Assembly (NCBI RefSeq): GCF_023520795.1
Contig: NZ_CP046605.1
Location: forward strand, 806,001-870,000
Origin: Corynebacterium accolens
GTDB lineage: Bacteria; Actinomycetota; Actinomycetes; Mycobacteriales; Mycobacteriaceae
Direction: 5' to 3'
Length of the DNA stretch: 64,000 bases
Positions 1 to 64,000 of this stretch are shown here, piece by piece. The notes under the pieces are model-generated. The model worked only from the letters and a program-made list of their open reading frames with translations. It had not been told where the DNA came from and did no database searches. Positions within the stretch are counted from its first letter, which is position 1; each line of letters starts with the position of its first letter. The translations under genes were made by a program, and so were the position numbers.

Positions 1-61
1 CGGTGGGCGTGCGGATATCCAAGCCATTGTCAACGATGGATTCATTATCTTCAGCGGTCAT
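1..61 (-). CDS. Probable chorismate mutase, N-terminus only (cut by window edge)
   Basis: An ATG at 61 on the minus strand opens a frame running off the window edge; the visible 20 residues begin MTAEDNESIV and continue to DIRTPT. AAGGGA lies just upstream. No catalytic residue is visible. The call rests on position: in C. glutamicum, as I remember it, the small AroQ-type chorismate mutase is divergent from the PcrA helicase gene and has a similar N-terminus. The enzyme converts chorismate to prephenate for Phe/Tyr synthesis. The start is well supported; the function is an inference from synteny. Confidence 0.45.
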   Translation of the reverse strand, partial: MTAEDNESIVDNGLDIRTPT

Positions 62-158
62 GGTCCCTTATTGTGCCACTTGGTCGGGTATTTAGAAAGC
101 GCAGGGTATGCCGCAAATACGGGCCATGTCCGGTGGGGCTAGTAGGTTGGTAGGCATT

Positions 159-2702
159 ATGACGAATAACTCTCCATTTAGCCCAACTTCTACCCCGCGC
201 GAACCCGTATCCGGTGCTGCTTCCCGCGGCGGCTTCGCCCCTAGCCAGCCCGAGCCGCAGAACCCCTTTGGCAGCACGCCAAGGCCCGCGGAATCCGATC
301 CTTTAACCCAAGGTTTGAATCCACAGCAATTAGAGGCGGTCACCCATACCGGCAGGCCCCTGCTGATTGTCGCCGGCGCGGGTTCTGGCAAGACCGCGGT
401 ACTTACCCGCCGCATCGCGTACCTCATGCGCCACCGCGGGGTAAACCCGTGGGAAAGCCTCGCCATTACCTTTACCAATAAGGCCGCCGCAGAGATGAAG
501 GAGCGCGTGGGTTCCCTGGTCGGTCCGGTGGCCGAGCGCATGTGGGTATCCACCTTCCACTCCATCTGCGTGCGCATCCTGCGCCAGAACGCCCAGCTCG
601 TGCCGGGGCTTAATACCAACTTCACCATTTATGATGGCGACGATGCCCGCAGGCTTCTATCCATGATTGCCAAGGACATGCAGCTGGATCTGAAGAAATA
701 CACCCCGCGCGTGCTGGCCAACCAGATCTCCAACCACAAAAACGAGCTCGTGGGCCCGGCCGAGGCAGCCGACAAGGCGCAGCAGACCAAGAACCCCTTT
801 GAGACCACCGTGGCGGATGTCTACGCCGAGTACCAGCGCCGCCTGCGCGCGGCCAATGCGGTGGACTTTGATGACCTCATCGGGGAAGTAGTGCGCATTT
901 TCACCGAGCACAAGCAGGTAGTGGAGTTTTATCGCCGGCGGTTTAAGCACGTGCTCATTGATGAGTACCAGGACACCAACCACGCCCAGTACGCGCTGGT
1001 AGCAGCGCTCGTGGGCAAGGGCGAGCTGGGTCCTGATGCCCCAGAGTTGTGCGTGGTGGGTGATTCCGATCAGTCCATTTATGCCTTCCGCGGCGCCACC
1101 ATCCGCAATATCGAGGAATTCGAGCGCGACTACCCGCAGGCGCACACCATCTTATTGGAGCAGAACTATCGCTCCACGCAGACCATCTTGAACGCGGCTA
1201 ATGCCGTGATTGCGAAAAACGAGAACCGCCGGGAGAAAAACCTGTGGACCGCGCACGGCGATGGCGAATCCATCGTGGGGTATGTGGCGGATAACGAACA
1301 CGATGAAGCCCGTTTTATCGCCGCAGAGATCGACGCGCTGGCGGATAAGGGCCACAGCTATTCCGATATCGCCGTGATGTACCGGACCAATAATTCCTCC
1401 CGCGCGCTGGAGGATATCTTCATTCGCTCCGGCATTCCCTATAAGGTCGTGGGCGGGACGCGCTTTTACGAACGCCGCGAAATCCGCGATATGGTGGCCT
1501 ACCTGCGCATTATGGATAACCCCGACGATACGGTGAGCCTGCGCCGCATCATCAATGTTCCCAAGCGCGCCATCGGCGATAAGGCCCAGGGCCAGATTGC
1601 CCTGCACGCGGAAAACCAGGGGATAAGCTTTGGCAAGGCGCTTGCCGATGTCCCCCGGGGCGACGTCCCCGGCCTTGGCACCCGCGCCGTCAATGCCGTT
1701 ACCAAGTTCAACGACATGATGGAGGGCATCCGCGCACAAATCCCCGGCATGCGCGATGAGGTGACCGGCCAGCCCGATCTGGGCGAACTGCTCACCGCCA
1801 TCCTGGATGCCACCGGATATAAGGCGGAGCTAGAAAAATCCAACGACCCGCAGGATGGCGCGCGCCTCGATAACCTCAATGAGCTGGTATCCGTGGCCCG
1901 CGAATTTACCTCGGAGGCCGCCAACCAGCTGGCCGCCGCCGGGGCGGATGCGGTCGATCCCAATGAGCTATTAGAAGAAGGCGAAGCCGCGCCGGGCTCG
2001 CTGCAGGCCTTTTTGGAAAAGGTCTCCCTGGTCGCAGATGCGGATCAGATCCCGGATTCTGAGACTGGGGTAGTGACCATGATGACCCTGCATACGGCCA
2101 AGGGCTTGGAGTTTCCCGTCGTCTTTGTCGCCGGCTGGGAGGACGGCCAATTCCCGCACATGCGCTCACTGGGTAACCCGAAGGAATTAAGCGAAGAACG
2201 CCGCCTGGCCTATGTGGGCATCACCCGCGCCCGTGAAAAGTTGTACCTCACGCGCGCCATCTTGCGCTCTGCGTGGGGCAATCCGGTGACCAATCCCGCC
2301 AGTCGCTTCCTCGCCGAGATCCCAGAGGATCTCATCGACTGGCGGCGAGAGGATTCCGATAGTGACCTCACCGGTTCCTGGGGAGCCGATGACTATCAAT
2401 ATGGCCGGAGCTATCGCCGCGGTTCTAGTGGCGCCTATTCCGGTGGTGGGGGTGCTGGGTTTGGCCAGCGCGCTACGTCTTCCCCTTCGCAACGCACTCG
2501 CCAGCCTGCAGCTAATTCCATGCCGAAGAATAAGAACCTCAACCTTGCTGTGGGAGACCGCGTCAACCACGCCAAGTACGGGCTCGGAACCGTAATTGAA
2601 ACGGCCGGTTCCGGTGCCCGCGCCACGGTGACCGTGGACTTTGGTTCCTCCGGCAAGGTGCGGCTCATGCTCATCGGTGGTGTGCCGATGGAAAAGCTCT
2701 AG
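159..2702 (+). CDS. pcrA: ATP-dependent DNA helicase PcrA/UvrD (superfamily 1A)
   Basis: This 847-residue 3'-5' helicase unwinds DNA in nucleotide-excision repair and clears recombination intermediates. SF1A motifs appear in order: Walker A AGAGSGKT, TFTNKAAAEMKERV (Ia), DEYQDTN (Walker B, II), VGDSDQSIYAFRGA (III), QNYRST (IV), TLHTAKGLEFPVVF (V) and RRLAYVGITRARE (VI). The C-terminal 50 residues (VNHAKYGLGTV, then MEKL) form the Tudor-like RNA-polymerase-binding tail typical of PcrA/UvrD1. The first about 60 residues are low-complexity and poorly conserved. An in-frame ATG at 108 is also possible; 159 is preferred because it begins MTNN and leaves room for a promoter. The stop overlaps that of the convergent M23 gene. 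Confidence 0.93.
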   Translation: MTNNSPFSPTSTPREPVSGAASRGGFAPSQPEPQNPFGSTPRPAESDPLTQGLNPQQLEAVTHTGRPLLIVAGAGSGKTAVLTRRIAYLMRHRGVNPWESLAITFTNKAAAEMKERVGSLVGPVAERMWVSTFHSICVRILRQNAQLVPGLNTNFTIYDGDDARRLLSMIAKDMQLDLKKYTPRVLANQISNHKNELVGPAEAADKAQQTKNPFETTVADVYAEYQRRLRAANAVDFDDLIGEVVRIFTEHKQVVEFYRRRFKHVLIDEYQDTNHAQYALVAALVGKGELGPDAPELCVVGDSDQSIYAFRGATIRNIEEFERDYPQAHTILLEQNYRSTQTILNAANAVIAKNENRREKNLWTAHGDGESIVGYVADNEHDEARFIAAEIDALADKGHSYSDIAVMYRTNNSSRALEDIFIRSGIPYKVVGGTRFYERREIRDMVAYLRIMDNPDDTVSLRRIINVPKRAIGDKAQGQIALHAENQGISFGKALADVPRGDVPGLGTRAVNAVTKFNDMMEGIRAQIPGMRDEVTGQPDLGELLTAILDATGYKAELEKSNDPQDGARLDNLNELVSVAREFTSEAANQLAAAGADAVDPNELLEEGEAAPGSLQAFLEKVSLVADADQIPDSETGVVTMMTLHTAKGLEFPVVFVAGWEDGQFPHMRSLGNPKELSEERRLAYVGITRAREKLYLTRAILRSAWGNPVTNPASRFLAEIPEDLIDWRREDSDSDLTGSWGADDYQYGRSYRRGSSGAYSGGGGAGFGQRATSSPSQRTRQPAANSMPKNKNLNLAVGDRVNHAKYGLGTVIETAGSGARATVTVDFGSSGKVRLMLIGGVPMEKL

Positions 2703-3457
2703 ACCGAGATCCCGCGCTCGTTGAACCAGCCCACTGGGTCAACGGCCGCGCCGCCACCTGGGTGGATTTCGAAGTGTAAGTGTGGGCCGGTGGAGCGGCC
2801 CTCGTTGCCGATGTCCGCGATGTGGTCGCCCGCAGAAACGTGGTCGCCCACGTTCACGCGCAGCGAGCTGGCGGACATGTGGCCGTAGACAGAGATGCTG
2901 CCATCGACGTGCTGGATGCGAATCCAGTTGCCGAAGCCCTGTGCCGGACCGGAGTTAATGACCGTGCCGTCCATGACGGAGTAGATCGGGGTGCCGACTG
3001 GGTTAGCCACGTCGATGCCGTTGTGCATCGCGCCCCAGCGCATACCGAATCCGGAGGTCAACGTGCCGGAGGTGGGAAAGACCACCGTATTGCCGGCAGC
3101 ATCGCGGCTGCGCTGAGGGGTCAGTCCAGAGCGGTCGCCCTCGGGAGCGAAGGCTTCCCGTAGACCAGGAACGGAGGAGGGGTCCAAGATGATGTTGATC
3201 CCGCCGGATTCGTTCGGGCTAAATTCCGGGACGTCTTTGCCGGTTAGTACACCGGCGGCGGCGTTTGCGAAGCCGACGGCGGCGTCGATAACGCCCGCGT
3301 TATCAACGTTGGTTGCTTGCGGCTCAGAGGAGCCATTGGAAACGTCCACGCTGGCCACTGGATCAGCAGCAAAAGCGGAGGTGCCGGTAGCAAAAACGGT
3401 GCCAAGCGTAACGATGCTTAGCGCTACATTCCTGCGTGCGCGGTTCATGCGCTTCAT
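2699..3457 (-). CDS. Secreted M23-family endopeptidase (LytM domain)
   Basis: A 252-residue protein with a Sec signal peptide (basic MKRMNRARR, hydrophobic core, cleavage near SAFA-ADP), a roughly 80-residue variable linker, and a C-terminal M23 zinc peptidase domain. Metal ligands are visible as HNGID (HxxxD) and HLHFE (HxH). Such proteins cut peptidoglycan cross-bridges in the wall; corynebacterial examples are MepA-like. AAGGA sits 8 bases before the ATG. It is a paralogue of the gene at 4263-5018, with near-identical motif spacing, and shares its 3' end with pcrA (overlapping stops in a CTAG). Substrate bond and partners are not evident. Confidence 0.9.
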   Translation of the reverse strand: MKRMNRARRNVALSIVTLGTVFATGTSAFAADPVASVDVSNGSSEPQATNVDNAGVIDAAVGFANAAAGVLTGKDVPEFSPNESGGINIILDPSSVPGLREAFAPEGDRSGLTPQRSRDAAGNTVVFPTSGTLTSGFGMRWGAMHNGIDVANPVGTPIYSVMDGTVINSGPAQGFGNWIRIQHVDGSISVYGHMSASSLRVNVGDHVSAGDHIADIGNEGRSTGPHLHFEIHPGGGAAVDPVGWFNERGISV

Positions 3458-3499
3458 AGTTTAAGTCCTTTTCATGGCTGTGCATGGTCTCGAGGCGCG

Positions 3500-3516
3500 C
3501 AAACCTTAAAGGTTTG
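3500..3516. repeat. 17-bp palindrome in the leader of the M23 gene
   Basis: CAAACCTT-A-AAGGTTTG is a perfect inverted repeat with one central base, 43-59 bases upstream of the M23 start codon at 3457. Its size and symmetry suit a dimeric repressor site, but no known corynebacterial operator was recognised. It could also be a small hairpin in the mRNA leader. Confidence 0.5.
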
Positions 3517-3739
3517 GCGTCTTTCAACTGCCCTCTGCGACACGCCGAGGAATGGAAATACCCCATTTAGCGTTCGCTTGTGGCAACGAGTTAAAAGTTA
3601 GCCTGCCCATAGAGGCCGCGCAATCTGTAAAAATGCTGGTAGAAAAGGCGTTAATTCGAAAAGTTTCGAACATGCCAGCTTGTTGCGCGTGTTACGAAAG
3701 TGGCCAAAGTTGCGGGTTTGAAGTACTGGTTTAAGCTCT

Positions 3740-3771
3740 GGGGGTGACTGCCGGGGGTGGGGAGAGGGGGG
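3740..3771 (+). other. Candidate G-quadruplex motif
   Basis: Four G-runs of 5, 5, 4 and 6 bases (3740-3744, 3753-3757, 3759-3762, 3766-3771) are separated by loops of 8, 1 and 3 bases. This exceeds the usual sequence criterion for an intramolecular G-quadruplex (four runs of at least three G). It is in the intergenic block, about 280 bp upstream of the M23 gene that ends at 2699 and on the strand opposite to it. Confidence 0.6.
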
Positions 3772-4210
3772 TTACTGGCACCAAGCTAGAAAACTGCCAT
3801 CTACCTGCGACAAGGCTGGATGCTGGACTTAACTGGCAGTCGGTGGGGATATTTTGAGGGCTGCATTGGCGGCTCTTTTATGGCGGCGCGCGCCCGGTGA
3901 TAATTCCCGGTACCGCGTGTATGTGCTCTCGTGCGGTTCAACGGCGCTCAGGGCGAATGGAGGGGCCCTAATCCCGCGATGTGGAGGCTTGGGTGGCTAT
4001 GGGGACCCTAGGGGGCTCATATGGGCCCTGGAGGGCGGCTATGCGGCTTTCTAGCGCTCTTTGGACCGCAATCCGCCCTCTGGGCGGGGTAGAACTATCT
4101 CCATCGCGGAGATCGCCTCTGGCGGGCGAAGGTGGAGCTGTGGCTCCGCACGAGGGGGCTTGTCGTGGGGACTGCGGGCGAGTGGAGCTTATTGGGGTCT
4201 AGGCATAGCA

Positions 4211-4241
4211 AAAGCGCCGCAGAGGTTATCTGCGGCGCTTT
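4211..4241 (-). terminator. Rho-independent terminator of the second M23 gene
   Basis: Perfect 13-bp stem with a 5-base loop (AAGCGCCGCAGA paired with TCTGCGGCGCTT). Read on the minus strand, it starts about 20 bases after the stop codon of the 4263-5018 gene and ends in CGCTTTTG. Confidence 0.85.
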
Positions 4242-4262
4242 AACAAGAAGGAAAGAAGGCTC

Positions 4263-5018
4263 TTAGAGCTGAATGCCTCGCTCGGCCAGCCATGCCTGTG
4301 GGTCAACGGCGTCACCGGAGTTCGGGTGCACCTCGAAGTGGAGGTGGGAACCGGTGGAGAAGCCCAGGGAACCCATGCCGGCGATCTTCTGGCCAGCGTG
4401 CACGTGCTCGCCCACGGCAACATCGAGGGTCTGCATGTGGCCGTAGACGGTCATGGTGCCGTCATCGTGGAGAATGCGGATCCACTGGCCGTAGCCGGAG
4501 GCCGGGCCGGAATCGATAACGGTGCCGTCCATGACGGAAAGGATGGGGGTGCCAACGGCGTTGGCGATGTCCACGCCGGAGTGGAAGGAGCCCCAGCGCG
4601 GGCCGAAGCCAGAGGTGAAGGCGCCTTCAGCGGGGCGAGCAATGGAAGGAGCGCGAGCGGCAAGGTCCTCGGCGGCGCGGTCAGCGGAAGCCTGGATGGA
4701 CTTGCTCAGCTGGTCAACCAGATTGGTAACCGGCTTTGCCTCAGCCACGTTGAGGATCTGTGGTGCAGCATCAGAGGAGCCGGCTGGGGTGTTGTTGACC
4801 TCGGAAGTATCAGCGGCAAGCTTGTAGTCAACAGACTGCGTCGTGGTGGTGGAAGGTGCAGCGTTGTTGGATTCAACGTTAGCGGCAGCTGCGCCGCCTA
4901 CGCCGGCGGTGGACACGGCACCGGCTGCAACGGTCATGACAGCGATACGGCCCTTGGTGGTCTGCGAGGTGACAATCTTGCGATGGCGGCCGGCGCCACG
5001 CTGAACTTTGCTTCGCAT
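4263..5018 (-). CDS. Secreted M23-family endopeptidase (LytM domain), MepA-like
   Basis: A 251-residue exported wall peptidase. The start is set at the ATG beginning MRSKVQRG because AAAGAAG precedes it; a TTG 11 codons upstream is less likely. A signal segment (hydrophobic AVMTVAAGAVSTAGVGGAA) is followed by a spacer of about 100 residues and the M23 domain with HSGVD (HxxxD) and HLHFE (HxH) zinc ligands. It resembles the protein at 2699-3457 across the catalytic domain. Upstream at 5078-5105 is an array of GTnAC repeats like sites of the MtrAB two-component system, which in C. glutamicum is known to control an M23 peptidase gene (mepA). The gene is monocistronic, with its own terminator. 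Confidence 0.9.
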   Translation of the reverse strand: MRSKVQRGAGRHRKIVTSQTTKGRIAVMTVAAGAVSTAGVGGAAAANVESNNAAPSTTTTQSVDYKLAADTSEVNNTPAGSSDAAPQILNVAEAKPVTNLVDQLSKSIQASADRAAEDLAARAPSIARPAEGAFTSGFGPRWGSFHSGVDIANAVGTPILSVMDGTVIDSGPASGYGQWIRILHDDGTMTVYGHMQTLDVAVGEHVHAGQKIAGMGSLGFSTGSHLHFEVHPNSGDAVDPQAWLAERGIQL

Positions 5019-5467
5019 TAAATCTTCTTTCGTGTCTTTCACAATCTTCAAAAAGAGCGTTACACCGTCTCTGGGTTAGTTACGAGATTGTGACCTTCTT
5101 GTTACCAACGAGATGTAACAGTAGCGTCTCAAAAAGATAACAGCAAGCCAAAAATGAATTTTTTCTCGCGCCAGTCTGGAATAAGCCTACATGCAGGCAC
5201 GTTATGGAAAGTTGTGGCGCATAGTGCGATATAAATCTCTTAAAACCAAGCCCCCGCGGTAACCCCGAAGCTGTAATGGTGCACTGTAACGTCCTGCCGT
5301 GGAAATGCAATGGCATGTAATTACTGTGACCAGTGGGGGATAAGAGTTAAAACTTTATTCCTTATATATATGTCTACAGTAGTTACTGAACAAGTCCACG
5401 GTGATTTTGGAGGTGCCTCGTCGCGCCACCCCGATACCGCGCGCAAAAGGTGGCAAAGTGGACGCCG
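5019..5467. other. Divergent intergenic region (M23 gene / DUF6350 gene)
   Basis: About 450 bp without a gene. The left part contains the repeat array at 5078-5105 that probably belongs to the M23 promoter. The right part is A+T-rich; a run around 5360-5372 (TTATATATATG) is a plausible -10 region for the rightward gene, giving a leader of about 100 bases. No hairpin of terminator quality and no known riboswitch core was recognised. Confidence 0.5.
5078..5105 (-). promoter_or_regulatory. Three phased GTnACn direct repeats, candidate MtrA site
   Basis: On the minus strand GTAACA (5100-5105), GTCACA (5089-5094) and GTAACT (5078-5083) recur at exactly 11-bp intervals, about one helical turn. Directly repeated GTnAC hexamers are the recognition style reported for the response regulator MtrA in actinobacteria, and an M23 peptidase gene is a known MtrA target in C. 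glutamicum. The assignment to MtrA is inference; the phased repeat is seen directly. The array is 60-87 bases upstream of the ATG at 5018. Confidence 0.55.
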
Positions 5468-7282
5468 ATGAACAAAAACACCAGCCCCCAATCTCGGTCA
5501 ACGCCCCGCCCGCGTAGCCAGGCGCGGGGCCGGACAGTGCAGACAGAGCGCGCCCCTCGTGCACCGCATGCCACCGCGACGCAGAAGCCGCATAATTCCG
5601 CAGAACGCGTCGCCCGCAAAGCTGGGTCGAAGGCGAAGGCCCGTCGCACGCCGGCCCCGCTGACGAAGGCGGGGCGCATCCGCCAATTATTCATGTCGGC
5701 GGCGCTGCCGAATATTATTGTCGTCCTTATTATTGTGGCGCTCGCATTCGGCGCGCTTTTGCTTTTTGGCTCGCCCCTTGCGTGGCTGCCCACCATCGTG
5801 GCGGAAGCGTGGATGGTCTTTAACCTCGCGCCGGTATCTGCGGCCGGGGTGGACCTGTCGTTCCTCCCCGCCTTGCCCGCCCTCATCCTCGCCACGGTGG
5901 TGGCGGTGCGCGTGCGCGCCGCGGTAAAACACAAAGTCAGCGTGAAGGATCTGGCTATTCTTGTCGCCTGCGTGATGGGCGTGCCGGTGGTACTGACCTG
6001 CATTGCCTGGGTGATGTTGTGGGATGCCGGCAAGGTTTTCGACGTATCCCCGCCGAACCTCGCTGCTGCGCTTGCTCGCGTCATCGTCGTGCACCTAGCG
6101 GCGATGGCAGCCGGCATGGGTACCCGCCTGTGGCGCGCCTTGGCCAAGCGCTATGGTGCCCCGCCGCTGCTTGTCGATGCCGCCCTTATCGCCCTGCGCT
6201 ACCTCGCCTACCTCGCCATTGGCGCGACCGTGGTCTTCGTGCTCATCTTCATCGTGAACTTCTCGCGCCAGGGGGAGATGATGGATGAGTACCCTTCCAT
6301 CTCTGGGCTGGGCGTTTTCACCCTCATCCTGTTGAGCCTGCTGTATATCCCCAACGCCATCGTCAGCACCGGGGCAGTGCTGGTGGGCTCGGAGTTTTCA
6401 GCAGGGGAGGCGCAGGTAAGCCTCTTTAGCACCCACCTTGTTCCGCTGCCGCCACTGCCCATTACCGGCGGCATCCCAGCGTCCTCACCCGGCTGGGCGG
6501 TCGTGTTCATGGTGGTTCCCCTCATCGCGGCGACGATGTCCTTGTATAAGAAGCGCCCGTCCTTCCAAAAGGTGCTCGCGGCCACGGTGGCTACCGCGGT
6601 CATCATGTTCTTCGCGTGCTATTTGGTCAGCGGCACGCTTGGCTACTACGGCCACACCGGACCACACCTGTGGACGGCTGCTGGCCTTGCCGCGCTATGG
6701 ATCGCCGTCGTGGGCTTGGCCGTCGCGGCAGCCTTTGCGCTTATGAACTGGCGGGACGCCCGCGCAGTTGAAGCGGATTCTTCGGCGGCGGAGGCCTCTG
6801 AAGAGGATTCAGAAGACACTGCAGAGTCGGCAGAAGATACCGCTTCTGAGGACACCACTGACGCAGAACAATCTGACGCGGACAAGGCCGAGGCCGACGA
6901 GGCTGACGGCGACGATGCTGATGCCGATTTGGACGAGAGCGAAACGGACGAGGACGAATCAGAATCTGGCGACGGTGAGGACTCCGAGTCAGCAGCGAAT
7001 GACGCGGACGACGCAGCCGACGACGATGACGCTGCCGCAGAATCCACGGACACCGCAGACACCGTCGACGAGGTCATCGAAGGGGAGGTCGTTGAAGACA
7101 GCGACGACGGCGATGACGCGGAGAGTACTGCGGGAGATGGTGGGGAAGAAGGGGCATCGGAAAGCAGCGAGCGCGAAGCGGCTGAAGACCCCGAGATCCT
7201 GGAAGGCGAGCTCGTGGAAGAGGACGCAAATGAGGGCAAGCCTGACGCGGCAGATTCTACTGAAAGCGGGAAGAGGGACTAG
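5468..7282 (+). CDS. DUF6350 multi-pass membrane protein with acidic C-terminal tail
   Basis: About 604 residues. The N-terminal 60 residues are basic and disordered. Residues about 70-430 carry nine or so hydrophobic spans with motifs such as SRQGEMMDEYPSISGLGVFTL. This is the DUF6350 (PerM-like) family found beside purN in actinobacteria, of uncertain role and sometimes linked to division. The last about 170 residues are almost all Asp, Glu, Ala, Ser and Thr, and include two copies of an IEGEVxE-type motif (about 535-544 and 576-586) that also occurs in the SepX/GlpR homologue of this window. The ATG at 5468 is chosen over a GTG at 5450. purN begins 11 bases after the stop, so co-transcription is likely. 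Confidence 0.75.
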   Translation: MNKNTSPQSRSTPRPRSQARGRTVQTERAPRAPHATATQKPHNSAERVARKAGSKAKARRTPAPLTKAGRIRQLFMSAALPNIIVVLIIVALAFGALLLFGSPLAWLPTIVAEAWMVFNLAPVSAAGVDLSFLPALPALILATVVAVRVRAAVKHKVSVKDLAILVACVMGVPVVLTCIAWVMLWDAGKVFDVSPPNLAAALARVIVVHLAAMAAGMGTRLWRALAKRYGAPPLLVDAALIALRYLAYLAIGATVVFVLIFIVNFSRQGEMMDEYPSISGLGVFTLILLSLLYIPNAIVSTGAVLVGSEFSAGEAQVSLFSTHLVPLPPLPITGGIPASSPGWAVVFMVVPLIAATMSLYKKRPSFQKVLAATVATAVIMFFACYLVSGTLGYYGHTGPHLWTAAGLAALWIAVVGLAVAAAFALMNWRDARAVEADSSAAEASEEDSEDTAESAEDTASEDTTDAEQSDADKAEADEADGDDADADLDESETDEDESESGDGEDSESAANDADDAADDDDAAAESTDTADTVDEVIEGEVVEDSDDGDDAESTAGDGGEEGASESSEREAAEDPEILEGELVEEDANEGKPDAADSTESGKRD

Positions 7283-7292
7283 GCTATAGCGC

Positions 7293-7913
7293 GTGACTTC
7301 ACCGATGCCACCACGCGCTACTGCAGCTACTGACCGCCTACGAGTTGTCGTGCTTGTCTCTGGGACGGGCTCGCTTTTGCAAGCCATCTTGGAAGCCCAG
7401 GATGAGCGATACCAAGTGGTGAAGGTGGTTGCGGATAAACCGTGTCGAGGTATTGAACGCGCCCGAGAACGCGGTATCGATACCGAGATCGTGGAAATGG
7501 GTGCGGACCGTGCCGAATGGAATACATGTCTGGCTGATGCAGTAGATGCTGCCCAGCCAGACATTGTTGTTTCTGCAGGCTTTATGAAGATTTTGGGGGA
7601 AGGCTTCCTCCGCCGCTTCGAAGGCCGCACCATCAATACCCACCCGGCGTTATTGCCTGCGTTTAAGGGCGCGCACGGGGTGCGCGATGCGTTGGAATAC
7701 GGCGTGAAGGTCACAGGCTCTACCGTCCATTTCGTGGACGCGGGCGTGGATACCGGTTCCATCATTGCGCAGCGGCCGGTGGCCGTGCGGGCAGATGATG
7801 ATGAGGCCAGCCTCCACGAACGCATTAAAAAGGTAGAGCGCGAACTCATCGTCGATGTGCTGCGCGCGGCGCAGCCCCGCGGCGAGGAACTTTTTATTCA
7901 ACTCGCAGACTAA
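7293..7913 (+). CDS. purN: Phosphoribosylglycinamide formyltransferase
   Basis: 206 residues; transfers the formyl group of 10-formyl-THF to GAR in purine synthesis. The phosphate-binding SGTGSLLQAIL near residue 23, the catalytic INTHPALLPAFKG (Asn and His of the NxH pair) and HFVDAGVDTGSII (the conserved Asp region) are all visible. The start is GTG, 11 bases after the DUF6350 gene. purH follows after 27 bases, the usual actinobacterial purN-purH operon, so steps 3 and 9-10 of the pathway, both using formyl-THF, are made together. The first about 15 residues are extra and variable. Confidence 0.95.
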   Translation: MTSPMPPRATAATDRLRVVVLVSGTGSLLQAILEAQDERYQVVKVVADKPCRGIERARERGIDTEIVEMGADRAEWNTCLADAVDAAQPDIVVSAGFMKILGEGFLRRFEGRTINTHPALLPAFKGAHGVRDALEYGVKVTGSTVHFVDAGVDTGSIIAQRPVAVRADDDEASLHERIKKVERELIVDVLRAAQPRGEELFIQLAD

Positions 7914-7940
7914 GACTTTTCGAAAGGCTTAATCCTCCTC

Positions 7941-9473
7941 ATGAGCGAAGACCGCAAGCAGGTAAAGCGCGCACTCATTAGCGTGTACGACAAGACGGGG
8001 CTGGAGGATCTGGCCCGCGCACTTGATAAGGCAGGCGTAGAGATCGTCTCTACCGGCTCCACCGCCAAGAAGATTGCTGACCTGGGAATCGAGGTCACCC
8101 CGGTAGAAAAGCTCACCGGTTTCCCCGAGTGCCTGGAAGGCCGCGTCAAGACGCTCCACCCGCGCGTGCACGCCGGAATCCTGGCGGATACCCGCAAGGA
8201 AGACCACCTGGCGCAGCTCAACGAGCTTGAGGTAGAGCCCTTCCAGCTCGTCGTGGTGAACCTGTACCCCTTCCAGGAAACGGTCGCCTCCGGCGCGGAC
8301 TTCGATGGATGCGTGGAGCAGATCGATATCGGTGGGCCTTCCATGGTGCGCGCGGCGGCCAAGAATCACCCGTCCGTTGCCGTGGTCGTAGATCCGGCGC
8401 GCTATGGCGAGGTAACCCAGGCCGTTGAAGAGGGTGGATTTAGCCTTGACCAGCGCCGTGGCCTCGCTCGCGATGCCTTCCTTCACACCGCTAACTATGA
8501 TGCGGCGGTTTCCGCATGGTTCGTTGACCAGCTCAGCGATGGCGAGGAGACCACCTCGCTGCGCTACGGCGAGAATTCCCACCAGGCCGCCACCGTCACC
8601 CGGATTGGCACCAAGGGCCTGGCCAACGCCCAGCAGCTCAACGGTAAGGAGATGAGCTACAACAACTACCAGGACGCCGATGCTGCTTGGCGTGCGGCCT
8701 GGGATCACGAGCGCCCCTGCGTGGCGATTATCAAGCACACCAACCCGTGCGGCATCGCCGTATCGGATGAGTCCATCGCTGCGGCCCACCGCGCGGCGCA
8801 TGCCTGTGACCCAATGTCCGCATTTGGCGGCGTCATCGCCGTTAACCGCGCGGTTAGCGAGGAGATGGCTGAGCAGGTCAAGGGCATTTTCACCGAGGTC
8901 ATCGTCGCGCCCGCCTATGAGGATAAGGCGCTGGAGATCCTGCAGAGCAAGAAGAACCTGCGCGTGCTTTTGGCCGAGCCAGAAAAGCAGGGCGAGGAGC
9001 GCAAGTACATCTCCGGCGGCGTGCTGCGCCAAGAGCCGGATACCTACCAGGCAGAGGGCGATAAGCCCGAAAACTGGACCCTGGCAGCGGGCGAGGCCCT
9101 GAGCGACGAGGACTTGGCCCAGCTCGAATTCGCCTGGCGCACTGTGCGCGCGGTCAAGTCCAATGCGATTTTGCTGGCTAAGGACAACGCGACCGTGGGC
9201 GTGGGCATGGGCCAAGTCAACCGCGTGGATTCCGCCAAGCTTGCGGTCGAGCGCGCCAATACGCTTGCCGATGCCACCAACCGCACCCAAGGCTCCTTCG
9301 CCGCCTCCGATGCCTTTTTCCCCTTTGCCGATGGCTTGCAGGTGCTTCTCGATGCCGGCGTCAAAGCCGTTGTCCAGCCCGGCGGCTCCATCCGCGATGA
9401 AGAAGTTATCGAGGCAGCTAAGGCCGCTGGTGTTACGATGTATCTCACTGGAACGCGCCACTTCGCGCACTAG
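7941..9473 (+). CDS. purH: Bifunctional AICAR transformylase / IMP cyclohydrolase
   Basis: 510 residues, full length. Residues about 8-140 form the MGS-like IMP cyclohydrolase domain ([49 protein letters not shown]). The rest is the AICAR transformylase domain with [16 protein letters not shown] (the Lys-His pair), FGGVIAVNR and the C-terminal [12 protein letters not shown]. It makes the last two steps to IMP. It is the third gene of the probable DUF6350-purN-purH operon. Confidence 0.97.
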
Positions 9474-9504
9474 CGATAGCGCCTGAAACCTAAGGATCCT
9501 CGTT

Positions 9505-10485
9505 ATGCCCGCACCCACCCGCACCGCGCCGAGGCGTACTGCACCGAAGCGCATGGCGCTCGGCGGCCTACTTGTGGCGGGGGCGCTGTGTCTTAGCGCG
9601 TGCGGGCAGGGCGAGCAGGAGACGGGATCCGAGCCGGGCATCGCCAAGCAGGAAACGTCGCGCCCCGCGGAGAGCGCGGCGGATACGAAGGATAGCCCTC
9701 GCGATGCCGCAGCGCAGGATGAGGCTGCGCCGGCTGATGCCCAATCCGATGCCGCGAACTCAGCCGGTGCCGACGGGGCGGCTGTGGTTGGTGACCTGCA
9801 GCGCGAACTCGACCGCATCGCCGCCAACTACGGGAATGTAGGCATCGCGGTATCGGATGGCACCACCACCATTGCCGCCGGGCGCACCGCGCCCGAAACC
9901 GCCTGGTCCACCTCCAAGGTTCCGGTGCTCATCGCGCCCCATCGCGCAGGGCTCATCGGCCCCGACGTGGTGACATCTGCGATTACCTATTCCAATAATG
10001 AGGCGGCGCAATCCGCCTGGGACGCACTCGGTGGCGGCGCACAAGCCGCCCAGGCCGCGCAACAAGTGCTTGCCGAGGCCGGCGATACCACCACCCAGGT
10101 ACAAAGCCAGGTCACCCGCCCGGAATTTAGCGCCTTCGGGCAAACGCAGTGGAGCGTGGGCGACCAGGCCGCGTTCATGGCAAAGCTGCGCTGCGTCAAC
10201 GGTGCCGAACCCATCCTCACCGCGATGTCTACGCCCGACCCCGCCCAAAGCTATGGCCTGCGTAACCTAGAGGGTGCCGCCCTCAAAGGCGGCTGGGGCC
10301 CAGATATCGCCGGCGGCTATGATGTGCGGCAGATGGGTCTTGCCACCATCGGCGGCCGCGAGGTGGCGGTAGCACTCATCGCCTCGGCCCCGGATGGTCA
10401 GTACGCCTCCGCCCAACCATTACTTTCGGGCATGGCGCTCGATCTCTCCAAGGCCGAAATAGCTTGGCCCACCCCAGCTTGTTAG
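9505..10485 (+). CDS. Lipoprotein with compact serine beta-lactamase-like domain
   Basis: 326 residues. A basic N-terminus and hydrophobic stretch end in LSAC (lipobox), so the protein should be anchored outside the membrane. A low-complexity linker to about residue 90 precedes a domain with the penicilloyl-serine-transferase marks: SxxK as S135-T-S-K138, SxN as S163-N-N in the context ITYSNNEAAQSAWDALGG, and a KTG-like K261-G-G followed by W. The interval from SxxK to SxN is only about 28 residues, where class A beta-lactamases have about 60, so the helical subdomain is shortened. Whether it binds beta-lactams is unknown; a wall hydrolase or transpeptidase-like role is equally possible. It lies 31 bases after purH. 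Confidence 0.7.
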   Translation: MPAPTRTAPRRTAPKRMALGGLLVAGALCLSACGQGEQETGSEPGIAKQETSRPAESAADTKDSPRDAAAQDEAAPADAQSDAANSAGADGAAVVGDLQRELDRIAANYGNVGIAVSDGTTTIAAGRTAPETAWSTSKVPVLIAPHRAGLIGPDVVTSAITYSNNEAAQSAWDALGGGAQAAQAAQQVLAEAGDTTTQVQSQVTRPEFSAFGQTQWSVGDQAAFMAKLRCVNGAEPILTAMSTPDPAQSYGLRNLEGAALKGGWGPDIAGGYDVRQMGLATIGGREVAVALIASAPDGQYASAQPLLSGMALDLSKAEIAWPTPAC

Positions 10486-10517
10486 CCCCACTTCCGGCTT
10501 ATGAGAAAGGACTTTTC

Positions 10518-11132
10518 ATGCCGCACTTTCATCTAACTCCACGTTTGCGTTGGGGGCTGCACCTCGGCGCGGTAGCGACCGCGGGCATCGTTTTAAGCGC
10601 CTGCAGCAGTAGCACGGATGGGGATCAGCCCGACTTTTCCGGCGATGGCGGCATGACCACCGTCGAAAGTACGACGGAGACTTCCACCGAAGAAACCTCT
10701 ACGGCGACAAAGTCCCCGGAAACCCAAAAGAAAGAACCACCCGTGGTGACGGTGACCGAAACCGAACAGGAACAGGCGCAGCCACCGAAGAACAATAATG
10801 GCGGCGGAAATGAACTCATCGACGGCCTAGGTGAATACGGGTGGACCGATACCAATACCTACGCCAATTGCCACCGTTATGAACGCGTCGTCTTTGCCGG
10901 CAAAGGCCCTGACGGCAGGGCCATTATCTGTGAGAACCAGGGAAACGTCCTGACGTACCGCTCGACCATCTTTGGTGGCGAATTTACTGGGTCAATCATT
11001 GGCCAAGACGGCGGTAACTACTACGTGGACGCCTCGCCCTCGACCATCGTCGTAACCCCCAGCGGGATTAGCGTGCGCGAGGGCGGCGGCTTGGCTGCCA
11101 CCGCGGACTTCACTCAATCCTGGCAACGCTAA
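10518..11132 (+). CDS. Lipoprotein of unknown function
   Basis: 204 residues starting at ATG 10518, with GAAAGGA 7 bases upstream; an upstream in-frame start at 10464 would overlap the preceding gene and lacks such a site. A signal peptide ends in LSAC-SSS (lipobox). Residues about 40-95 are Thr/Ser/Glu/Pro-rich and probably extended through the wall. A small globular C-terminal domain (DTNTYANCHRYERVVF to GGLAATADFTQSW) has two Cys that could pair. No family was recognised. It is 32 bases after the serine-hydrolase lipoprotein, so the two probably form an operon. Its last codons (CGC TAA) lie inside the hairpin/repeat region shared with amtR. Confidence 0.75.
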   Translation: MPHFHLTPRLRWGLHLGAVATAGIVLSACSSSTDGDQPDFSGDGGMTTVESTTETSTEETSTATKSPETQKKEPPVVTVTETEQEQAQPPKNNNGGGNELIDGLGEYGWTDTNTYANCHRYERVVFAGKGPDGRAIICENQGNVLTYRSTIFGGEFTGSIIGQDGGNYYVDASPSTIVVTPSGISVREGGGLAATADFTQSWQR

Positions 11133-11222
11133 CCACTAGTAAGTGGTTAGCGACGCTACAAGGAAGTGGTTAACGTTAACCGCAAAGAAGCGGTTAACGA
11201 TGCCACAAGGAATAGGTTAGCG
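11127..11222. repeat. Phased GGTTARCG repeats and hairpins between convergent genes
   Basis: GGTTAGCG or GGTTAACG occurs at 11145, 11168, 11192 and 11215, at 23-24 bp spacing. The first copy pairs with CGCTAACCACT at 11127-11137 to form a perfect 11-bp hairpin with a 4-base loop (to 11152). The second and third are joined by a 10-bp stem (11174-11183 with 11190-11199). The first hairpin arm covers the stop of the lipoprotein gene and the last repeat covers the stop of amtR; both genes end CGC-TAA. It probably serves as a bidirectional terminator, though no T-tract follows. Confidence 0.7.
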
Positions 11223-11936
11223 AGACTTTTTCTTCTTGCGGTCTGCTGCAGCCGCCGCAGCCGCAGAGATCGAGTCATTGCGATTCTTTAGCAGCTCAAG
11301 TGTCATCGCCTCGGCGTCCTCGGGGACGGTGGCTCCGAGGACGGCAAGGGCGGCATCGGCAAGCATGGCGGCAGTCTCCGGAACCGACTGGGCCGCGGCA
11401 TACGGGGGCGTGCCGTTATTGGGGCGCATCTCGATGACGGACAGCGCGATGTGGAAAGGCAACTCGATGCGCGGATCCGCATCGCCCACAATGGCGGCGG
11501 CGGTGGTGCGGAAGTGGCTCTGCAGCCGCTCGCGGGAGCTGTGGTACTCCGAAAACTCCGGCGAATTGGCCACCGGCAACTGGTACAACCGGCCGACATT
11601 CCAACCGCTGGTGAGCAAAAGGCGCGATTCCGCGGCGACTAGGGACCACAGGCGCTGCTCCGGCTCGGCATCGGAATCCACCAGCTCATCCGCGAGTTCT
11701 AGCGAGGGCTCGATGGTGGAATTAAGCAGCGCGAGGAAAATCTCCGTCTTGGAGGGAAAATGGTAGTACAGCGATGCCTGCCGGATGCCAACCGCATCCG
11801 CGATTTGGTGGGTCGAGGTAGTGGCAAAGCCCTGGGTGGTAAATAACTCTGAGGAGGCGTCCAAAATCTCTTCCCGGGCGCTATTGCCTCTGCGGCGGGG
11901 GCTATGTTTACGCGGCCTACCGACGTTTCCTGACAT
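11217..11936 (-). CDS. amtR: AmtR, TetR-family master regulator of nitrogen control
   Basis: 239 residues. The TetR helix-turn-helix lies at about residues 20-70 (REEILDASSELFTTQGF, then STHQIADAVGIRQASLYYHF). The ligand domain contains WNVGRLYQLPVANSPEFSEYHSSRE and ELPFHIALSVIEMRPN, which agree with C. glutamicum AmtR as I remember it. AmtR represses amt, glnA, gltBD and other nitrogen genes and is released by adenylylated GlnK. A Lys/Arg-rich C-terminal tail of about 15 residues is extra. The position between purH and the ribosomal cluster agrees with C. glutamicum. The gene is convergent with the lipoprotein pair. Confidence 0.92.
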   Translation of the reverse strand: MSGNVGRPRKHSPRRRGNSAREEILDASSELFTTQGFATTSTHQIADAVGIRQASLYYHFPSKTEIFLALLNSTIEPSLELADELVDSDAEPEQRLWSLVAAESRLLLTSGWNVGRLYQLPVANSPEFSEYHSSRERLQSHFRTTAAAIVGDADPRIELPFHIALSVIEMRPNNGTPPYAAAQSVPETAAMLADAALAVLGATVPEDAEAMTLELLKNRNDSISAAAAAAADRKKKKSR

Positions 11937-12025
11937 GCGGCGGACGCCTCCTTTCTCTCAGCAGAAAATGCTTTTACTCAACAACTCTACAGCCCTGCAG
12001 CCCGCCGGCGCGGACCGCATGCGTA

Positions 12026-12044
12026 GCCACAAAAACTTTGTGGC
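12026..12044 (-). terminator. Short hairpin downstream of the unknown 12049-12831 gene
   Basis: Perfect 8-bp stem with a 3-base loop (GCCACAAA-AAC-TTTGTGGC), starting 4 bases past the stop codon of the minus-strand gene. No T-tract follows on the minus strand, so termination is uncertain; it lies between that gene and amtR. Confidence 0.4.
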
Positions 12045-12048
12045 GATT

Positions 12049-12831
12049 CTAATTCGCGCCATCCGCGGTGCGTTGGGAGATGGACTCGAAGGTCGCAGAC
12101 ACCATGCGGCAGGCCGTGCCGTAGGCCGTGCGCTCCAGTGGTGGCAGGTCTTGCAGGACGGATTCACGGCCGTGCACATTGTCGTACCAGCGGCGCATTT
12201 CTACCGAATACCCAGTGCGCCACGCAAGGTCGAGGGTCTCTGCGTCCTCCGCGGTGAGCATCCCGCGCTCTTGGCCAATGGCGAGGCGATCGACCGTGGG
12301 ACGCGGGCCCGGTGCCGCCCAGCGCGCAATGGCGGCGATGGGGGATAACAGCATGGACTTAATGTCCACGGCCGCGCTGCGATCGGGCAAACCCCCAACG
12401 CGCTGGAGCAGAGGCGGACGCTGGGACAACGCCTCCTCCAACAAAGCTTGTTCACCGCCGCGGCCTAAAGGCAGGCCGGCATCGACGCGCGCTGCCATGG
12501 AATCGGCCGCTTGATGTACCTCTAGCCCGACATCGCGAAAGACGGACTCCAAGTCGCTGTCTTCTCCCATCCACTCGATGGGCATGCTGGGTAGCTGATC
12601 CCCGCGCGCCGCCGCGCCGGTTAAGCGGATATCCGCATCCACGCCTGGTGCGCGCACGATATCTGTCAGCAGCCGCGAAAACCAGTTGGCTAATTCAATC
12701 TCATCGTCCTGGTGCGCTACCGCATTGCGCAAGACATCTTGTGCTTCCGCCAATAAGCCGCGAGCGGTTGCCCGAGACTGGCAATGGGGAGCAAGCTCCG
12801 AAAGATCGAGAAGGGATTGATGCAGGGCCAT
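12049..12831 (-). CDS. Conserved protein of unknown function
   Basis: 260 residues from the ATG at 12831 (MALHQSLLDLSELAP); a GTG at 12849 is an alternative. No signal peptide or membrane segment. The sequence looks mainly alpha-helical (long Ala/Leu/Arg-rich stretches, SRATARGLLAEAQDVLRNA, ERTAYGTACRMVSATFESIS). No motif or family was recognised. It is upstream of and co-oriented with amtR across a 112-bp gap with a hairpin, and upstream of the zinc-free ribosomal operon in the chromosome. A gene of unknown function occupies this place in C. glutamicum too, as far as I recall. Confidence 0.7.
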   Translation of the reverse strand: MALHQSLLDLSELAPHCQSRATARGLLAEAQDVLRNAVAHQDDEIELANWFSRLLTDIVRAPGVDADIRLTGAAARGDQLPSMPIEWMGEDSDLESVFRDVGLEVHQAADSMAARVDAGLPLGRGGEQALLEEALSQRPPLLQRVGGLPDRSAAVDIKSMLLSPIAAIARWAAPGPRPTVDRLAIGQERGMLTAEDAETLDLAWRTGYSVEMRRWYDNVHGRESVLQDLPPLERTAYGTACRMVSATFESISQRTADGAN

Positions 12832-13161
12832 ACAGTCACTGCCTTTCACTCATTGCAAAGCGGTGCGCATCTAAAAGTTGTGCGGCGCAGGATTGCTATA
12901 AATGTAACACTTATGCAATTGCGCAGTAGCGTTTGGGGGAGTGTGCAGCGGGTTCGTCGCGTCCGTGCCTATGGGCGTTCGCGGAGGAGCTTTGCGGCTG
13001 GTGTTGCCGTGGGAACTGGCGTTTGCGGCGTAGCGCCAAAGAATACCCCGAAAACGACTTTCGCCGCCTCACCTCGAAAGGTAGGCGGCGAAAGTTTATG
13101 GTTCTTTTACCGTGTCACACTTGCCAGCGGCAAAAGTGCGCTGTTGATACCCAGCTACTGT
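12832..13161. other. 330-bp intergenic region with terminator and promoter
   Basis: It holds the terminator hairpin of the ribosomal-protein operon (13057-13095). Near 12895-12930 the sequence is A+T-richer (minus-strand TTGCAT, then TTTATAGC) and is the likely promoter of the unknown gene at 12049-12831. No small gene was recognised. Confidence 0.45.
13057..13095 (-). terminator. Terminator of the rpmB-rpmG-rpsN-rpsR operon
   Basis: A 13-bp perfect stem (ACTTTCGCCGCCT with AGGCGGCGAAAGT) encloses a smaller 4-bp stem. On the minus strand it begins 66 bases after the rpsR stop and is followed by CGTTTTCGG. Confidence 0.75.
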
Positions 13162-13416
13162 TTAGCGGGTGGTGAACGGCAGGAGAGCCATTTCGCGTGC
13201 GTTCTTGACTGCGGTAGCAACCTGACGCTGCTGCTGCGGGGTCAAGCCGGTGACGCGACGGGAACGGATCTTGTGGCGATCCGAGATGAATAGACGCAGA
13301 GTCTTGGTGTCCTTGTAGTCCACCTTCTCAATGCCCTCAGCCTTCAAAGGGTTCTTCTTCGGGCGACGGCTCTGCTCCATACGGAACTTCTTTTGGTTAT
13401 TGCGCTTATTAGCCAT
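13162..13416 (-). CDS. rpsR: 30S ribosomal protein S18
   Basis: 84 residues with the S18 core [17 protein letters not shown] and [22 protein letters not shown]. It lies in the small-subunit platform beside S6 and S11. No Cys is present. It is the last gene of the rpmB-rpmG-rpsN-rpsR operon, 15 bases after rpsN, and is followed by a strong terminator. Confidence 0.96.
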
Positions 13417-13431
13417 TGTGCAATTACCCCT

Positions 13432-13737
13432 TTACCAGCTGGACTTGCGAACGCCCGGCAGCTCACCACGGTGAGCCATGCCGCGCATACGGACACGGGA
13501 CAGGCCGAACTTGCGGAGGTAACCGCGCGGGCGGCCATCGGCTGCGTCGCGGTTACGAACGCGGGCTGGGGAAGCGTCACGAGGCTGGCGGTTCAGCTCG
13601 AACTGAGCCTCCAAACGCTCCTCATCCGGGGTGTTCGGGTTCTTGATGATCTTCTTGAGCTCAGCGCGACGCTCCGCGTAGCGGGCGACGATTTCCTTGC
13701 GCTGCTCGTTCTTAGCGATCTTGGACTTCTTAGCCAT
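13432..13737 (-). CDS. rpsN: 30S ribosomal protein S14, zinc-free long form
   Basis: 101 residues; residues 1-30 are helical and basic ([20 protein letters not shown]) and the C-terminal half has [35 protein letters not shown]. The CxxC...CxxC zinc ribbon of the short form is absent, so this is the zinc-independent (C-) type. It lies 3 bases downstream of rpmG. Confidence 0.96.
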
Positions 13738-13740
13738 GAA

Positions 13741-13905
13741 TTATCGCTCCTCGCGGAATTCGACGTGCTTGCGGGCGATCGGATCGAACTTCTTCAGGGT
13801 GATGCGATCCGGGTTATTGCGCTTGTTCTTACGGGTCACGTAGGTGTAACCGGTGCCCGCAGTGGACTTCAGCTTGATGATTGGGCGAATATCGTTACGT
13901 GCCAT
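13741..13905 (-). CDS. rpmG: 50S ribosomal protein L33, zinc-free form
   Basis: 54 residues, [17 protein letters not shown] through [21 protein letters not shown] to HVEFREER. This is the L33 fold without the two CxxC pairs, hence the zinc-independent form. It lies 2 bases after rpmB and 3 before rpsN, an obvious operon. Confidence 0.95.
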
Positions 13906-13907
13906 AC

Positions 13908-14144
13908 TTAAATCTTCTCCCCACGTGCGCGGATCTTGGCAACAACGGACTCGATGCCGTCGCGGTCAATGATCTTCATACCCTTGGTGGAAACATTCAG
14001 AGTAATGGTACGGCCCTCAGAGGGCAGGTAGTAGCGACGACGCTGCACGTTGGGGTTCCAACGGCGCGAAGTGCGGCGGTGCGAGTGCGAGACCTGCTTG
14101 CCGAATTCCGGCTTGCGGCCCGTTACCTGGCAAATAGCCGACAT
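13908..14144 (-). CDS. rpmB: 50S ribosomal protein L28, zinc-free form
   Basis: 78 residues: [22 protein letters not shown] and [26 protein letters not shown] match L28. Only one Cys is present, so there is no CxxC zinc site. It is the first gene of the operon; AGGAGAAAGAAGA lies just upstream of the ATG. Confidence 0.95.
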
Positions 14145-14657
14145 GGGTCTTCTTTCTCCTAGCCGCCCACATCGTGGCTATAAACGACTACGTGCCGACT
14201 GCCGTGTGAGGGTGGCAGTGCTCAAAAAGTGAGGTGTGAGCAGGTGCGGCATCGTCGTCAAAAACCAGTAGACGGGGCGTAATACGTATATTTTGACAAC
14301 AGCAAGAGCAAATCTTACAGCCTTACTCGCGATATACCTAATCGCTGCCGCGATAGCCTCGCGCATTAAGCCGTCGGCTTTGCGTCGATGATCAAGCAGC
14401 ACTGCCTAACGCATTGGGGAGGTTTTAATGGTTACTATAACGAATGGGGCGCATATGTGCGCCTGTGGCGACTGTGGTTGCCGCAGGTGAGCAATTTCGT
14501 ATATATGGCGGTGGAATGTAGGATAATTCAGGTTATCGGTCGGCGCGCTTAGTGGCGCCGGGCGAGCTGTAACTGTACATCCCAACTCGGGCACGATCCG
14601 TACCGTCATTATTCAGTGTGCGGAACCGACCCGTAGTCCAACCCTGAGGGAATATCT
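14145..14657. promoter_or_regulatory. Divergent control region of two ribosomal operons, with L31 leader structure
   Basis: Some 510 bp without a gene. Towards rpmE lies a probable promoter near 14519-14524 (TGTAGGAT, extended -10 style), then a leader with a local hairpin CGGCGC/GCGCCG (14541-14560) and outer arms GGTCGG (14538-14543) and CCGACC (14626-14631). The two pairings overlap and so may be alternative. Leaders that let L31 repress its own mRNA are described for actinobacteria. A further hairpin lies at 14462-14487. Toward rpmB the minus strand has an A+T-rich block near 14280-14300 (TATACGTATTAC). I saw no clear palindrome of the Zur type. Confidence 0.45.
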
Positions 14658-14927
14658 ATGAAGAAAGACATCCACCCGGATTACCACCCAGTGGTCTTCC
14701 GTGATGCTGGTACCGGTCACTCCTTTTTGACCAAGTCCACCGCTACCTCTTCTCGCACCGTTGAGTGGGAAGACGGCAACGAGTACCCGCTCATCGTCGT
14801 TGACGTTACTGCTGAGTCCCACCCGTTCTGGACTGGTGCACAGCGCGTTATGGATACCGCTGGCCGTGTCGAGCGCTTCAACCAGCGCTTCGGTGCCATG
14901 GCTCGCCGCAAGAAGAAGAACGCGTAA
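14658..14927 (+). CDS. rpmE2: 50S ribosomal protein L31 type B (zinc-free)
   Basis: 89 residues. [20 protein letters not shown], then SHPFWTG and [10 protein letters not shown] identify L31; the absence of Cys marks type B, which replaces the zinc-containing L31 under zinc limitation in many bacteria. GAGGGA precedes the start. rpmF follows 15 bases downstream. The gene is divergent from the four-gene zinc-free operon. Confidence 0.96.
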
Positions 14928-14942
14928 GGAGAAGAAGAGAAA

Positions 14943-15116
14943 ATGGCAACTCCTAAGTTTAAGAAGTCCCGTGCGAACACCCACGCACGTCGTTCCCAGT
15001 GGAAGGCTGACAACGTCGCTCTCCAGGAAGTCACCATCGATGGTCAGACCGTGCGCATCCCGCGCCGCCTGGTCAAGGCCGCTAAGCTCGGCCTGGTTGA
15101 CGTAGAGCAGTTCTAA
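14943..15116 (+). CDS. rpmF: 50S ribosomal protein L32
   Basis: 57 residues: [21 protein letters not shown] is the L32 signature, followed by [22 protein letters not shown]. There is no Cys-based zinc site. The start has GGAGAAGAAGAG upstream and the gene is followed by a clear terminator at 15134. Confidence 0.95.
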
Positions 15117-15133
15117 GCCTGCTTTCAGTCTCA

Positions 15134-15180
15134 CCCCTCCCAGTTGCTTATTGGCAACTGCGAGGGGTTGTGATGTTTTA
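15134..15180 (+). terminator. Terminator of rpmE2-rpmF
   Basis: Stem CCCCTC-C-CAGTTGC / GCAACTG-C-GAGGGG with a 6-base loop and one internal mismatch, then TTGTGATGTTTT. It lies 17 bases after the rpmF stop. Confidence 0.8.
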
Positions 15181-15216
15181 GGCCCTTTTTAGGCACCGGT
15201 GATGGGCAATAAAGAG

Positions 15217-15245
15217 CGCCTGCCATCCCGGGTGGGTGGCAGGCG
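15217..15245 (-). terminator. Terminator downstream of glpT
   Basis: Perfect 9-bp stem (CGCCTGCCA / TGGCAGGCG) with an 11-base loop. Read on the minus strand it follows the end of the glpT reading frame and is trailed by CTCTTTATT. Confidence 0.65.
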
Positions 15246-15292
15246 GTGTAAGGAGAGTGCGCAGTAATAGTGCGTGCTCCTAAGTTGAAGGC

Positions 15293-16666
15293 TTATGCTT
15301 CAAGCGCGGCCTTGCGTTCTTCGGTGAGGCGCACTTCTTCCTTATTAATAAAGAGGAAGATGGCCAGAACGAGGATGGTAAAGAGCAGGAAGACCATGAA
15401 GGTGACATTCCAGCCGGCGTACTTGACCAAGTAGCCTACGCCGGTCGAGGCGAGCGTGGCACCAAGCAGGTAACCGAAAAGGCCTGTAAAGCCGGAGGCG
15501 GTACTTGCCACATTGCGTGGGGAGAGGTCGAGGGCCTGCAAACCGATGAGGCCAACCGGACCGTAGATGAAGGCACCGATGAGCGCGATGAAGATAACCA
15601 TGATCGCGAACGGGGTGCCTACGGGGGCCAGCCAGTAGCCGGCGATGGACAGGCCCGTAGCCAAGATAAAGATCAAGATGACCTTAGAGCGGTTGCCGTG
15701 GAAGAGCTTATCGGACATCCAGCCGCAGAGAATGGTGCCCAGCAGGCCTGCGAGCTCGAAGGCGCCGAAGGCGACCAGGCCGGAATTGATGTTCATGTGG
15801 TGGACTTCAGCGAGGTACGTCGTAATCCAGTTGAGCACGCCGTAGCGCAGTGCATAGACAAATACGTTGGCGATGGCCAAGAGGACAATGATGCGGTTGC
15901 GCAGGACGTATTTGAAAATGAGATCCTTGGTGGAGATTCCATCGCCTTCTTGCCGCTGGATATCTGCAACCTTGGCGGGATCATTGCGCTATTCATCGAC
16001 CGTCGGCAGTCCTTCTGAAGGCGGGTTATCGCGGATGAGTAAGAAAGCTAAGGCCGCGATGATCAGGGCCGCGACTGCGGGGAGCCAAAAGGCTACCTGC
16101 CATTGATTGCCGGTCATCGCCAAGCCGACGCCTACCAGCAGCGGTAATACGCCTGCACCCACATTGTGCGAGGTATTCCACAGTGATCCCTTCCAGCCGC
16201 GCTCGGATGTAGAGAACCATTGCACGATGACGCGGCCGCATGGTGGGTGCCCCATGCCTTGGAACCAACCATTGAGGAACATGACGGTGGCAAAGACGCC
16301 TACGGATGCAGAGACCCACGGGACGAAGCCGACTATCAGGTTCATCAGTGCGGATAGACTCAGTCCGATGGGCAGGAAGTAACGCGCATTGGATTGGTCC
16401 GCGAGCATGGCGGAAAAGAATTTGGATAAGCCATAAGAAATCAGCACGGCATTACTAATGATGCCGATTGCAGGCTTGTCGATGGTCCCGTTATCTTCCA
16501 GCAGCAGCGGCGCGATGGTGGAGATGTTATTGCGGATGAGGTAAAAGCCCGCGTAACCCAGGAAGATTCCCATAAAGACCTGGAAACGAAGCCGGGGGAA
16601 TTTCTTGTCAACGTCCTCTTTAGGTAATTGAGGGCGTGGGCGGGGAGATTTGAGCCATGTCAGCAC
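15293..16666 (-). pseudogene. glpT: glpT-like glycerol-3-phosphate transporter split by an in-frame TAG
   Basis: The frame is continuous from a GTG at 16666 (AAGGAG upstream) to 15293: 457 sense codons plus one TAG at 15989-15991. The two parts align end to end with GlpT of the organophosphate:phosphate antiporter family (MFS, E. coli length 452). Matches include MGIFLGYAGFYLIRNN, FVPWVSASVGVF, NGWFQGMGHPPCGR, NTSHNVGAG, IANVFVYALRYGVLNW, LCGWMSDKLFHGNRSK and ASGFTGLFGYLLGA. The TAG falls in the central cytosolic loop (GLPTVDE-stop-RNDPAK) where E. coli has Tyr, so a TAC/TAT-to-TAG change is the simplest cause. A truncated 225-residue product would lack half of the transporter. Readthrough or a sequencing error cannot be excluded. 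Confidence 0.88.
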
Positions 16667-16701
16667 TGCCTACTCCTTGGGTCGTAAAAGGTTCAACGAA
16701 A

Positions 16702-16732
16702 TTAACTTAAAGTTAAAACTAAGCTAACCCTA
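16702..16732. promoter_or_regulatory. A+T-rich palindrome and DtxR-like half-match upstream of glpT
   Basis: TTAACTT-A-AAGTTAA is a perfect 15-bp palindrome (16702-16716). Overlapping it, the 19 bases at 16714-16732 resemble the iron-regulator DtxR box on the minus strand: the AGGGTTAGCTTA half is good, the other half poor. They lie 36-66 bases upstream of the glpT start. The palindrome is direct observation; any regulator is a guess. The rest of the 320-bp gap to htrA has no gene and must hold the htrA promoter. Confidence 0.35.
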
Positions 16733-16985
16733 AGTTAAATATAAAGGTACACTAACCTGATGGTGGATCGATTTTATGCCCCGGTGATTCTGTTTACAGC
16801 AGTGCGCGCTGAAGGATGGAAGAATGCTTAATAGGGGTGATGGTGCAGTCGCGTGCGAGTGCCAAGAGGGCGTCAAATGTGGTGAGTTTGACCAGCTTAT
16901 CGCCTACAGTAACTTCACAGGAACTTCTAGTAGGTTGGCAGAGTAGTTTAAGTCATGACCAAGCGAAGCGAGGCATAGTGTTCCT

Positions 16986-18488
16986 ATGAACATGAGGAAT
17001 GATGACAACCGCGGCAATAATGGTGGGTCGCACGGTGTCCCGCAGGATCCCTACGGCACGAGTAACGGGCAGACGCCATATAACCAGCCGCGCGGCGGCC
17101 AACAGGATTCTGGATCCGCGTATTCCAACGGAACCTATTCCCAAGGCTGGAACCAGCCGCGCATCAACGAGCAGGAGGCACAAGCCTCCGCGCACGGGAG
17201 CGAGGCACCGTGGCACGCGCAGCACACCCCGCCCAGCAATCGCCTTTTTGGTGGCACTCAGCCGGGTGCTACCCGCGGGCAGGAGGAAACATCTAGCTTC
17301 GCTACCCAGCAGGGCGATTACTCCCAGCAGGGGCCTGCGAATAACCAGCCTGGCCAGCCGCCCGTGCCTGGGGTAACGCCTTTGCCGCCGCAGTCAAAGG
17401 AGAAAAGGAAGATCGGGCTGGGTGCCGCGACGGCAATTGCAGCAGTAGCGGCAATCGCTGCAGGCTCCATTACCGGCGTGGTCGTGGGCAAGAACCAATC
17501 CAGCAGCGGCACGTCTGTGGTCAATGAGGCGCTCAATAGTAAACCGGCCGCCAATAGCATGGGCAAGGAGCCGGAGGAAGGCTCGGTGGAAGCAGTTTCT
17601 GCCAAGGTTTTGCCGGCCGTGGTATCTATTCAGACTGCTACCCGGACCTCGGCTGCGGAAGGTTCCGGTTCCATCATTTCTCCTGATGGTTACGTGTTGA
17701 CCAACCACCACGTCATCGCCGGCGCAGAGCAGGGCGGCATCATGCAGGTGACCTTGAATGATGGCAGCAAGCACGAAGCCGATCTCGTGGCTTCCGATGC
17801 CAATACGGATGTCGCCATCATCAAGATCAAGGACGTGCACGACTTGCCGCACCTGCAATTCGGTGACTCGGATGCGGTAGCGGTTGGCCAGGAAGTAGTC
17901 GCCGTCGGCTCGCCGCTCGGCCTCAATGCCACGGTGACCTCCGGCATCGTATCCGCGAAGAACCGCCCGGTGCGCGCGTCTCAGCAGGGTGGCGAGTCCT
18001 CGCTTATCGATGCCATCCAGACCGACGCCGCCGTCAACCCCGGCAACTCCGGTGGTCCCTTGGTGGATATGGAAGGCAATATCGTTGGTATGAACTCGAT
18101 GATTGCGTCGTTGTCCGATAAAACCTCGGGTGAGGGTGGATCTATCGGCCTCGGGTTTGCCATTCCTTCCAACTTTGCCAAGCGCATGGCTGATGAGCTC
18201 ATCAATAAAGGCCACGTAACCCACCCCACCTTGGGGGTTAAGGTCCTGGCGCGCGATGACGGAAATGGCGCGCGCATTGCAGAGGTCGAGCCAGGGGGAC
18301 CAGCGGATCAAGCAGGTTTGAAGCAGGGCGATATCGTCACCCGCGTCAATGACCGGCTGATTGAAAATGCCGATGCGCTTATCGCTGCCGCGCGTTCCCA
18401 GGACTTCGGTGCGACCGTCACCTTGGAAGTATCCGATGGACATTCGGATGACACTCGTCAGGTAGAGGTAACCCTGACAGGCGAGTAG
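16986..18488 (+). CDS. HtrA/DegP-like membrane-anchored serine protease with PDZ domain
   Basis: 500 residues. A cytoplasmic Gln/Asn/Gly/Pro-rich stretch of about 135 residues precedes one membrane span (about 143-167), a trypsin-like domain and a C-terminal PDZ domain (about 400-495, IAEVEPGGPADQAGLKQGDIVTRV). The catalytic triad is His242 (LTNHHVI), Asp275 (TDVAIIKI) and Ser355 (NPGNSGGPL). Such proteases degrade or sense misfolded exported proteins; the mycobacterial relative is PepD/HtrA. In C. glutamicum a comparable gene occupies this place before mog. A mog-like gene follows after 61 bases. Confidence 0.93.
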   Translation: MNMRNDDNRGNNGGSHGVPQDPYGTSNGQTPYNQPRGGQQDSGSAYSNGTYSQGWNQPRINEQEAQASAHGSEAPWHAQHTPPSNRLFGGTQPGATRGQEETSSFATQQGDYSQQGPANNQPGQPPVPGVTPLPPQSKEKRKIGLGAATAIAAVAAIAAGSITGVVVGKNQSSSGTSVVNEALNSKPAANSMGKEPEEGSVEAVSAKVLPAVVSIQTATRTSAAEGSGSIISPDGYVLTNHHVIAGAEQGGIMQVTLNDGSKHEADLVASDANTDVAIIKIKDVHDLPHLQFGDSDAVAVGQEVVAVGSPLGLNATVTSGIVSAKNRPVRASQQGGESSLIDAIQTDAAVNPGNSGGPLVDMEGNIVGMNSMIASLSDKTSGEGGSIGLGFAIPSNFAKRMADELINKGHVTHPTLGVKVLARDDGNGARIAEVEPGGPADQAGLKQGDIVTRVNDRLIENADALIAAARSQDFGATVTLEVSDGHSDDTRQVEVTLTGE

Positions 18489-18549
18489 ATTAAAACGCAG
18501 CCCGCGCCGTGTCCGCATTGCGCCCCCGACGTTTCTTTGAAGGAGAAAA

Positions 18550-19158
18550 ATGGCAGACTCCCAGCAAGACTTGACCGACTCCACCAGGTTGGAGGATTCG
18601 GCTTCCACAGACGCTTTGCGGGATGTGGCGGAGCCGGATGATGCCTACCTTTTGGCCAGCGAGAAAGAGGACCGGGTGGCGGCACCGCGCCGCGCGCTCG
18701 TCGTGATAGTCACGGATCACCCCGGCGAAAATTCAGATAGCACCTCCAAATTGGTTACTGAACTTTTGGCAGAGGCGAATTTCCGCATCGATGGTTCGGT
18801 GGTCGTGCGCTCGAAGAAATCCAAGATCCGGCAGGCCATTGAGACTGGCGTCGTCGGCGGTGTAGACCTCGTTCTCACCGTCGGCGGCACCGGAGTGAGC
18901 CCGCGCGATAAGACCCCAGAGGCTACCACTGGGGTCATCGACAAGATGGTGCCAGGCGTGGCCCAAGCTCTGCGCTCTTCTGGTCAGGCGTGCGGCGCGG
19001 TCGATGCGTGCGCATCCCGCGGCATTTCGGGCGTTTCTGGTTCCACCGTCGTGGTCAACCTCGCACCATCGCGCGCTGCCGTGCGCGATGGCATGGCCAC
19101 GTTGACCCCGCTGGTCCACCACCTTGTGGATCAATTGCAAGAATCCAGCGTGCAATAA
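18550..19158 (+). CDS. MogA/MoaB-family molybdopterin biosynthesis protein
   Basis: 202 residues. The first about 48 are acidic and not part of the domain. The MoCF-binding domain follows: RRALVVIVTDHPGENSDSTSKLV, then the family signature TVGGTGVSPRDKTPEAT, then RGISGVSGSTVVVNLAPSRAAV. Family members adenylylate molybdopterin before metal insertion. AAGGAG lies before the ATG. It sits between htrA and a small unknown gene, in the same direction, probably one transcript. Confidence 0.85.
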   Translation: MADSQQDLTDSTRLEDSASTDALRDVAEPDDAYLLASEKEDRVAAPRRALVVIVTDHPGENSDSTSKLVTELLAEANFRIDGSVVVRSKKSKIRQAIETGVVGGVDLVLTVGGTGVSPRDKTPEATTGVIDKMVPGVAQALRSSGQACGAVDACASRGISGVSGSTVVVNLAPSRAAVRDGMATLTPLVHHLVDQLQESSVQ

Positions 19159-19187
19159 CGCGAAGGAAAAGGGGTGGAGATACTGCC

Positions 19188-19421
19188 ATGACCTCTCAAC
19201 CACGTCGCCAGCGCAGGCGCGTATTCCGGCAGTCAGATGCGCCGGAATATGACCGCAGCGCGGATCGCCCAGTAGGGCAGGACTTAGCAAGCGGAGAAGG
19301 CACCGATGCCCAGCGCATCGTTACCCTCGATGATGCTGCAGTGGAAGGCGACGGCGCCCAAACCGCCGAGCGCGGCGAAGAGTTTTACCGGGAGAATCAG
19401 CCGCCGCACCACGGCGGGTAG
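19188..19421 (+). CDS. Small hydrophilic protein of unknown function
   Basis: 77 residues from the ATG at 19188, preceded by AAAGGGGTGGAG. It begins MTSQPRRQRRRVF and is otherwise rich in Asp, Glu, Gln and Arg (EYDRSADRP, EEFYRENQPPHHGG), probably disordered. It is 29 bases after the mog-like gene and before a shared terminator. No family was recognised; a small gene is found here in C. glutamicum too, as I recall, which favours a real gene. Confidence 0.65.
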   Translation: MTSQPRRQRRRVFRQSDAPEYDRSADRPVGQDLASGEGTDAQRIVTLDDAAVEGDGAQTAERGEEFYRENQPPHHGG

Positions 19422-19470
19422 CCCGCACATCCTTGTCCCGAGCCCGGAAATTCTGAAGCAGTCTTAACAA

Positions 19471-19511
19471 AAGCCCGTGTCCTCCCTCATTGCGAAGGTG
19501 GACACGGGCTT
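19471..19511. terminator. Bidirectional terminator between the 19188 gene and mscL
   Basis: Perfect 12-bp stem (AAGCCCGTGTCC / GGACACGGGCTT) with a 17-base loop. On the minus strand it is followed by CTTTTG after mscL; on the plus strand by TAAC. It serves two convergent transcripts. Confidence 0.8.
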
Positions 19512-19529
19512 AACTGCGCTTAGTAAGAA

Positions 19530-20027
19530 CTAGTCGTCGTGGCGGCTGTGCTTGCCCTCAGACGCGGTGGAGTTTTCGATCGCATCTGTTGCAGTGGCAT
19601 CCCCAAGTGCCTTATCTGCGGCGGTGACAGCGTCCGCGTTCTGAGCCTGCAAGAGATCGCGGATTTCTGCCAAGAGTTCTTCCGAGGTCGGTGCCGGTGC
19701 CTCTGGGTCCACACCCTGGCGGCGCTTGGATGCTTCAGTGAGCTTGTTGAGCGGCATCACGATGAGGAAGTAGACCACTGCGGCGATGATCAGGAAGTTA
19801 ATCGCGGCGGTAATGACGGCGCCAAAGTCTACGAGGGTGGACTTATTATCGGTGATTTGGAAGCCTAAACCGTCGACCTCTGCGGAGCCGAAGGAGTTAA
19901 TGATCGGCTGAATGATGGAATCCGTCACGGAAGTAACGATCGCCGTGAATGCGGAACCGATGATGACTGCGGTGGCAAGTTCGACGACGTTGCCGCGCAT
20001 AATGAAGTCTTTAAAGCCCTTGAGCAT
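19530..20027 (-). CDS. mscL: Large-conductance mechanosensitive channel MscL
   Basis: 165 residues. The N-terminal amphipathic MLKGFKDFIMRGNVVELATAVIIGSAFTAIV, first membrane helix, loop, second helix (ITAAINFLIIAAVVYFLIVMPLNKL) and C-terminal bundle EELLAEIRDLL are all typical. The pentameric channel opens at high membrane tension to release solutes in hypo-osmotic shock. The last about 45 residues are an extra Ala/Asp-rich tail ending in HSRHDD. Monocistronic; betP, the matching uptake system, lies in the same window. Confidence 0.96.
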   Translation of the reverse strand: MLKGFKDFIMRGNVVELATAVIIGSAFTAIVTSVTDSIIQPIINSFGSAEVDGLGFQITDNKSTLVDFGAVITAAINFLIIAAVVYFLIVMPLNKLTEASKRRQGVDPEAPAPTSEELLAEIRDLLQAQNADAVTAADKALGDATATDAIENSTASEGKHSRHDD

Positions 20028-20215
20028 GGGAGAAAACGGACCTTTCTGGGGATAGGTAAGGGTGGGTGCGATCCATGAGCACGCTGGGAGTTTAGTTCAA
20101 GCTAAAAGTCATCACAACCTGAGGGATTAAAACAGGAGACAATGTTACCTGGATAACTAATGGACATCGGTTGCGGTATAGGTATTTAGTGTTAGTGTGA
20201 AAGTGGAATATAAAA

Positions 20216-20242
20216 AATATTGTTTGTAAAAATAACAGTATT
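20216..20242. promoter_or_regulatory. Inverted repeat in the dcuC promoter region
   Basis: AATATTGTT (20216-20224) and AACAGTATT (20234-20242) form a 9-bp inverted repeat with one mismatch and a 9-base spacer, 29-55 bases before the carrier gene's start. The surrounding 60 bases are strongly A+T-rich, unlike the neighbourhood. It could be an operator for a substrate-responsive repressor; none is encoded nearby. Confidence 0.4.
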
Positions 20243-20270
20243 CTAATGCGTGGGCAGAAGGGAACCCAGC

Positions 20271-21638
20271 ATGAATATCGCACTCGCTTTATTTGCCTTG
20301 GCAGTCACAATTGGGGCAGGCTACTTCCTCGTTAAAGGTCATAAGCCTGTCATCATTTTATTGCTCGCCGGGTTTATTCTCATTGCAGTTTCAACCGCGG
20401 CCAAAGCAGGCTACGGAGTGTTAGATGAGGAAGACTCCACCGGCTCCCGGTGGTTGGACATCATCGGAATATTCGAACAAGTTGCTGGTAGCCAATTAAC
20501 AGGCGTCGGCCTCATCATCATGGCCGCCGGCGGCTTTTCGGCATATATGAATAAGATCGGCGCCTCGCAGGCACTGGTCGAGGTGCTTGCCGCCCCAATC
20601 TCAAAATTCAAGCACCCCTACATCACGCTCATTCTTACGTATTTCCTTGGCGTGGTGCTTTTCATGTTTATCCCCAGCGCTGCTGGGCTCGCTATCTTGC
20701 TTCTGGTGCTTTTGCTTCCGGTATTAAAAGCGGTAGGAGTCAGCCCCGCGGCGGCAGGCGCGGTCATCGTATCCGCCTCGGCATTGCCTATGGGGCCAGC
20801 TTCGGGAACCTCGGTGCTGGCGGCGCGGACCATTGATCTATCCCCTGTCGTCTACTTCGTCCAATATCAGCTGATCGTGGCCATTCCCACTGCCATTGCG
20901 ATTGCTATAACTCACTACTTCGTGCAGCAGCACTACGACAAGCGGGATTTGGAAGACTACAAAGAAACCGACACCTTGGGCGATGGTTCTGGCGAGGCTG
21001 GCCCGAAGTGGTACGGGGTATTTCTCGCACTGCCCATTATCTTGTTGGTGATCTTTAGCCCCTTGGTGAATGACAGCATCGAGCTAACCACGGTTGGAGC
21101 ATTCGTAATAGTGTGGCTCATAGCCTTGCTGTGCGAAATCATTCGCCACCGTTCTTTTTCCACCGCGACCGAACAAGCTACATCCTTTTTTACGGGCATG
21201 GGAAAGATGTTCGGTGGCATCGTCGCATTGATTATCGCGGCACAAATCTTTGCCACCGGTTTAACGGCCACAGGCGCCATTTCCATGCTGATCGATGGAG
21301 GACAGCAACTCGGTGCAGGCGCAATCGTCATCACCCTCCTATTCACCTTGATTGTGGGTTTGGTGACGTTCCTGACCGGTTCCGGTGTCGGCGCATTCTC
21401 TTCCTTTACCAGCCTGGTGCCTGACGTCAGCCGCGGACTCGGCGCTTCGGCAGCAGCAGTTATTACCCCAATGGAGTTTGCCAGCGGCCTATTCCGCGCG
21501 GTGTCCCCGGTCTCCGGGGTAATCATTTCCGTTGCCGGTGGCGTAGGGATTTCTACCACCGAGCTTATTCGCCGCACGCTGCTTCCAATGGGAGTTGGCT
21601 TTGTCGTGATGATCGTATCCAGCCTGGTCTTGCTCTAA
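20271..21638 (+). CDS. DcuC-family C4-dicarboxylate transporter
   Basis: 455 residues from the ATG at 20271 (AAGGGAA upstream). About 12 hydrophobic spans fill the protein; SAYMNKIGASQALVEVLAAPIS, SALPMGPASGTSVLAARTIDLSPVVYFVQYQL and TPMEFASGLFRAVSPVSGVI are DcuC-like. Family members exchange or take up fumarate, malate, succinate or aspartate. A lyase of the fumarase/aspartase superfamily follows after 48 bases in the same direction, so uptake and cleavage (or production and export) of a dicarboxylate are probably coupled. This pair interrupts the mscL-SAF gene neighbourhood that I remember from C. glutamicum, suggesting insertion or loss elsewhere. Confidence 0.82.
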   Translation: MNIALALFALAVTIGAGYFLVKGHKPVIILLLAGFILIAVSTAAKAGYGVLDEEDSTGSRWLDIIGIFEQVAGSQLTGVGLIIMAAGGFSAYMNKIGASQALVEVLAAPISKFKHPYITLILTYFLGVVLFMFIPSAAGLAILLLVLLLPVLKAVGVSPAAAGAVIVSASALPMGPASGTSVLAARTIDLSPVVYFVQYQLIVAIPTAIAIAITHYFVQQHYDKRDLEDYKETDTLGDGSGEAGPKWYGVFLALPIILLVIFSPLVNDSIELTTVGAFVIVWLIALLCEIIRHRSFSTATEQATSFFTGMGKMFGGIVALIIAAQIFATGLTATGAISMLIDGGQQLGAGAIVITLLFTLIVGLVTFLTGSGVGAFSSFTSLVPDVSRGLGASAAAVITPMEFASGLFRAVSPVSGVIISVAGGVGISTTELIRRTLLPMGVGFVVMIVSSLVLL

Positions 21639-21686
21639 GCAAGTTCTGGGGCCACAACCTACATCTGTAAAAGTAAGGAATTTATC

Positions 21687-23018
21687 ATGGGAATCGGCGC
21701 ACTGAACTCGTCTTTTCAGAAGAAAGGCTATGCCACAGCGGACATGGAAGCCCACTGGGAAGAAGCGCAACTTATACGGAAGATTTTCGCTGTTGAAGCG
21801 GCAATGGCGCGGACGCAGGGACACATGGGAATCATCCCGCAGGAAGCTGCCGAGGCAATCTCAGAAAATGCAGTCGCCAGTAATACGCTGATAGAAAAAG
21901 CCCAAAGCGGCGGGGTTGGCAATCCTTCGGTTGCTGTTCTCGATGCGTTGCGGGAGGCGATTCCGGAAGACCAGCGCGGTTGGGTCCATTTCGGGGCGAC
22001 GACTCAAGATATTTTGGATACCGCGCGGGCCCTGCAGATCAAGGCAGCGACTGACCTAATGCTGGAACGCTTGAACGCCGTTATTGCAGCTACCGCAAAA
22101 CTTGCTCACGAGCATGCCCGGACGCTAATGGTCGCGCGCACCAATGGGCAGTATGCATTGCCGACGACCTTGGGTACGCGTTTTTCTCGGTGGAATGCAG
22201 AACTGCGCCGGAGCAGGGAACGCTTGGAAGCGATGCGTGAGCGCACGGAACAGATTCAATTTACTGGTGCTGTAGGTACGCTGGCGTCTTTTGGAGAACA
22301 GGGCCCCGAGCTAAGCCAGCGCCTTGCCAAAGAACTGGAACTGTTCTATCAGCCGATTTCATGGCATGCGAGCTCGGATACCATGACAGAGCTTGCGACG
22401 ACAGTGGCTACCTTGGGGCAAAGTCTGGCCAAGATTGCAGAAGATCTCTTTGCTATGCAGCAATCCGATCTGGTCGAGGCTCGCGAGGATATGGATGCAC
22501 ATACTTCCGGTTCGTCCACCATGCCGCAAAAACTTAATCCCTTTGCCACAATGAAAATTTCCGTGGGAGCCAGCATGGCTAGCGGCATGGCGGCGAACAT
22601 GCTGACACAAGCTCCGGCTACCTTTGAACGCGATCATCGCCTATCCGAGGTCCATCGCAACCTGATTCCACAAATCTTCGTCGCAGTCGATGGAGCGCTA
22701 GAAAAATTGGACCAGCTCTTTCCTCGCTTGCGTTTTGATGTCCAGACATTAGAAGACAACGTAAAAAGCGCCGGTGTGTCGTTGATGACTGAGGGAATCA
22801 TGATGGAGCTGGCGCCGCATATTGGCCACAGCGCCGCACACGATGTTCTTCAGGAATTCGCCCGAGAAAATAGAGAAAAAGGCACCTGCCTGGAAGAGTT
22901 TTGCGCAGCCCACCCGAAGCTCGCGGGCCTTAAGGAAAAGTTGGACTTTGAGTCCCTGACAAATCCAGCTAATTACATTGGCCAAGCCGTTGAAATCGCG
23001 GAATCGGCGCAGGAATAA
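21687..23018 (+). CDS. Fumarase/aspartase-superfamily lyase, PurB/PcaB-like, function unknown
   Basis: 443 residues, all-helical lyase fold. Region C1 is represented by VHFGATTQDILDTA, C3 by the mobile catalytic loop SSTMPQKLNPF (Ser as general base). Region C2, usually RTHxQ, reads RTN153GQYALPTTLG: the conserved His is Asn. The closest pattern is 3-carboxymuconate cycloisomerase (PcaB) or adenylosuccinate lyase, but this is not the housekeeping purB by context. Superfamily enzymes usually release fumarate from N- or O-succinyl compounds, which suits the adjacent DcuC carrier. The substrate is unknown and the His change suggests altered chemistry or substrate. AAGGAA precedes the start. Confidence 0.75.
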   Translation: MGIGALNSSFQKKGYATADMEAHWEEAQLIRKIFAVEAAMARTQGHMGIIPQEAAEAISENAVASNTLIEKAQSGGVGNPSVAVLDALREAIPEDQRGWVHFGATTQDILDTARALQIKAATDLMLERLNAVIAATAKLAHEHARTLMVARTNGQYALPTTLGTRFSRWNAELRRSRERLEAMRERTEQIQFTGAVGTLASFGEQGPELSQRLAKELELFYQPISWHASSDTMTELATTVATLGQSLAKIAEDLFAMQQSDLVEAREDMDAHTSGSSTMPQKLNPFATMKISVGASMASGMAANMLTQAPATFERDHRLSEVHRNLIPQIFVAVDGALEKLDQLFPRLRFDVQTLEDNVKSAGVSLMTEGIMMELAPHIGHSAAHDVLQEFARENREKGTCLEEFCAAHPKLAGLKEKLDFESLTNPANYIGQAVEIAESAQE

Positions 23019-23032
23019 ATACCGCCAGTACA

Positions 23033-23056
23033 CATAAGGTTCTCACGGGCCTTATG
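23033..23056. terminator. Hairpin between convergent lyase and SAF genes
   Basis: Perfect 7-bp stem (CATAAGG / CCTTATG) with a 10-base loop, 15 bases past the lyase stop and overlapping the 3' end of the SAF gene. No T-tract, so efficiency is doubtful. Confidence 0.35.
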
Positions 23057-23777
23057 AAGCAGGATCTGCGTCAACAGGCGTTTGAGGCTGGGCGCGATCG
23101 CCGACGATAACCACGGTCAGCGGTTGGTTCAATGAGGCGGCGGCCACGTCATTGGCATGCTCATTTGGCAGCGCGAGCAGGACGGTGGCAGAAGAAACTT
23201 CGCCCTCCGCGGTGGTGGTGGAGACCACCCGGGCGCCGGAGGCAATGACGCGGGCGGTCGCGGGCTCTGAATCGGTGGCATCGTTTGCCGTGACGATATC
23301 GACGGTATCGCCGTGGTGAAGGTGGGGGATGATGTCAGGATCGGCAAGTTTTACTGGGATCATGCGGCCGGAGCCTCCTTCCTTAGAATCGGCAGACCCC
23401 GAGTTCGCGACGAGGCTAGAGACCAACTCTTGGCCTAGGAGTCTCTGGCTGGTGACCACCTCGCCCTTGCCCGCGGCGGCGGTGATGATGCGGCCGGCGA
23501 GATCGGAGGGGGCATCGGCAAGCGCGCTGCTAGGAATGGAAGAAGAAGGCAGGCGCTCGAGCGAGACATCGGCGGCGGAAAGCTCCGCGCCGGCGGGTAA
23601 ATCGTGGCTAAAGACCAGTACCTGCGGCAGTTCCTTCGCGCGAGAGACTGCGGAGGCCAGCGCGGCGATGAGCAAGACCAGTGCGATGGCGCGGCGCACG
23701 AGCACGCCGCGGCGGTGGCCAGGGGTGCGCAGGGTGCGGAAGAACTGTGAGATTCGCGGGGACGGGGAATGAGCCAT
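23052..23777 (-). CDS. SAF-domain membrane-anchored protein, CpaB-like
   Basis: 241 residues. A basic N-terminus and one membrane span (about 27-45, AIALVLLIAALASAVSRA) are followed by a SAF domain (VLVFSHDLPAGAELSAADVSLERLP, GRIITAAAGKGEVVTSQRLLG) and a C-terminal extracytoplasmic region (IPVKLADPDIIPHLHHGDTVDIV). CpaB/RcpC proteins assemble Flp-type pili, but no other pilus gene is nearby, so a separate envelope role is likely. It is divergent-free: fthC lies upstream in the same direction with a 41-base gap, so co-transcription is possible. Confidence 0.7.
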   Translation of the reverse strand: MAHSPSPRISQFFRTLRTPGHRRGVLVRRAIALVLLIAALASAVSRAKELPQVLVFSHDLPAGAELSAADVSLERLPSSSIPSSALADAPSDLAGRIITAAAGKGEVVTSQRLLGQELVSSLVANSGSADSKEGGSGRMIPVKLADPDIIPHLHHGDTVDIVTANDATDSEPATARVIASGARVVSTTTAEGEVSSATVLLALPNEHANDVAAASLNQPLTVVIVGDRAQPQTPVDADPAS

Positions 23778-23818
23778 GCATAATTAGACTGCGCTACCGC
23801 CTGCGCGGTTCCCTCGGT

Positions 23819-24400
23819 TTAGGAAGAAAAGCGGTGGATTCCTGCGGCGGTAACCACGGCCTCGACGCGGCGATCGTGCGACCCGGCTGGGATAGAGTCA
23901 AGGAACTCGGTGGGGTAGACCATGGCGAGTACCGCGGGGTGGTTGCGCGGCACCATGGAAAGCGCGCGGTCGTAGTACCCGCCGCCTTTGCCCAGGCGGT
24001 TTCCGGCGGCATCGATGGCCATGGCTGGGGCCAAAATCAGATCGCAACCGCACAGCACGCGGCTATCAAAACGCGGGCCGGCCGGCTCAGAAATGCCCAA
24101 CTGGCCGGGCTGCATGCTGTGCGGGCCCTTGTATTCTGCCCAGTTCAAGACGCCGTTACCGCAGGTGATGGGCAATAATACGCGGTCGACGCGGCGGGAA
24201 AGCCAGAGGATGAAGTCCGCCCCGCCTGGCTCTGAGCCCAGCGGCCAATAGGCGGCGACGCTAGATACGCCGGCGAGCTCAGGTTCTAACTGCTCGCGCA
24301 AGGCAGTGGTCCATTCCGCGCGCTTATCGGCGGTGAGGCCGCGGCGCGCGCGAAGCAGGCGGGTGCGCAGTTGCTCTTTGATATCGCTGGAAGAAGGCAT
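23819..24400 (-). CDS. fthC: 5-formyltetrahydrofolate cyclo-ligase
   Basis: 193 residues; ATP-dependent conversion of 5-formyl-THF to 5,10-methenyl-THF. The family motif RLGKGGGYYDRAL is complete and KEQLRTRLLRARR and SVAAYWPLGSEP fit the N-terminal half. TATTAT lies 6 bases before the ATG, so the transcript is probably leaderless. It is divergent from galU with a 68-bp gap. The enzyme keeps the folate pool available that purN and purH consume. Confidence 0.92.
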   Translation of the reverse strand: MPSSSDIKEQLRTRLLRARRGLTADKRAEWTTALREQLEPELAGVSSVAAYWPLGSEPGGADFILWLSRRVDRVLLPITCGNGVLNWAEYKGPHSMQPGQLGISEPAGPRFDSRVLCGCDLILAPAMAIDAAGNRLGKGGGYYDRALSMVPRNHPAVLAMVYPTEFLDSIPAGSHDRRVEAVVTAAGIHRFSS

Positions 24401-24468
24401 AAATAAATAATAGCGTCCGTGGCGTAGCGCTACACAGGAAAATAGTGCGCCGTTGTACCCTAAGATCC

Positions 24469-25395
24469 ATGGCTAATGAACGCGAAGATTCCGCCACCGG
24501 AATCACCACGGTTGTAGTTCCAGCGGCTGGCATGGGCACCCGCTTTCTGCCCGCCACGAAAACCGTCCCCAAAGAATTGCTGCCCGTTGTGGATACTCCC
24601 GGCATTGAATTGATTGCTGAGGAGGCAGCCTCTGTGGGCGCGCGCCGGCTTGCGGTTATTACTGCACCCGAAAAGCAAGAAGTAATGCGCCATTTTGCGG
24701 AATTTCCGGATCTGGTAGAAACCCTAGATTCCCGCGGCAAGGATGAGCAGGTAGCCAAGGTCAACCGCGCCCACCAGCTCATTGAGCCCATCGCGGTAGA
24801 GCAAGAAAAGCCCTTGGGCTTGGGCCATGCCGTGGGGCTGGCGGAAGAAGTCTTGGCAGAAGACGAGGACTCCTTTGCCGTCATGCTGCCGGATGACATC
24901 GTATTGCCGGCCACCGTCATGGCGGATATGGCGCGCGTTCGCGCCGAGCTCGGCGGCAGCGTGCTGTGTGCCTTTGCGGTGCCGCAGGAGCAGACGTTTA
25001 ACTACGGCGTATTCGACGTAGAAGATACTGACGCGCCGGGCGTGAAAAAGGTCGTCGGCATGGTGGAAAAGCCGGACCCGGAGGACGCACCGTCCAACCT
25101 GGTGGCTACCGGGCGCTACCTGTTGGACCGGAAGATCTTTGATGCGCTGCGCCGGATCGAACCGGGCAAGGGCGGGGAATTGCAGCTTACCGATGCCATC
25201 GAGCTGCTCATTGAGGAAGGCGAGCCCGTCCACGTAGTGGTCCACGAGGGCAAGCGCCACGATTTGGGCAACCCCGGCGGCTATATTCCGGCCAACGTGG
25301 ACTTTGGCTTGCACGATGAAAAATACGGCCCAGCGCTGTATAAAGCTATTAAACAAATCATGTCCGATTTCGAGGCGGAGCAAGGCCTTAACTAA
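24469..25395 (+). CDS. galU: UTP-glucose-1-phosphate uridylyltransferase
   Basis: 308 residues from the ATG at 24469 (MANEREDS). VVPAAGMGTRFLPATKTVPKEL is the nucleotide-binding signature; EKPLGLGHAVGLAEE, LPDDI, GMVEKPDPEDAPSNLVATGRYLL and GKRHDLGNPGGYI complete the family. It makes UDP-glucose for wall polysaccharide, trehalose and glycolipid synthesis. The glp gene follows after 73 bases in the same direction. Confidence 0.96.
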   Translation: MANEREDSATGITTVVVPAAGMGTRFLPATKTVPKELLPVVDTPGIELIAEEAASVGARRLAVITAPEKQEVMRHFAEFPDLVETLDSRGKDEQVAKVNRAHQLIEPIAVEQEKPLGLGHAVGLAEEVLAEDEDSFAVMLPDDIVLPATVMADMARVRAELGGSVLCAFAVPQEQTFNYGVFDVEDTDAPGVKKVVGMVEKPDPEDAPSNLVATGRYLLDRKIFDALRRIEPGKGGELQLTDAIELLIEEGEPVHVVVHEGKRHDLGNPGGYIPANVDFGLHDEKYGPALYKAIKQIMSDFEAEQGLN

Positions 25396-25468
25396 TTATC
25401 TTGCCGCGCGCACGTGCGTTGAGGGAAGCAAGGTAAAAGGGCAAGAAGAAAGGGCGGGCAGAGACCGT

Positions 25469-26803
25469 ATGCGTTCAGTTGATGACCAGTTGGCTCTGAT
25501 TACTGATGCGGCGACGACCCCGGAGCCGGTGCGGATGAGCATTTCTAATGCGCTGGGGTTAATGTGCGCCGAGCAGGTGCAGGCCAATCAGCCCTTACCG
25601 GGCTTTCCCCAGGCGGCCATCGATGGTTATGCGGTACGCGCCGTTGATATCGGCGGCGAGCGCGGGCTGAAGGTCCGGCGCCCGAAGAATCAGGACCAAG
25701 ACGGCAGCGAGGGGGAGGAGTCGGCTGAGCAGGCCGATGACGCCGCCGCGCAGCCCGCCCCACCCGAGGTCGAGCGCTCCTTGCCCGTCGTGGGCGAGGT
25801 TCCGGCCGGTTCGAAGCAGCCGCTGCGCCTGCAGCCCAAGCAAGCCGTGCGGGTCTATACGGGTGCTCCCTTGCCCACGCTTGCCGATGCCGTCTTGCCC
25901 CTCGAGTGGACCGATCGCGGCCGCAAGCGCATCACGGCGCACCGGACGGTGCGCTCGGGCGACTTCGTCCGCCGCGTGGGCGACGATATTCAGCCCGGCG
26001 ATGTCGCTGTGTCCTCCGGCACCGTCCTTGGTCCGGCGCAGATTGGCCTGCTGGCCGCCGTGGGGCGCTCCAAGGTGCTGGTTTATCCGCGACCCCGTGT
26101 GACCATCGTGTCCTTTGGCCGCGAGCTCGTTGATGTGGACAAGGAACCGGGCCTAGGCCAAGTCTTTGATGTGAACTCTTACTCCTTGGCTGCCGCTGCA
26201 AAAGAAGCGGGGGCGGACGTGGTCCGCGTGGGCATTGCCGAAGGCGAGCCCCGTCGCATCCGGGAAGTGCTCGAAACACACATCACGCGCAGCGAGGCCC
26301 TCGTGATTACCGGTGCCGTTGGTGGCGCCGGTGCCGAACAGATCCGCGAGATTTTGGCGGAAATCGGCGATATCGATACCTCCCGCGTGGCTATGCACCC
26401 AGGATCCGTGCAAGGCTTTGGGCTGGTAGGAGATGAGCGCATCCCCACCTTCCTCCTTCCCTCGAACCCGGTATCGTCGCTGGTTATTTTCGAAATCTAC
26501 ATTCGCCCCTTGATTCGCCTGGCCTTGGGCAAGCGCAACGCCCACCGCCGGGTGGTGCGTGCCCGCGCGCTCAACCACATTGATTCCCGCCCCGGGCGCC
26601 GTGGTTTCATCCGTGCCCGCTTGATGCGCGATGCCGAAACCGCCGATTACTTGGTCGAAGGCCTTGGCGGGGCTAGCGGTGCGCCGGCGCACCTTCTGGC
26701 CGGACTTTCCGAGGCCAATGCCATGATCCGCGTGCCAGAGGAAGTCACCGAGATCCGCCCGGGCGATGTTGTTGACGTCTTATTTCTGACCCAGCGCAGC
26801 TAA
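25469..26803 (+). CDS. glp: MoeA/gephyrin-like protein, probable divisome component Glp
   Basis: 444 residues starting MRSVDDQLALI. The MoeA fold is clear: FPQAAIDGYAVRAVD, GEVPAGSKQPLRL, VRVYTGAPLPTLADAVLPLEW, GQVFDVNSYSLAAAAKEAGADVV and LLPSNPVSSLVIFEIY. The molybdenum-insertase loop, normally GGVS(V/M)G with an Asp, reads TGAVGGAGAEQ (about 281-291), so enzymatic activity is doubtful. An acidic insert lies at about 71-105. In C. glutamicum a gephyrin-like protein (Glp) binds FtsZ and a membrane partner GlpR encoded close by; the SepX/GlpR gene 0.9 kb downstream makes that role likely here. A rimJ gene overlaps the stop by one base. Confidence 0.8.
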   Translation: MRSVDDQLALITDAATTPEPVRMSISNALGLMCAEQVQANQPLPGFPQAAIDGYAVRAVDIGGERGLKVRRPKNQDQDGSEGEESAEQADDAAAQPAPPEVERSLPVVGEVPAGSKQPLRLQPKQAVRVYTGAPLPTLADAVLPLEWTDRGRKRITAHRTVRSGDFVRRVGDDIQPGDVAVSSGTVLGPAQIGLLAAVGRSKVLVYPRPRVTIVSFGRELVDVDKEPGLGQVFDVNSYSLAAAAKEAGADVVRVGIAEGEPRRIREVLETHITRSEALVITGAVGGAGAEQIREILAEIGDIDTSRVAMHPGSVQGFGLVGDERIPTFLLPSNPVSSLVIFEIYIRPLIRLALGKRNAHRRVVRARALNHIDSRPGRRGFIRARLMRDAETADYLVEGLGGASGAPAHLLAGLSEANAMIRVPEEVTEIRPGDVVDVLFLTQRS

Positions 26804-27513
26804 TGCTTGACCCTTTCGGTACCGCCTCAGCCAAGCTGCGCCATCCAGTCACCGGGCCCACTGATGATCTGCATCCCGGTTGGCCGGAAGCGACGCCGAC
26901 GGTGCAGCTTCCTTCCTCGGGGACACTGCCGTCTGGCGGGCGAATGCGGCTGCGCCCCTTGCTGCGCTCGGATGGTCCCGAGTGGCGGCGCCAGCGCATT
27001 GAGGATGAACCATTGCTCCGGCCGGTGGAGCCGACCCAAGCGACCACTTGGACAGAGGCCCACAGCTCGCAGGCCTGGTGGAATTACCTCATTTTTCTGC
27101 GCAACTCCGCGCGCGATGCGCAGGTGATCCCCTTGGCCATTGAACTCGAGGGAAAATTCGTCGGCCAGGTAACACTTGGCAATATTCAGCATGGCAGCAT
27201 CCGGGACTGTTGGATTGGCTATTGGGTGTATTCCGCCGTGCAAGGCGCAGGCGTTGCCACCGCAGCTACCGCCTTGGGAGTGGATCATGCCTTTGGACGA
27301 GTGGGCCTGCACCGGGTGACTGCCACCTACTTGCAGCAAAATCCCGCTTCCGGGCGCGTGCTCGGCGCCAACGGCTTTCGCTCCGAGGGGTATTTGCGCC
27401 GCAACCTGCATATCGATGGCGCCTGGCGGGATCATCATTTCGTGGCCCTAGTCAAGGAAGACTTCTCATCCACGGCGGTTGAGCGGCTGCGTCAAGCTGG
27501 GCGTTTGGTGTAA
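26803..27513 (+). CDS. rimJ: GNAT acetyltransferase, RimJ/RimL-like
   Basis: 236 residues; the ATG shares its A with the glp stop (TAATG), indicating translational coupling. The GNAT fold covers residues about 45-215: MRLRPLLRSDGPEWRRQR, VIPLAIELEGKFVGQVTLGNI, the acetyl-CoA loop VQGAGVATAATALGVDHAFG (Q/RxxGxA-like) and VTATYLQQNPASGRVLGANGF. RimJ/RimL enzymes acetylate ribosomal-protein N-termini, though many relatives have other targets. Its constant place between glp and glpR in corynebacteria raises the possibility of acetylating a division protein; that is speculation. Confidence 0.85.
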   Translation: MLDPFGTASAKLRHPVTGPTDDLHPGWPEATPTVQLPSSGTLPSGGRMRLRPLLRSDGPEWRRQRIEDEPLLRPVEPTQATTWTEAHSSQAWWNYLIFLRNSARDAQVIPLAIELEGKFVGQVTLGNIQHGSIRDCWIGYWVYSAVQGAGVATAATALGVDHAFGRVGLHRVTATYLQQNPASGRVLGANGFRSEGYLRRNLHIDGAWRDHHFVALVKEDFSSTAVERLRQAGRLV

Positions 27514-27658
27514 AAAGTATCCCTAAATCCGGGTATTGCTTTCACAATTTTCACATAAGTAACAACATTGTAATTTGCGGCTTCTGTGGCCCCTAAAGTG
27601 CGGTTTTGGCGATTAGAGTGGAGTAATCATCTGCACCCCAAGGGAAGGTCCTTAAGTC

Positions 27659-29122
27659 GTGTCCACAGCTGTGCCAGTTATTGCAATCATCGTGGTGTGG
27701 CTCTTCGTGCTCGCGCCGTGGCTCCTGGGCAGGAGCAATCGCCCGATGAGCCACACCGGAGAGGCCTTTGAGGATACCCGCGTGCTCTTTTCCGGTGATT
27801 CCGGCAATGTCGCCGGCCGCCGCCGCCCGCGCTTGCGGGCCGATGATGTCCACCGCAGCGGCTCGGATGAGGATTACGACTACGAGGTCGTATCCGCTGC
27901 CGCTGAGGACCCGGACAGCGAGGCAGACGTCGATGACGTGCTGATCGATGAGGACGCAGAAGACCGTTCTTCCCACGCGCAGTCGCGGACCATTGCTGGC
28001 GCTGCCCGCCGCGCTCGGGCGCACCCCTTTGGCGTAGGTGGCCGCGCATACCGCTCCGCCGCAGACGAGGATGAGGCTGACGCGCGCGACGAGCAGGCCA
28101 CCCAGGCTGATGGGCCGGCAGAGACCATCGAGGGTGAAGTCATTGAGGAATTCGCGGTTCCAGCAGCTGCTGACTCACCCGACGCGACCGATTCCACAGA
28201 AGCAGCCGATAGCGCACGCACGTCCAATGATTCCGACGATGCAGATGCGGACGTTGACGATGCCGATGATGTCTTGCTTGATGATGACGAGCGCGCCGCC
28301 GGGGAAGAAGGCGATGTAAAGCGCAAGCCCCGCCGCGGCGATGTGGTTGCCAATTCCACCGAGTCTTTCACCGCGCCGGTGGCAGCAGACATTGCCGAGG
28401 ATGCGTACGACTATGACGAGACCTATACCTCCCCAGTAGACCTGATGTACCCAGGTGCGGTCGATCCTGCTCCTGTTATCGATGCCGAAGAGGCAGACAC
28501 CGCAGAGACCGACTCGGAAGAGCCGGAGAATGACGGTGCATTCGAGGAATCCGCGGAAGCAGATGAGTACGGCGCCCGTGGTGCTGAGGACGCGGCGCTG
28601 AATACCGACCTTTCTGAGGACGAGGTGGCATTTGCCCAGCGCCGCCTTGGCCGCGGTGGATGGGACCCAGTGGCGGATAAGGAAAAGTCCGCCACTCGCT
28701 ATCAACGCCGCCAGCGCACGCTCATTGGCCTAGCCATCGCCGTGGTCCTCACCGTGGCCTTGGGCATTGTGGCCGGTGGATGGACTTGGTGGCTGGCAGG
28801 CATCGTCGGCGTTCTGACCGGTACCTATCTTGTGGCGCTGCGCGCGCAAGTCCGCCAAGAGCAGGCGCTATTGCGCCGTCGCGTAAAGCACCTGCGCCGG
28901 GCGCGGTTGGGCGTTCACAATACCGATGATGAAGCATTGAAGATCCCCCGCAACCTGCGCCGTCCGGGTGCGGTCGTCGTCGAAATCGACGATGAAAGCC
29001 CCGACTTTGAGCACCTTCCCTTAAGCTACAGCGACGATGAAGACGGTGACTTTGATGGCCCACACGCCGGGCCCGATGGGGTAGGGCGCCGCGATGACTT
29101 GGCCGCTCGCCGCGCAGGCTAA
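27659..29122 (+). CDS. glpR: SepX/GlpR divisome membrane protein
   Basis: 487 residues from a GTG with GGAAGG upstream. One membrane span at residues 4-24 (VPVIAIIVVWLFVLAPWLLG), a long acidic cytosolic region (about 60-340, repeated D/E/A), then two spans at about 353-395 (LIGLAIAVVLTVALGIVAGG, WWLAGIVGVLTGTYLVAL) and a C-terminal tail with LRRPGAVVVEIDDESPDFEHLP. SepX of Streptomyces and GlpR of C. glutamicum have this layout and act with FtsZ at the septum; GlpR binds the gephyrin-like Glp. ETIEGEVIEEF (about 155-165) repeats a motif of the DUF6350 protein. Its stop overlaps that of tag. Confidence 0.85.
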   Translation: MSTAVPVIAIIVVWLFVLAPWLLGRSNRPMSHTGEAFEDTRVLFSGDSGNVAGRRRPRLRADDVHRSGSDEDYDYEVVSAAAEDPDSEADVDDVLIDEDAEDRSSHAQSRTIAGAARRARAHPFGVGGRAYRSAADEDEADARDEQATQADGPAETIEGEVIEEFAVPAAADSPDATDSTEAADSARTSNDSDDADADVDDADDVLLDDDERAAGEEGDVKRKPRRGDVVANSTESFTAPVAADIAEDAYDYDETYTSPVDLMYPGAVDPAPVIDAEEADTAETDSEEPENDGAFEESAEADEYGARGAEDAALNTDLSEDEVAFAQRRLGRGGWDPVADKEKSATRYQRRQRTLIGLAIAVVLTVALGIVAGGWTWWLAGIVGVLTGTYLVALRAQVRQEQALLRRRVKHLRRARLGVHNTDDEALKIPRNLRRPGAVVVEIDDESPDFEHLPLSYSDDEDGDFDGPHAGPDGVGRRDDLAARRAG

Positions 29123-29781
29123 TTAGCCCGCTGCGCCTCGCTTCCGTGCAGTTTTTCGGTTTCCTCCGGCCATACGCCGGAGGTTGCCCGGCGGTGGGAG
29201 CCCAAGAGATGGGTATCGACCATGCCGATGGCCTCCATGAGCGCAAAGCAGGTCACCGGCCCCACGAACTTAAAACCGGCCTTCTTCAATTCCCGCGACA
29301 TTGCCTGCGACTCGGGGCTCTTTTTCGGGATATCCTCCATAACCTCGGGATAGATATTTTCTGCGGGCTGAAAGCTCCAAATGAAATCCGCTAGGCCGCC
29401 ATTTTCGCGCAGTTTAATGGTGGCCTTCGCGTTATTGATGGTGGCGCGGATCTTGGTTTCGTTGCGGATAATGGAGGCATCGGCAAGCAAGTGCTCCACC
29501 TCGGCCTCACCGAATTCCGCAACCTTGTCCGGATCAAAATGGCAAAAGGCCTCGCGGAAGGCGGGGCGCTTTTTTAATACCACGGCCCAGGACAACCCAG
29601 ACTGGAAGGACTCCAAGCTCAGGCGCTCAAAAAGGCCGGCCTCGTCCCTAATGGGAAGGCCCCATTCGGTATCGTAATAATTCGTCAGCAGCGACGATGT
29701 CACGGCCCACGGCGTGCGGGCTACCCCGTGCTCATCGTAGGCCAGCGGGGTGCGTTCTTCGGTGGTGGTTTCAGTGTCCAT
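29119..29781 (-). CDS. tag: DNA-3-methyladenine glycosylase I
   Basis: 220 residues from the ATG at 29781, preceded by AGGAG. Family motifs: YYDTEWGLPIRDEAGLFERLSLESFQSGLSW, VVLKKRPAFREAFCHFDPDKVA, GFKFVGPVTCFALMEAIGMVDTHL. It removes 3-methyladenine from alkylated DNA by base excision. The zinc-binding Cys/His set of the E. coli enzyme appears only in part. The longer frame upstream (to 29913) has no start signal. It is convergent with glpR, with stops overlapping by 4 bases. Confidence 0.93.
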   Translation of the reverse strand: MDTETTTEERTPLAYDEHGVARTPWAVTSSLLTNYYDTEWGLPIRDEAGLFERLSLESFQSGLSWAVVLKKRPAFREAFCHFDPDKVAEFGEAEVEHLLADASIIRNETKIRATINNAKATIKLRENGGLADFIWSFQPAENIYPEVMEDIPKKSPESQAMSRELKKAGFKFVGPVTCFALMEAIGMVDTHLLGSHRRATSGVWPEETEKLHGSEAQRAN

Positions 29782-29952
29782 GGGAGGTTCTCCTGTTGGT
29801 ATGTCGTGCCTATTGTCCTTGTCTTGCCCATTGAAGCAGCGATGGCGGGTGAGGCGCAGCGTGAGTCTTGCTAGATGGTGAAATTGCAAGCTAGGCGGGT
29901 GGGGCGGTGGCATCTTCGCGTTGGGGTGGGCATTCGATGTAGTCTATTGACC

Positions 29953-30366
29953 ATGAATAGACCTGCCGTTCGCGATGCCGCATTGCTGCTTTTTCGGTTG
30001 GTCCTCGGACTCATTTTTATCGCGCACGGCGTGGACAAGATGTTCATGGACGGAATGGATGAGACGGTAGGGCAGTTTTCTGCCCTCGGCATCCCGCAGC
30101 CACAGATTGCCGGTTATGCCGCCGCAATCGGGGAGATGGTAGGCGGCGCCTTCCTCGTCATTGGTTTATTGACCACCTTCGCCGCGGCGGCGCTGGCCGT
30201 GGATATGGTGGGCGCGCTGTACTTCGTGCACTGGGGCAACGGCCTTTTTGCTGGCGACGGCGGCATCGAGTACCCGTTGGTGCTGTGCATGTCGCTCATA
30301 ATGATCGTTATTTTTGGTTCTGGCCGGGCGAGCTTGGATAGGGCGTTAAGCAATGTTGACGCATAG
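29953..30366 (+). CDS. DoxX-family membrane protein
   Basis: 137 residues from the ATG at 29953. Four hydrophobic spans; the family start AALLLFRLVLGLIFIAHGVDKMF and GYAAAIGEMVGGAFLVIGLLTTFAAAALAVDM are visible. DoxX proteins are small quinone-linked or thiol-stress membrane proteins; the specific role is unknown. TAGTCT lies 7 bases before the ATG, consistent with a leaderless mRNA. The gene overlaps the next by 14 bases, so the two are co-expressed. Confidence 0.85.
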   Translation: MNRPAVRDAALLLFRLVLGLIFIAHGVDKMFMDGMDETVGQFSALGIPQPQIAGYAAAIGEMVGGAFLVIGLLTTFAAAALAVDMVGALYFVHWGNGLFAGDGGIEYPLVLCMSLIMIVIFGSGRASLDRALSNVDA

Positions 30367-31054
30367 CCAAGTACAAGCGGCGATTTCTGCCCAGCTGGAT
30401 GGGGAAGAAGCGGAGCTTTCCGCCGATGTTATCGACGCCCACCTAGAACACTGCGCGGAGTGCCGGGCCTTTCGCGATAAGGCAGCGGCGCTATCGCGCT
30501 CCTTAAGCTTCGTGGAACCGGCGGATTCCGGCATGGCACCGCCGACGGACCTGTCAGAGGTGATCCTCGCCGGGGTTGAACCGGAGTGGAAGCGGGCATC
30601 GAGTGCTAGGCAGGCCAACCTCACGGTGGCGCGCATCGCCTTGGTGGTTATGGGTCTGGTCTTTGCGGTGTGGGCCATCGTGCAGGTGGTACGCGCCTCC
30701 GGCCTGGTACCGATGGGCGCAGAGGGGGCGGTGCTGGATCCGGCAGCCGATCCGGAGCGCGCCAACCTCCTGATGGAGGGCGCGGCCGTGCGCTTTGGCA
30801 TGGCGTGCGGACTGCTGTGGAGCGCGTGGCGCCCAGCCTCTGTGACCGGGTTGTTCCCGGTATCAGCCACGATGTTTGCGTTTCTTTTTGGTTTTGGCGT
30901 GCGCGATATTGCGCTGGGGACCGTCACCATGGAGCAGGTTTATTTGCTTATTGCCACCGCGCTATCGACCATCAGCCTGGCCTGGGCATGGGCGGCCGAG
31001 AAGGGCTACCTGGTGCGCGCGTGGTGGAAATCCCTGAACGCGCAGCCACACTAA
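30353..31054 (+). CDS. Zinc-finger (zf-HC2) membrane protein, anti-sigma-like
   Basis: 233 residues. The N-terminus has HLEHCAEC (HxxxCxxC), the zf-HC2 zinc motif of anti-sigma factors such as RsrA. After a linker come about four hydrophobic segments (from ARIALVVMGLVFAVWAIVQVV to LIATALSTISLAWAWAAEKG). Normally a sigma-factor gene lies just upstream; here the partner is a DoxX gene, which it overlaps by 14 bases. It may act on a distant sigma factor or be a redox/zinc sensor. Similar orphan proteins occur in other actinobacteria. Confidence 0.75.
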   Translation: MLTHSQVQAAISAQLDGEEAELSADVIDAHLEHCAECRAFRDKAAALSRSLSFVEPADSGMAPPTDLSEVILAGVEPEWKRASSARQANLTVARIALVVMGLVFAVWAIVQVVRASGLVPMGAEGAVLDPAADPERANLLMEGAAVRFGMACGLLWSAWRPASVTGLFPVSATMFAFLFGFGVRDIALGTVTMEQVYLLIATALSTISLAWAWAAEKGYLVRAWWKSLNAQPH

Positions 31055-31074
31055 GGCGAACGGGCCTCTGCCAC

Positions 31075-32661
31075 CTATTTCCAGCTGGGCAGCCACATCA
31101 TGGACTGGTACCAAGATTCCGGGATGATGAAGCCGTATAAGATGGGCGCGAAGTAGAAGAACATCGCGACCACCAGCGCGAGGTAGCAGGCGGCGGCAAA
31201 TGTTCCCCGCCGCATCGTTCCACCAGCGATGCGCGTTACCCACCGCCACCTGATGGGCTTACCGTGCCCGACCATTTGGCCCAGCGCGAGGGCAAGAAGC
31301 ACGATGACAAAGGGGATAAACGCGGTGGCATAAAAGAAGTACATCTGCCGGTCAAAGGCCGCTAGCCACGGCAGGAATCCGGCCGCGAAGCCCACGAGGG
31401 GAATAAGGAAGGCGCGGTTGCGGCGGATAATAAGTGACCACAGCCCCCAAAGCACCGCGGGGACCACCAGCCACCAGATAGCCGGGGTGCCAAAGAGGTA
31501 GAGCATCTTGCGGCATTCGCCACCGCCGCTGCATTCCAGATCCGTACTGGAGTAGTACAAGATGGGCCGAGCGCCGGCCAGCCATGCCCACGGCTTGGAA
31601 TCCCACGGGTGGTGGTGGCCACCGGAAGAGGTCAAGCTCGCGTGAAAATCTAACACAGAAGAGTGGTAATAAAACCAGCCGGCCATAGGTTCCGGTAAGT
31701 GCATGAGCCACGAGTCTTCCCCGATGGTCCCATCCACCTTGGCGTGCCGGTAGACCGCGGTTTCTGAGGCGAACCACGCGCGCCAGCTCCACACATAAAT
31801 CATTATTGGCACGGCTACTAGGGAGGCAAGTGCCGCGGGAGTATCGCGAATGAGCGTACCCACGATGTAGCGGCGAATGCCGTACTTGCGGCGCAATGCG
31901 AGGTCGCTAAAGACGCAGAGCAGGCCGAAGAACATGATGTAGTACAGCCCGGACCACTTCACGGCGAGCGATAGTCCTAGGAAGACTCCAGCGGTAAAGC
32001 GCCACCACCGGAAGCCAAAACGCGGGCCGAAGGGGGAGGTGCCCATTCCGCCGCTCAGCAGGGCGTCGTGCAGGCGCTCGCGCATTTGTTGATGATCGCG
32101 GGCTAGCGCCCACGCGGCGGCGACGATGAAAAAGACCTGGAAGATATCCAGCATGCCAAACTTCGCGGATACCAAGAGTACGCCATCGCAGACGGCCAAA
32201 ATGCCGGCAAAGGTGGCCACCTGCCAGGAAAAGGACAGCCGGCGGGCCAGCGCCATGGTCATCAGCACGGTGGCGACGCCGAAGAGGGCCGTCATCAAGC
32301 GCCAGCCCAGCGGGGTATAACCAAAGACCCATTCCGAAAGGGCAATGATCTGCTTGCCCAGCGGCGGGTGAACGACGAGTCCAAAGCCCGGGTTGGTCTC
32401 AATGCCGCCGATGAATAAGTTATCCCAGCTTTTGACCATGTCCCAGGCCTGCGGCACATAGTGCTTTTCATCGAAGACGGGCGTGCCCTGGGACACCGGC
32501 GCGGTAAGGCCCACGAACCGGGTAATGAGCGCGAGAACCGCGATGATGCCGGTGCTAATCCAATCGGCCTTGCCCCACGTATAGGTACGCGGTGCCGACG
32601 GCATCACGCGGTTATGCGGGGTGCGCGGTGAGCTAGCGGGGGCAGCGGTAGCAATAGTCAC
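31075..32661 (-). CDS. pmt: Dolichyl-phosphate-mannose:protein O-mannosyltransferase
   Basis: 528 residues from a GTG at 32661 (VTIATAAPASS); an upstream start at 32700 is possible. GT39 family, about 10-11 membrane spans. The first periplasmic loop has the catalytic acidic pair in TPVFDEKHYVPQAWDM, with GFGLVVHPPLGKQII and LGWRLMTALFGV. The C-terminal domain has DRQMYFFYATAFIPF. It moves mannose from polyprenyl phosphate to Ser/Thr of exported proteins, including Rpf2 in C. glutamicum. It is divergent from rsmI, as in C. glutamicum. Confidence 0.94.
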   Translation of the reverse strand: MTIATAAPASSPRTPHNRVMPSAPRTYTWGKADWISTGIIAVLALITRFVGLTAPVSQGTPVFDEKHYVPQAWDMVKSWDNLFIGGIETNPGFGLVVHPPLGKQIIALSEWVFGYTPLGWRLMTALFGVATVLMTMALARRLSFSWQVATFAGILAVCDGVLLVSAKFGMLDIFQVFFIVAAAWALARDHQQMRERLHDALLSGGMGTSPFGPRFGFRWWRFTAGVFLGLSLAVKWSGLYYIMFFGLLCVFSDLALRRKYGIRRYIVGTLIRDTPAALASLVAVPIMIYVWSWRAWFASETAVYRHAKVDGTIGEDSWLMHLPEPMAGWFYYHSSVLDFHASLTSSGGHHHPWDSKPWAWLAGARPILYYSSTDLECSGGGECRKMLYLFGTPAIWWLVVPAVLWGLWSLIIRRNRAFLIPLVGFAAGFLPWLAAFDRQMYFFYATAFIPFVIVLLALALGQMVGHGKPIRWRWVTRIAGGTMRRGTFAAACYLALVVAMFFYFAPILYGFIIPESWYQSMMWLPSWK

Positions 32662-32724
32662 GAAGAAGAGTTTAGGCCACGAGCCTGCGCGCGGGCGCAT
32701 AGGAGAATGTGGAATGCTAGAGGC

Positions 32725-33573
32725 ATGTCAGCTTTAGGTCTGGAACCACTTCCGCGCGGCGTTATCCTTGCCGCCACGCCCTTGGGAAATGTCGGTGATG
32801 CCTCGGCGCGCCTGATGCAGGCATTGGCGCATGCTGATGTCATCGCCGCCGAAGATACCCGCCGCGTGCGCAACCTGGCGCAGGCCCTGGGCATCGAAAT
32901 TTCCGGGTCCGTGGTATCCAACTTTGACCACAATGAGCAGGCGCGTGCGCAGCAGCTTATCGATGCCGCCCAGCACGGCACCGTCCTCGTGGTCACCGAT
33001 GCCGGCATGCCGATCATCTCCGATCCCGGCCTGTCACTGGTGGCCGCGGCCGCCGAAAGAGATATTCCCGTGACGTGTTTTCCAGGCCCCTCGGCGGTGC
33101 CCACGGCGCTCGCCCTCTCTGGTCTGGGCGTGGGCCACTTCCTCTTCGATGCATTCCCTCCGCGCAAGCCCGGTCCGCGAAAGGCGTGGCTGGAATCGCT
33201 GCGCAATGAAAAGCGTGCCATCGTATTTTTTGAATCGCCCCACCGCATCGCCGATACGCTTGCCGATGCCGCCCAGGTCCTCGGCGGCGATCGCCCCGCC
33301 GCGGTGTGCCGCGAGCTGACCAAGACATACGAGGAAGTGCGCCGCGGCTCGCTAGCTGAGCTGGCCGAATGGGCGAGCGAGGGAGTCAAGGGCGAGATTA
33401 CCGTGGTCATTGAAGGCGGAACCGGCGCTGCCGTGACCGCCGCGGATCTCGTCCCACAGGCCTTGGAGTTGGCCGAGGCTGGCATGCGCTTGAAGGACGC
33501 GTGCAAGCAGGCCGCCAAGGGGAGTGGGGTATCCAATCGGGAGCTTTATGATGCCGCACTAGAGGCCCGCTGA
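32725..33573 (+). CDS. rsmI: 16S rRNA (cytidine(1402)-2'-O)-methyltransferase
   Basis: 282 residues from the ATG at 32725. Tetrapyrrole-methylase fold: GVILAATPLGNVGDASARL, HADVIAAEDTRRVRNLAQ, VVTDAGMPIISDPG, CFPGPSAVPTALALSG and FFESPHRIADTL. With RsmH it modifies C1402 of 16S rRNA at the decoding site using S-adenosyl-methionine. It starts 63 bases from pmt in the other direction. Confidence 0.95.
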   Translation: MSALGLEPLPRGVILAATPLGNVGDASARLMQALAHADVIAAEDTRRVRNLAQALGIEISGSVVSNFDHNEQARAQQLIDAAQHGTVLVVTDAGMPIISDPGLSLVAAAAERDIPVTCFPGPSAVPTALALSGLGVGHFLFDAFPPRKPGPRKAWLESLRNEKRAIVFFESPHRIADTLADAAQVLGGDRPAAVCRELTKTYEEVRRGSLAELAEWASEGVKGEITVVIEGGTGAAVTAADLVPQALELAEAGMRLKDACKQAAKGSGVSNRELYDAALEAR

Positions 33574-33674
33574 GTGCCCGTTAGCTGAGCACTTGTTGAG
33601 GTGACAGCAGCTTATTTCTATGCAGTGTATAAAAGGTCACAATTAACCGTGCTAGCAGGTAGTTTCACGCTTCT

Positions 33675-33698
33675 GTATAAGTTATCGAATCGTTATAC
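33675..33698. repeat. Inverted repeat GTATAA-N12-TTATAC upstream of betP
   Basis: Two 6-bp arms at 33675-33680 and 33693-33698, 158-181 bases before the betP ATG. The 282-bp gap upstream of betP has no gene; TATAGT at 33748-33753 is a possible -10 box. betP is osmoregulated through MtrAB in C. glutamicum, but I found only an isolated GTCACA near 33636, not an array. Confidence 0.35.
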
Positions 33699-33855
33699 TT
33701 TCCGGGCGTGTGGCGCCTAAAAGCCGTCTACGTGGGGATATGCCACCTATAGTCATGCAGGAAACCTTAAGGAAACGCTCAAAAATGTGCGTAAGCTGGG
33801 GTTTTGATAGAAAAGTGGTTTGAAAAATTGGGGTCACGCCACCAATGTAGAAAGC

Positions 33856-35712
33856 ATGACTAATACTGAAAATAACGGCGCTGGTGTGCCCGAAGAAGGG
33901 AAGGGGCCCGGCGAATCTCCTGCTGGGGCCACTTCTACTGCTTCGAGCGATCAGCCGATTGAGGATTATCAAACGGTAGAAGAGACGCTGGATGAGCAGA
34001 CGGCGACGAGCCAAATCCAGGACATGATCAACTCTGAGGGGTTCCACCCCGAAGAGTATGACGATCCGGAAATCGAAATCGCCGCAGACCGCGATAATAT
34101 CCCGATTGACTGGACCATCATGGGTATCGCCGGTGTGCTTGTTGCCGCCATCGTTATTTGGGGCCTTGCCGCGCCGGATAACTTCGCGGACTTTTCTTCC
34201 GCGGCCCTGACGTGGGTCGTCGATAAGTTCGGTTGGGCTTACGTGCTTTTTGGCACCGTCTTCGTGGCCTTCGTTATCTTCATCGCTTCCTCTAAATTTG
34301 GCACCATCAAGTTGGGCCACATTAATGAGGAACCGGAGTTTTCCACGCCTTCGTGGATTGCCATGATGTTCGCTGCCGGTATGGGCATCGGCCTGATGTT
34401 CTATGGCGCTTCCGAGCCGCTGGCGAACTACCGCGACGGTACGCCTGGCCGGGGAACGGAAAACGTGGGCTCGTCCATGGCCTATGCCATGTTCCACTGG
34501 ACGCTGCACCCCTGGGCTGTTTACGCCATTGTTGGTTTGGCCATCGCGTACTCGACCTACCGTATCGGCCGCAAGCAGCTGTTGAGCCAGGCCTTCGTGC
34601 CGCTCATCGGCGAGCGCCGGGCCAATGGTGGATTGGGCAAGTTCATTGACATCCTGTCCATCTTCGCCACCGTCTTCGGCACCGCCTGCTCCCTGGGTCT
34701 TGGTGCGCTGCAGATCCAGGCCGGCCTGGAAGCCTCCGGCATCATCGATAACCCAACCCAGTCCGTGGTTATCGGCATTGTTTTGGTCCTGACCCTGGCC
34801 TTCTTGCTCTCCGCACTCTCCGGTGTGGGCAAGGGCATTCAGTACGTGTCCAATGCCAACATGGTCTTGGCTGCGGTGCTGGCCATCTTCGTCTTCATCT
34901 TGGGTCCAACCGTGACCATCCTGAACCAGGTTCCGGGATCCATCGGTAACTACTTCAACTACTTCACCGAGATGATCGGCCGTACCGCAGAATCCGAAAA
35001 CGGCACCGCCGGCGAGTGGCTGTCTAGCTACACCATCTTCTACTGGGCATGGTGGGTCTCCTGGTCCCCATTCGTGGGCATGTTCTTGGCACGCATTTCC
35101 CGCGGCCGTTCCGTCCGCGAGTTCTGCCTAGGCGTCCTGCTTATCCCAGCCGGCGTTTCCACCCTGTGGTTCGCCATCTTCGGTGGCACCGCAATCCACA
35201 TGGAGCAAAACGGCGAATCCATCACCGGCGAATCCGCCGAGGTAGAGCTGTTTAACCTCCTGCACAACCTGCCTGGTGGCTTCATTGCCGGCGTCGTCGC
35301 CGTCATCTTGCTGTCCACCTTCTTCATTACCTCCGCGGACTCCGCTTCCACCGTGATGGGTTCGATGACCCAAAACGGTGCGGCAACCGCGAAGCCGTGG
35401 CTCTCCGCCCTGTGGGGTGCCCTGACCGCAGCCGTTGGCCTGACCCTGCTCTTGGTCAATGAGGACGCGCTGTCCAACCTGCAGAACGTCACCATCGTGG
35501 CGGCGCTGCCGTTCTTGTTCATCGTCATTGGCTTGATGTTCGCCATCTACAAGGACTTGAGCAATGACATTATTTACCTCGAGTACCGCGAGGCGCAGCA
35601 GTTCCAGCGCAAGATGGCCCGCGAGCGCCGCTTGCACCGCGACTACCAGCGCACGCAGGAACTCAAGAAGCGTCGCAACGAGCGTTTGAAGAACCCGATG
35701 AAGCGCAAGTAG
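33856..35712 (+). CDS. betP: BetP-like glycine betaine/Na+ symporter (BCCT family)
   Basis: 618 residues from the ATG at 33856. Twelve spans with the BCCT marks: [22 protein letters not shown] (the GMGIG stretch of the substrate/sodium site), [29 protein letters not shown] (Trp box) and [14 protein letters not shown]. An acidic N-terminal tail of about 80 residues and a basic C-terminal tail ([14 protein letters not shown], then [14 protein letters not shown]) correspond to the osmosensing extensions of C. glutamicum BetP. It takes up betaine in hyperosmotic stress. The gene has its own terminator. Confidence 0.94.
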
Positions 35713-35738
35713 ATAAAGCATCTACCGCCTTTGGTAGC

Positions 35739-35784
35739 AGCGCCCGCCGCTTTCCCGCACGAGGGAAGGAGGCGGGCGCTTTTC
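35739..35784 (+). terminator. Terminator of betP
   Basis: Perfect 10-bp outer stem (AGCGCCCGCC / GGCGGGCGCT) with an inner stem TTTCCC/GGGAAG, then TTTTCG, starting 27 bases after the stop codon. Confidence 0.88.
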
Positions 35785-35846
35785 GACTGTAGAGGTTATG
35801 TGCCCTCAACGTGTGTTCGTGCAGGTGCTTCGATAAACTGGACTCC

Positions 35847-37679
35847 ATGACTGAGTCTTTAGTAGTAAATGTTGCCTGGCCATATGCCAATGGCCCGCGC
35901 CACATCGGTCACGTGGCTGGCTTTGGCGTTCCCTCTGACGTATTCGCCCGCTTCCAGCGAATGCGCGGCCGCAACGTACTCATGGTCTCCGGCACGGATG
36001 AGCACGGCACCCCGTTGCTGGTCCAGGCCGATAAGGAAGGCGTATCCGTCCGCGAACTCGCGGACCGCTATAACCGCCAGATCGTCAACGATCTGGCCAA
36101 CCTCGGCTTGTCGTATGATCTTTTTACCCGCACTACCACCCGCAACCACTACTCGGTGGTACAGGAGCTGTTCAAGGGTCTCAATGAGAATGGCTACATG
36201 CTTAAAGAGACCACCAAGGGGGCAATCTCGCCGTCCACCGGCCGCACGCTGCCGGACCGCTATATCGAGGGCACGTGCCCCATCTGCGACGCCGACGGCG
36301 CACGCGGTGACCAGTGCGATAACTGCGGCAACCAGCTGGATCCGGTGGACCTCATTGACCCGGTATCCAAGATCAACGGCGAAACGCCGCAGTTCGTAGA
36401 AACCGAGCACTTCCTATTAGATCTGCCATCGCTGAAGGACGAGTTGCAAAAGTGGCTTTCTACCCGCGAGGATTGGCGCCCGAACGTGCTGAAGTTCTCC
36501 CTCAACCTGCTGGAGGATATGCGCCCGCGCACCATGACCCGCGATATCGACTGGGGCATTCCCATTCCGGTGGACGGCTGGCAGGACAATAACGCGAAGA
36601 AACTGTACGTGTGGTTCGATGCCGTCGTGGGCTACCTGTCCGCCTCCATCGAGTGGGCGCACCGCACCGGCCAGCCGGAGGCGTGGAAGGAATTCTGGCA
36701 GGACCCAGAAACCCGCCACTATTACTTCCAGGGCAAGGACAATATCACCTTCCACTCGCAGATCTGGCCGGCGGAATTGCTGGGCTATGCGGGCAAGGGC
36801 TCGAAGGGCGGCGAGCTGCACCAGTACGGCGAGCTGGACCTGCCCACGGAAATCGTCTCCTCGGAATACTTGACGATGTCCGGCTCCAAGTTCTCCTCGT
36901 CCAAGGGCGTGGTGATCTACGTTAAGGACTTCCTGGCGGAGTTCGGCCCGGATCCGCTGCGTTACTTCATTGCCGTGGCTGGCCCGGAAAACAACGACGC
37001 GGACTTTACGTGGGATGAATTCGTGCGCCGCGTCAATAATGAGCTGGCCAATGGCTGGGGCAACCTGGTCAACCGCACCGTGTCCATGGCGCACAAGAAC
37101 TTCGGCGAGGTTCCGGTCCCGGCGGCCCTAGAGGAGCGCGACGAGGCCATTTTGCAGCTGGCGGAGGAGACCTTTACCACCGCCGGTAACCTGCTGGAGC
37201 AATCCAAGTTCAAGCAGGCCATTGTCTCCATCATGCACGTGGTGGGCGAGGCGAATGCGTATATCGCCTCCCAGGAGCCGTGGAAGCTCGCCAAGGATGA
37301 AACCCAGCGTGAGCGCCTGGCCACCGTGTTGTGGACCGCCCTGCAGGTCGTGTCTGACTGCAACGTCATGCTCACCCCGTTCCTACCGTTTACCGCACAA
37401 AAGGTGCACGAGACCCTGGGCCGCACCGGCGAATGGGCCGCGCAGCCTGAGGTGCGCGAGGTCAAGGACGATATCCTGGTTGAGCTCGTGGGTGCGGGGC
37501 TTCCCCCAGAAAACCACGAATATCCGGTGATTATGGGTGACTACACCCAGCAGCAGGCCAAGTGGGAGCGCATCCAGGTGGCACCGGGTACGACCTTGGC
37601 AAAGCCGAAGCCGCTGATTTCCAAGCTGGATCCAGAGCTTGGTGAAACCGGCCCGGAGTGGGCACCAGTGATGAACTAA
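35847..37679 (+). CDS. metG: Methionyl-tRNA synthetase
   Basis: 610 residues from the ATG at 35847. Class I signatures: [13 protein letters not shown] (HIGH) and KFSSSKGVV (KMSKS variant). A zinc knuckle is formed by [21 protein letters not shown]. The anticodon domain occupies about 390-540. There is no C-terminal EMAP/tRNA-binding domain, as usual in actinobacteria. TAAACT at 35834-35839 is 7 bases before the ATG, so the mRNA is probably leaderless. Confidence 0.97.
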
Positions 37680-37704
37680 TACGGATAACCCCGCGTAGAT
37701 ACAC

Positions 37705-37756
37705 AAGCGCGGTGGCCAGTCTCCCCCATGAGTGCGGGGGAAGCCACCACGCTTTT
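37705..37756. terminator. Terminator between metG and the convergent acetyltransferases
   Basis: Outer stem AAGCGCGGTGGC / GCCACCACGCTT with one mismatch, inner CCCCC/GGGGG, followed by TTTTG on the plus strand. It lies 26 bases after the metG stop and 22 bases past the stop of the convergent gene. Confidence 0.8.
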
Positions 37757-37778
37757 GTTGTGTCCTTAAAAGTCTTAC

Positions 37779-38279
37779 CTAATGCGTGAAATCGCGCTGC
37801 AGGTGAACTAGGCCTAGGCGCACGCCGTCCTTGGTGTGGATATTGGGCATGCGGCCGGTTTCTATGAACCCAAACTTCTTGTGTAGCGCAATGGAACCGG
37901 CATTGGTATCGACGATGTAGGTAATCATGGTCTCGATATAGGAATCGTCGGCGGCGATATCCATGAGGGCATCGAGAAGCTCAGAGCCCACGCCCTTGCC
38001 CTGGGCTGCGGGGGAGATATACACGGAATCTTCGACGGTGCCGTAATAGATGGCGGGCGTGACGAATTGAAAGTAGGCGGCCCAGCCGATGATTTCATCA
38101 TCGTCCACGGCAACGAGCACGGGCGAGCCGGCCTTGGACAATTCTTTTAGCCAATCCTCGCGCTCAGAAACCTCTTCTTGCCAGGTAATGAGGTTATTGG
38201 CCGGTTTAGCCGCGGAGGCGGCGTTGTAGATGGCGGAAATGGAGGGGGCATCGGCAAGCTCGGCGGGGCGAATATGCAT
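37779..38279 (-). CDS. GNAT acetyltransferase, phosphinothricin-acetyltransferase-like
   Basis: 166 residues from the ATG at 38279 with AAGGA 7 bases upstream. GNAT fold: MHIRPAELADAPSISAIYN, EEVSEREDWLKEL, IIGWAAYFQF, the acetyl-CoA loop PAAQGKGVGSELLDALM and NAGSIALHKKFGFIETGRM. Related PAT/MnaT-type enzymes acetylate methionine sulfone or phosphinothricin. It is a tandem paralogue of the gene at 38291-38785, 11 bases downstream of it and in one operon. Confidence 0.88.
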   Translation of the reverse strand: MHIRPAELADAPSISAIYNAASAAKPANNLITWQEEVSEREDWLKELSKAGSPVLVAVDDDEIIGWAAYFQFVTPAIYYGTVEDSVYISPAAQGKGVGSELLDALMDIAADDSYIETMITYIVDTNAGSIALHKKFGFIETGRMPNIHTKDGVRLGLVHLQRDFTH

Positions 38280-38290
38280 CAAAAAGTCCT

Positions 38291-38785
38291 TTACACCAGA
38301 AGTTCTAAGTGGGTGAGGCTAAGCCAGTGATCGAATTTGTAGGTTACCTCTTTGAGAGTTCCCACGTTTTCAAACCCGAACTTTTCGTGCAACTTTAATG
38401 ATGCTGTATTAGTAGACACGATTAAGGCGAGCAGCGCATGCACCTTGTCATCTGCCCGGGCGCGGTCTACTAGCTCACTCATAAGCGCGGTGCCTACGCC
38501 TTGGCCTTGGGCATTGGGGGAAAGATAAATCGTGGTTTCATAGCAGCCCTGCCAGATGCGGGGATCGCGGTAGGGGTGATAGAGCGCCCAGCCTAGGTAT
38601 TCGCCAGCATTGGTTTCGGCAACGAGGAAGGGACATCCCAATTCCTGAATATGACGCAGGTGTTCTTCGCGCTCTGCCACGGTAACTGGGGTGGAGTCAA
38701 AGATGACGTCGGTATGCTCGATGGCCCAGTTGAGGGTATCGGTCATGGCGGGGACATCGCTCAGGTCCGCTGGTCTGATCAACAT
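38291..38785 (-). CDS. GNAT acetyltransferase, paralogue of the next gene
   Basis: 164 residues from the ATG at 38785. MLIRPADLSDVPAMTDTLNWAIEHTDVIFD, PVTVAEREEHLRHI, YLGWALYHPYRDP, the acetyl-CoA loop SPNAQGQGVGTALMSEL and NTASLKLHEKFGFENVGTL parallel the other gene throughout, so the two arose by tandem duplication. PAT/MnaT-like; substrate unknown. TAATAT at 38794-38799 (minus strand) is 8 bases before the ATG, without a ribosome-binding site, so leaderless. Only 25 bp separate it from the divergent tatD start. Confidence 0.88.
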   Translation of the reverse strand: MLIRPADLSDVPAMTDTLNWAIEHTDVIFDSTPVTVAEREEHLRHIQELGCPFLVAETNAGEYLGWALYHPYRDPRIWQGCYETTIYLSPNAQGQGVGTALMSELVDRARADDKVHALLALIVSTNTASLKLHEKFGFENVGTLKEVTYKFDHWLSLTHLELLV

Positions 38786-38793
38786 AGCTGCCA

Positions 38794-38803
38794 ATATTAC
38801 AAT
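38794..38803. promoter_or_regulatory. Overlapping divergent -10 boxes (GNAT operon / tatD)
   Basis: Plus-strand TACAAT (38798-38803) lies 7 bases before the tatD ATG; minus-strand TAATAT (38794-38799) lies 8 bases before the acetyltransferase ATG. The hexamers overlap by 2 bp in a 25-bp gap. The placement implies two leaderless mRNAs from mutually exclusive polymerase positions, with the -35 region of each inside the other gene. Confidence 0.55.
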
Positions 38804-38810
38804 TGCGGGT

Positions 38811-39647
38811 ATGTCTAAAAAGAAGCCACGTCCTACTCCCATTCCGGCCCCAGGGCTCAGCGGCCTCAGCGATGCGCATACCCACCTTTTCTCGCATAAA
38901 GACACCGATGAGGTGCTGGTCAACCGCGCCCGCGCCGCAGGGGTATCCCGCCTGGTTACGGTTGGCGATGACCGCCGCGAGTCCGAGGCGGCCCTTGCGA
39001 CCGCGCGCGCTTTTCCCAATGTGTATGCCGCCTGCGCCATCCACCCGGTGCGGGCGAATGAACTAGACGCGCCCACCAAAGCCGCGTTGGAGGAGATGGT
39101 GGCGGATCCGCGGTGCGTGGCGGTGGGGGAGACCGGCATGGATGCCTATTGGGTCCACCACGAACCGGAGACGACCGCGAGCTTGGTCCAGCAGGAGGAA
39201 TCCCTGCGCTGGCATATCGATCTGGCGGTGCGCACCGGCAAGACGCTTATGATCCACAACCGCGAGGCGGACCAAGACCTGCTGCGCATTCTTGCCGATG
39301 CCCCCACGCCCACCACCGTCATGCTCCACTGCTTCTCCTCGCCGCTGCGCGTGGCAGAAGAGGCGCTCGAGCGCGGCTACGTCTTGTCCTTTGCTGGCAA
39401 TGTCACCTTCAAGCGCAATGCGGAGCTGCGTCAGGCGGCGGCGCTGGCCCCGGCGGGGCAATTGCTCGTGGAAACCGATGCGCCATTTATGACCCCGGAG
39501 CCCTTCCGCGGGCAGCGCAACGAGCCATCCCTCATCGGGCACACCTATGACTGCATCGCCCGGGCGCGCCACCAGACCACGCAGGCCTTGGCGGCGGAGG
39601 TCAATGAGACTTTTGACCGCGTATATGGGCTCAATACAGAGCAGTAG
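38811..39647 (+). CDS. tatD: TatD-family metal-dependent DNase/hydrolase
   Basis: 278 residues from the ATG at 38811. Metal ligands typical of TatD are in place: SDAHTHLF (DxHxH), VGETGMDAY (Glu), MIHNREA (His), MLHCFSS (His) and LLVETDAPFM (Asp). TatD enzymes are 3'-5' exonucleases for damaged DNA/RNA or quality control. rpf2 and rsmA lie downstream in the same order as in C. glutamicum. Probably leaderless (see the overlapping -10 boxes). Confidence 0.94.
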   Translation: MSKKKPRPTPIPAPGLSGLSDAHTHLFSHKDTDEVLVNRARAAGVSRLVTVGDDRRESEAALATARAFPNVYAACAIHPVRANELDAPTKAALEEMVADPRCVAVGETGMDAYWVHHEPETTASLVQQEESLRWHIDLAVRTGKTLMIHNREADQDLLRILADAPTPTTVMLHCFSSPLRVAEEALERGYVLSFAGNVTFKRNAELRQAAALAPAGQLLVETDAPFMTPEPFRGQRNEPSLIGHTYDCIARARHQTTQALAAEVNETFDRVYGLNTEQ

Positions 39648-39788
39648 TGAGGATCGTCACAAAATTAAATCCGCTGGTCGCTGGTGGCATGGGTGCTGGA
39701 TGTGACAACTGTTTTCGCCCGTTATAGCTGTGGCGCAGCGCTTCTCGACTTTCCCCACCCGTTATCGTATTGTTATTGATTGTTCGTT

Positions 39789-39873
39789 GAGGCTTTATGC
39801 CTCTACCTTCCCGCAGCGTTGCTCCACAGTGGGGCAGTCGCGGTACCGCCGCTGGTTTCCCTAGGCCAGCGGC
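39789..39873 (+). promoter_or_regulatory. Structured leader upstream of rpf2
   Basis: Two perfect hairpins lie in the 273-bp gap before rpf2: GAGGC-TTTAT-GCCTC (39789-39803) and GCCGCTGG / CCAGCGGC with a 10-base loop (39848-39873). The ATG is 47 bases further on. In other actinobacteria rpf-type genes may carry c-di-AMP riboswitches, but I did not recognise that consensus. GTCACA at 39656 and TGTGAC at 39701 are isolated. Confidence 0.35.
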
Positions 39874-39914
39874 AACAATTGTGATACTGGATAGACAGCA
39901 CCACCGGAGATTAA

Positions 39915-41096
<1,182 letters not shown>

Positions 41097-41204
41097 AAAG
41101 CACGCGCCACACCGCGCATTCTGCACCGCACCTCGCGTCACCGCATTCCGCGTCACCACGACGCGGGGTGCGACTTTCTGCATTCTTCTACTAGGTTAGA
41201 AAAC

Positions 41205-42068
41205 ATGACTGATTCCCCGGGCGCCGCGTTTTTAGGCCCAGTAGAAATCCGAGCTTTAGCGGAGAAACTGGATATCACGCCCACCAAGAAGTTGGGGCAG
41301 AATTTTCTCCACGACCCCAATACCATCCGCCGCATCATCGCGGCGGCGGACCTGGACCCCACAGACCACGTCGTGGAGGTCGGCCCTGGGTTGGGGTCGC
41401 TGACCCTCGGGTTGGTGGAGACCGTCCAGGATCTCACCGCGGTGGAGATCGATCCGCGCTTGGCCGCGCAGCTGCCGGAAACGGTGGGCGAGCGCGCGGA
41501 GGACTACGCTAAGCGCCTGCGCGTGGTGGAAAAGGACGCGCTGCGCGTGACCAGCGAAGATGTCGCTGCACCTACGGCGCTGGTGGCCAACCTGCCTTAT
41601 AACGTGGCGGTGCCGGTGCTCCTGCACTTTTTGGAAACCTTTCCCTCCATCCGCCGCGTGCTCGTTATGGTGCAGCTGGAGGTGGCGCAGCGCCTCGCTG
41701 CGGAGCCCGGCAGCAAGATCTACGGCGTGCCTTCCGTGAAGGCTGGCTTTTATGGCGCGGTGAGCCAGGCTGGGACCATTGGCAAGAATGTCTTTTGGCC
41801 CGCGCCCAATATCGCCTCCGGCTTGGTGCGCATCGATGTCTTCGATACCCCGCCTTGGCCGGTCGACGATGCCGCGCGCGCTGCGGTATGGCCGCTTGTC
41901 GATGCCGCCTTTGCCCAACGCCGCAAAACCCTCCGCGCCGCGCTATCGGGCCACTACGGCTCCGGCGCAGCCGCCGAGGAGGCCTTGCGCGCGGCCGGAA
42001 TCGATCCGAAGCAGCGCGGGGAGAAGCTCGCTGTTGCAGACTTTGTACGATTGGCAGGACTACAGTGA
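41205..42068 (+). CDS. rsmA: 16S rRNA dimethyltransferase (KsgA)
   Basis: 287 residues. [21 protein letters not shown], the SAM motif [28 protein letters not shown] and the catalytic [13 protein letters not shown] (NLPY) identify RsmA, which dimethylates A1518 and A1519 of 16S rRNA. The stop TGA overlaps the ispE start GTG (GTGA), so the two are translationally coupled. Confidence 0.96.
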
Positions 42069-43045
42069 ACGCATCGCACGGAAACGAGCCGATTACCTAT
42101 ACCGCGCATGCGCACGCCAAGGTCAATGTGCACCTTGGCGTGGCCGAGCCGCGGGAGGATGGCTTTCACGAGCTGGTCACGGTCTTTCAGTCTTTGAGCC
42201 TGCACGATACGGTAACGCTGACTGATTTAGGCAATGCCGAAGTGGATAAGCCACGCGTGCAATACCTCAAGGTATCCGGTCCGCACGAGGCGGGCGTGCC
42301 CGAGGACGATACGAACCTGGCCTGGACTGCGGTGGACCGCATCATGCAGCACTTGTATGTCACCCGCGGGGGCATCAAGATTCCGGAGGTCGGACTCGAG
42401 ATCCACAAGGCGATTCCTACCGCCGGTGGCATGGCGGGCGGTTCCGCGGATGCTGCGGCTGCGCTGCGCCTTGCCGAGCGCTGTTACGGCCGTTATTACG
42501 GGATCGATTCGGTAGGCGATCACATTCTGGATGCCTTGGGTGCCGCCCTTGGCTCCGATGTTCCCTTTACCCTGCTGGGCGGTACGGCGTTAGGGACTGG
42601 GCGCGGGGAGCAATTGACTTCCATGATGACAAGGGGCACCTATCACTGGGCGCTGATCGCCTCTGATCGCGGCCTTTCTACGCCTAGCGTATTCCGCAAG
42701 CTCGATGAATTGCGCGATGCGGGGCGGGCTAGTGCACCGGCCCTCGATACCACGGAGATTTCCCAGGCACTTATTTCCGGCGATGCCCAGCGCGTGGCGG
42801 CGCACCTGCACAATGACTTGCAGCCCGCCGCGCTATCCCTGCGCCCAGATCTCCGCAAAACCTTGGAGGCAGGCATGGATGCGGGCGCGCTCAATGGCAT
42901 CGTCTCCGGCAGCGGGCCTACCTGCGCCTTCTTATGTGCTTCGCAGGAAGATGCGGAGGAAATCGCAGCGCAGGTCAGCATAGAAATACCGGGCACCAAG
43001 GGCGTTGTCGCCCAGGGCCCGGCTGCGGGTGCGGAAGTGCTCTAG
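42065..43045 (+). CDS. ispE: 4-diphosphocytidyl-2-C-methyl-D-erythritol kinase
   Basis: 326 residues from a GTG inside the rsmA stop region. GHMP-kinase motifs: [22 protein letters not shown], the ATP loop [39 protein letters not shown] and [13 protein letters not shown]. It catalyses the fourth step of the non-mevalonate isoprenoid pathway. The rpf2-rsmA-ispE order is conserved in corynebacteria. Confidence 0.96.
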
Positions 43046-43050
43046 CTTAG

Positions 43051-43073
43051 GGCGATGGAGGAGGGGCATCGCC
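43051..43073. terminator. Hairpin between ispE and the convergent lipoprotein gene
   Basis: Perfect 7-bp stem GGCGATG / CATCGCC with a 9-base loop, 5 bases after the ispE stop; flanking GCTT/AAGC may extend it. No T-tract is present. Confidence 0.4.
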
Positions 43074-43100
43074 AAGCACAAGCGCTAGAGCGCTGGATAT

Positions 43101-44420
43101 TTAGAGCACGGCCATTTCGGTGGGCTCAAAGTCCAGCTCGTAGCGGTCGGTTTCCTTACCGCGCAAGAGGTCGATGACGACGAGCTCCTTCTTCTGCGCG
43201 TCCGTGATGTAGGCATAGCCATTGGCGGCCTTCAGGATCGGGCCCGGCTGCTGCCACTCCTCGTTTTCTTTCCACTTGGAAATCGCGTCGATCTGCTTGG
43301 TGATTTCCCCGGAGTCTGGATCGATGATGTTGAGCTTGCCGTCGGTGGTCAGCACCAGTGCCTCGCCCATTGGGCCGCGCGCCAGCGAGCGGAACCAGTA
43401 GGAACCGTCCAAGTCCACCTTCTTGGCGGAGTAGTCCTCGGTATTGATCAGCGTCACGGAGGTGGGGTGCTCGTGCTCGGCGTCCTTGTCGGTCTTATTA
43501 TCGGCCAGAATGACGTTCGATTCCTCAGAACCCGCGGCGTTTCCGGAGCGCTGGTAGCCTTCGGCGCCGGCGTAATCGGAGACGTCCACCTTGTGGAACT
43601 TGGAGCCGTCAAAGACTACGGGGCCGTCTTCGCAGCCGAAGAAGAGCTTACCGTTTCCAGCGGCCGCTTCGCCGTGGACGCCGGGGCATTCGGTGGTCTC
43701 ATCCAGGACCTTGCCGTCCTTATCCAGGTGCTGGATGGTGTGGCGCTCGTCCTCGGTGCCCTTGGTGATGACCACGGAGCCATCCTCAAGCGGGACGGCC
43801 ACGCCGTGGTGACCCTCGCCCGTCTTGACGGTGTTGACGGGCTTGGCGTCCTTGGAACCGATGTCCTCGGTCTTATAAATCTTGGCTACGCCATCGCCAT
43901 CAGAAAACAGGGCGGTAAAACCATCGTGGTGGACCACGTGGCCGGCGTGGGGCGCCTTAATCTTGTCATCGCCCAGCTTCGGATCCGCGGTGTAGTAGTG
44001 GTTGTGGTCGCCGTGTTCCTTGGTGATGCGGCCGGTATCGTAGGTAAGGAAGTTATCGCCCTTGGTCACCATGACGTGGCGGTCATTGCCGGCATCGTTA
44101 AGGCGGAGGAAGGCGTTCATGTCCTCTTCATCGAGAACGTCGCCGGATTTGGCATCGTAGGTGGTCAGGCCCCCAGCGTGGGAGAAAACGATGCGCGTGG
44201 GAAGCTGGGCTACCTCGGTCTGGCCTTCTTCGGCCTCCATGCCGTCGTGGGAGTGGCCCTCGTGATCATGATCGTGGTCATGGTCGTGTTCGTGGCTTTC
44301 CGCAGTGGTGGATTCGCTGGTGTTTTGGGCGTCGGTGTCTTCTTCAGGCGCCGAGCAGGCAGCGATGGTGAGAGCTGTGGCAGAGAGGATAGTGCAGAGG
44401 GTAAGTGTGTGCTTCTTCAT
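43101..44420 (-). CDS. His-rich lipoprotein, AztD-like zinc metallochaperone
   Basis: 439 residues from the ATG at 44420 (MKKHTLTL). A signal peptide ends at AAC-SAPEE (lipobox). A zinc-binding run EHDHDHDHDHEGHSHDG follows at about 46-62. The rest is a seven- or eight-bladed beta-propeller (repeated DGSVVIT, YDAKSGDVLD, NGKLFFGCEDGPVVF, AYITDAQKKELVVIDL). AztD chaperones pass zinc to the substrate protein of AztABC transporters and have this layout. No transporter genes are adjacent. Two Cys (TECPGVHG and FFGCEDG) may form a disulfide. Zinc-dependent control is plausible but no Zur site was recognised. Confidence 0.75.
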   Translation of the reverse strand: MKKHTLTLCTILSATALTIAACSAPEEDTDAQNTSESTTAESHEHDHDHDHDHEGHSHDGMEAEEGQTEVAQLPTRIVFSHAGGLTTYDAKSGDVLDEEDMNAFLRLNDAGNDRHVMVTKGDNFLTYDTGRITKEHGDHNHYYTADPKLGDDKIKAPHAGHVVHHDGFTALFSDGDGVAKIYKTEDIGSKDAKPVNTVKTGEGHHGVAVPLEDGSVVITKGTEDERHTIQHLDKDGKVLDETTECPGVHGEAAAGNGKLFFGCEDGPVVFDGSKFHKVDVSDYAGAEGYQRSGNAAGSEESNVILADNKTDKDAEHEHPTSVTLINTEDYSAKKVDLDGSYWFRSLARGPMGEALVLTTDGKLNIIDPDSGEITKQIDAISKWKENEEWQQPGPILKAANGYAYITDAQKKELVVIDLLRGKETDRYELDFEPTEMAVL

Positions 44421-44511
44421 ACATGCGCAGGGTATTGCAAGTGAATTTCGGTAGCAAGATGATTGGGAATGCGGGGGTAGCGGTGGGGAGGTATTAAGAT
44501 GAGTCCCTGTT

Positions 44512-46320
44512 ATGGCAAACCTGATTAACCTCGAGCAAGTCACCAAATCCTATGGCTTAAAAACTCTCCTTGATGGGGTATCCCTCGGCGTGCAAACCGG
44601 GGACCGCATCGGCATCGTGGGCGTGAACGGCGGCGGCAAAACCACCCTGCTGGAAGTGCTCACCGGTATCGAGCCGCCGGATTCCGGCCGCGTATCCCAT
44701 ACCTCGGATCTGCGCATGGCCGTGGTGACGCAGCGCTTTGATCTGCCCGAAGAGCTCACCATCGCTCAGGCGATCATTGAGCCCCTCGAGCTCGAGACCT
44801 ACGAATGGGCCTCTAATGCCAAGGTGCGCGACGTGCTCGGCGGCCTTGGCATCGTGGACCTGGGGCTGGAGACTCCCGTGAGCTCCCTGTCCGGCGGTGA
44901 GCGCCGCCGCGTCAACCTTGCCGCCGCGCTGGTGCAGGATTTAGACCTCGTGGTGCTCGATGAGCCCACGAACCACCTTGACGTGGAAGGCGTGCAGTGG
45001 CTGGCGGATCACCTGCTCAAGCGCAACCTCGCCGTCATCGTGGTCACCCACGATCGCTGGTTCCTCGATACCATCGCCACCTGGACGTGGGAGGTGCACG
45101 ACGGCACCGTTGATGCCTACGAGGGTGGCTACAACGACTGGACGTTCGCCCGCGCCGAGCGCGCTCGCCAGGCCGATGCGATGGAGCAACGCCGCAAAAA
45201 CCTGGCCCGCAAGGAATTGGCGTGGCTGCGCCGCGGGGCACCGGCGCGTACCTCGAAACCGCGCTACCGGATTGAGGCTGCGGAAGCGCTTATTTCTGAT
45301 GTTCCCGAGCCGCGCAACAAAGTCGAGCTCATGTCCTTTTCCAAGCAGCGCCAGGGCCGCGTGGTCATCGAGCTAGAAGATGCCACCGTGAAGTCCCCGG
45401 ATGGCCGCACCTTGGTCGATCACCTCACCTGGCGCCTAGCCCCGGGCGAGCGCATCGGCCTCGTTGGCGTGAATGGCTCCGGAAAGACCACGCTACTGCG
45501 CACGCTCGCCGGCGAATACGAGCTCGCGGCCGGAAAGCGCATCGAGGGCCAAACCGTGCGCTTGGGCTGGCTGCGCCAGGAACTCGATGACTTGGATCCG
45601 CAGCGCCGGCTTCTCGATGCCGTCGAGGACGTTGCCACCTACGTGCAGCTAGGCAAAAAGGAACTCAGCGCCTCCCAGCTGGCCGAGCGCCTCGGCTTTT
45701 CCGCCAAGCGCCAGCGTACCCCGGTCGGTGATCTTTCCGGTGGCGAGCGCCGCCGCCTCCAGCTCACCCGCGTTCTTATGGCAGAACCCAATGTTTTGCT
45801 GCTCGACGAGCCCACTAACGACCTGGACATCGATACCCTCCAGGAGCTGGAATCCCTGCTCGATTCATGGCCGGGCACCCTGGTGGTCATCTCGCACGAT
45901 CGCTACCTCATCGAGCGCATTGCGGATAATACGTACGCGCTTTTTGGCGATGGCAAGCTGACGAACCTTCCCGGTGGCATCGACGAGTACCTGCGCAAGC
46001 GCGAAGAAATCGAGGCCGGCAAGAACACTGGGGTTATAAACCTGGGAGAAAAGAAGACGGACGCGCCGGCGCCGAAGCCGGAAAAGAAGCTTTCTTCCCA
46101 GCAAGAGCGCGAAATCACCAAGAAGATGAATGCGCTTGAGCGGAAGATGCAGAAGCTGGAGAAATCCGCTGCGCAGATCAATGAGAAATTGGCCGCGGCG
46201 GCAGAAGAAGTCGATACCGAAGCGATGACCCGGCTTGATACGGAATTAAAGGACAACCGCAGCGCCTATGAGGATTTGGAGATGGAATGGCTGGAGTTAG
46301 GGGAGAAGCTCGAGCAGTAG
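44512..46320 (+). CDS. ABC-F family ATPase (Uup-like)
   Basis: 602 residues with two ABC domains and no membrane segment. Walker A: GVNGGGKTT (about 37-45) and GVNGSGKTT; signatures: LSGGERRRVNLA and LSGGERRRLQLT; Walker B: LVVLDEPTNHLDVEG and VLLLDEPTNDLDIDT. The linker ERARQADAMEQRRKNLARKELAWLRRG interacts with the ribosome or tRNA in this class. A C-terminal coiled coil (about 525-602, EREITKKMNALERKMQKLE) is Uup-like and binds DNA in E. coli. Probably a translation or genome-maintenance factor, not a drug pump; it overlaps the next gene by 34 bases. Confidence 0.92.
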   Translation: MANLINLEQVTKSYGLKTLLDGVSLGVQTGDRIGIVGVNGGGKTTLLEVLTGIEPPDSGRVSHTSDLRMAVVTQRFDLPEELTIAQAIIEPLELETYEWASNAKVRDVLGGLGIVDLGLETPVSSLSGGERRRVNLAAALVQDLDLVVLDEPTNHLDVEGVQWLADHLLKRNLAVIVVTHDRWFLDTIATWTWEVHDGTVDAYEGGYNDWTFARAERARQADAMEQRRKNLARKELAWLRRGAPARTSKPRYRIEAAEALISDVPEPRNKVELMSFSKQRQGRVVIELEDATVKSPDGRTLVDHLTWRLAPGERIGLVGVNGSGKTTLLRTLAGEYELAAGKRIEGQTVRLGWLRQELDDLDPQRRLLDAVEDVATYVQLGKKELSASQLAERLGFSAKRQRTPVGDLSGGERRRLQLTRVLMAEPNVLLLDEPTNDLDIDTLQELESLLDSWPGTLVVISHDRYLIERIADNTYALFGDGKLTNLPGGIDEYLRKREEIEAGKNTGVINLGEKKTDAPAPKPEKKLSSQQEREITKKMNALERKMQKLEKSAAQINEKLAAAAEEVDTEAMTRLDTELKDNRSAYEDLEMEWLELGEKLEQ

Positions 46321-48020
46321 AAGCTCGCATCGCCGATATCGTCCGCCACCTCGATCCGTGGGGCGTTATCGGCGCCGCCATTTTGTCTACGCTGGGCCTT
46401 ACTCCGTCCATTTTGCCCCGTGATTGGCCCTATCAAGGCCTGATATCGGGCCTTGCCGCCGGTTTCGGCTACGTGGTGGGCATCGGCGTGAAGCTGGTGT
46501 GGTACCGCTTCGTCGTGAGTAAATGGGCGGATAAGTATCCCTGGCTTGCCGCCTCCGCCTGGGAGCCAAAGCGCTACAGGCTGCTCGCGCGCATCGCCAC
46601 AGGTGCGTTCATTGCCTGGCTGGTCGGTTTCGTTATTATCGCCGTGCGCTGGCAGCGTGAGCTCGCGAGCGTATATTCCGTGCCCGCGCCATCCATGTCC
46701 AGCTACCTGCTGGTGGTGCCCTTGGCGCTGGCGGTATTTACCCTCTTCCTGCTGATCCTGCGCTCCATTATCTTTCTGGTCCGCTGGTTGGCGCGGCGCT
46801 TCCCGCAGCGGTTTCGCTCCACCTACCGCCGCCTAGGGGCGGTAATAATCGTTGCGGTCATTGCCATCTACACCGTTGAAAACATCATTCCCGGTGCTAT
46901 CGTGAGCTTGGGCGATAGGGTATTTACCGCCCAAAACGCCGACCCCGATCCGGACACCCAGCGCCCCACCCTCAGCGAGCGCTCCGGATCGCCTACTTCC
47001 GATGTCGACTGGGACGGCGTGGGCTTGCAAGGCTCCCGCTTCCTAAGCTCCGGTGCGCATAAGGACGAGCTAGAGCAGGTGACCGGCAAACCCGCCAAGG
47101 AGCCCATCCGTGCCTACGCCGGCCTGGGCAACCGCGACTCCAATGAGGGGCGGGCGCAGCTGCTTATCGATGAACTCGAGCGCACCCACGCCCAAGACCG
47201 CAAGGCCCTCCTATTGACCATGACCACCGGCACCGGCTGGGTATCGTCCTATTCCGCGCAAGCCTTCGAATTGCTCTATGGCGGGGATACCGCCATCGCC
47301 GCCGCACAGTATTCCGCCATGCCGTCCGTCTTTCACTTCTTTGGCGGCGGTAGCCAAGTAGAGCGCGCCGGGGAAGAATTCATCAACCCCATCGTGGACT
47401 GGTGGAATTCACTGCCAGAAGATGACCGGCCCAAGCTCTACCTCTACGGCGAGTCCTTAGGCACAACCGGCATCGAGGCAGCCTTTTCTGGTGTGCGCGA
47501 TATCGCCAATTCCGTCGATGGCATCTTATTGACTGGCCCGCCGCACTTTAATCGGTTGCGCTCGCAGTTTGTGGAGCGCCGCGATCCCGGGTCCACGGAA
47601 ATCTCGCCGGTCTACGCCGGCGGCCTCGTGGTCCGCTTTGCCAACGACGTGGACCAAGTTCGCCGCTGGGGACGCGTGCCGGAAGAAGAGTGGGGCAGGA
47701 CCCGTATGCTGTATATCCAGCACCCATCCGATCCGGTGAGCTGGTGGTCGCCCGAATTGGCCTTCAAAGAGCCCGATTGGATGAAGGAAGATACCTCCTA
47801 TTCCCGTGAGCGCGTGATGCAGTGGATGCCTATTATTACCTACCTGCAAGTTGCCGCAGACCTGCCTGGGGCCAAGGATGTGCCCGACGGTGTGGGCCAT
47901 AATTACGGGACCTCTGTCCTCGATGGCTTTGCGGCCATCGCCGGGCCCGACGTTGCGCGTTCCATTGACTCGGAAGAACTGCAGCGGCAATTCGATGAAC
48001 TCGATGTAGGTATTTATTAG
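46287..48020 (+). CDS. Alpha/beta-hydrolase membrane protein (Abhydrolase_9 type)
   Basis: 577 residues. The N-terminal about 210 residues have four or five membrane spans (DPWGVIGAAILSTLGLTPSILP, GLISGLAAGFGYVVGIGVKLVW, AFIAWLVGFVIIAV and others). The C-terminal half is an alpha/beta-hydrolase fold with the nucleophile elbow YLYGESLGTTG (Ser) and a terminal VGHNYG (His). Actinobacterial proteins of this layout are of unknown function, probably membrane-surface esterases. The ATG lies within the end of the ABC-F gene, so translation is coupled. Confidence 0.8.
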   Translation: MAGVRGEARAVEARIADIVRHLDPWGVIGAAILSTLGLTPSILPRDWPYQGLISGLAAGFGYVVGIGVKLVWYRFVVSKWADKYPWLAASAWEPKRYRLLARIATGAFIAWLVGFVIIAVRWQRELASVYSVPAPSMSSYLLVVPLALAVFTLFLLILRSIIFLVRWLARRFPQRFRSTYRRLGAVIIVAVIAIYTVENIIPGAIVSLGDRVFTAQNADPDPDTQRPTLSERSGSPTSDVDWDGVGLQGSRFLSSGAHKDELEQVTGKPAKEPIRAYAGLGNRDSNEGRAQLLIDELERTHAQDRKALLLTMTTGTGWVSSYSAQAFELLYGGDTAIAAAQYSAMPSVFHFFGGGSQVERAGEEFINPIVDWWNSLPEDDRPKLYLYGESLGTTGIEAAFSGVRDIANSVDGILLTGPPHFNRLRSQFVERRDPGSTEISPVYAGGLVVRFANDVDQVRRWGRVPEEEWGRTRMLYIQHPSDPVSWWSPELAFKEPDWMKEDTSYSRERVMQWMPIITYLQVAADLPGAKDVPDGVGHNYGTSVLDGFAAIAGPDVARSIDSEELQRQFDELDVGIY

Positions 48021-48157
48021 ACTTCTTGGGACGTTATACCTCTCGCGCAGTAACCCAGATCACTCAGAATGCCGTTTATATAACAAAGCCATATCGAAGT
48101 GGAGCGTATCCGGTAATAACCTTTCGCCCTCTGAAAAGTTATGACAAGCTGAAAAAC

Positions 48158-48736
48158 ATGAAGCCGATTCGAAGCGCCACCGCAGCAGTCCTGACCACCG
48201 TACTCGCCCTGTCCGGTACCACGGCAGCGGCTTCTGCGGAGCTCACCGCGGCCCCGCAGGTACAGCAGGTGTCCACCCTTGCTGAAAAGTACAACGTTAC
48301 TTTGCCCAGCTTCCTCCAAGCTGCACCCGATGCCGAGCCGGAGGTGGCCGCGGAAGAAGCGGCCACGGCTGAAGCCGCCCCTGAGGCACAGGCGCCCGAG
48401 GCTCCACAGGTTGCCGCTGACTTGCAGGCGGCCACCGCGGACCACTTGGCTCAGGCCGGTCACCACCCAGATGAGAACGCTGCCGCCATCGCGCAGGAAT
48501 GGGCAAACCAGGGCGCAAACGGTAAGCTTACGTACTACGGTGACGTCGCAAGCGGCGTTACCCACACCGAGGAAGGGCAGGGCAACGTTTACCGTCTGTC
48601 CGAAGAACAAGCTCAAGAGCGCCTCAACTGGTTTAACCGGGGCCTCGAGGTGACCCCGGGACCTGAGTACGGTTATGGCGTCGCCACCGCCTTCGACGGC
48701 GAGTTCATCTACATCGCGGAGTACTTCCTCAACTAG
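48158..48736 (+). CDS. Small secreted protein, CAP-domain-like fragment
   Basis: 192 residues from the ATG at 48158 (MKPIRSATAAVLTTV). A signal peptide ends at ASA-ELTAA. An Ala/Glu/Pro stretch (about 65-90) is followed by a domain with LAQAGHHPDENAAAIAQEWANQ and GPEYGYGVATAFDGEFIYIAEYFLN. The last segment resembles the C-terminal strand of CAP/SCP domains, but the full CAP core with its His/Glu set is not obvious. Exported, role unknown. An upstream frame to 48026 has no good start. Confidence 0.6.
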   Translation: MKPIRSATAAVLTTVLALSGTTAAASAELTAAPQVQQVSTLAEKYNVTLPSFLQAAPDAEPEVAAEEAATAEAAPEAQAPEAPQVAADLQAATADHLAQAGHHPDENAAAIAQEWANQGANGKLTYYGDVASGVTHTEEGQGNVYRLSEEQAQERLNWFNRGLEVTPGPEYGYGVATAFDGEFIYIAEYFLN

Positions 48737-48836
48737 TTCTTAGCTTCCGCGGAACCTGCCCCCGATTCTTCCGAGGCCCGCGCGCATGGCAGAGTAGCCA
48801 TGACGTAGTGGACACATCATTGGTAGAATCGGGGGC

Positions 48837-49160
48837 ATGATTTTGATTAACGTTCAGTTCCACGTAAAGCCTGAATACGCCGATACCTTCCTTGATGAGA
48901 TCAACTGGTACACCGAGGCTTGCAACGCAGAGCCTGGCTGCATCGACTTCAAGTGGTACCGCGATCCGGAAGACTCTCAGCGCTTCCTGCTGCTCGAGTC
49001 CTACGCTGATGGCAAGGACGTAGAGCACGTTCAGGGCGAGCACTTCAAGCGCGCCTGCGACGAATTCCCCAAGTACCTCGTAGAGACCCCAGACATCATC
49101 AATGTCCACATCGATGGCCGCACCGGTTGGGACAAGATGGGCGAGTTCGCCGTCGACTAA
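48837..49160 (+). CDS. Antibiotic biosynthesis monooxygenase (ABM)-domain protein
   Basis: 107 residues. MILINVQFHVKPEYADTFLDEINWYTEACNAEPGCIDFKWYRDPED is the dimeric ferredoxin-like ABM fold found in YgiN/LsrG-type quinol monooxygenases; ESYADGKDVEHVQGEHFKRACDEFPKYL completes it. The enzyme class acts on quinols without a cofactor; the substrate is unknown. TAGAAT at 48824-48829 is 7 bases before the ATG (leaderless). A strong terminator follows. Confidence 0.85.
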   Translation: MILINVQFHVKPEYADTFLDEINWYTEACNAEPGCIDFKWYRDPEDSQRFLLLESYADGKDVEHVQGEHFKRACDEFPKYLVETPDIINVHIDGRTGWDKMGEFAVD

Positions 49161-49177
49161 TCTCGCCGCTTAAAACC

Positions 49178-49220
49178 AAAGACCGCACTCATGTGAACCA
49201 TGAGTGCGGTCTTTATTTTT
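49178..49220 (+). terminator. Terminator of the ABM gene
   Basis: Perfect 16-bp stem (AAAGACCGCACTCATG / CATGAGTGCGGTCTTT) with a 5-base loop and a trailing ATTTTT. It starts 18 bases after the stop codon. Confidence 0.92.
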
Positions 49221-49266
49221 GCGACTACTTCGAGCCGGGATCTACAGGCCCGTGCTTTGCGAACCC

Positions 49267-49331
49267 GCCCTTCGCGCTCACAGGGAGCGGGGTACCCGCT
49301 CGTGAGAACGGACCCCGTGAGCGTGAAGGGC
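49267..49331. repeat. Long imperfect hairpin in the ABM/acyltransferase gap
   Basis: A 19-base arm at 49267-49285 (GCCCTTCGCGCTCACAGGG) pairs with 49313-49331 with two mismatches. The loop contains a second stem (AGCGGG / CCCGCT). It lies in a 270-bp intergenic region downstream of both flanking genes (ABM ends at 49160, the acyltransferase at 49432) and after a separate strong terminator, so it is not needed as one. No gene was recognised in this gap. Confidence 0.6.
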
Positions 49332-49431
49332 GCGCTGGAGCTGAGGCCGGGTTTGGCGCCGGGGCCGAGGTGAGGAGCCGGGGCAGCAGGCTAGCCGAGT
49401 TGGGGTTAGCTGTCTGCCCTCGTGGACTTCA

Positions 49432-52400
49432 CTAAGCCTGGCATTGCGAAGAGACGCTCTTGTCGTATTTGGAGTACTGCTTCAGGGCGTTATAGAAGGC
49501 ATCGGAGTAGCCGCTGGCGCCTTCGGGAAGCGGGTGCACGCCATCGGAGTAGAGCATCTCCGGATTGTTTTTGGCATAGCCACACCAGTCCGCGATATAG
49601 GCGTTGTCGTACTCCTTGGCGGCGTCAATGACGTCCTTCTGGGACTGCGCCATCCACTCGCGGTCGCCATAGGGAACCACCATGACCACGGTGTGATCCT
49701 CGCCGATGATATCCATGGCCTGGCTGATTTGGTTCGGCTGGGCGGCGCCGTTGGTACCAAAGCCCAAGAAGACGGTATCGCGCAGCGTGCCGGCGTTCTT
49801 CATCTGTTGGAGGATTTGGATACCTGACGCGTAGTGGCGGGATTCTTCGGCATCGATATAAATGCCGGGGAAGCGTTGGCTTAAGGCATCGCTGGCCGCC
49901 AGCATTACCGAGTCGCCGATTGCGGTGATATTCGTGCCCTGTGGCATCGGACGGGTCTTAGTATCGTCCTCTTTCTTTGCGTCGTCTTCCTTATCTTCGG
50001 CAGGCGGCGTGGAGGGTGCGGCCGCCTCTGGCGGGACAGGATTATTATTCTGGTTTTGCTGCTGGAGCTGGTCGAGCTGCTGCTCCAATTCGGTCTTATC
50101 GCTGGAATTGACCACGCCGTAGACAACACCAATCAAAGAAGCGACAACCAAGAACGGGACCACTGGCCACATGGCCTTGCCAAAGCCATCCTTGAGCTCG
50201 CTGAAGCTTGGGCGCGCAGCCCAGTAGTTCTTCCATGTCTTCTTGTACCCGCCGCGGCGGAATGGGTTCTCGATGAACTGATAAGAAATCTCCGAAAGGA
50301 TCAAGGAGATGGGGACGGCGACAATGCCCAGAATCCAGGTGTTCTCAGAATTCTGATTGCCGTGGAATAGCGCCTCCAAGATCATGATGACCGGCCAGTG
50401 CCACAGGTACAGCGAGAAGGAACGCTGACCGAACCAGCGCATGACCTTCGTCCTAAACAGCGGCGTCATCGGGCCGTACTCGTGGATGACGCCCCACACC
50501 ATGAGGGCACCAAGGATGCTGGTGAGGAAAAGGCCGCCGCGGTAGGTAAATTCGGCATCGTCAGGCATGAGAAATAGCTGCGCGACATAGCCGATAAGCG
50601 CCAAGAAGCCGATGATGCCGGCGGCGCGGGTTTCTACCTTGCCGGAGGCGGCCCAGGAATCCGCGTGGGGATCGGACTTCGTAGAGGTCATCAACAAGGA
50701 GAGGACCGCGCCGGTCAACAAGCCGAATGCGTGGGTATCCGTGCCGTAGTAGACGCGGGTGGGGTCTTCGCCTGGAGTGAAGATGAACCACATGGCCGCA
50801 AAGGAGGCCAAGCCCAGCACGCTGGCGACCACGGCCGGAAGGCGGCGCGGCTGGCGCGACGAGGCGCGGAAGATAACCAGGATGAGCAGCGGCCAGATGA
50901 GGTAGAACTGCTCTTCAACCGCGAGCGACCAGTAGTGGGCAAAGACCTGTACTTCGTTATCGGCAAAATAGGACTGCGAAGTAGCAATCTGCGTCCAGTT
51001 ATTGACAAAGAACAGGGTGCCGAAGAATTGCTGGCGCAGGCCAACGGCCAAATCGCCGCCAATCCACGCGACGATTGCGGTACAGAAAACGAGTACGGCG
51101 ACGGCGGCGGGCAAGATGCGCCTAAAGCGGCGCACCCAAAAGTCCTTCAGGCTAATCGTTCCGGACGTGCGGTACTCGCGCACGAGGAGCGAGGTAATAA
51201 GGAAGCCGGAGAGGACGAAGAACATGTCCACGCCCAGGTAACCGCCGGGTAGGGCATCGCCGAAGAAGTGGTATAAGACCACGGCAATAACGGCGAGGCC
51301 GCGCAGGCCGTCAAGGCCCTTGACTTGGCGCAGCCGTGCGTGCCGCTTCTTGCGCACGTTCTTATCCTCTGGCGGGACTGCGAGTACTTCGGAGTCGTTC
51401 TGCTGGTTCTGCAAGGGATATTTCGATTTATTGGCGTCTTGTGTGTCGTGCGGAGAAGACTGCTTGCCAGCCTGAACGGCCGCGGGCTGGTGCTCCCGTG
51501 CAGTCTGTTCGGCAGGAATGCGCTGTGGTTGAGAAGCCCCCATTGCGGCGGCCTTTTCTCCAGCAGGAATCCCTGATTCTTGCTCTTGCGCAGAGGCAGG
51601 CTTGTGCGCAGGCTTGCGCTGCTCTGCTTGCGGACGCCCGGATCCGGATGCCTGCTGCTCCGGTTGGTGCGGTGCAGACTTACGCTGTTCTGGCGGGCGC
51701 TGCTCCTGCTGGCGCTGCTCCTGCTCGCGCTGCTCCTGCTCGCGCTGAACAGGCTGTTGCTGCCCAGATGTGCGCTGCCCTGGCTTACGCTGCTCCGGCT
51801 TGCGCGGCTCGGCTTTGCTTTGCTCAGTTTTGCGCTGTTCAGGCTTGCGCTGCTCTGGCCTTTGGGCAGGCCACGACTGCTGGGCGGGAAATTCCGTGGT
51901 TCCCTGCGCGGAGTTCTTCGCATCGTCGGAAGGCTTCGCGGTGCCGGTGCCGGTGCCGGTGGACCGATTGGCGTCGGAAGGCCGAGGAGTGCCAGCGGAG
52001 TTATTGGAGCGGGAAGAATTCTTGGAACCGGCGGATGTGGAAGTTCGAGAGGTGCCAGAGGTCCCGGACGCGCGGGAAGTGCCGGAGGGGCTTGCGGGAA
52101 ATTCCTTCGTTTCGGCGGCTGGTTGCTGCGGTTTCTGTGGATTCTTGGGCGTGGCAGGCTTTACCTGCTGGTGTGGCTTTGCTCCGGTTTTCTTCTGGGC
52201 AGAATTATTCTGCTTGTCTTGGGCAGAGCCTTTGGCCGTAGCGGATTTGGGGGTCTGTGCACCCTGGTTTCGGGAAGGCTTTTTGTCTTGAGGCGTGGGG
52301 TTACCTACCTGGCGAGATTGACGAGCGAACCCACGGGTGGGATCCGTGGGCTGTGCGTGCGAGGATTTAGTGCCATCCTGTGCATTCGAGGTGGGCGGCT

Positions 52401-52590
52401 GGTGTTCCGTGCGCGCCTCGTGATTATTGCGGGCATGTGGATCCGGCCCGGTAGGGATACCGGAATTAGGCGTGGAAGCCCCAGTGGAGGAATCACCTGT
52501 AGGCCCATCTGATTGCCGCGTCGTGGGCGGCGTGGCCTCATTACGCTCGGAATCTTTCTTCCCCAGCAGCGAGCGCAGAAAACGATTCAC
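49432..52590 (-). CDS. Acyltransferase-3/SGNH O-acetyltransferase with long disordered N-terminus
   Basis: 1,052 residues from a GTG at 52590 with GGGAG 5 bases upstream (an ATG at 52602 has no such site). Residues 1-about 420 are Gln/Lys/Arg/Pro/Ser-rich and disordered, with a block of about 12 pentapeptides of the PEQRK type. Next is an OafA-type acyltransferase-3 domain with 10-11 spans (GLDGLRGLAVIAVVLYHFFGDA, GVDMFFVLSGFLITSLL), then a periplasmic SGNH domain with GDSVMLAA, GFGTNG and DGVHP (catalytic Asp/His). The enzyme would acetylate a surface sugar or lipid; in corynebacteria trehalose mycolates are one known target of the family. The tail is presumably cytosolic. Confidence 0.88.
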   Translation of the reverse strand: MNRFLRSLLGKKDSERNEATPPTTRQSDGPTGDSSTGASTPNSGIPTGPDPHARNNHEARTEHQPPTSNAQDGTKSSHAQPTDPTRGFARQSRQVGNPTPQDKKPSRNQGAQTPKSATAKGSAQDKQNNSAQKKTGAKPHQQVKPATPKNPQKPQQPAAETKEFPASPSGTSRASGTSGTSRTSTSAGSKNSSRSNNSAGTPRPSDANRSTGTGTGTAKPSDDAKNSAQGTTEFPAQQSWPAQRPEQRKPEQRKTEQSKAEPRKPEQRKPGQRTSGQQQPVQREQEQREQEQRQQEQRPPEQRKSAPHQPEQQASGSGRPQAEQRKPAHKPASAQEQESGIPAGEKAAAMGASQPQRIPAEQTAREHQPAAVQAGKQSSPHDTQDANKSKYPLQNQQNDSEVLAVPPEDKNVRKKRHARLRQVKGLDGLRGLAVIAVVLYHFFGDALPGGYLGVDMFFVLSGFLITSLLVREYRTSGTISLKDFWVRRFRRILPAAVAVLVFCTAIVAWIGGDLAVGLRQQFFGTLFFVNNWTQIATSQSYFADNEVQVFAHYWSLAVEEQFYLIWPLLILVIFRASSRQPRRLPAVVASVLGLASFAAMWFIFTPGEDPTRVYYGTDTHAFGLLTGAVLSLLMTSTKSDPHADSWAASGKVETRAAGIIGFLALIGYVAQLFLMPDDAEFTYRGGLFLTSILGALMVWGVIHEYGPMTPLFRTKVMRWFGQRSFSLYLWHWPVIMILEALFHGNQNSENTWILGIVAVPISLILSEISYQFIENPFRRGGYKKTWKNYWAARPSFSELKDGFGKAMWPVVPFLVVASLIGVVYGVVNSSDKTELEQQLDQLQQQNQNNNPVPPEAAAPSTPPAEDKEDDAKKEDDTKTRPMPQGTNITAIGDSVMLAASDALSQRFPGIYIDAEESRHYASGIQILQQMKNAGTLRDTVFLGFGTNGAAQPNQISQAMDIIGEDHTVVMVVPYGDREWMAQSQKDVIDAAKEYDNAYIADWCGYAKNNPEMLYSDGVHPLPEGASGYSDAFYNALKQYSKYDKSVSSQCQA

Positions 52591-52729
52591 GTGAACTCCC
52601 ATTGCACTACGAAAATGTACTAGTCGGCCAATTTTAGACCGCGAGAAGCGCCATTACCCAAAGTAGAGAGCACGGCGTGGCGCGGGAAATTGGCAATGTT
52701 TTGGCGGATAGATGGTGAAAGAAGAGAGT

Positions 52730-53527
52730 CTAATCCTGTTGGCTGTCAAAAAGCTGATTCAGCACTGTCAGCACCCCATACTCGGTATTGGGCGGGGCGA
52801 TGGTATCGGCAATCGCCTTGAGCTTAGGATGCGCATTGTCCATGGCAATGGCGGTTCCGGCGGCTTGGAGGAGTTCGAAATCGTTGAGGAAGTCTCCAAA
52901 AGCCGCGGTGCGAGATTGGGAGATATCCAGCAGCGACGCCATGGTTTCTAGCGCCACGCCCTTATTTACCCCGGCCGCCATGACATCGAGCCACACCGCC
53001 CCAGATACCGCGATATTGTGCTCAGGCACGGCCTCACGCAGCGGTTCGTGGAGGTGCCTTTCGCTGCCATCGGCGCAGAAGGCGGCGATTTTGATGATCT
53101 CCTCATCGAGCAGATCATGGAGATCATCTACCCAGCTGATGGATTTATAGTATTTGGAGATCTCGGCGGAGGCTTGGCTGTCGATGCCCCTTTCCACAAA
53201 CGCCGTAGCTGGCGTACACAGCACCACGGTGTGGGGTTGGGACACCGCGTCGAGCGCCGCTACCGCAGCGCGGACGGCCGATGACGGCAGGGGAGTGGTG
53301 CTCAGCAGCTCGTTATTGTGCACGACCACGGAGCCATTTTCTGCAATAAAGGTCTCCTCATGAGGAAACATCTGTTGCAGGGTGGCGAGCTGGCGCCCAG
53401 ATGCCGGAACGAGGGTGACGCCGAGCTCGGTTGCGCGCTGGCTGGTCGCCGCGAATCCTGGCGGCAAGTCGCCGTTTCCATCGAGCAGGGTGCCGTCCAT
53501 GTCTAGGGCGATAAGCTGTGGAAGCAA
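52730..53527 (-). CDS. HAD-superfamily (Cof-type, IIB) phosphatase
   Basis: 265 residues. Motif I IALDMDGTLLDGNG has both catalytic Asp; motif II PASGRQ, motif III as the Lys in VNKGVAL, motif IV in AAFGDFLNDFELL. The Cof-type cap is at about 85-185. These enzymes remove phosphate from sugar phosphates, PLP or flavin precursors; the substrate is not predictable. It is divergent from the hydrolase gene at 53596. Confidence 0.9.
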   Translation of the reverse strand: MLPQLIALDMDGTLLDGNGDLPPGFAATSQRATELGVTLVPASGRQLATLQQMFPHEETFIAENGSVVVHNNELLSTTPLPSSAVRAAVAALDAVSQPHTVVLCTPATAFVERGIDSQASAEISKYYKSISWVDDLHDLLDEEIIKIAAFCADGSERHLHEPLREAVPEHNIAVSGAVWLDVMAAGVNKGVALETMASLLDISQSRTAAFGDFLNDFELLQAAGTAIAMDNAHPKLKAIADTIAPPNTEYGVLTVLNQLFDSQQD

Positions 53528-53595
53528 AATTAAGACCTATCTGTGAAGTCGCAAACGGTAGCTAGGTGCATGAGTTGTGTGTCACAATAGAGGAT

Positions 53596-54630
53596 ATGAC
53601 TAATGATGCACCTATCGTGTCCTCAATCCGCAACCATACCGGAGTCATTGAGCTCAACCGCCCAAAGGCTCTCAACTCTCTCAGCCCAGAAATGATCGAT
53701 CTCATCGCCGCTGCCTTGGATAAGTGGCGGGGTGATGACGAGGTAGAGCAGGTCCTTTTGACCTCTACCAATCCTAAGGCCTATTGCGCGGGTGGCGATG
53801 TCCGTATGGCTCGCGATGGCATCGTCGACGGCAAGTACGACGAGGTCGATGACTTCTTCGCCTCGGAGTACACCCTCAACGGGGATATTGCGGAATACCC
53901 TAAGCCGGTCATCGCGCTGGTGGATGGCATCGCTATGGGTGGCGGCCTTGGTGTCTCCGCGCACGGCTCGCACTGCGTGGTCACGGACAAGACCTTCGCC
54001 TCCATGCCGGAGATGAATATTGGCTATGTCACGGATGTGGGCATGGCCTATGCCTCCCAAAACGCGGTGGGCACGCGCGGTAAGGCCTCGCCAGAGCTCG
54101 CAAAGTTCTGGGGTATTACCGGCTACCGCATGTACGCCGCAGACCTCGTGTGGAGCGGGCTGGCCACTGACTACGTAAAAGACGGCGATGCGTTTGCCAG
54201 CGACGTCATTGATAAGGGCATTGATGCCGCGCTGGAACAGCACTCCGTGCAGCCAGAAGATGAGGCCCCGCTTGCAGAGCTCATCGAGGGGATCGAGGCC
54301 AGCTTCTGCCACGATTCCTGGCAGGACATCACCGCGGCCGCTAAGGAATACCCGGAGCTGAAGGAGCTGGTGGATAAGCTCACCGCGCAGGCCTGCCCGA
54401 CCTCCATCGTGGCCGCGCTGGAGCTCTACCGGGCAGAGGCGCAGTGCTCGAGCATTCGCGATGCCCTCGAGCTGGAAAAGAAACTGGGCGCTTATATGTA
54501 TCGCCGCGATGACTTTTCCGATGGCGTGCGCGCGGTATTGGTAGATAAATCCAATGACGCGGCCTTTAACCCCGCAAGCGTCGCGGAGGTGGATGTAGAC
54601 GCCATCCGCGGCGTATTAGCTAAAGGTTAA
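53596..54630 (+). CDS. Enoyl-CoA hydratase/isomerase family, 3-hydroxyisobutyryl-CoA hydrolase-like
   Basis: 344 residues from the ATG at 53596. Crotonase fold: GVIELNRPKALNSLSPEMIDLI, AYCAGGDVRMA (oxyanion hole), GIAMGGGLGVSAHGSHCVVTDKTFASMPEMNIGYVTDVGMAY. The GGGLGVSAHG segment and the length (longer than simple hydratases) fit HIBCH-type hydrolases of valine degradation. Other valine-pathway genes are not near, so a different short-chain acyl-CoA is possible. Its 3' end overlaps the convergent DUF6882 gene by 11 bases. Confidence 0.87.
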   Translation: MTNDAPIVSSIRNHTGVIELNRPKALNSLSPEMIDLIAAALDKWRGDDEVEQVLLTSTNPKAYCAGGDVRMARDGIVDGKYDEVDDFFASEYTLNGDIAEYPKPVIALVDGIAMGGGLGVSAHGSHCVVTDKTFASMPEMNIGYVTDVGMAYASQNAVGTRGKASPELAKFWGITGYRMYAADLVWSGLATDYVKDGDAFASDVIDKGIDAALEQHSVQPEDEAPLAELIEGIEASFCHDSWQDITAAAKEYPELKELVDKLTAQACPTSIVAALELYRAEAQCSSIRDALELEKKLGAYMYRRDDFSDGVRAVLVDKSNDAAFNPASVAEVDVDAIRGVLAKG

Positions 54631-55801
54631 TCCCGCGAAAGGAGGCGTAGGCCGATCGAGCCTGCGCCTCATTGATCTCTCGGGGTGGGGTAGCCGCCAG
54701 CGTTGCTTCCGTGGCCGCGGACGTGGGCTGGGGCAAATGCAGCGCTTCGGAATCGAGGAGGACGAGGCCGACGCGGCCATCGGCAAGCGTGGCGCCCACC
54801 AGCGTCCACATGCCCAGGATGGGCAGGGCTAGCTGCGGTACCTGCCGGGCGCGCGCGTAGTCCAGTGGCAGCGCGGGCCGGATCAGCGCCGGTACCCGGT
54901 GATCGATGCCGAAGCGGTACAGGTTCGCGGCAGCCTGCGCGGCTGCGGTGTCCTTGACCGCGGGATCGGCCCACGCCCACAGGAATCGTTCCTCCGAAAT
55001 GGTGGCGATGAGTACCGCCGTGGCCTCGGCCTTGCCGCCAGAGTAGCGAATCTCCGCCGTGGCCGCGTCCGCGTTGAGGTGCACCGTGGCCTCCGGGAAA
55101 TTGCCCTGGAAATACAGCTGGTGCTCCATGCCGTAATAGAAAGCATCCTCGATAATGCGGGTATCCTTCATGCCCGGCTCGATTGCCGTGATCTGCGGCG
55201 CACCCAGTGCTCTAGAAAAATGCAGCGTCGTTCCATCGGAATAATGCTCGGCAGACTCCGCAGGGGAGCCCGCGCCAGTCTCTGCGAGCGTAATGCCCAA
55301 GTGGTGGGCGAGTTCGTGCACCGCGCGCTGCTCATCAATGTCCGGCGCGCTGCGGCGAATGCCTGCTGCAATGCTGGTGGGAAAGTCGAGGCGCGGATGG
55401 AAATCCACGGCGATGATCGCCTCATGATCGCCTTGCCGTGCCCGCAGCACCGGGGCATTGCCGGCCAGGAGGCGGGCGAGGGGGATAAACTTCGCCGGAT
55501 CATCCCCGCCCTGCGGCAGGTCAGCCTCCGCCTGCATCGCCCACCGCCAGGCCGGCGAGCCGGCGCGATCGATGACGGCGATGCGTGTGCCCCGGAAGTC
55601 TTTGACGCTGGAGGACGAGCTGCAGCGGATTTCCACGGGCTGATTGCGGGTGAGGTGGCCCTCGGCATCCGTTGAGGGGGTGAGGAAATTAAATTCCACA
55701 TCGGTGGTATCGCCCAAGCGGGCCCGGAAGGCGGCGTCAAGGCCCGCCTGAATAAAGCAGGCATCGCGGGTGGCCTGGGCAAGTGAATTTGAAGTATCCA
55801 T
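54620..55801 (-). CDS. DUF6882-type protein of unknown function
   Basis: 393 residues, no signal peptide or membrane span. Two parts are visible: residues about 1-215 (DEQRAVHELAHHLGITLAE is His-rich, resembling but not matching a metalloprotease HExxH) and about 215-393 with the DUF6882 style ERFLWAWADPA. The second half continues LPILGMWTLVGATLADGRVGLVLLD. No activity can be assigned. It is followed 25 bases on its 5' side by the TetR/MMPL operon in the same direction. Confidence 0.7.
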   Translation of the reverse strand: MDTSNSLAQATRDACFIQAGLDAAFRARLGDTTDVEFNFLTPSTDAEGHLTRNQPVEIRCSSSSSVKDFRGTRIAVIDRAGSPAWRWAMQAEADLPQGGDDPAKFIPLARLLAGNAPVLRARQGDHEAIIAVDFHPRLDFPTSIAAGIRRSAPDIDEQRAVHELAHHLGITLAETGAGSPAESAEHYSDGTTLHFSRALGAPQITAIEPGMKDTRIIEDAFYYGMEHQLYFQGNFPEATVHLNADAATAEIRYSGGKAEATAVLIATISEERFLWAWADPAVKDTAAAQAAANLYRFGIDHRVPALIRPALPLDYARARQVPQLALPILGMWTLVGATLADGRVGLVLLDSEALHLPQPTSAATEATLAATPPREINEAQARSAYASFRGINL

Positions 55802-55826
55802 AATTGCTTACGAGGATACTGAAACC

Positions 55827-56426
55827 TCAGGCAAGGCCGCGCAGGGTGGCAAAGGCGTGGTGCACCAACTCGTCGCGTTCCTGCTTGCTAGGGGGCTTGC
55901 CGCCTTCGCAGCGCCTTTTCAGCTCTTGCTGGCAGGCATTGCCGGTGCTGCCGCACGCGTTCAAGATGACGGTGAGCTCGAAGGTCGAATATTCGGGGTA
56001 GCGCTCTTGAAAAGCAGCGATGATCCTGTGGGTGACGCTATCGAATTTCTTCTTTTCCTCGGCGGTGTGGCTGAGGTTTTCCATCGCCTCACCGATTTTG
56101 AACAGGCTGTGCAGCGAGCGCAGCTCCATGTATTCGTTGTCGAGGGCATCAATGAGCGTTAATTCCAAGACCGAAGAGATGGGCTCGCCGGGAAAGGCGG
56201 TGGGAATATCCGCCGCGAATGCCTCGAGGACATCCGCGGTGTAGTGCAAGAGGGAATCCGCCACCGAAGAAAAATAATTGTGGAATGTGCGCGGGGAGAC
56301 CCCGACGGCGCTGGTGATACCTGAGACCGTGACCGCCTCAGCGCCGCCGTCCAAGGCGAGGCGGGCCGCGGCATCAGACATGGCCTGGCGCGTTGCTCGC
56401 TTCTTGGATTCGCGCAAACTAGTCAC
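55827..56426 (-). CDS. TetR-family repressor of the MMPL gene
   Basis: 199 residues. The helix-turn-helix is at about 14-58 (AMSDAAARLALDGGAEAVTVSGITSAVGVSPRTFHNYF); the rest is a variable ligand domain. The gene overlaps the MMPL stop by 8 bases, so transporter and regulator are made from one mRNA. Two 15-bp palindromes cover the promoter of the operon (58847-58861 and 58866-58880), the likely operators. The inducer is unknown. Confidence 0.88.
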   Translation of the reverse strand: MTSLRESKKRATRQAMSDAAARLALDGGAEAVTVSGITSAVGVSPRTFHNYFSSVADSLLHYTADVLEAFAADIPTAFPGEPISSVLELTLIDALDNEYMELRSLHSLFKIGEAMENLSHTAEEKKKFDSVTHRIIAAFQERYPEYSTFELTVILNACGSTGNACQQELKRRCEGGKPPSKQERDELVHHAFATLRGLA

Positions 56427-58797
56427 GATGAACCTTTCCTACCTTGTCGTGCTGAAAGTGCAGAAGCGCCTCGCGCTCCTTGTGCAGGGCTTCGCCCTCG
56501 ATATCCATATTAGGCACGATCTTATTCAACCACTTGGGCAACCACCACGCCTTGTCTCCTAGAAGGAACATGGTGGCGGGGATGACCATCATGCGGATAA
56601 CGAAGGCATCGATAAGCACGCCCATAGCCAGGACAAAGCCCATGGTCTTGATGAATGGCTCGTCCATCAAGATGAAGGCTGCGAAGACCGAAATCATGAT
56701 GAGTGCTGCTGCCGTGACCACGCGCGCGCCGTGCTTAAAGCCATTCGAGGTCGCGTTGGCAGCGGTCTTGCCGCTGACGTAGCCCTCGCGCATGCGGGTG
56801 ACCAAGAAGACCTGATAGTCCATGGCCAGGCCAAAGGTCAGGCCGATGAGCATGATGGGCAGGAAGGATAGCAGCGGCTGCGGGTCGTTGACGAGGCCGA
56901 ACATGCCCTCTTGCCAGATGCAGACGGTAATACCGAAGGTGGCGGCCACGGACAGCCCGTAGCCTGCGGCGGCGATGAGCGGGACCCAGATGGAGCGGAA
57001 GACCAGCATCAACACGATGAAGGCAAGGCCCAAGACGATGGCCACATAGGGAACAAGCACGCTATTGAGCCGCTCAGAAATATCGTCGAAGATCGGGGTG
57101 ATGCCGGTAATGCCGTAGGAACCGCCGGTCTTAGAAAATTCGCCCTGATACTCGCGCAGGCGCTCCAAGGTCTCGGTGGTTTCCTCATCGGTCGCACCTG
57201 TCGTCGGCGTGATCATGATCTGGGCGGCATCGCCGTTGTCCGTGGTTTGCACGATCTGGGCGTTATCCACGCCCTCGGTGTCATTGAACTTGTGGAGCAG
57301 ATCCTGGAAGGCCGGCATGCGGTCTTGCTCGGAGACGTCTTCCACATTCACAAAGGCGATCATCGGGGCATTGCGGCCGGGGCCAAAGGCCTCTTCAGAC
57401 ATCTCGTAGGCCTCGCGCTGCGGGGTGCCGGGTTGAGCGGAGCCATCGGTAGGCATGGCCAGGCGCATATTCGCAAACGGGATGGCCAGGATGGCCAGCA
57501 TGATAACGCCCACGCCCAGGTGCAGCCACGGGTGGGCGCGCACGCGGCGGACCCAGCGCAGACCCATGGTGGGCTTCTCGTCCTCGGGGTCTGGAACCTT
57601 GGGGCCGGGCACGCGCCCGGCGAAGATCTTGGTGCCCAGCAGGCCCAGCACGGCGGGGATAAAGGTATTGGCCACAAGCACGGCGATGACCACGGTTCCG
57701 GCGGCGGCGATAGCCATGGTGGACAGGAACGGAATGCCGATAATGGTCAGGGCCGCCAGCGCGATGACCACGGTGGTACCGGCAAAGACAACGGAGCCGC
57801 CGGCGGTGCCCAGCGCCATGCCCATGGCGTGGGCGCGGGTGCCCTTATCCATCTTCTTCAGTTGCTTAGCCAGTTCCTTTGGCGTCAGGTTATTTAAGCC
57901 CGAGGAGGTGATGAGCTCATTGCGGAAGCGGTTGACAATGAAGAGGGCGTAGTCGATGCCCACGGCCAGGCCGATCATGGAGGCCAGCGTCGGGGTCATA
58001 TCGGAGACGGTATCGGTAAAGATGGTGGCCAGCTGCACGCCGAGGATGCCAATGCCCACGCCGATGACGGCGGAAATCAGCGGCATGCCGGCAGCTACGA
58101 AGGAGCCGAAGGTCACCAGCAGCACGATGGCGGCGACCACCATGCCGATGAGTTCGGCGCTGCCATTCATGCCGGCATCGGCCATCGCGAAGGCATTGCC
58201 CTGGTACTTAACGGAAAGGCCTTCGCCGTCGTGCTGGTGCAGGACATCCGTGACCGCAGCCATATCGTCATCATTGATGTCCATGACATCAGCGGCATCG
58301 AAGGCGATGGTGACGGAGCCGGTGGTCTTGTCCTCGCTGAGCGGAGACAGTTGCTGCAGGTTCTTCGCAACCTGCTCTTCGGGCATGCCCTGTGCCCGCA
58401 TCTGCTCGCCCATCTGCTTTTCCATGCCGGCGGCGGCGAGGACCGGGCTGACCAACTCATCCTCATTCTTTAGCGCACCGGTGTCTTTGAGGTCTTGGAG
58501 CAGCTTGTCGATGCCCCCGGCAACAGCGTCATCGCTTAGCTCCTTGCCCGCAGGGGCTTGGATGACCACGGTGCCCTCCGGGGCGCTCATGGCATCGGTA
58601 TCTTGATCGAAGTGCTCCATCATCTCTTCTTGAGTGGTGGTGGAGTCCATCTCCGGCATGGCGAAGTTGGGGTTCGGGGTTTTGGCAAAGCCGGCGGTGA
58701 GGCCAACCATCGCCACTAAGACGATGAGCCAGAAGGCGAGGAAGGGCCATACCGTGCGGTAGGACCAGCTTCCCAGCCGGTAGAGGAATTTGGACAT
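56419..58797 (-). CDS. MMPL-family RND transporter
   Basis: 792 residues. Twelve spans in two sets, each after a large extracytoplasmic loop. The MMPL cores LASMIGLAVGIDYALFIVNRFRNEL and LIGLTFGLAMDYQVFLVTRMREGY hold the Asp and Tyr pairs (GxDY, MDY) of proton relay. These proteins export lipids or drugs; in corynebacteria CmpL proteins move trehalose mycolates. Linkage to a TetR gene suggests an inducible efflux role rather than core mycolate export. A -35 TTGCAC, 18-bp spacer and -10 TAGACT precede the gene. Confidence 0.92.
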   Translation of the reverse strand: MSKFLYRLGSWSYRTVWPFLAFWLIVLVAMVGLTAGFAKTPNPNFAMPEMDSTTTQEEMMEHFDQDTDAMSAPEGTVVIQAPAGKELSDDAVAGGIDKLLQDLKDTGALKNEDELVSPVLAAAGMEKQMGEQMRAQGMPEEQVAKNLQQLSPLSEDKTTGSVTIAFDAADVMDINDDDMAAVTDVLHQHDGEGLSVKYQGNAFAMADAGMNGSAELIGMVVAAIVLLVTFGSFVAAGMPLISAVIGVGIGILGVQLATIFTDTVSDMTPTLASMIGLAVGIDYALFIVNRFRNELITSSGLNNLTPKELAKQLKKMDKGTRAHAMGMALGTAGGSVVFAGTTVVIALAALTIIGIPFLSTMAIAAAGTVVIAVLVANTFIPAVLGLLGTKIFAGRVPGPKVPDPEDEKPTMGLRWVRRVRAHPWLHLGVGVIMLAILAIPFANMRLAMPTDGSAQPGTPQREAYEMSEEAFGPGRNAPMIAFVNVEDVSEQDRMPAFQDLLHKFNDTEGVDNAQIVQTTDNGDAAQIMITPTTGATDEETTETLERLREYQGEFSKTGGSYGITGITPIFDDISERLNSVLVPYVAIVLGLAFIVLMLVFRSIWVPLIAAAGYGLSVAATFGITVCIWQEGMFGLVNDPQPLLSFLPIMLIGLTFGLAMDYQVFLVTRMREGYVSGKTAANATSNGFKHGARVVTAAALIMISVFAAFILMDEPFIKTMGFVLAMGVLIDAFVIRMMVIPATMFLLGDKAWWLPKWLNKIVPNMDIEGEALHKEREALLHFQHDKVGKVHRD

Positions 58798-58846
58798 GGG
58801 CGAGCTCCTTTATGAGTGAGAGAGGTGGGCGCTGCTTCTAAAATCG

Positions 58847-58881
58847 TGCATAGTCTATGCAATCCTGCACATGTGGTGCAA
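58847..58881 (-). promoter_or_regulatory. Promoter and twin operators of the MMPL-TetR operon
   Basis: Minus-strand -35 TTGCAC (58876-58881) and -10 TAGACT (58852-58857) have an 18-bp spacer. TGCATAG-T-CTATGCA (58847-58861) overlays the -10, and TGCAC-ATGTG-GTGCA (58866-58880) overlays the -35. Both have 15-bp dyad symmetry and share a TGCA edge, as expected for two sites of one TetR dimer. Binding would block transcription of the transporter and its regulator. Confidence 0.65.
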
Positions 58882-58981
58882 AATAAGGTGCAGGTGGGCA
58901 TAGTAGCTCTTTAATGTGACCTATAACCCACGCGCGGCCAGAAAGCACAGGGCGGCGGGAAGGATAGGTAGACTATCGCGC

Positions 58982-59635
58982 ATGATTCACGCGGTAAGTT
59001 TCGCCCTCTTGGATTCGGTCAATGCCTTGCTCATTGGCATCCTTGTAGCCATCGGCATCATGCTCCCGCGCGGGAAGTACCGCTGGATCGCAGGCCTGGT
59101 CATCCTGGGCGACTGGCTGGGCGTTCTCGCCGCTGCGGCCGTGGTGATGTTCGTCCTTTTGGGCGTGCGCGAACAGATCGCGGCCATCTTGGAGTCACCG
59201 ATTGCCGGCGGCATCCTCATTATCGTCGGCATCGCACTGGCCTTTGGCGCCTGGCACTCCCAAGGCAAACCCAATGCCTTGATCGGGCGCATGCTGCAGC
59301 CGCTGCGCACGCCTTCCATCACCACCGTGCTGATCGGCTTCGTGATGGGCGTGGTCCAATCGCTGACCTCCGTGCCGTTTTATTTCGGCCTCATGTTCTT
59401 GGCCACCCAGGATCTATCGCTCGCCGCCCAATACGGCGGCCTCTTGTGGTACGCCACCCTGGCGCTGTCCCTGCCGGTGATCTGCGGGCTTTTCATCGCC
59501 GTGGTGCGCGCCCACCCAGACTCAGCTGCGGGGCGAGTCTTTGCGGCGGCGCGCGAAAACAGCACGCGGGTCACGCTCATCGGCGGCTATATCGTCGCCG
59601 TCTTCCTCATCATCATGGGTGTCGTGAACCTATAG
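58982..59635 (+). CDS. Integral membrane protein, GAP/LysE-like
   Basis: 217 residues from the ATG at 58982; a GTG at 58916 is less likely. Six hydrophobic segments: AVSFALLDSVNALLIGILVAIGIML, WIAGLVILGDWLGVLAAAAVVMFVLLGV, GGILIIVGIALAFGAW and so on. The layout resembles the actinobacterial GAP (Sap/LysE-like) exporters, but no decisive motif was recognised. TAGACT at 58969-58974 lies 7 bases before the ATG, so the mRNA is probably leaderless. It is divergent from the MMPL operon, whose operators are within about 100 bp. Confidence 0.75.
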   Translation: MIHAVSFALLDSVNALLIGILVAIGIMLPRGKYRWIAGLVILGDWLGVLAAAAVVMFVLLGVREQIAAILESPIAGGILIIVGIALAFGAWHSQGKPNALIGRMLQPLRTPSITTVLIGFVMGVVQSLTSVPFYFGLMFLATQDLSLAAQYGGLLWYATLALSLPVICGLFIAVVRAHPDSAAGRVFAAARENSTRVTLIGGYIVAVFLIIMGVVNL

Positions 59636-59642
59636 GGATGCG

Positions 59643-60182
59643 CTAGTCAAAGTAGACATCATCAAGTGCGAGCTCAGCGGCAGACTGCTGCTGAGCAAGG
59701 TCCACATAACGCGCGGCGTGTGGGATAAACGCCGCGGACTGCTCGGCGAAAAGCTCGCGGCGCACGGTGGCTGGGACGCCGGCGGCCAAAGAGCGCGCCG
59801 GGATTTCCGCGCCCTCGCGCACCAGCGCGCCGGCGGCGATGAGCGAACCGGGCCCGATGGTGGAGCGAGATAGCAGGGTAGCGGACATGCCCACTAGGCT
59901 GCCGGCACCCACGTGGGTGCCGTGGAGCATGGCCATGTGGCCTACCGTGACATCGTCTTCAAGGATGCACGGTGCCTCCCGTTCCACGTGGATAACGCTA
60001 TTGTCCTGAATATTGCACCGGCGGCCAATGCGGATGGGGCCAACATCGCCGCGCAGCACGCATCCATAAAAGACGGAAGAATCCGGGCCGATTTCCACAT
60101 CACCAATGATGGTGGCATTCGGCGCGATCCACGCGCTGCGGTGGATGCGCGGGCGTTTTCCTTGGAAGGGGTAGATAGGCAT
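59643..60182 (-). CDS. Gamma-carbonic-anhydrase-family protein (left-handed beta-helix)
   Basis: 179 residues, mostly hexapeptide repeats (IAPNATIIGDVEIGPDSSVFYGCVLRGDVGPIRIG). Zinc ligands are visible in NSVIHVE and GHMAMLHGTHVG. The family includes CaiE/YrdA/PaaY and archaeal Cam; true anhydrase activity is variable. The ATG shares bases with the stop of the upstream gene (60182-60586), indicating coupled translation. Confidence 0.88.
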   Translation of the reverse strand: MPIYPFQGKRPRIHRSAWIAPNATIIGDVEIGPDSSVFYGCVLRGDVGPIRIGRRCNIQDNSVIHVEREAPCILEDDVTVGHMAMLHGTHVGAGSLVGMSATLLSRSTIGPGSLIAAGALVREGAEIPARSLAAGVPATVRRELFAEQSAAFIPHAARYVDLAQQQSAAELALDDVYFD

Positions 60183-60586
60183 TATTCCACCACCACCGCG
60201 AGGCTGGGGGATAGCTCGTACTCGCTGGAAGTGGGGGCATCGGCAAGCGGAGTACCCGCAAGCTCTGCCTGGGAAAGCGCGCTCGCCAGTGAGGGCGTGA
60301 TGGGGATAATCCAGCCGTGCTTGGGATCTTTGACCGGCAGCACATCCTTCTTTACGGCGGGGAAATGCGCCGTGGTGGTGGGGGAGATGAGGGTTGCGGA
60401 CTCGCGCGAGGCGGCGCGCTCAGCAAGGGCCCGGGCGCCCTGCTGGCCGGTGATAATGATGATGAGCTGGCCGGCGGTCCTAATATCCAGCCGGTCCACC
60501 TGCATGGTGGTCGCCGCGGAATCGGGCCGCGCCAACTGCGGCGCCCCATTCCCGGTGAGCTTGGCAAGAGCATCCAATAATCCCAT
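60182..60586 (-). CDS. Conserved protein of unknown function
   Basis: 134 residues from the ATG at 60586 (MGLLDALAKLTGN). Soluble, with DRLDIRTAGQLIIIITGQQGARALAERA and TTAHFPAVKKDVLPVKDPKHGWIIPITPSLASAL. No family was recognised. Its stop overlaps the gamma-carbonic-anhydrase start, so the two proteins probably act together or need similar amounts. It is divergent from the patatin gene with a 74-bp gap. Confidence 0.65.
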   Translation of the reverse strand: MGLLDALAKLTGNGAPQLARPDSAATTMQVDRLDIRTAGQLIIIITGQQGARALAERAASRESATLISPTTTAHFPAVKKDVLPVKDPKHGWIIPITPSLASALSQAELAGTPLADAPTSSEYELSPSLAVVVE

Positions 60587-60660
60587 AGCGTTCAAGTCTA
60601 GCCGCGCAGTCAGGTAGCGGGTTGACCGCCGTAACATCGCCGCGCGTACTATGGGAGACC

Positions 60661-61530
60661 ATGATTGATGCCAGCAACACCGCCCTAGTGATCGAAGGCG
60701 GCGGAATGCGCAATTCCTATACCGCCGCCTGCATAGTCAAACTCATCCAAGAAAACGTCACCTTTGGATGGGTAGGCGGTGTCTCTGCTGGCGCCTCCCA
60801 CACGGTCAATTACCTCTCGCACGATGCCAAGCGCGCGGAAGAATCCTTCACGGATTTTGTCAATAACCCCAGCTTCGGTGGCGTGGGCTCGCTGGTGCGC
60901 GGCAATGGCTATTTCAATGCGGAATATATTTATGAGCGCTCCGCGGATAAGGATATGCCCTTTGACTGGGATGCCTACCGCCAGCACCCAGCGGATATGG
61001 TGCTTGCCGCCGCGCGGGCCGATACCGGCGAATCCGTGTATTGGACCCGCGATGATGTGACAGAACCGGAAGATCTGTATGTGCGGGTGCGCGCCTCGTC
61101 CACGCTGCCGCTACTCATGCCGATTCGCATCATCGATGGCTCGCCCTATGTGGACGGTGCCCTGGGCTCGTCCGGCGGCATAACCATCGAACGGGCGGAA
61201 GAGGCCGGCTATGAGAAATTCCTGTTCATCGGCTCCAAGCCGCGCGGGTACGTCCGCCCCGAGGTGGCGCGCCCGGCGATTACCCGCCGCATCTTCCGTA
61301 AATACCCCGCTATTGCCGATGCCCTCATTGGTCGCCCACCCATCTATAACGCGGCCAAGGACCGTCTCCTCGAGCTAGAGCGCCAGGGCAAGGCGCAGCT
61401 GTTTTTCCCAGAAGATATGCAGGTGGCCTCCACCGAGCGCAACGTGGATAAGCTGCGCGCGAATTACCAGGCTGGCAAGGCACAAACCCACGCCGAGTGG
61501 CCAAAGTGGAAGGAATTCCTGCTGGACTAG
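60661..61530 (+). CDS. Patatin-like phospholipase
   Basis: 289 residues from the ATG at 60661. The oxyanion GGGMRN, the nucleophile elbow GGVSAGAS (GxSxG, Ser) and the Asp in YVDGALGSSGG (DGA/G) form the catalytic dyad of the patatin family. E. coli YjjU-like members share the RNSYTA context. TTGACC, a 19-bp spacer and TACTAT precede the gene by 8 bases, with a GGGAG also present. The lipid substrate is unknown. Confidence 0.9.
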   Translation: MIDASNTALVIEGGGMRNSYTAACIVKLIQENVTFGWVGGVSAGASHTVNYLSHDAKRAEESFTDFVNNPSFGGVGSLVRGNGYFNAEYIYERSADKDMPFDWDAYRQHPADMVLAAARADTGESVYWTRDDVTEPEDLYVRVRASSTLPLLMPIRIIDGSPYVDGALGSSGGITIERAEEAGYEKFLFIGSKPRGYVRPEVARPAITRRIFRKYPAIADALIGRPPIYNAAKDRLLELERQGKAQLFFPEDMQVASTERNVDKLRANYQAGKAQTHAEWPKWKEFLLD

Positions 61531-61683
61531 CTCACCTCTGCATGGTGGTGTGAGATCGCCCTCCTGATTCTTTGTGGCAGCAGGAGGGATAATCGCGTGC
61601 GCTGCACTAATGGTGGTATTCGGTGCACGGTGCCAAGCATTTTCAGCTAGCTAAATCGCGCCAAGCTCCTAAGATTGCACAGC

Positions 61684-63246
61684 GTGTTAGCGATTTTTGA
61701 TGGCAATATTTGGCTGAGCATTTTCTTCATGATCGTGCTCGGCACGCTATTTGGCATGATTCCCTTTGGCCCGCTGCGCTTCGGCGCGGCGGGTACCCTT
61801 TTTGTCGCCTTAGCCTTCGGATCCTTTATTGAGCTAGATGACAATATCCTCAGTTCCTTGCAGGAGCTGGGCTTGGGACTCTTTATCTATATGCAAGGCC
61901 TGTCTGCCGGCGAGGCCTTCTTCAAGGGCTTTTCCACCCAGCTAAAACACATGCTGCTCGCCACTGTGGCGGTAATAGCCGCGGCGGCCGCGGCGCTGGG
62001 CATCGGCAGCCTCATGGGGTTATCGCCGCTGGCGGTGACCGGCGTATTCTCCGGTGCAACGACGTCCACGGCGTCGCTTGCCGTGGCCCAGCAGCAATCC
62101 GGCGAGGAGCTGCCCGCCGTGGGATACTCCTTGGCCTATCCGGTCGGCGTGGCCGTGGCCATCCTCCTTGTGGCATTCGTCCTGCGGCATAGCTGGCCAG
62201 CGCAGAAGGACCAAGACCACTCGGCGGAAAAGATTTTCCGCTCGCGAACGATTAAGGTCACCCGCGATATTTCCTATGCTGAGCTGCGCGAGAAATTCGC
62301 GGATCATTTCATCATCGCCACCATCCGCCGCGGCCGTGACATCGACGTGCCGGGCGATAACCCGGAGCTGCACCGCGGTGATGTCTTGCGCGTGTTGGTG
62401 ACCAAGGCAAAGGCCAAGGAGCTTACCGATGCCCTGGGAAAGCGCCAGCCCCAAACCCCGTTTGTGGATAAGCGTCTGGTCAATGAGACCGTGGCCATTT
62501 CCAATGAGGATATCGAGGGCCGCAAGGTCAAGGAGCTCAACCTCTTTTCGCGCTACGGCGCGCGGATTGTGCGGGTGCGCCGCGGCGATGAGGAATTCCT
62601 TGCCACCAATGAAACCCACTTGGAATCTGGTGATGACCTAGAAATCGTGGTCAAGCATGACCGCCTGGGTGATGTTCGCGATTACTTTGGCGATTCCGTG
62701 ACCGCATACTCGCAGCTTAACTGGGTAGCACTCGGCGGTGGGCTGACCATCGGCTACCTTATTTCGCTTATCGTGGTTCCGCTGCCCGGTGGCGCGTCCT
62801 TCGAGCTCGGGTTCGCGCTGGGCCCACTGATCACCGGACTGGTCCTCGGTGCCTTGCACCGCACCAGCCGCATTCCGTGGCAGATTCCCTCCCCGATCAA
62901 TACGGCATTCCAGCAGTGGGGCCTTGCCATCTTCTTGGCCTCGGTGGGCCTGTCCTCCGGAGAGGCCTTTGTCTCCACCGCCTTTTCCTGGATGGGCCTG
63001 AAATCCATGGTGCTGGCCGCGATCATCGCCGTTATCATCATCGGGATTTTCGCGGCGGCCAGTCGGTTTATGGGGCAATCCGAAACCCGCACCTCAGGCG
63101 GCATTTCCGGGCTTTTTGGCCAGCCCGCGGTGGTCAATTACGCCACGGGCGCCAGCTCGGATTCGCGCATCCTTACCGGCTATACCTCCACCATTGTGGT
63201 GGCGCAGTTCATGAAGATCGTGGTCATCCCGGTCATGCTGCTCTGA
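61684..63246 (+). CDS. AspT/YidE-type transporter with two TrkA-C domains
   Basis: 520 residues from a GTG at 61684; TAAGAT at 61670-61675 is 8 bases upstream (leaderless); a TTG at 61675 is an alternative. Two membrane halves (about 1-170 and 345-520) with the repeat motifs FVALAFGSFIEL and GLGLFIYMQGLSAGEAF / GLAIFLASVGLSSGEAF. Two regulator-of-K+ (TrkA-C) domains lie between them at about 180-340. The family includes AspT aspartate:alanine antiporters and the uncharacterised YidE/YbjL. The substrate is unknown. It converges with prfC. Confidence 0.85.
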   Translation: MLAIFDGNIWLSIFFMIVLGTLFGMIPFGPLRFGAAGTLFVALAFGSFIELDDNILSSLQELGLGLFIYMQGLSAGEAFFKGFSTQLKHMLLATVAVIAAAAAALGIGSLMGLSPLAVTGVFSGATTSTASLAVAQQQSGEELPAVGYSLAYPVGVAVAILLVAFVLRHSWPAQKDQDHSAEKIFRSRTIKVTRDISYAELREKFADHFIIATIRRGRDIDVPGDNPELHRGDVLRVLVTKAKAKELTDALGKRQPQTPFVDKRLVNETVAISNEDIEGRKVKELNLFSRYGARIVRVRRGDEEFLATNETHLESGDDLEIVVKHDRLGDVRDYFGDSVTAYSQLNWVALGGGLTIGYLISLIVVPLPGGASFELGFALGPLITGLVLGALHRTSRIPWQIPSPINTAFQQWGLAIFLASVGLSSGEAFVSTAFSWMGLKSMVLAAIIAVIIIGIFAAASRFMGQSETRTSGGISGLFGQPAVVNYATGASSDSRILTGYTSTIVVAQFMKIVVIPVMLL

Positions 63247-63265
63247 CGGGGGGGCAGCCGCTCGA

Positions 63266-64000
63266 TTAATCCGCGACCAAGGTCTCCATGGTGAGCTCTG
63301 GGTGTTCCTTTTCAATGAAGGCGAGCTTCCACTTATCGCCAAAGAGGGCAATGAGCTCGCCATCTTGGCGAGTGAAGATCTCTACGCCGCGCTGGCGGCC
63401 GAGTTCCGGTGCAGATTCGGCATCGGTGCGACGCGCCACGGAGTAGGGGATGGGCTCGGTGACGGTTTCGACGTTGTACTCGAATTCCATGCGGGCCTGC
63501 ATGACCTCGAACTGCATGGGGCCGACCGCAGCCATGACCGGGGAGGCATCGCCGCGCGCATCGTTGCGCAGGATCTGCACCACGCCCTCGGCCGAGAGCT
63601 GCTCCAAGCCCTTGCGGAAGGCCTTATACTTGCCCAGCGACTTCGCCCGCAGGATGCGGAAGGCCTCCGGGGCGAATTGGGGCATGGGCTTGAACTGGAC
63701 CTTTTTGCCGGAGTAGATGGTGTCGCCCGGTGCCAGCGCGCCCGCGTTGACGAGGCCCACGATATCGCCCGGGTACGCGGTATCCACGGTATCGCGGGTG
63801 CGGCCAAAGACCGTCAGTGCATACTTGGTGGAAAAGCTGCGCCCGGATTGGGCGTGGTTGACCTGCATGCCGCGCTCGAATTCGCCGGAAACCACGCGCA
63901 TAAACGCCAGGTTATCGCGGTGCTTTTGGTCCATGCCCGCCTGCACCTTGAAAACGACGCCGGAAAAGTCATCGGCTACCTCGCGCACCTCATCGATGGC
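63266..64000 (-). CDS. prfC: Peptide chain release factor 3, C-terminal part (cut by window edge)
   Basis: The visible 244 residues are the C-terminal half of RF3: RDNLAFMRVVSGEFERGMQVNHAQSGR, KPMPQFAPEAFRILRAK, VQILRNDARGDASPVMAAVGPMQFEVMQARMEFEYNVE. The G domain lies beyond the window. The frame is open to the edge with no start needed. RF3 is the GTPase that recycles RF1/RF2 after termination. Many actinobacteria carry it, so nothing unusual is seen. Confidence 0.93.
   Translation of the reverse strand, partial: AIDEVREVADDFSGVVFKVQAGMDQKHRDNLAFMRVVSGEFERGMQVNHAQSGRSFSTKYALTVFGRTRDTVDTAYPGDIVGLVNAGALAPGDTIYSGKKVQFKPMPQFAPEAFRILRAKSLGKYKAFRKGLEQLSAEGVVQILRNDARGDASPVMAAVGPMQFEVMQARMEFEYNVETVTEPIPYSVARRTDAESAPELGRQRGVEIFTRQDGELIALFGDKWKLAFIEKEHPELTMETLVAD

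What the first reader, a model, noticed from the sequence alone, without database searches (positions are those of the whole stretch)
15293..16666. glpT interrupted by a single in-frame TAG
The frame is otherwise perfect over 457 codons. The amber codon at 15989-15991 sits where E. coli GlpT has Tyr in the central loop, so one base change (TAC or TAT to TAG) explains it and decay has not begun. Loss of GlpT is a known route to fosfomycin resistance because GlpT imports fosfomycin, and it would also stop glycerol-3-phosphate uptake. Alternatives are amber readthrough, two separately translated halves (a second start would be needed), or a base-calling error.
Basis: partly seen in the sequence, partly recalled or inferred. 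Interest (0 to 1): 0.7.

Follow-up and report, generated by a model that had tools for sequence, protein, structure and literature searches.

The report
Broken glycerol-3-phosphate transporter gene, repeatedly lost
A gene for importing glycerol-3-phosphate in a Corynebacterium carries a recent stop codon, and close relatives have lost the same gene through different mutations, so it looks disposable in this group rather than knocked out by the antibiotic fosfomycin.

Summary
The window lies in a single-contig 2.47 Mb Corynebacterium genome; its minus-strand glpT (16666..15293) is interrupted only by an in-frame TAG at 15989-15991, between the two halves of the transporter. It is best read as a young nonsense mutation: none of the 50 tRNAs found reads TAG, TAG is an ordinary terminator here, and the second half has no credible start. 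The three closest relatives do not have Tyr there. Fosfomycin selection is unlikely: MurA already has Asp in place of the fosfomycin-binding Cys (31 of 31 corynebacterial loci read), and corynebacteria are isolated on fosfomycin agar. The new fact is recurrence. Of six closely related genomes only C. macginleyi CCUG 32361 has an intact copy: the window has this TAG, MSK130 another TAG, a MAG a 1-base deletion, and two genomes a shared deletion. That is three firm losses and one probable. The window's genome also lacks the Ugp-like importer that the other five keep, so it probably cannot import glycerol-3-phosphate. Ordinary as a mutation; mildly interesting as convergent loss.

The parts
15293..16666 (-). 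glpT, glycerol-3-phosphate:phosphate antiporter gene with one internal stop
16673..16678 (-). Ribosome-binding site AAGGAG upstream of the GTG start
   Evidence: Sequence; kept in the three close copies and, in altered form, in the two deleted ones
15992..16666 (-). Open first half, 225 codons, N-terminal six-helix half
15989..15991 (-). In-frame TAG at codon 226, in the loop between the two halves
   Evidence: 1pw4 alignment ends at residue 221 for the first half and resumes at 236 for the second
15296..15988 (-). Open second half, 231 codons, not expected to be translated
   Evidence: the first start-like codon after the stop is TTG at codon 263, without a ribosome-binding site
15186..16641 (.). 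Stretch missing from genomes G187 and G205, replaced there by about 50 bases

Best explanation
The TAG is a recent nonsense mutation that inactivates glpT. The leader and ribosome-binding site are intact, so the cell probably makes only the first 225 residues, half a transporter, which would not be expected to work (inferred). The gene's closest relative outside the group is in Actinomycetaceae, so it was probably gained by horizontal transfer (inferred from one tree). In the small group around C. macginleyi it has since become dispensable and has been lost by at least three different lesions (shown as sequence) and probably a fourth. Glycerol kinase and glycerol-3-phosphate dehydrogenase genes are kept (shown). 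In the window's genome the Ugp-like ABC importer is missing too (shown), so uptake of glycerol-3-phosphate is probably gone. A likely reason is that these lipase-bearing surface commensals use glycerol instead (inferred). Fosfomycin is not needed as a cause.
For: Single lesion in a conserved frame. Window-private changes 38 synonymous to 2 nonsynonymous; if the gene had drifted freely over the whole branch about 109 nonsynonymous changes would be expected, which puts the stop in about the last 6% of the branch. None of 50 tRNAs reads a stop codon. Different lesions in relatives: L003 TAG at codon 163, L001 a 1-base deletion, G187 and G205 a deletion with a 5' scar. Broken copies 3 of 4 here against 1 of 30 elsewhere in the genus, p = 0.0026; stops only, 2 of 4 against 1 of 30, p = 0.031. 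GlpD and GlpK frames without stops in 6 of 6. UgpB-like protein in 5 of 6, absent from G000, its syntenic place replaced. Asp in MurA.
Against: The low nonsynonymous count after the stop would also fit a protein that is still made. No reads, expression or transport data. The MAG's 1-base deletion lies in a short run of one base and changes only the end of the protein; it may be an assembly error or harmless. The Fisher test is post hoc and ignores relatedness. That G187 and G205 lost the gene, rather than never having had it, rests on about 25 leftover bases.
Confidence: 0.8

Rival explanations
1. Fosfomycin, in the clinic or in isolation agar, selected the loss of its importer GlpT.
For: GlpT is a known entry route for fosfomycin (PMC9346081, passages). 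Corynebacteria are isolated on fosfomycin agar. Losses recur in one group.
Against: MurA has the insensitive Asp in G000 and in 30 of 30 other corynebacterial loci read; the other five genomes of the group were not among them. One lesion is in a metagenome-assembled genome, so not from selective agar. PMC12542688 tested fosfomycin discs, but its results table was not seen.
Confidence: 0.06
2. The TAG is read through at a useful rate and full-length GlpT is still made.
For: The second half shows 26 synonymous to 2 nonsynonymous private changes. The stop falls in a loop, where a foreign residue might be tolerated.
Against: No tRNA with anticodon CTA among 50. TAG ends 25 of 53 long ORFs of the window. 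The relatives' lesions are of other kinds and at other places.
Confidence: 0.06
3. The two halves are translated apart and assemble into a split transporter.
For: The stop lies between the two six-helix halves.
Against: After the stop the first in-frame start-like codons are at 263 (TTG), 277 (GTG) and 291 (ATG), none with a ribosome-binding site; starting at 263 would cut the seventh helix (helix placement by eye).
Confidence: 0.03
4. The TAG is a sequencing or assembly error.
For: Nothing else in the gene is decayed; no reads could be checked.
Against: Single-contig genome listed as 100% complete and 0.02% contaminated. The change is a substitution, not a homopolymer length change. Other lesions in relatives show that the gene is dispensable.
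Confidence: 0.05

Closest known systems
GlpT, glycerol-3-phosphate:phosphate antiporter (TIGR00712, NF008433; E. coli GlpT, PDB 1pw4)
   Same: Both halves match in order over nearly the whole length.
   Different: Interrupted by TAG at codon 226. The corynebacterial copies found score below the TIGR00712 cut-off (0 of 242 genomes over it), so the exact substrate is inferred.
Loss-of-function glpT mutations that give fosfomycin resistance in E. coli and Pseudomonas (recalled; GlpT as entry route in PMC9346081, passages)
   Same: Inactivation of the importer.
   Different: Here the target MurA is already of the insensitive type, so resistance need not come from glpT.
Convergent pseudogene formation in host-adapted bacteria (general knowledge)
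   Same: Different lesions in the same gene in related genomes, with the rest of the frame still conserved.
   Different: The gene is probably a horizontal acquisition; the cause of loss is not known.

Membership tests
GlpT (organophosphate:phosphate antiporter family, MFS) | Best match to GlpT models over both halves | tested here: met
   PF07690 over cut-off in both halves
GlpT (organophosphate:phosphate antiporter family, MFS) | Score over the curated GlpT cut-off | tested here: not met
   Halves 255 and 209 bits against 632.55; full-length corynebacterial copies also below it, 0 of 242 genomes over it
GlpT (organophosphate:phosphate antiporter family, MFS) | Uninterrupted reading frame | tested here: not met
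   TAG at 15989-15991
GlpT (organophosphate:phosphate antiporter family, MFS) | Glycerol-3-phosphate transport | not testable with these tools
   Needs an uptake assay
Fosfomycin resistance through loss of import | A fosfomycin-sensitive MurA, so that import matters | tested here: not met
   Asp at the Cys position
Programmed or suppressor-driven amber readthrough | A tRNA that reads TAG | tested here: not met
   None among 50 tRNA hits of the genome
Recurrent pseudogene of one clade | Different lesions in the same gene in related genomes | tested here: met

The most novel reading that the evidence does not exclude
GlpT is actively selected against in this group of surface-living corynebacteria, because it lets in some harmful host- or competitor-made organophosphate or phosphonate other than fosfomycin, or wastes phosphate. 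That would explain a group-specific run of different losses while most other MFS matches in the same genomes show no stop.
Probability: 0.12. Interest if true: 0.6.

Novelty: new member of a known kind. Interest (0 to 1): 0.3.

Why it matters
It corrects an easy but probably wrong reading: loss of GlpT need not mean acquired fosfomycin resistance in corynebacteria, whose MurA is already of the insensitive type. It also gives a small case of convergent gene loss. A set of close relatives with intact, stopped, frameshifted and deleted copies of one importer could be used to test what glycerol-3-phosphate uptake is worth to bacteria of human surfaces.

Tried and rejected
Amber suppression was rejected after reading the anticodons of all 50 tRNA hits. 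Separate translation of the second half was rejected for lack of a credible start. Redundancy with a Ugp importer was rejected as the reason in the window's genome, which lacks it; it could still apply to the other five. Original absence of glpT in G187 and G205 is disfavoured, because the leader and about 25 bases of the gene's 5' end remain. A flagged MFS match at G000 995338 lies at the end of an open 423-codon frame and is taken as the natural end. The MFS control is against uniqueness: another MFS gene (G000 near 783 kb) is interrupted in all six genomes. Literature searches for corynebacterial glpT loss (listings; passages) gave no report of it; this covers the held library only. PMC3078919 lists glpT in a C. 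pseudotuberculosis island and PMC2830990 lists it for C. aurimucosum (passages). No structure prediction was made, since both halves align with a solved structure.

Full report
What is there. The window is G000:C1:806001-870000 of a single-contig genome of 2,465,625 bases. Window G+C is 60%. glpT lies on the minus strand between ribosomal protein genes and an HtrA-like protease gene (neighbours named by eye from the translations). It starts with GTG at 16666 behind AAGGAG and ends with TAA at 15293-15295. The only interruption is TAG at 15989-15991, codon 226. The halves match GlpT models and E. coli GlpT 1pw4 on either side of the central loop.

Relatives. One scan of named genomes with the first half gave 46 loci. 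In 44 of 46 the script found no stop between the two halves. The exceptions are L003 (Corynebacterium sp. MSK130, one stop) and L036 (matches 1404 bases apart, probably a mispairing). At codon 226 the three closest copies have a sense codon, the same in all three and not Tyr. L003 has its own TAG, at codon 163. L001, a metagenome-assembled genome, lacks one base near the 3' end, in a short run of one base, which alters the end of the protein; its effect is uncertain. L002, C. macginleyi CCUG 32361, is intact. L001, L003 and L002 are the same sequences as G181, G182 and G147 (100% over 9.0, 7.1 and 6.8 kb).

The locus in the genus. A search of 242 corynebacterial genomes with window DNA 13000-19000 put G181 (95%), G182 (94%) and G147 (90%) closest. 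G205 and G187 match both flanks but lack window 15186-16641, with about 50 other bases in its place. Their sequence keeps the leader and about 25 bases of the gene's start, with the start codon altered, so the gene was probably present and deleted. The two share the junction and are counted as one event; their relationship was not tested by a tree. Thus one of six genomes has an intact copy, with three firm loss events (two different TAGs, one deletion) and one probable (1-base deletion).

Is this unusual? With TIGR00712, 34 of 242 genomes have a match at 1e-60 or better. Among their best copies, stops are flagged in G000, G182 and G116; the frameshift of G181 was seen by alignment. G116, elsewhere in the genus, is split over several frames. 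So 3 of 4 copies are broken here against 1 of 30 elsewhere: p = 0.0026, or 0.031 counting stops only. Second, weaker copies were left out, one of which (G070) has a TGA. The test is post hoc and ignores relatedness. As a second control, MFS matches of the same genomes were listed. In G000 4 of 36 are flagged with stops: glpT, the natural end at 995338, the gene near 783 kb, and one below the cut-off. In the other five, of 153 matches (list cut at the weak end), 8 of the rows shown are flagged, glpT of G182 among them. One other MFS gene, 30-38 kb away in the five genomes where both places lie on one contig, is interrupted in all six. So glpT is not the only MFS gene lost in this group.

Age. 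Window-private substitutions are 12 synonymous and 0 nonsynonymous in codons 1-225, and 26 and 2 in codons 227-457. Free drift over the whole branch would give about 109 nonsynonymous changes; two observed, with an upper 95% bound of 6.3, puts the stop in about the last 6% of the branch (simple site counts, no correction). The same figures would fit a protein that is still made, so they do not decide between recency and readthrough.

Readthrough and split protein. The genome has 50 tRNA hits. ARAGORN gave an anticodon for each; none is CTA, TTA or TCA. TAG ends 25 of 53 long, largely non-overlapping ORFs of the window, TAA 23 and TGA 5; one of the 25 is presumably the first half of glpT itself. 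The first in-frame start-like codon after the stop is TTG at codon 263, without a ribosome-binding site.

Fosfomycin. The MurA of G000 reads GGDAIGSRPLDMH where the two best solved structures have Cys in place of the Asp. Asp stands there in G000 and in 30 of 30 further loci read, the best-scoring ones of a 61-genome search; the other five genomes of the group were not among the 61. One review states that Asp at this place contributes to the intrinsic resistance of M. tuberculosis, and another that the residue needed for inhibition is absent there (PMC6378297; PMC5964476; passages). Corynebacteria are enriched or purified on agar with 25-100 ug/ml fosfomycin (PMC11651106; PMC12542688) and counted on 20-25 ug/ml (PMC4988121); passages only. 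PMC12542688 also tested fosfomycin discs, but the passages shown gave no result. GlpT loss would therefore be expected to add little.

What is lost. GlpD (C-terminal domain, in a 583-codon frame) and GlpK show no stop in 6 of 6 genomes. A UgpB-like binding protein is in 5 of 6 and absent from G000 by two searches. In G182 it lies in an operon whose four proteins match UgpC (over the cut-off), UgpB, UgpE and UgpA best, the last three below their cut-offs. In G000 the corresponding place holds a 302-residue ORF without an NCBIfam match at 1e-10. In C. glutamicum ugpAEBC encodes a glycerol-3-phosphate importer induced by phosphate limitation (PMC3353115, passages). So the window's organism has probably lost both known routes while keeping glycerol use. 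Putative lipase genes in C. accolens and C. macginleyi (PMC11438203, passages) make glycerol a plausible substitute; that link is inference.

Origin. In a tree of 42 first-half sequences the window's copy and the three close ones group together (100/100) and then with Actinotignum timonense of Actinomycetaceae (97/91); other corynebacterial copies are mixed with Actinomycetaceae. Gain by horizontal transfer followed by repeated loss is the simplest reading; the direction of transfer was not tested.

Verdict. Its interest lies in the recurrence and in correcting the fosfomycin reading.

Noticed in passing
L185 (G000:C1:782800-785000, outside the window) and L186-L190: A second MFS gene, resembling a drug-efflux type by eye, is interrupted in all six genomes of the group; an old pseudogene beside an intact 154-codon frame.
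   Followed up: partly
L209:10155-11267 (G000:C1 near 650 kb) against L208:7413-12839: The Ugp-like operon of the relatives is replaced in the window's genome by a 302-residue ORF without an NCBIfam match (lipoprotein-like start by eye).
   Followed up: partly
L002:6443-7925: C. macginleyi CCUG 32361 has an insert of about 1.5 kb just downstream of its intact glpT, holding a 418-codon frame that looks like a transposase (by eye).
   Followed up: no
window 1-64000: TAG and TAA are about equally common terminators of long ORFs (25 and 23 of 53) and TGA is rare (5).
   Followed up: no
L192 (G116:C1:2299800-2302800): A more distant Corynebacterium also has a glpT split over several frames.
   Followed up: partly
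L153 and L155-L184: Corynebacterial MurA carries Asp at the fosfomycin-binding Cys position in 31 of 31 loci read.
   Followed up: yes
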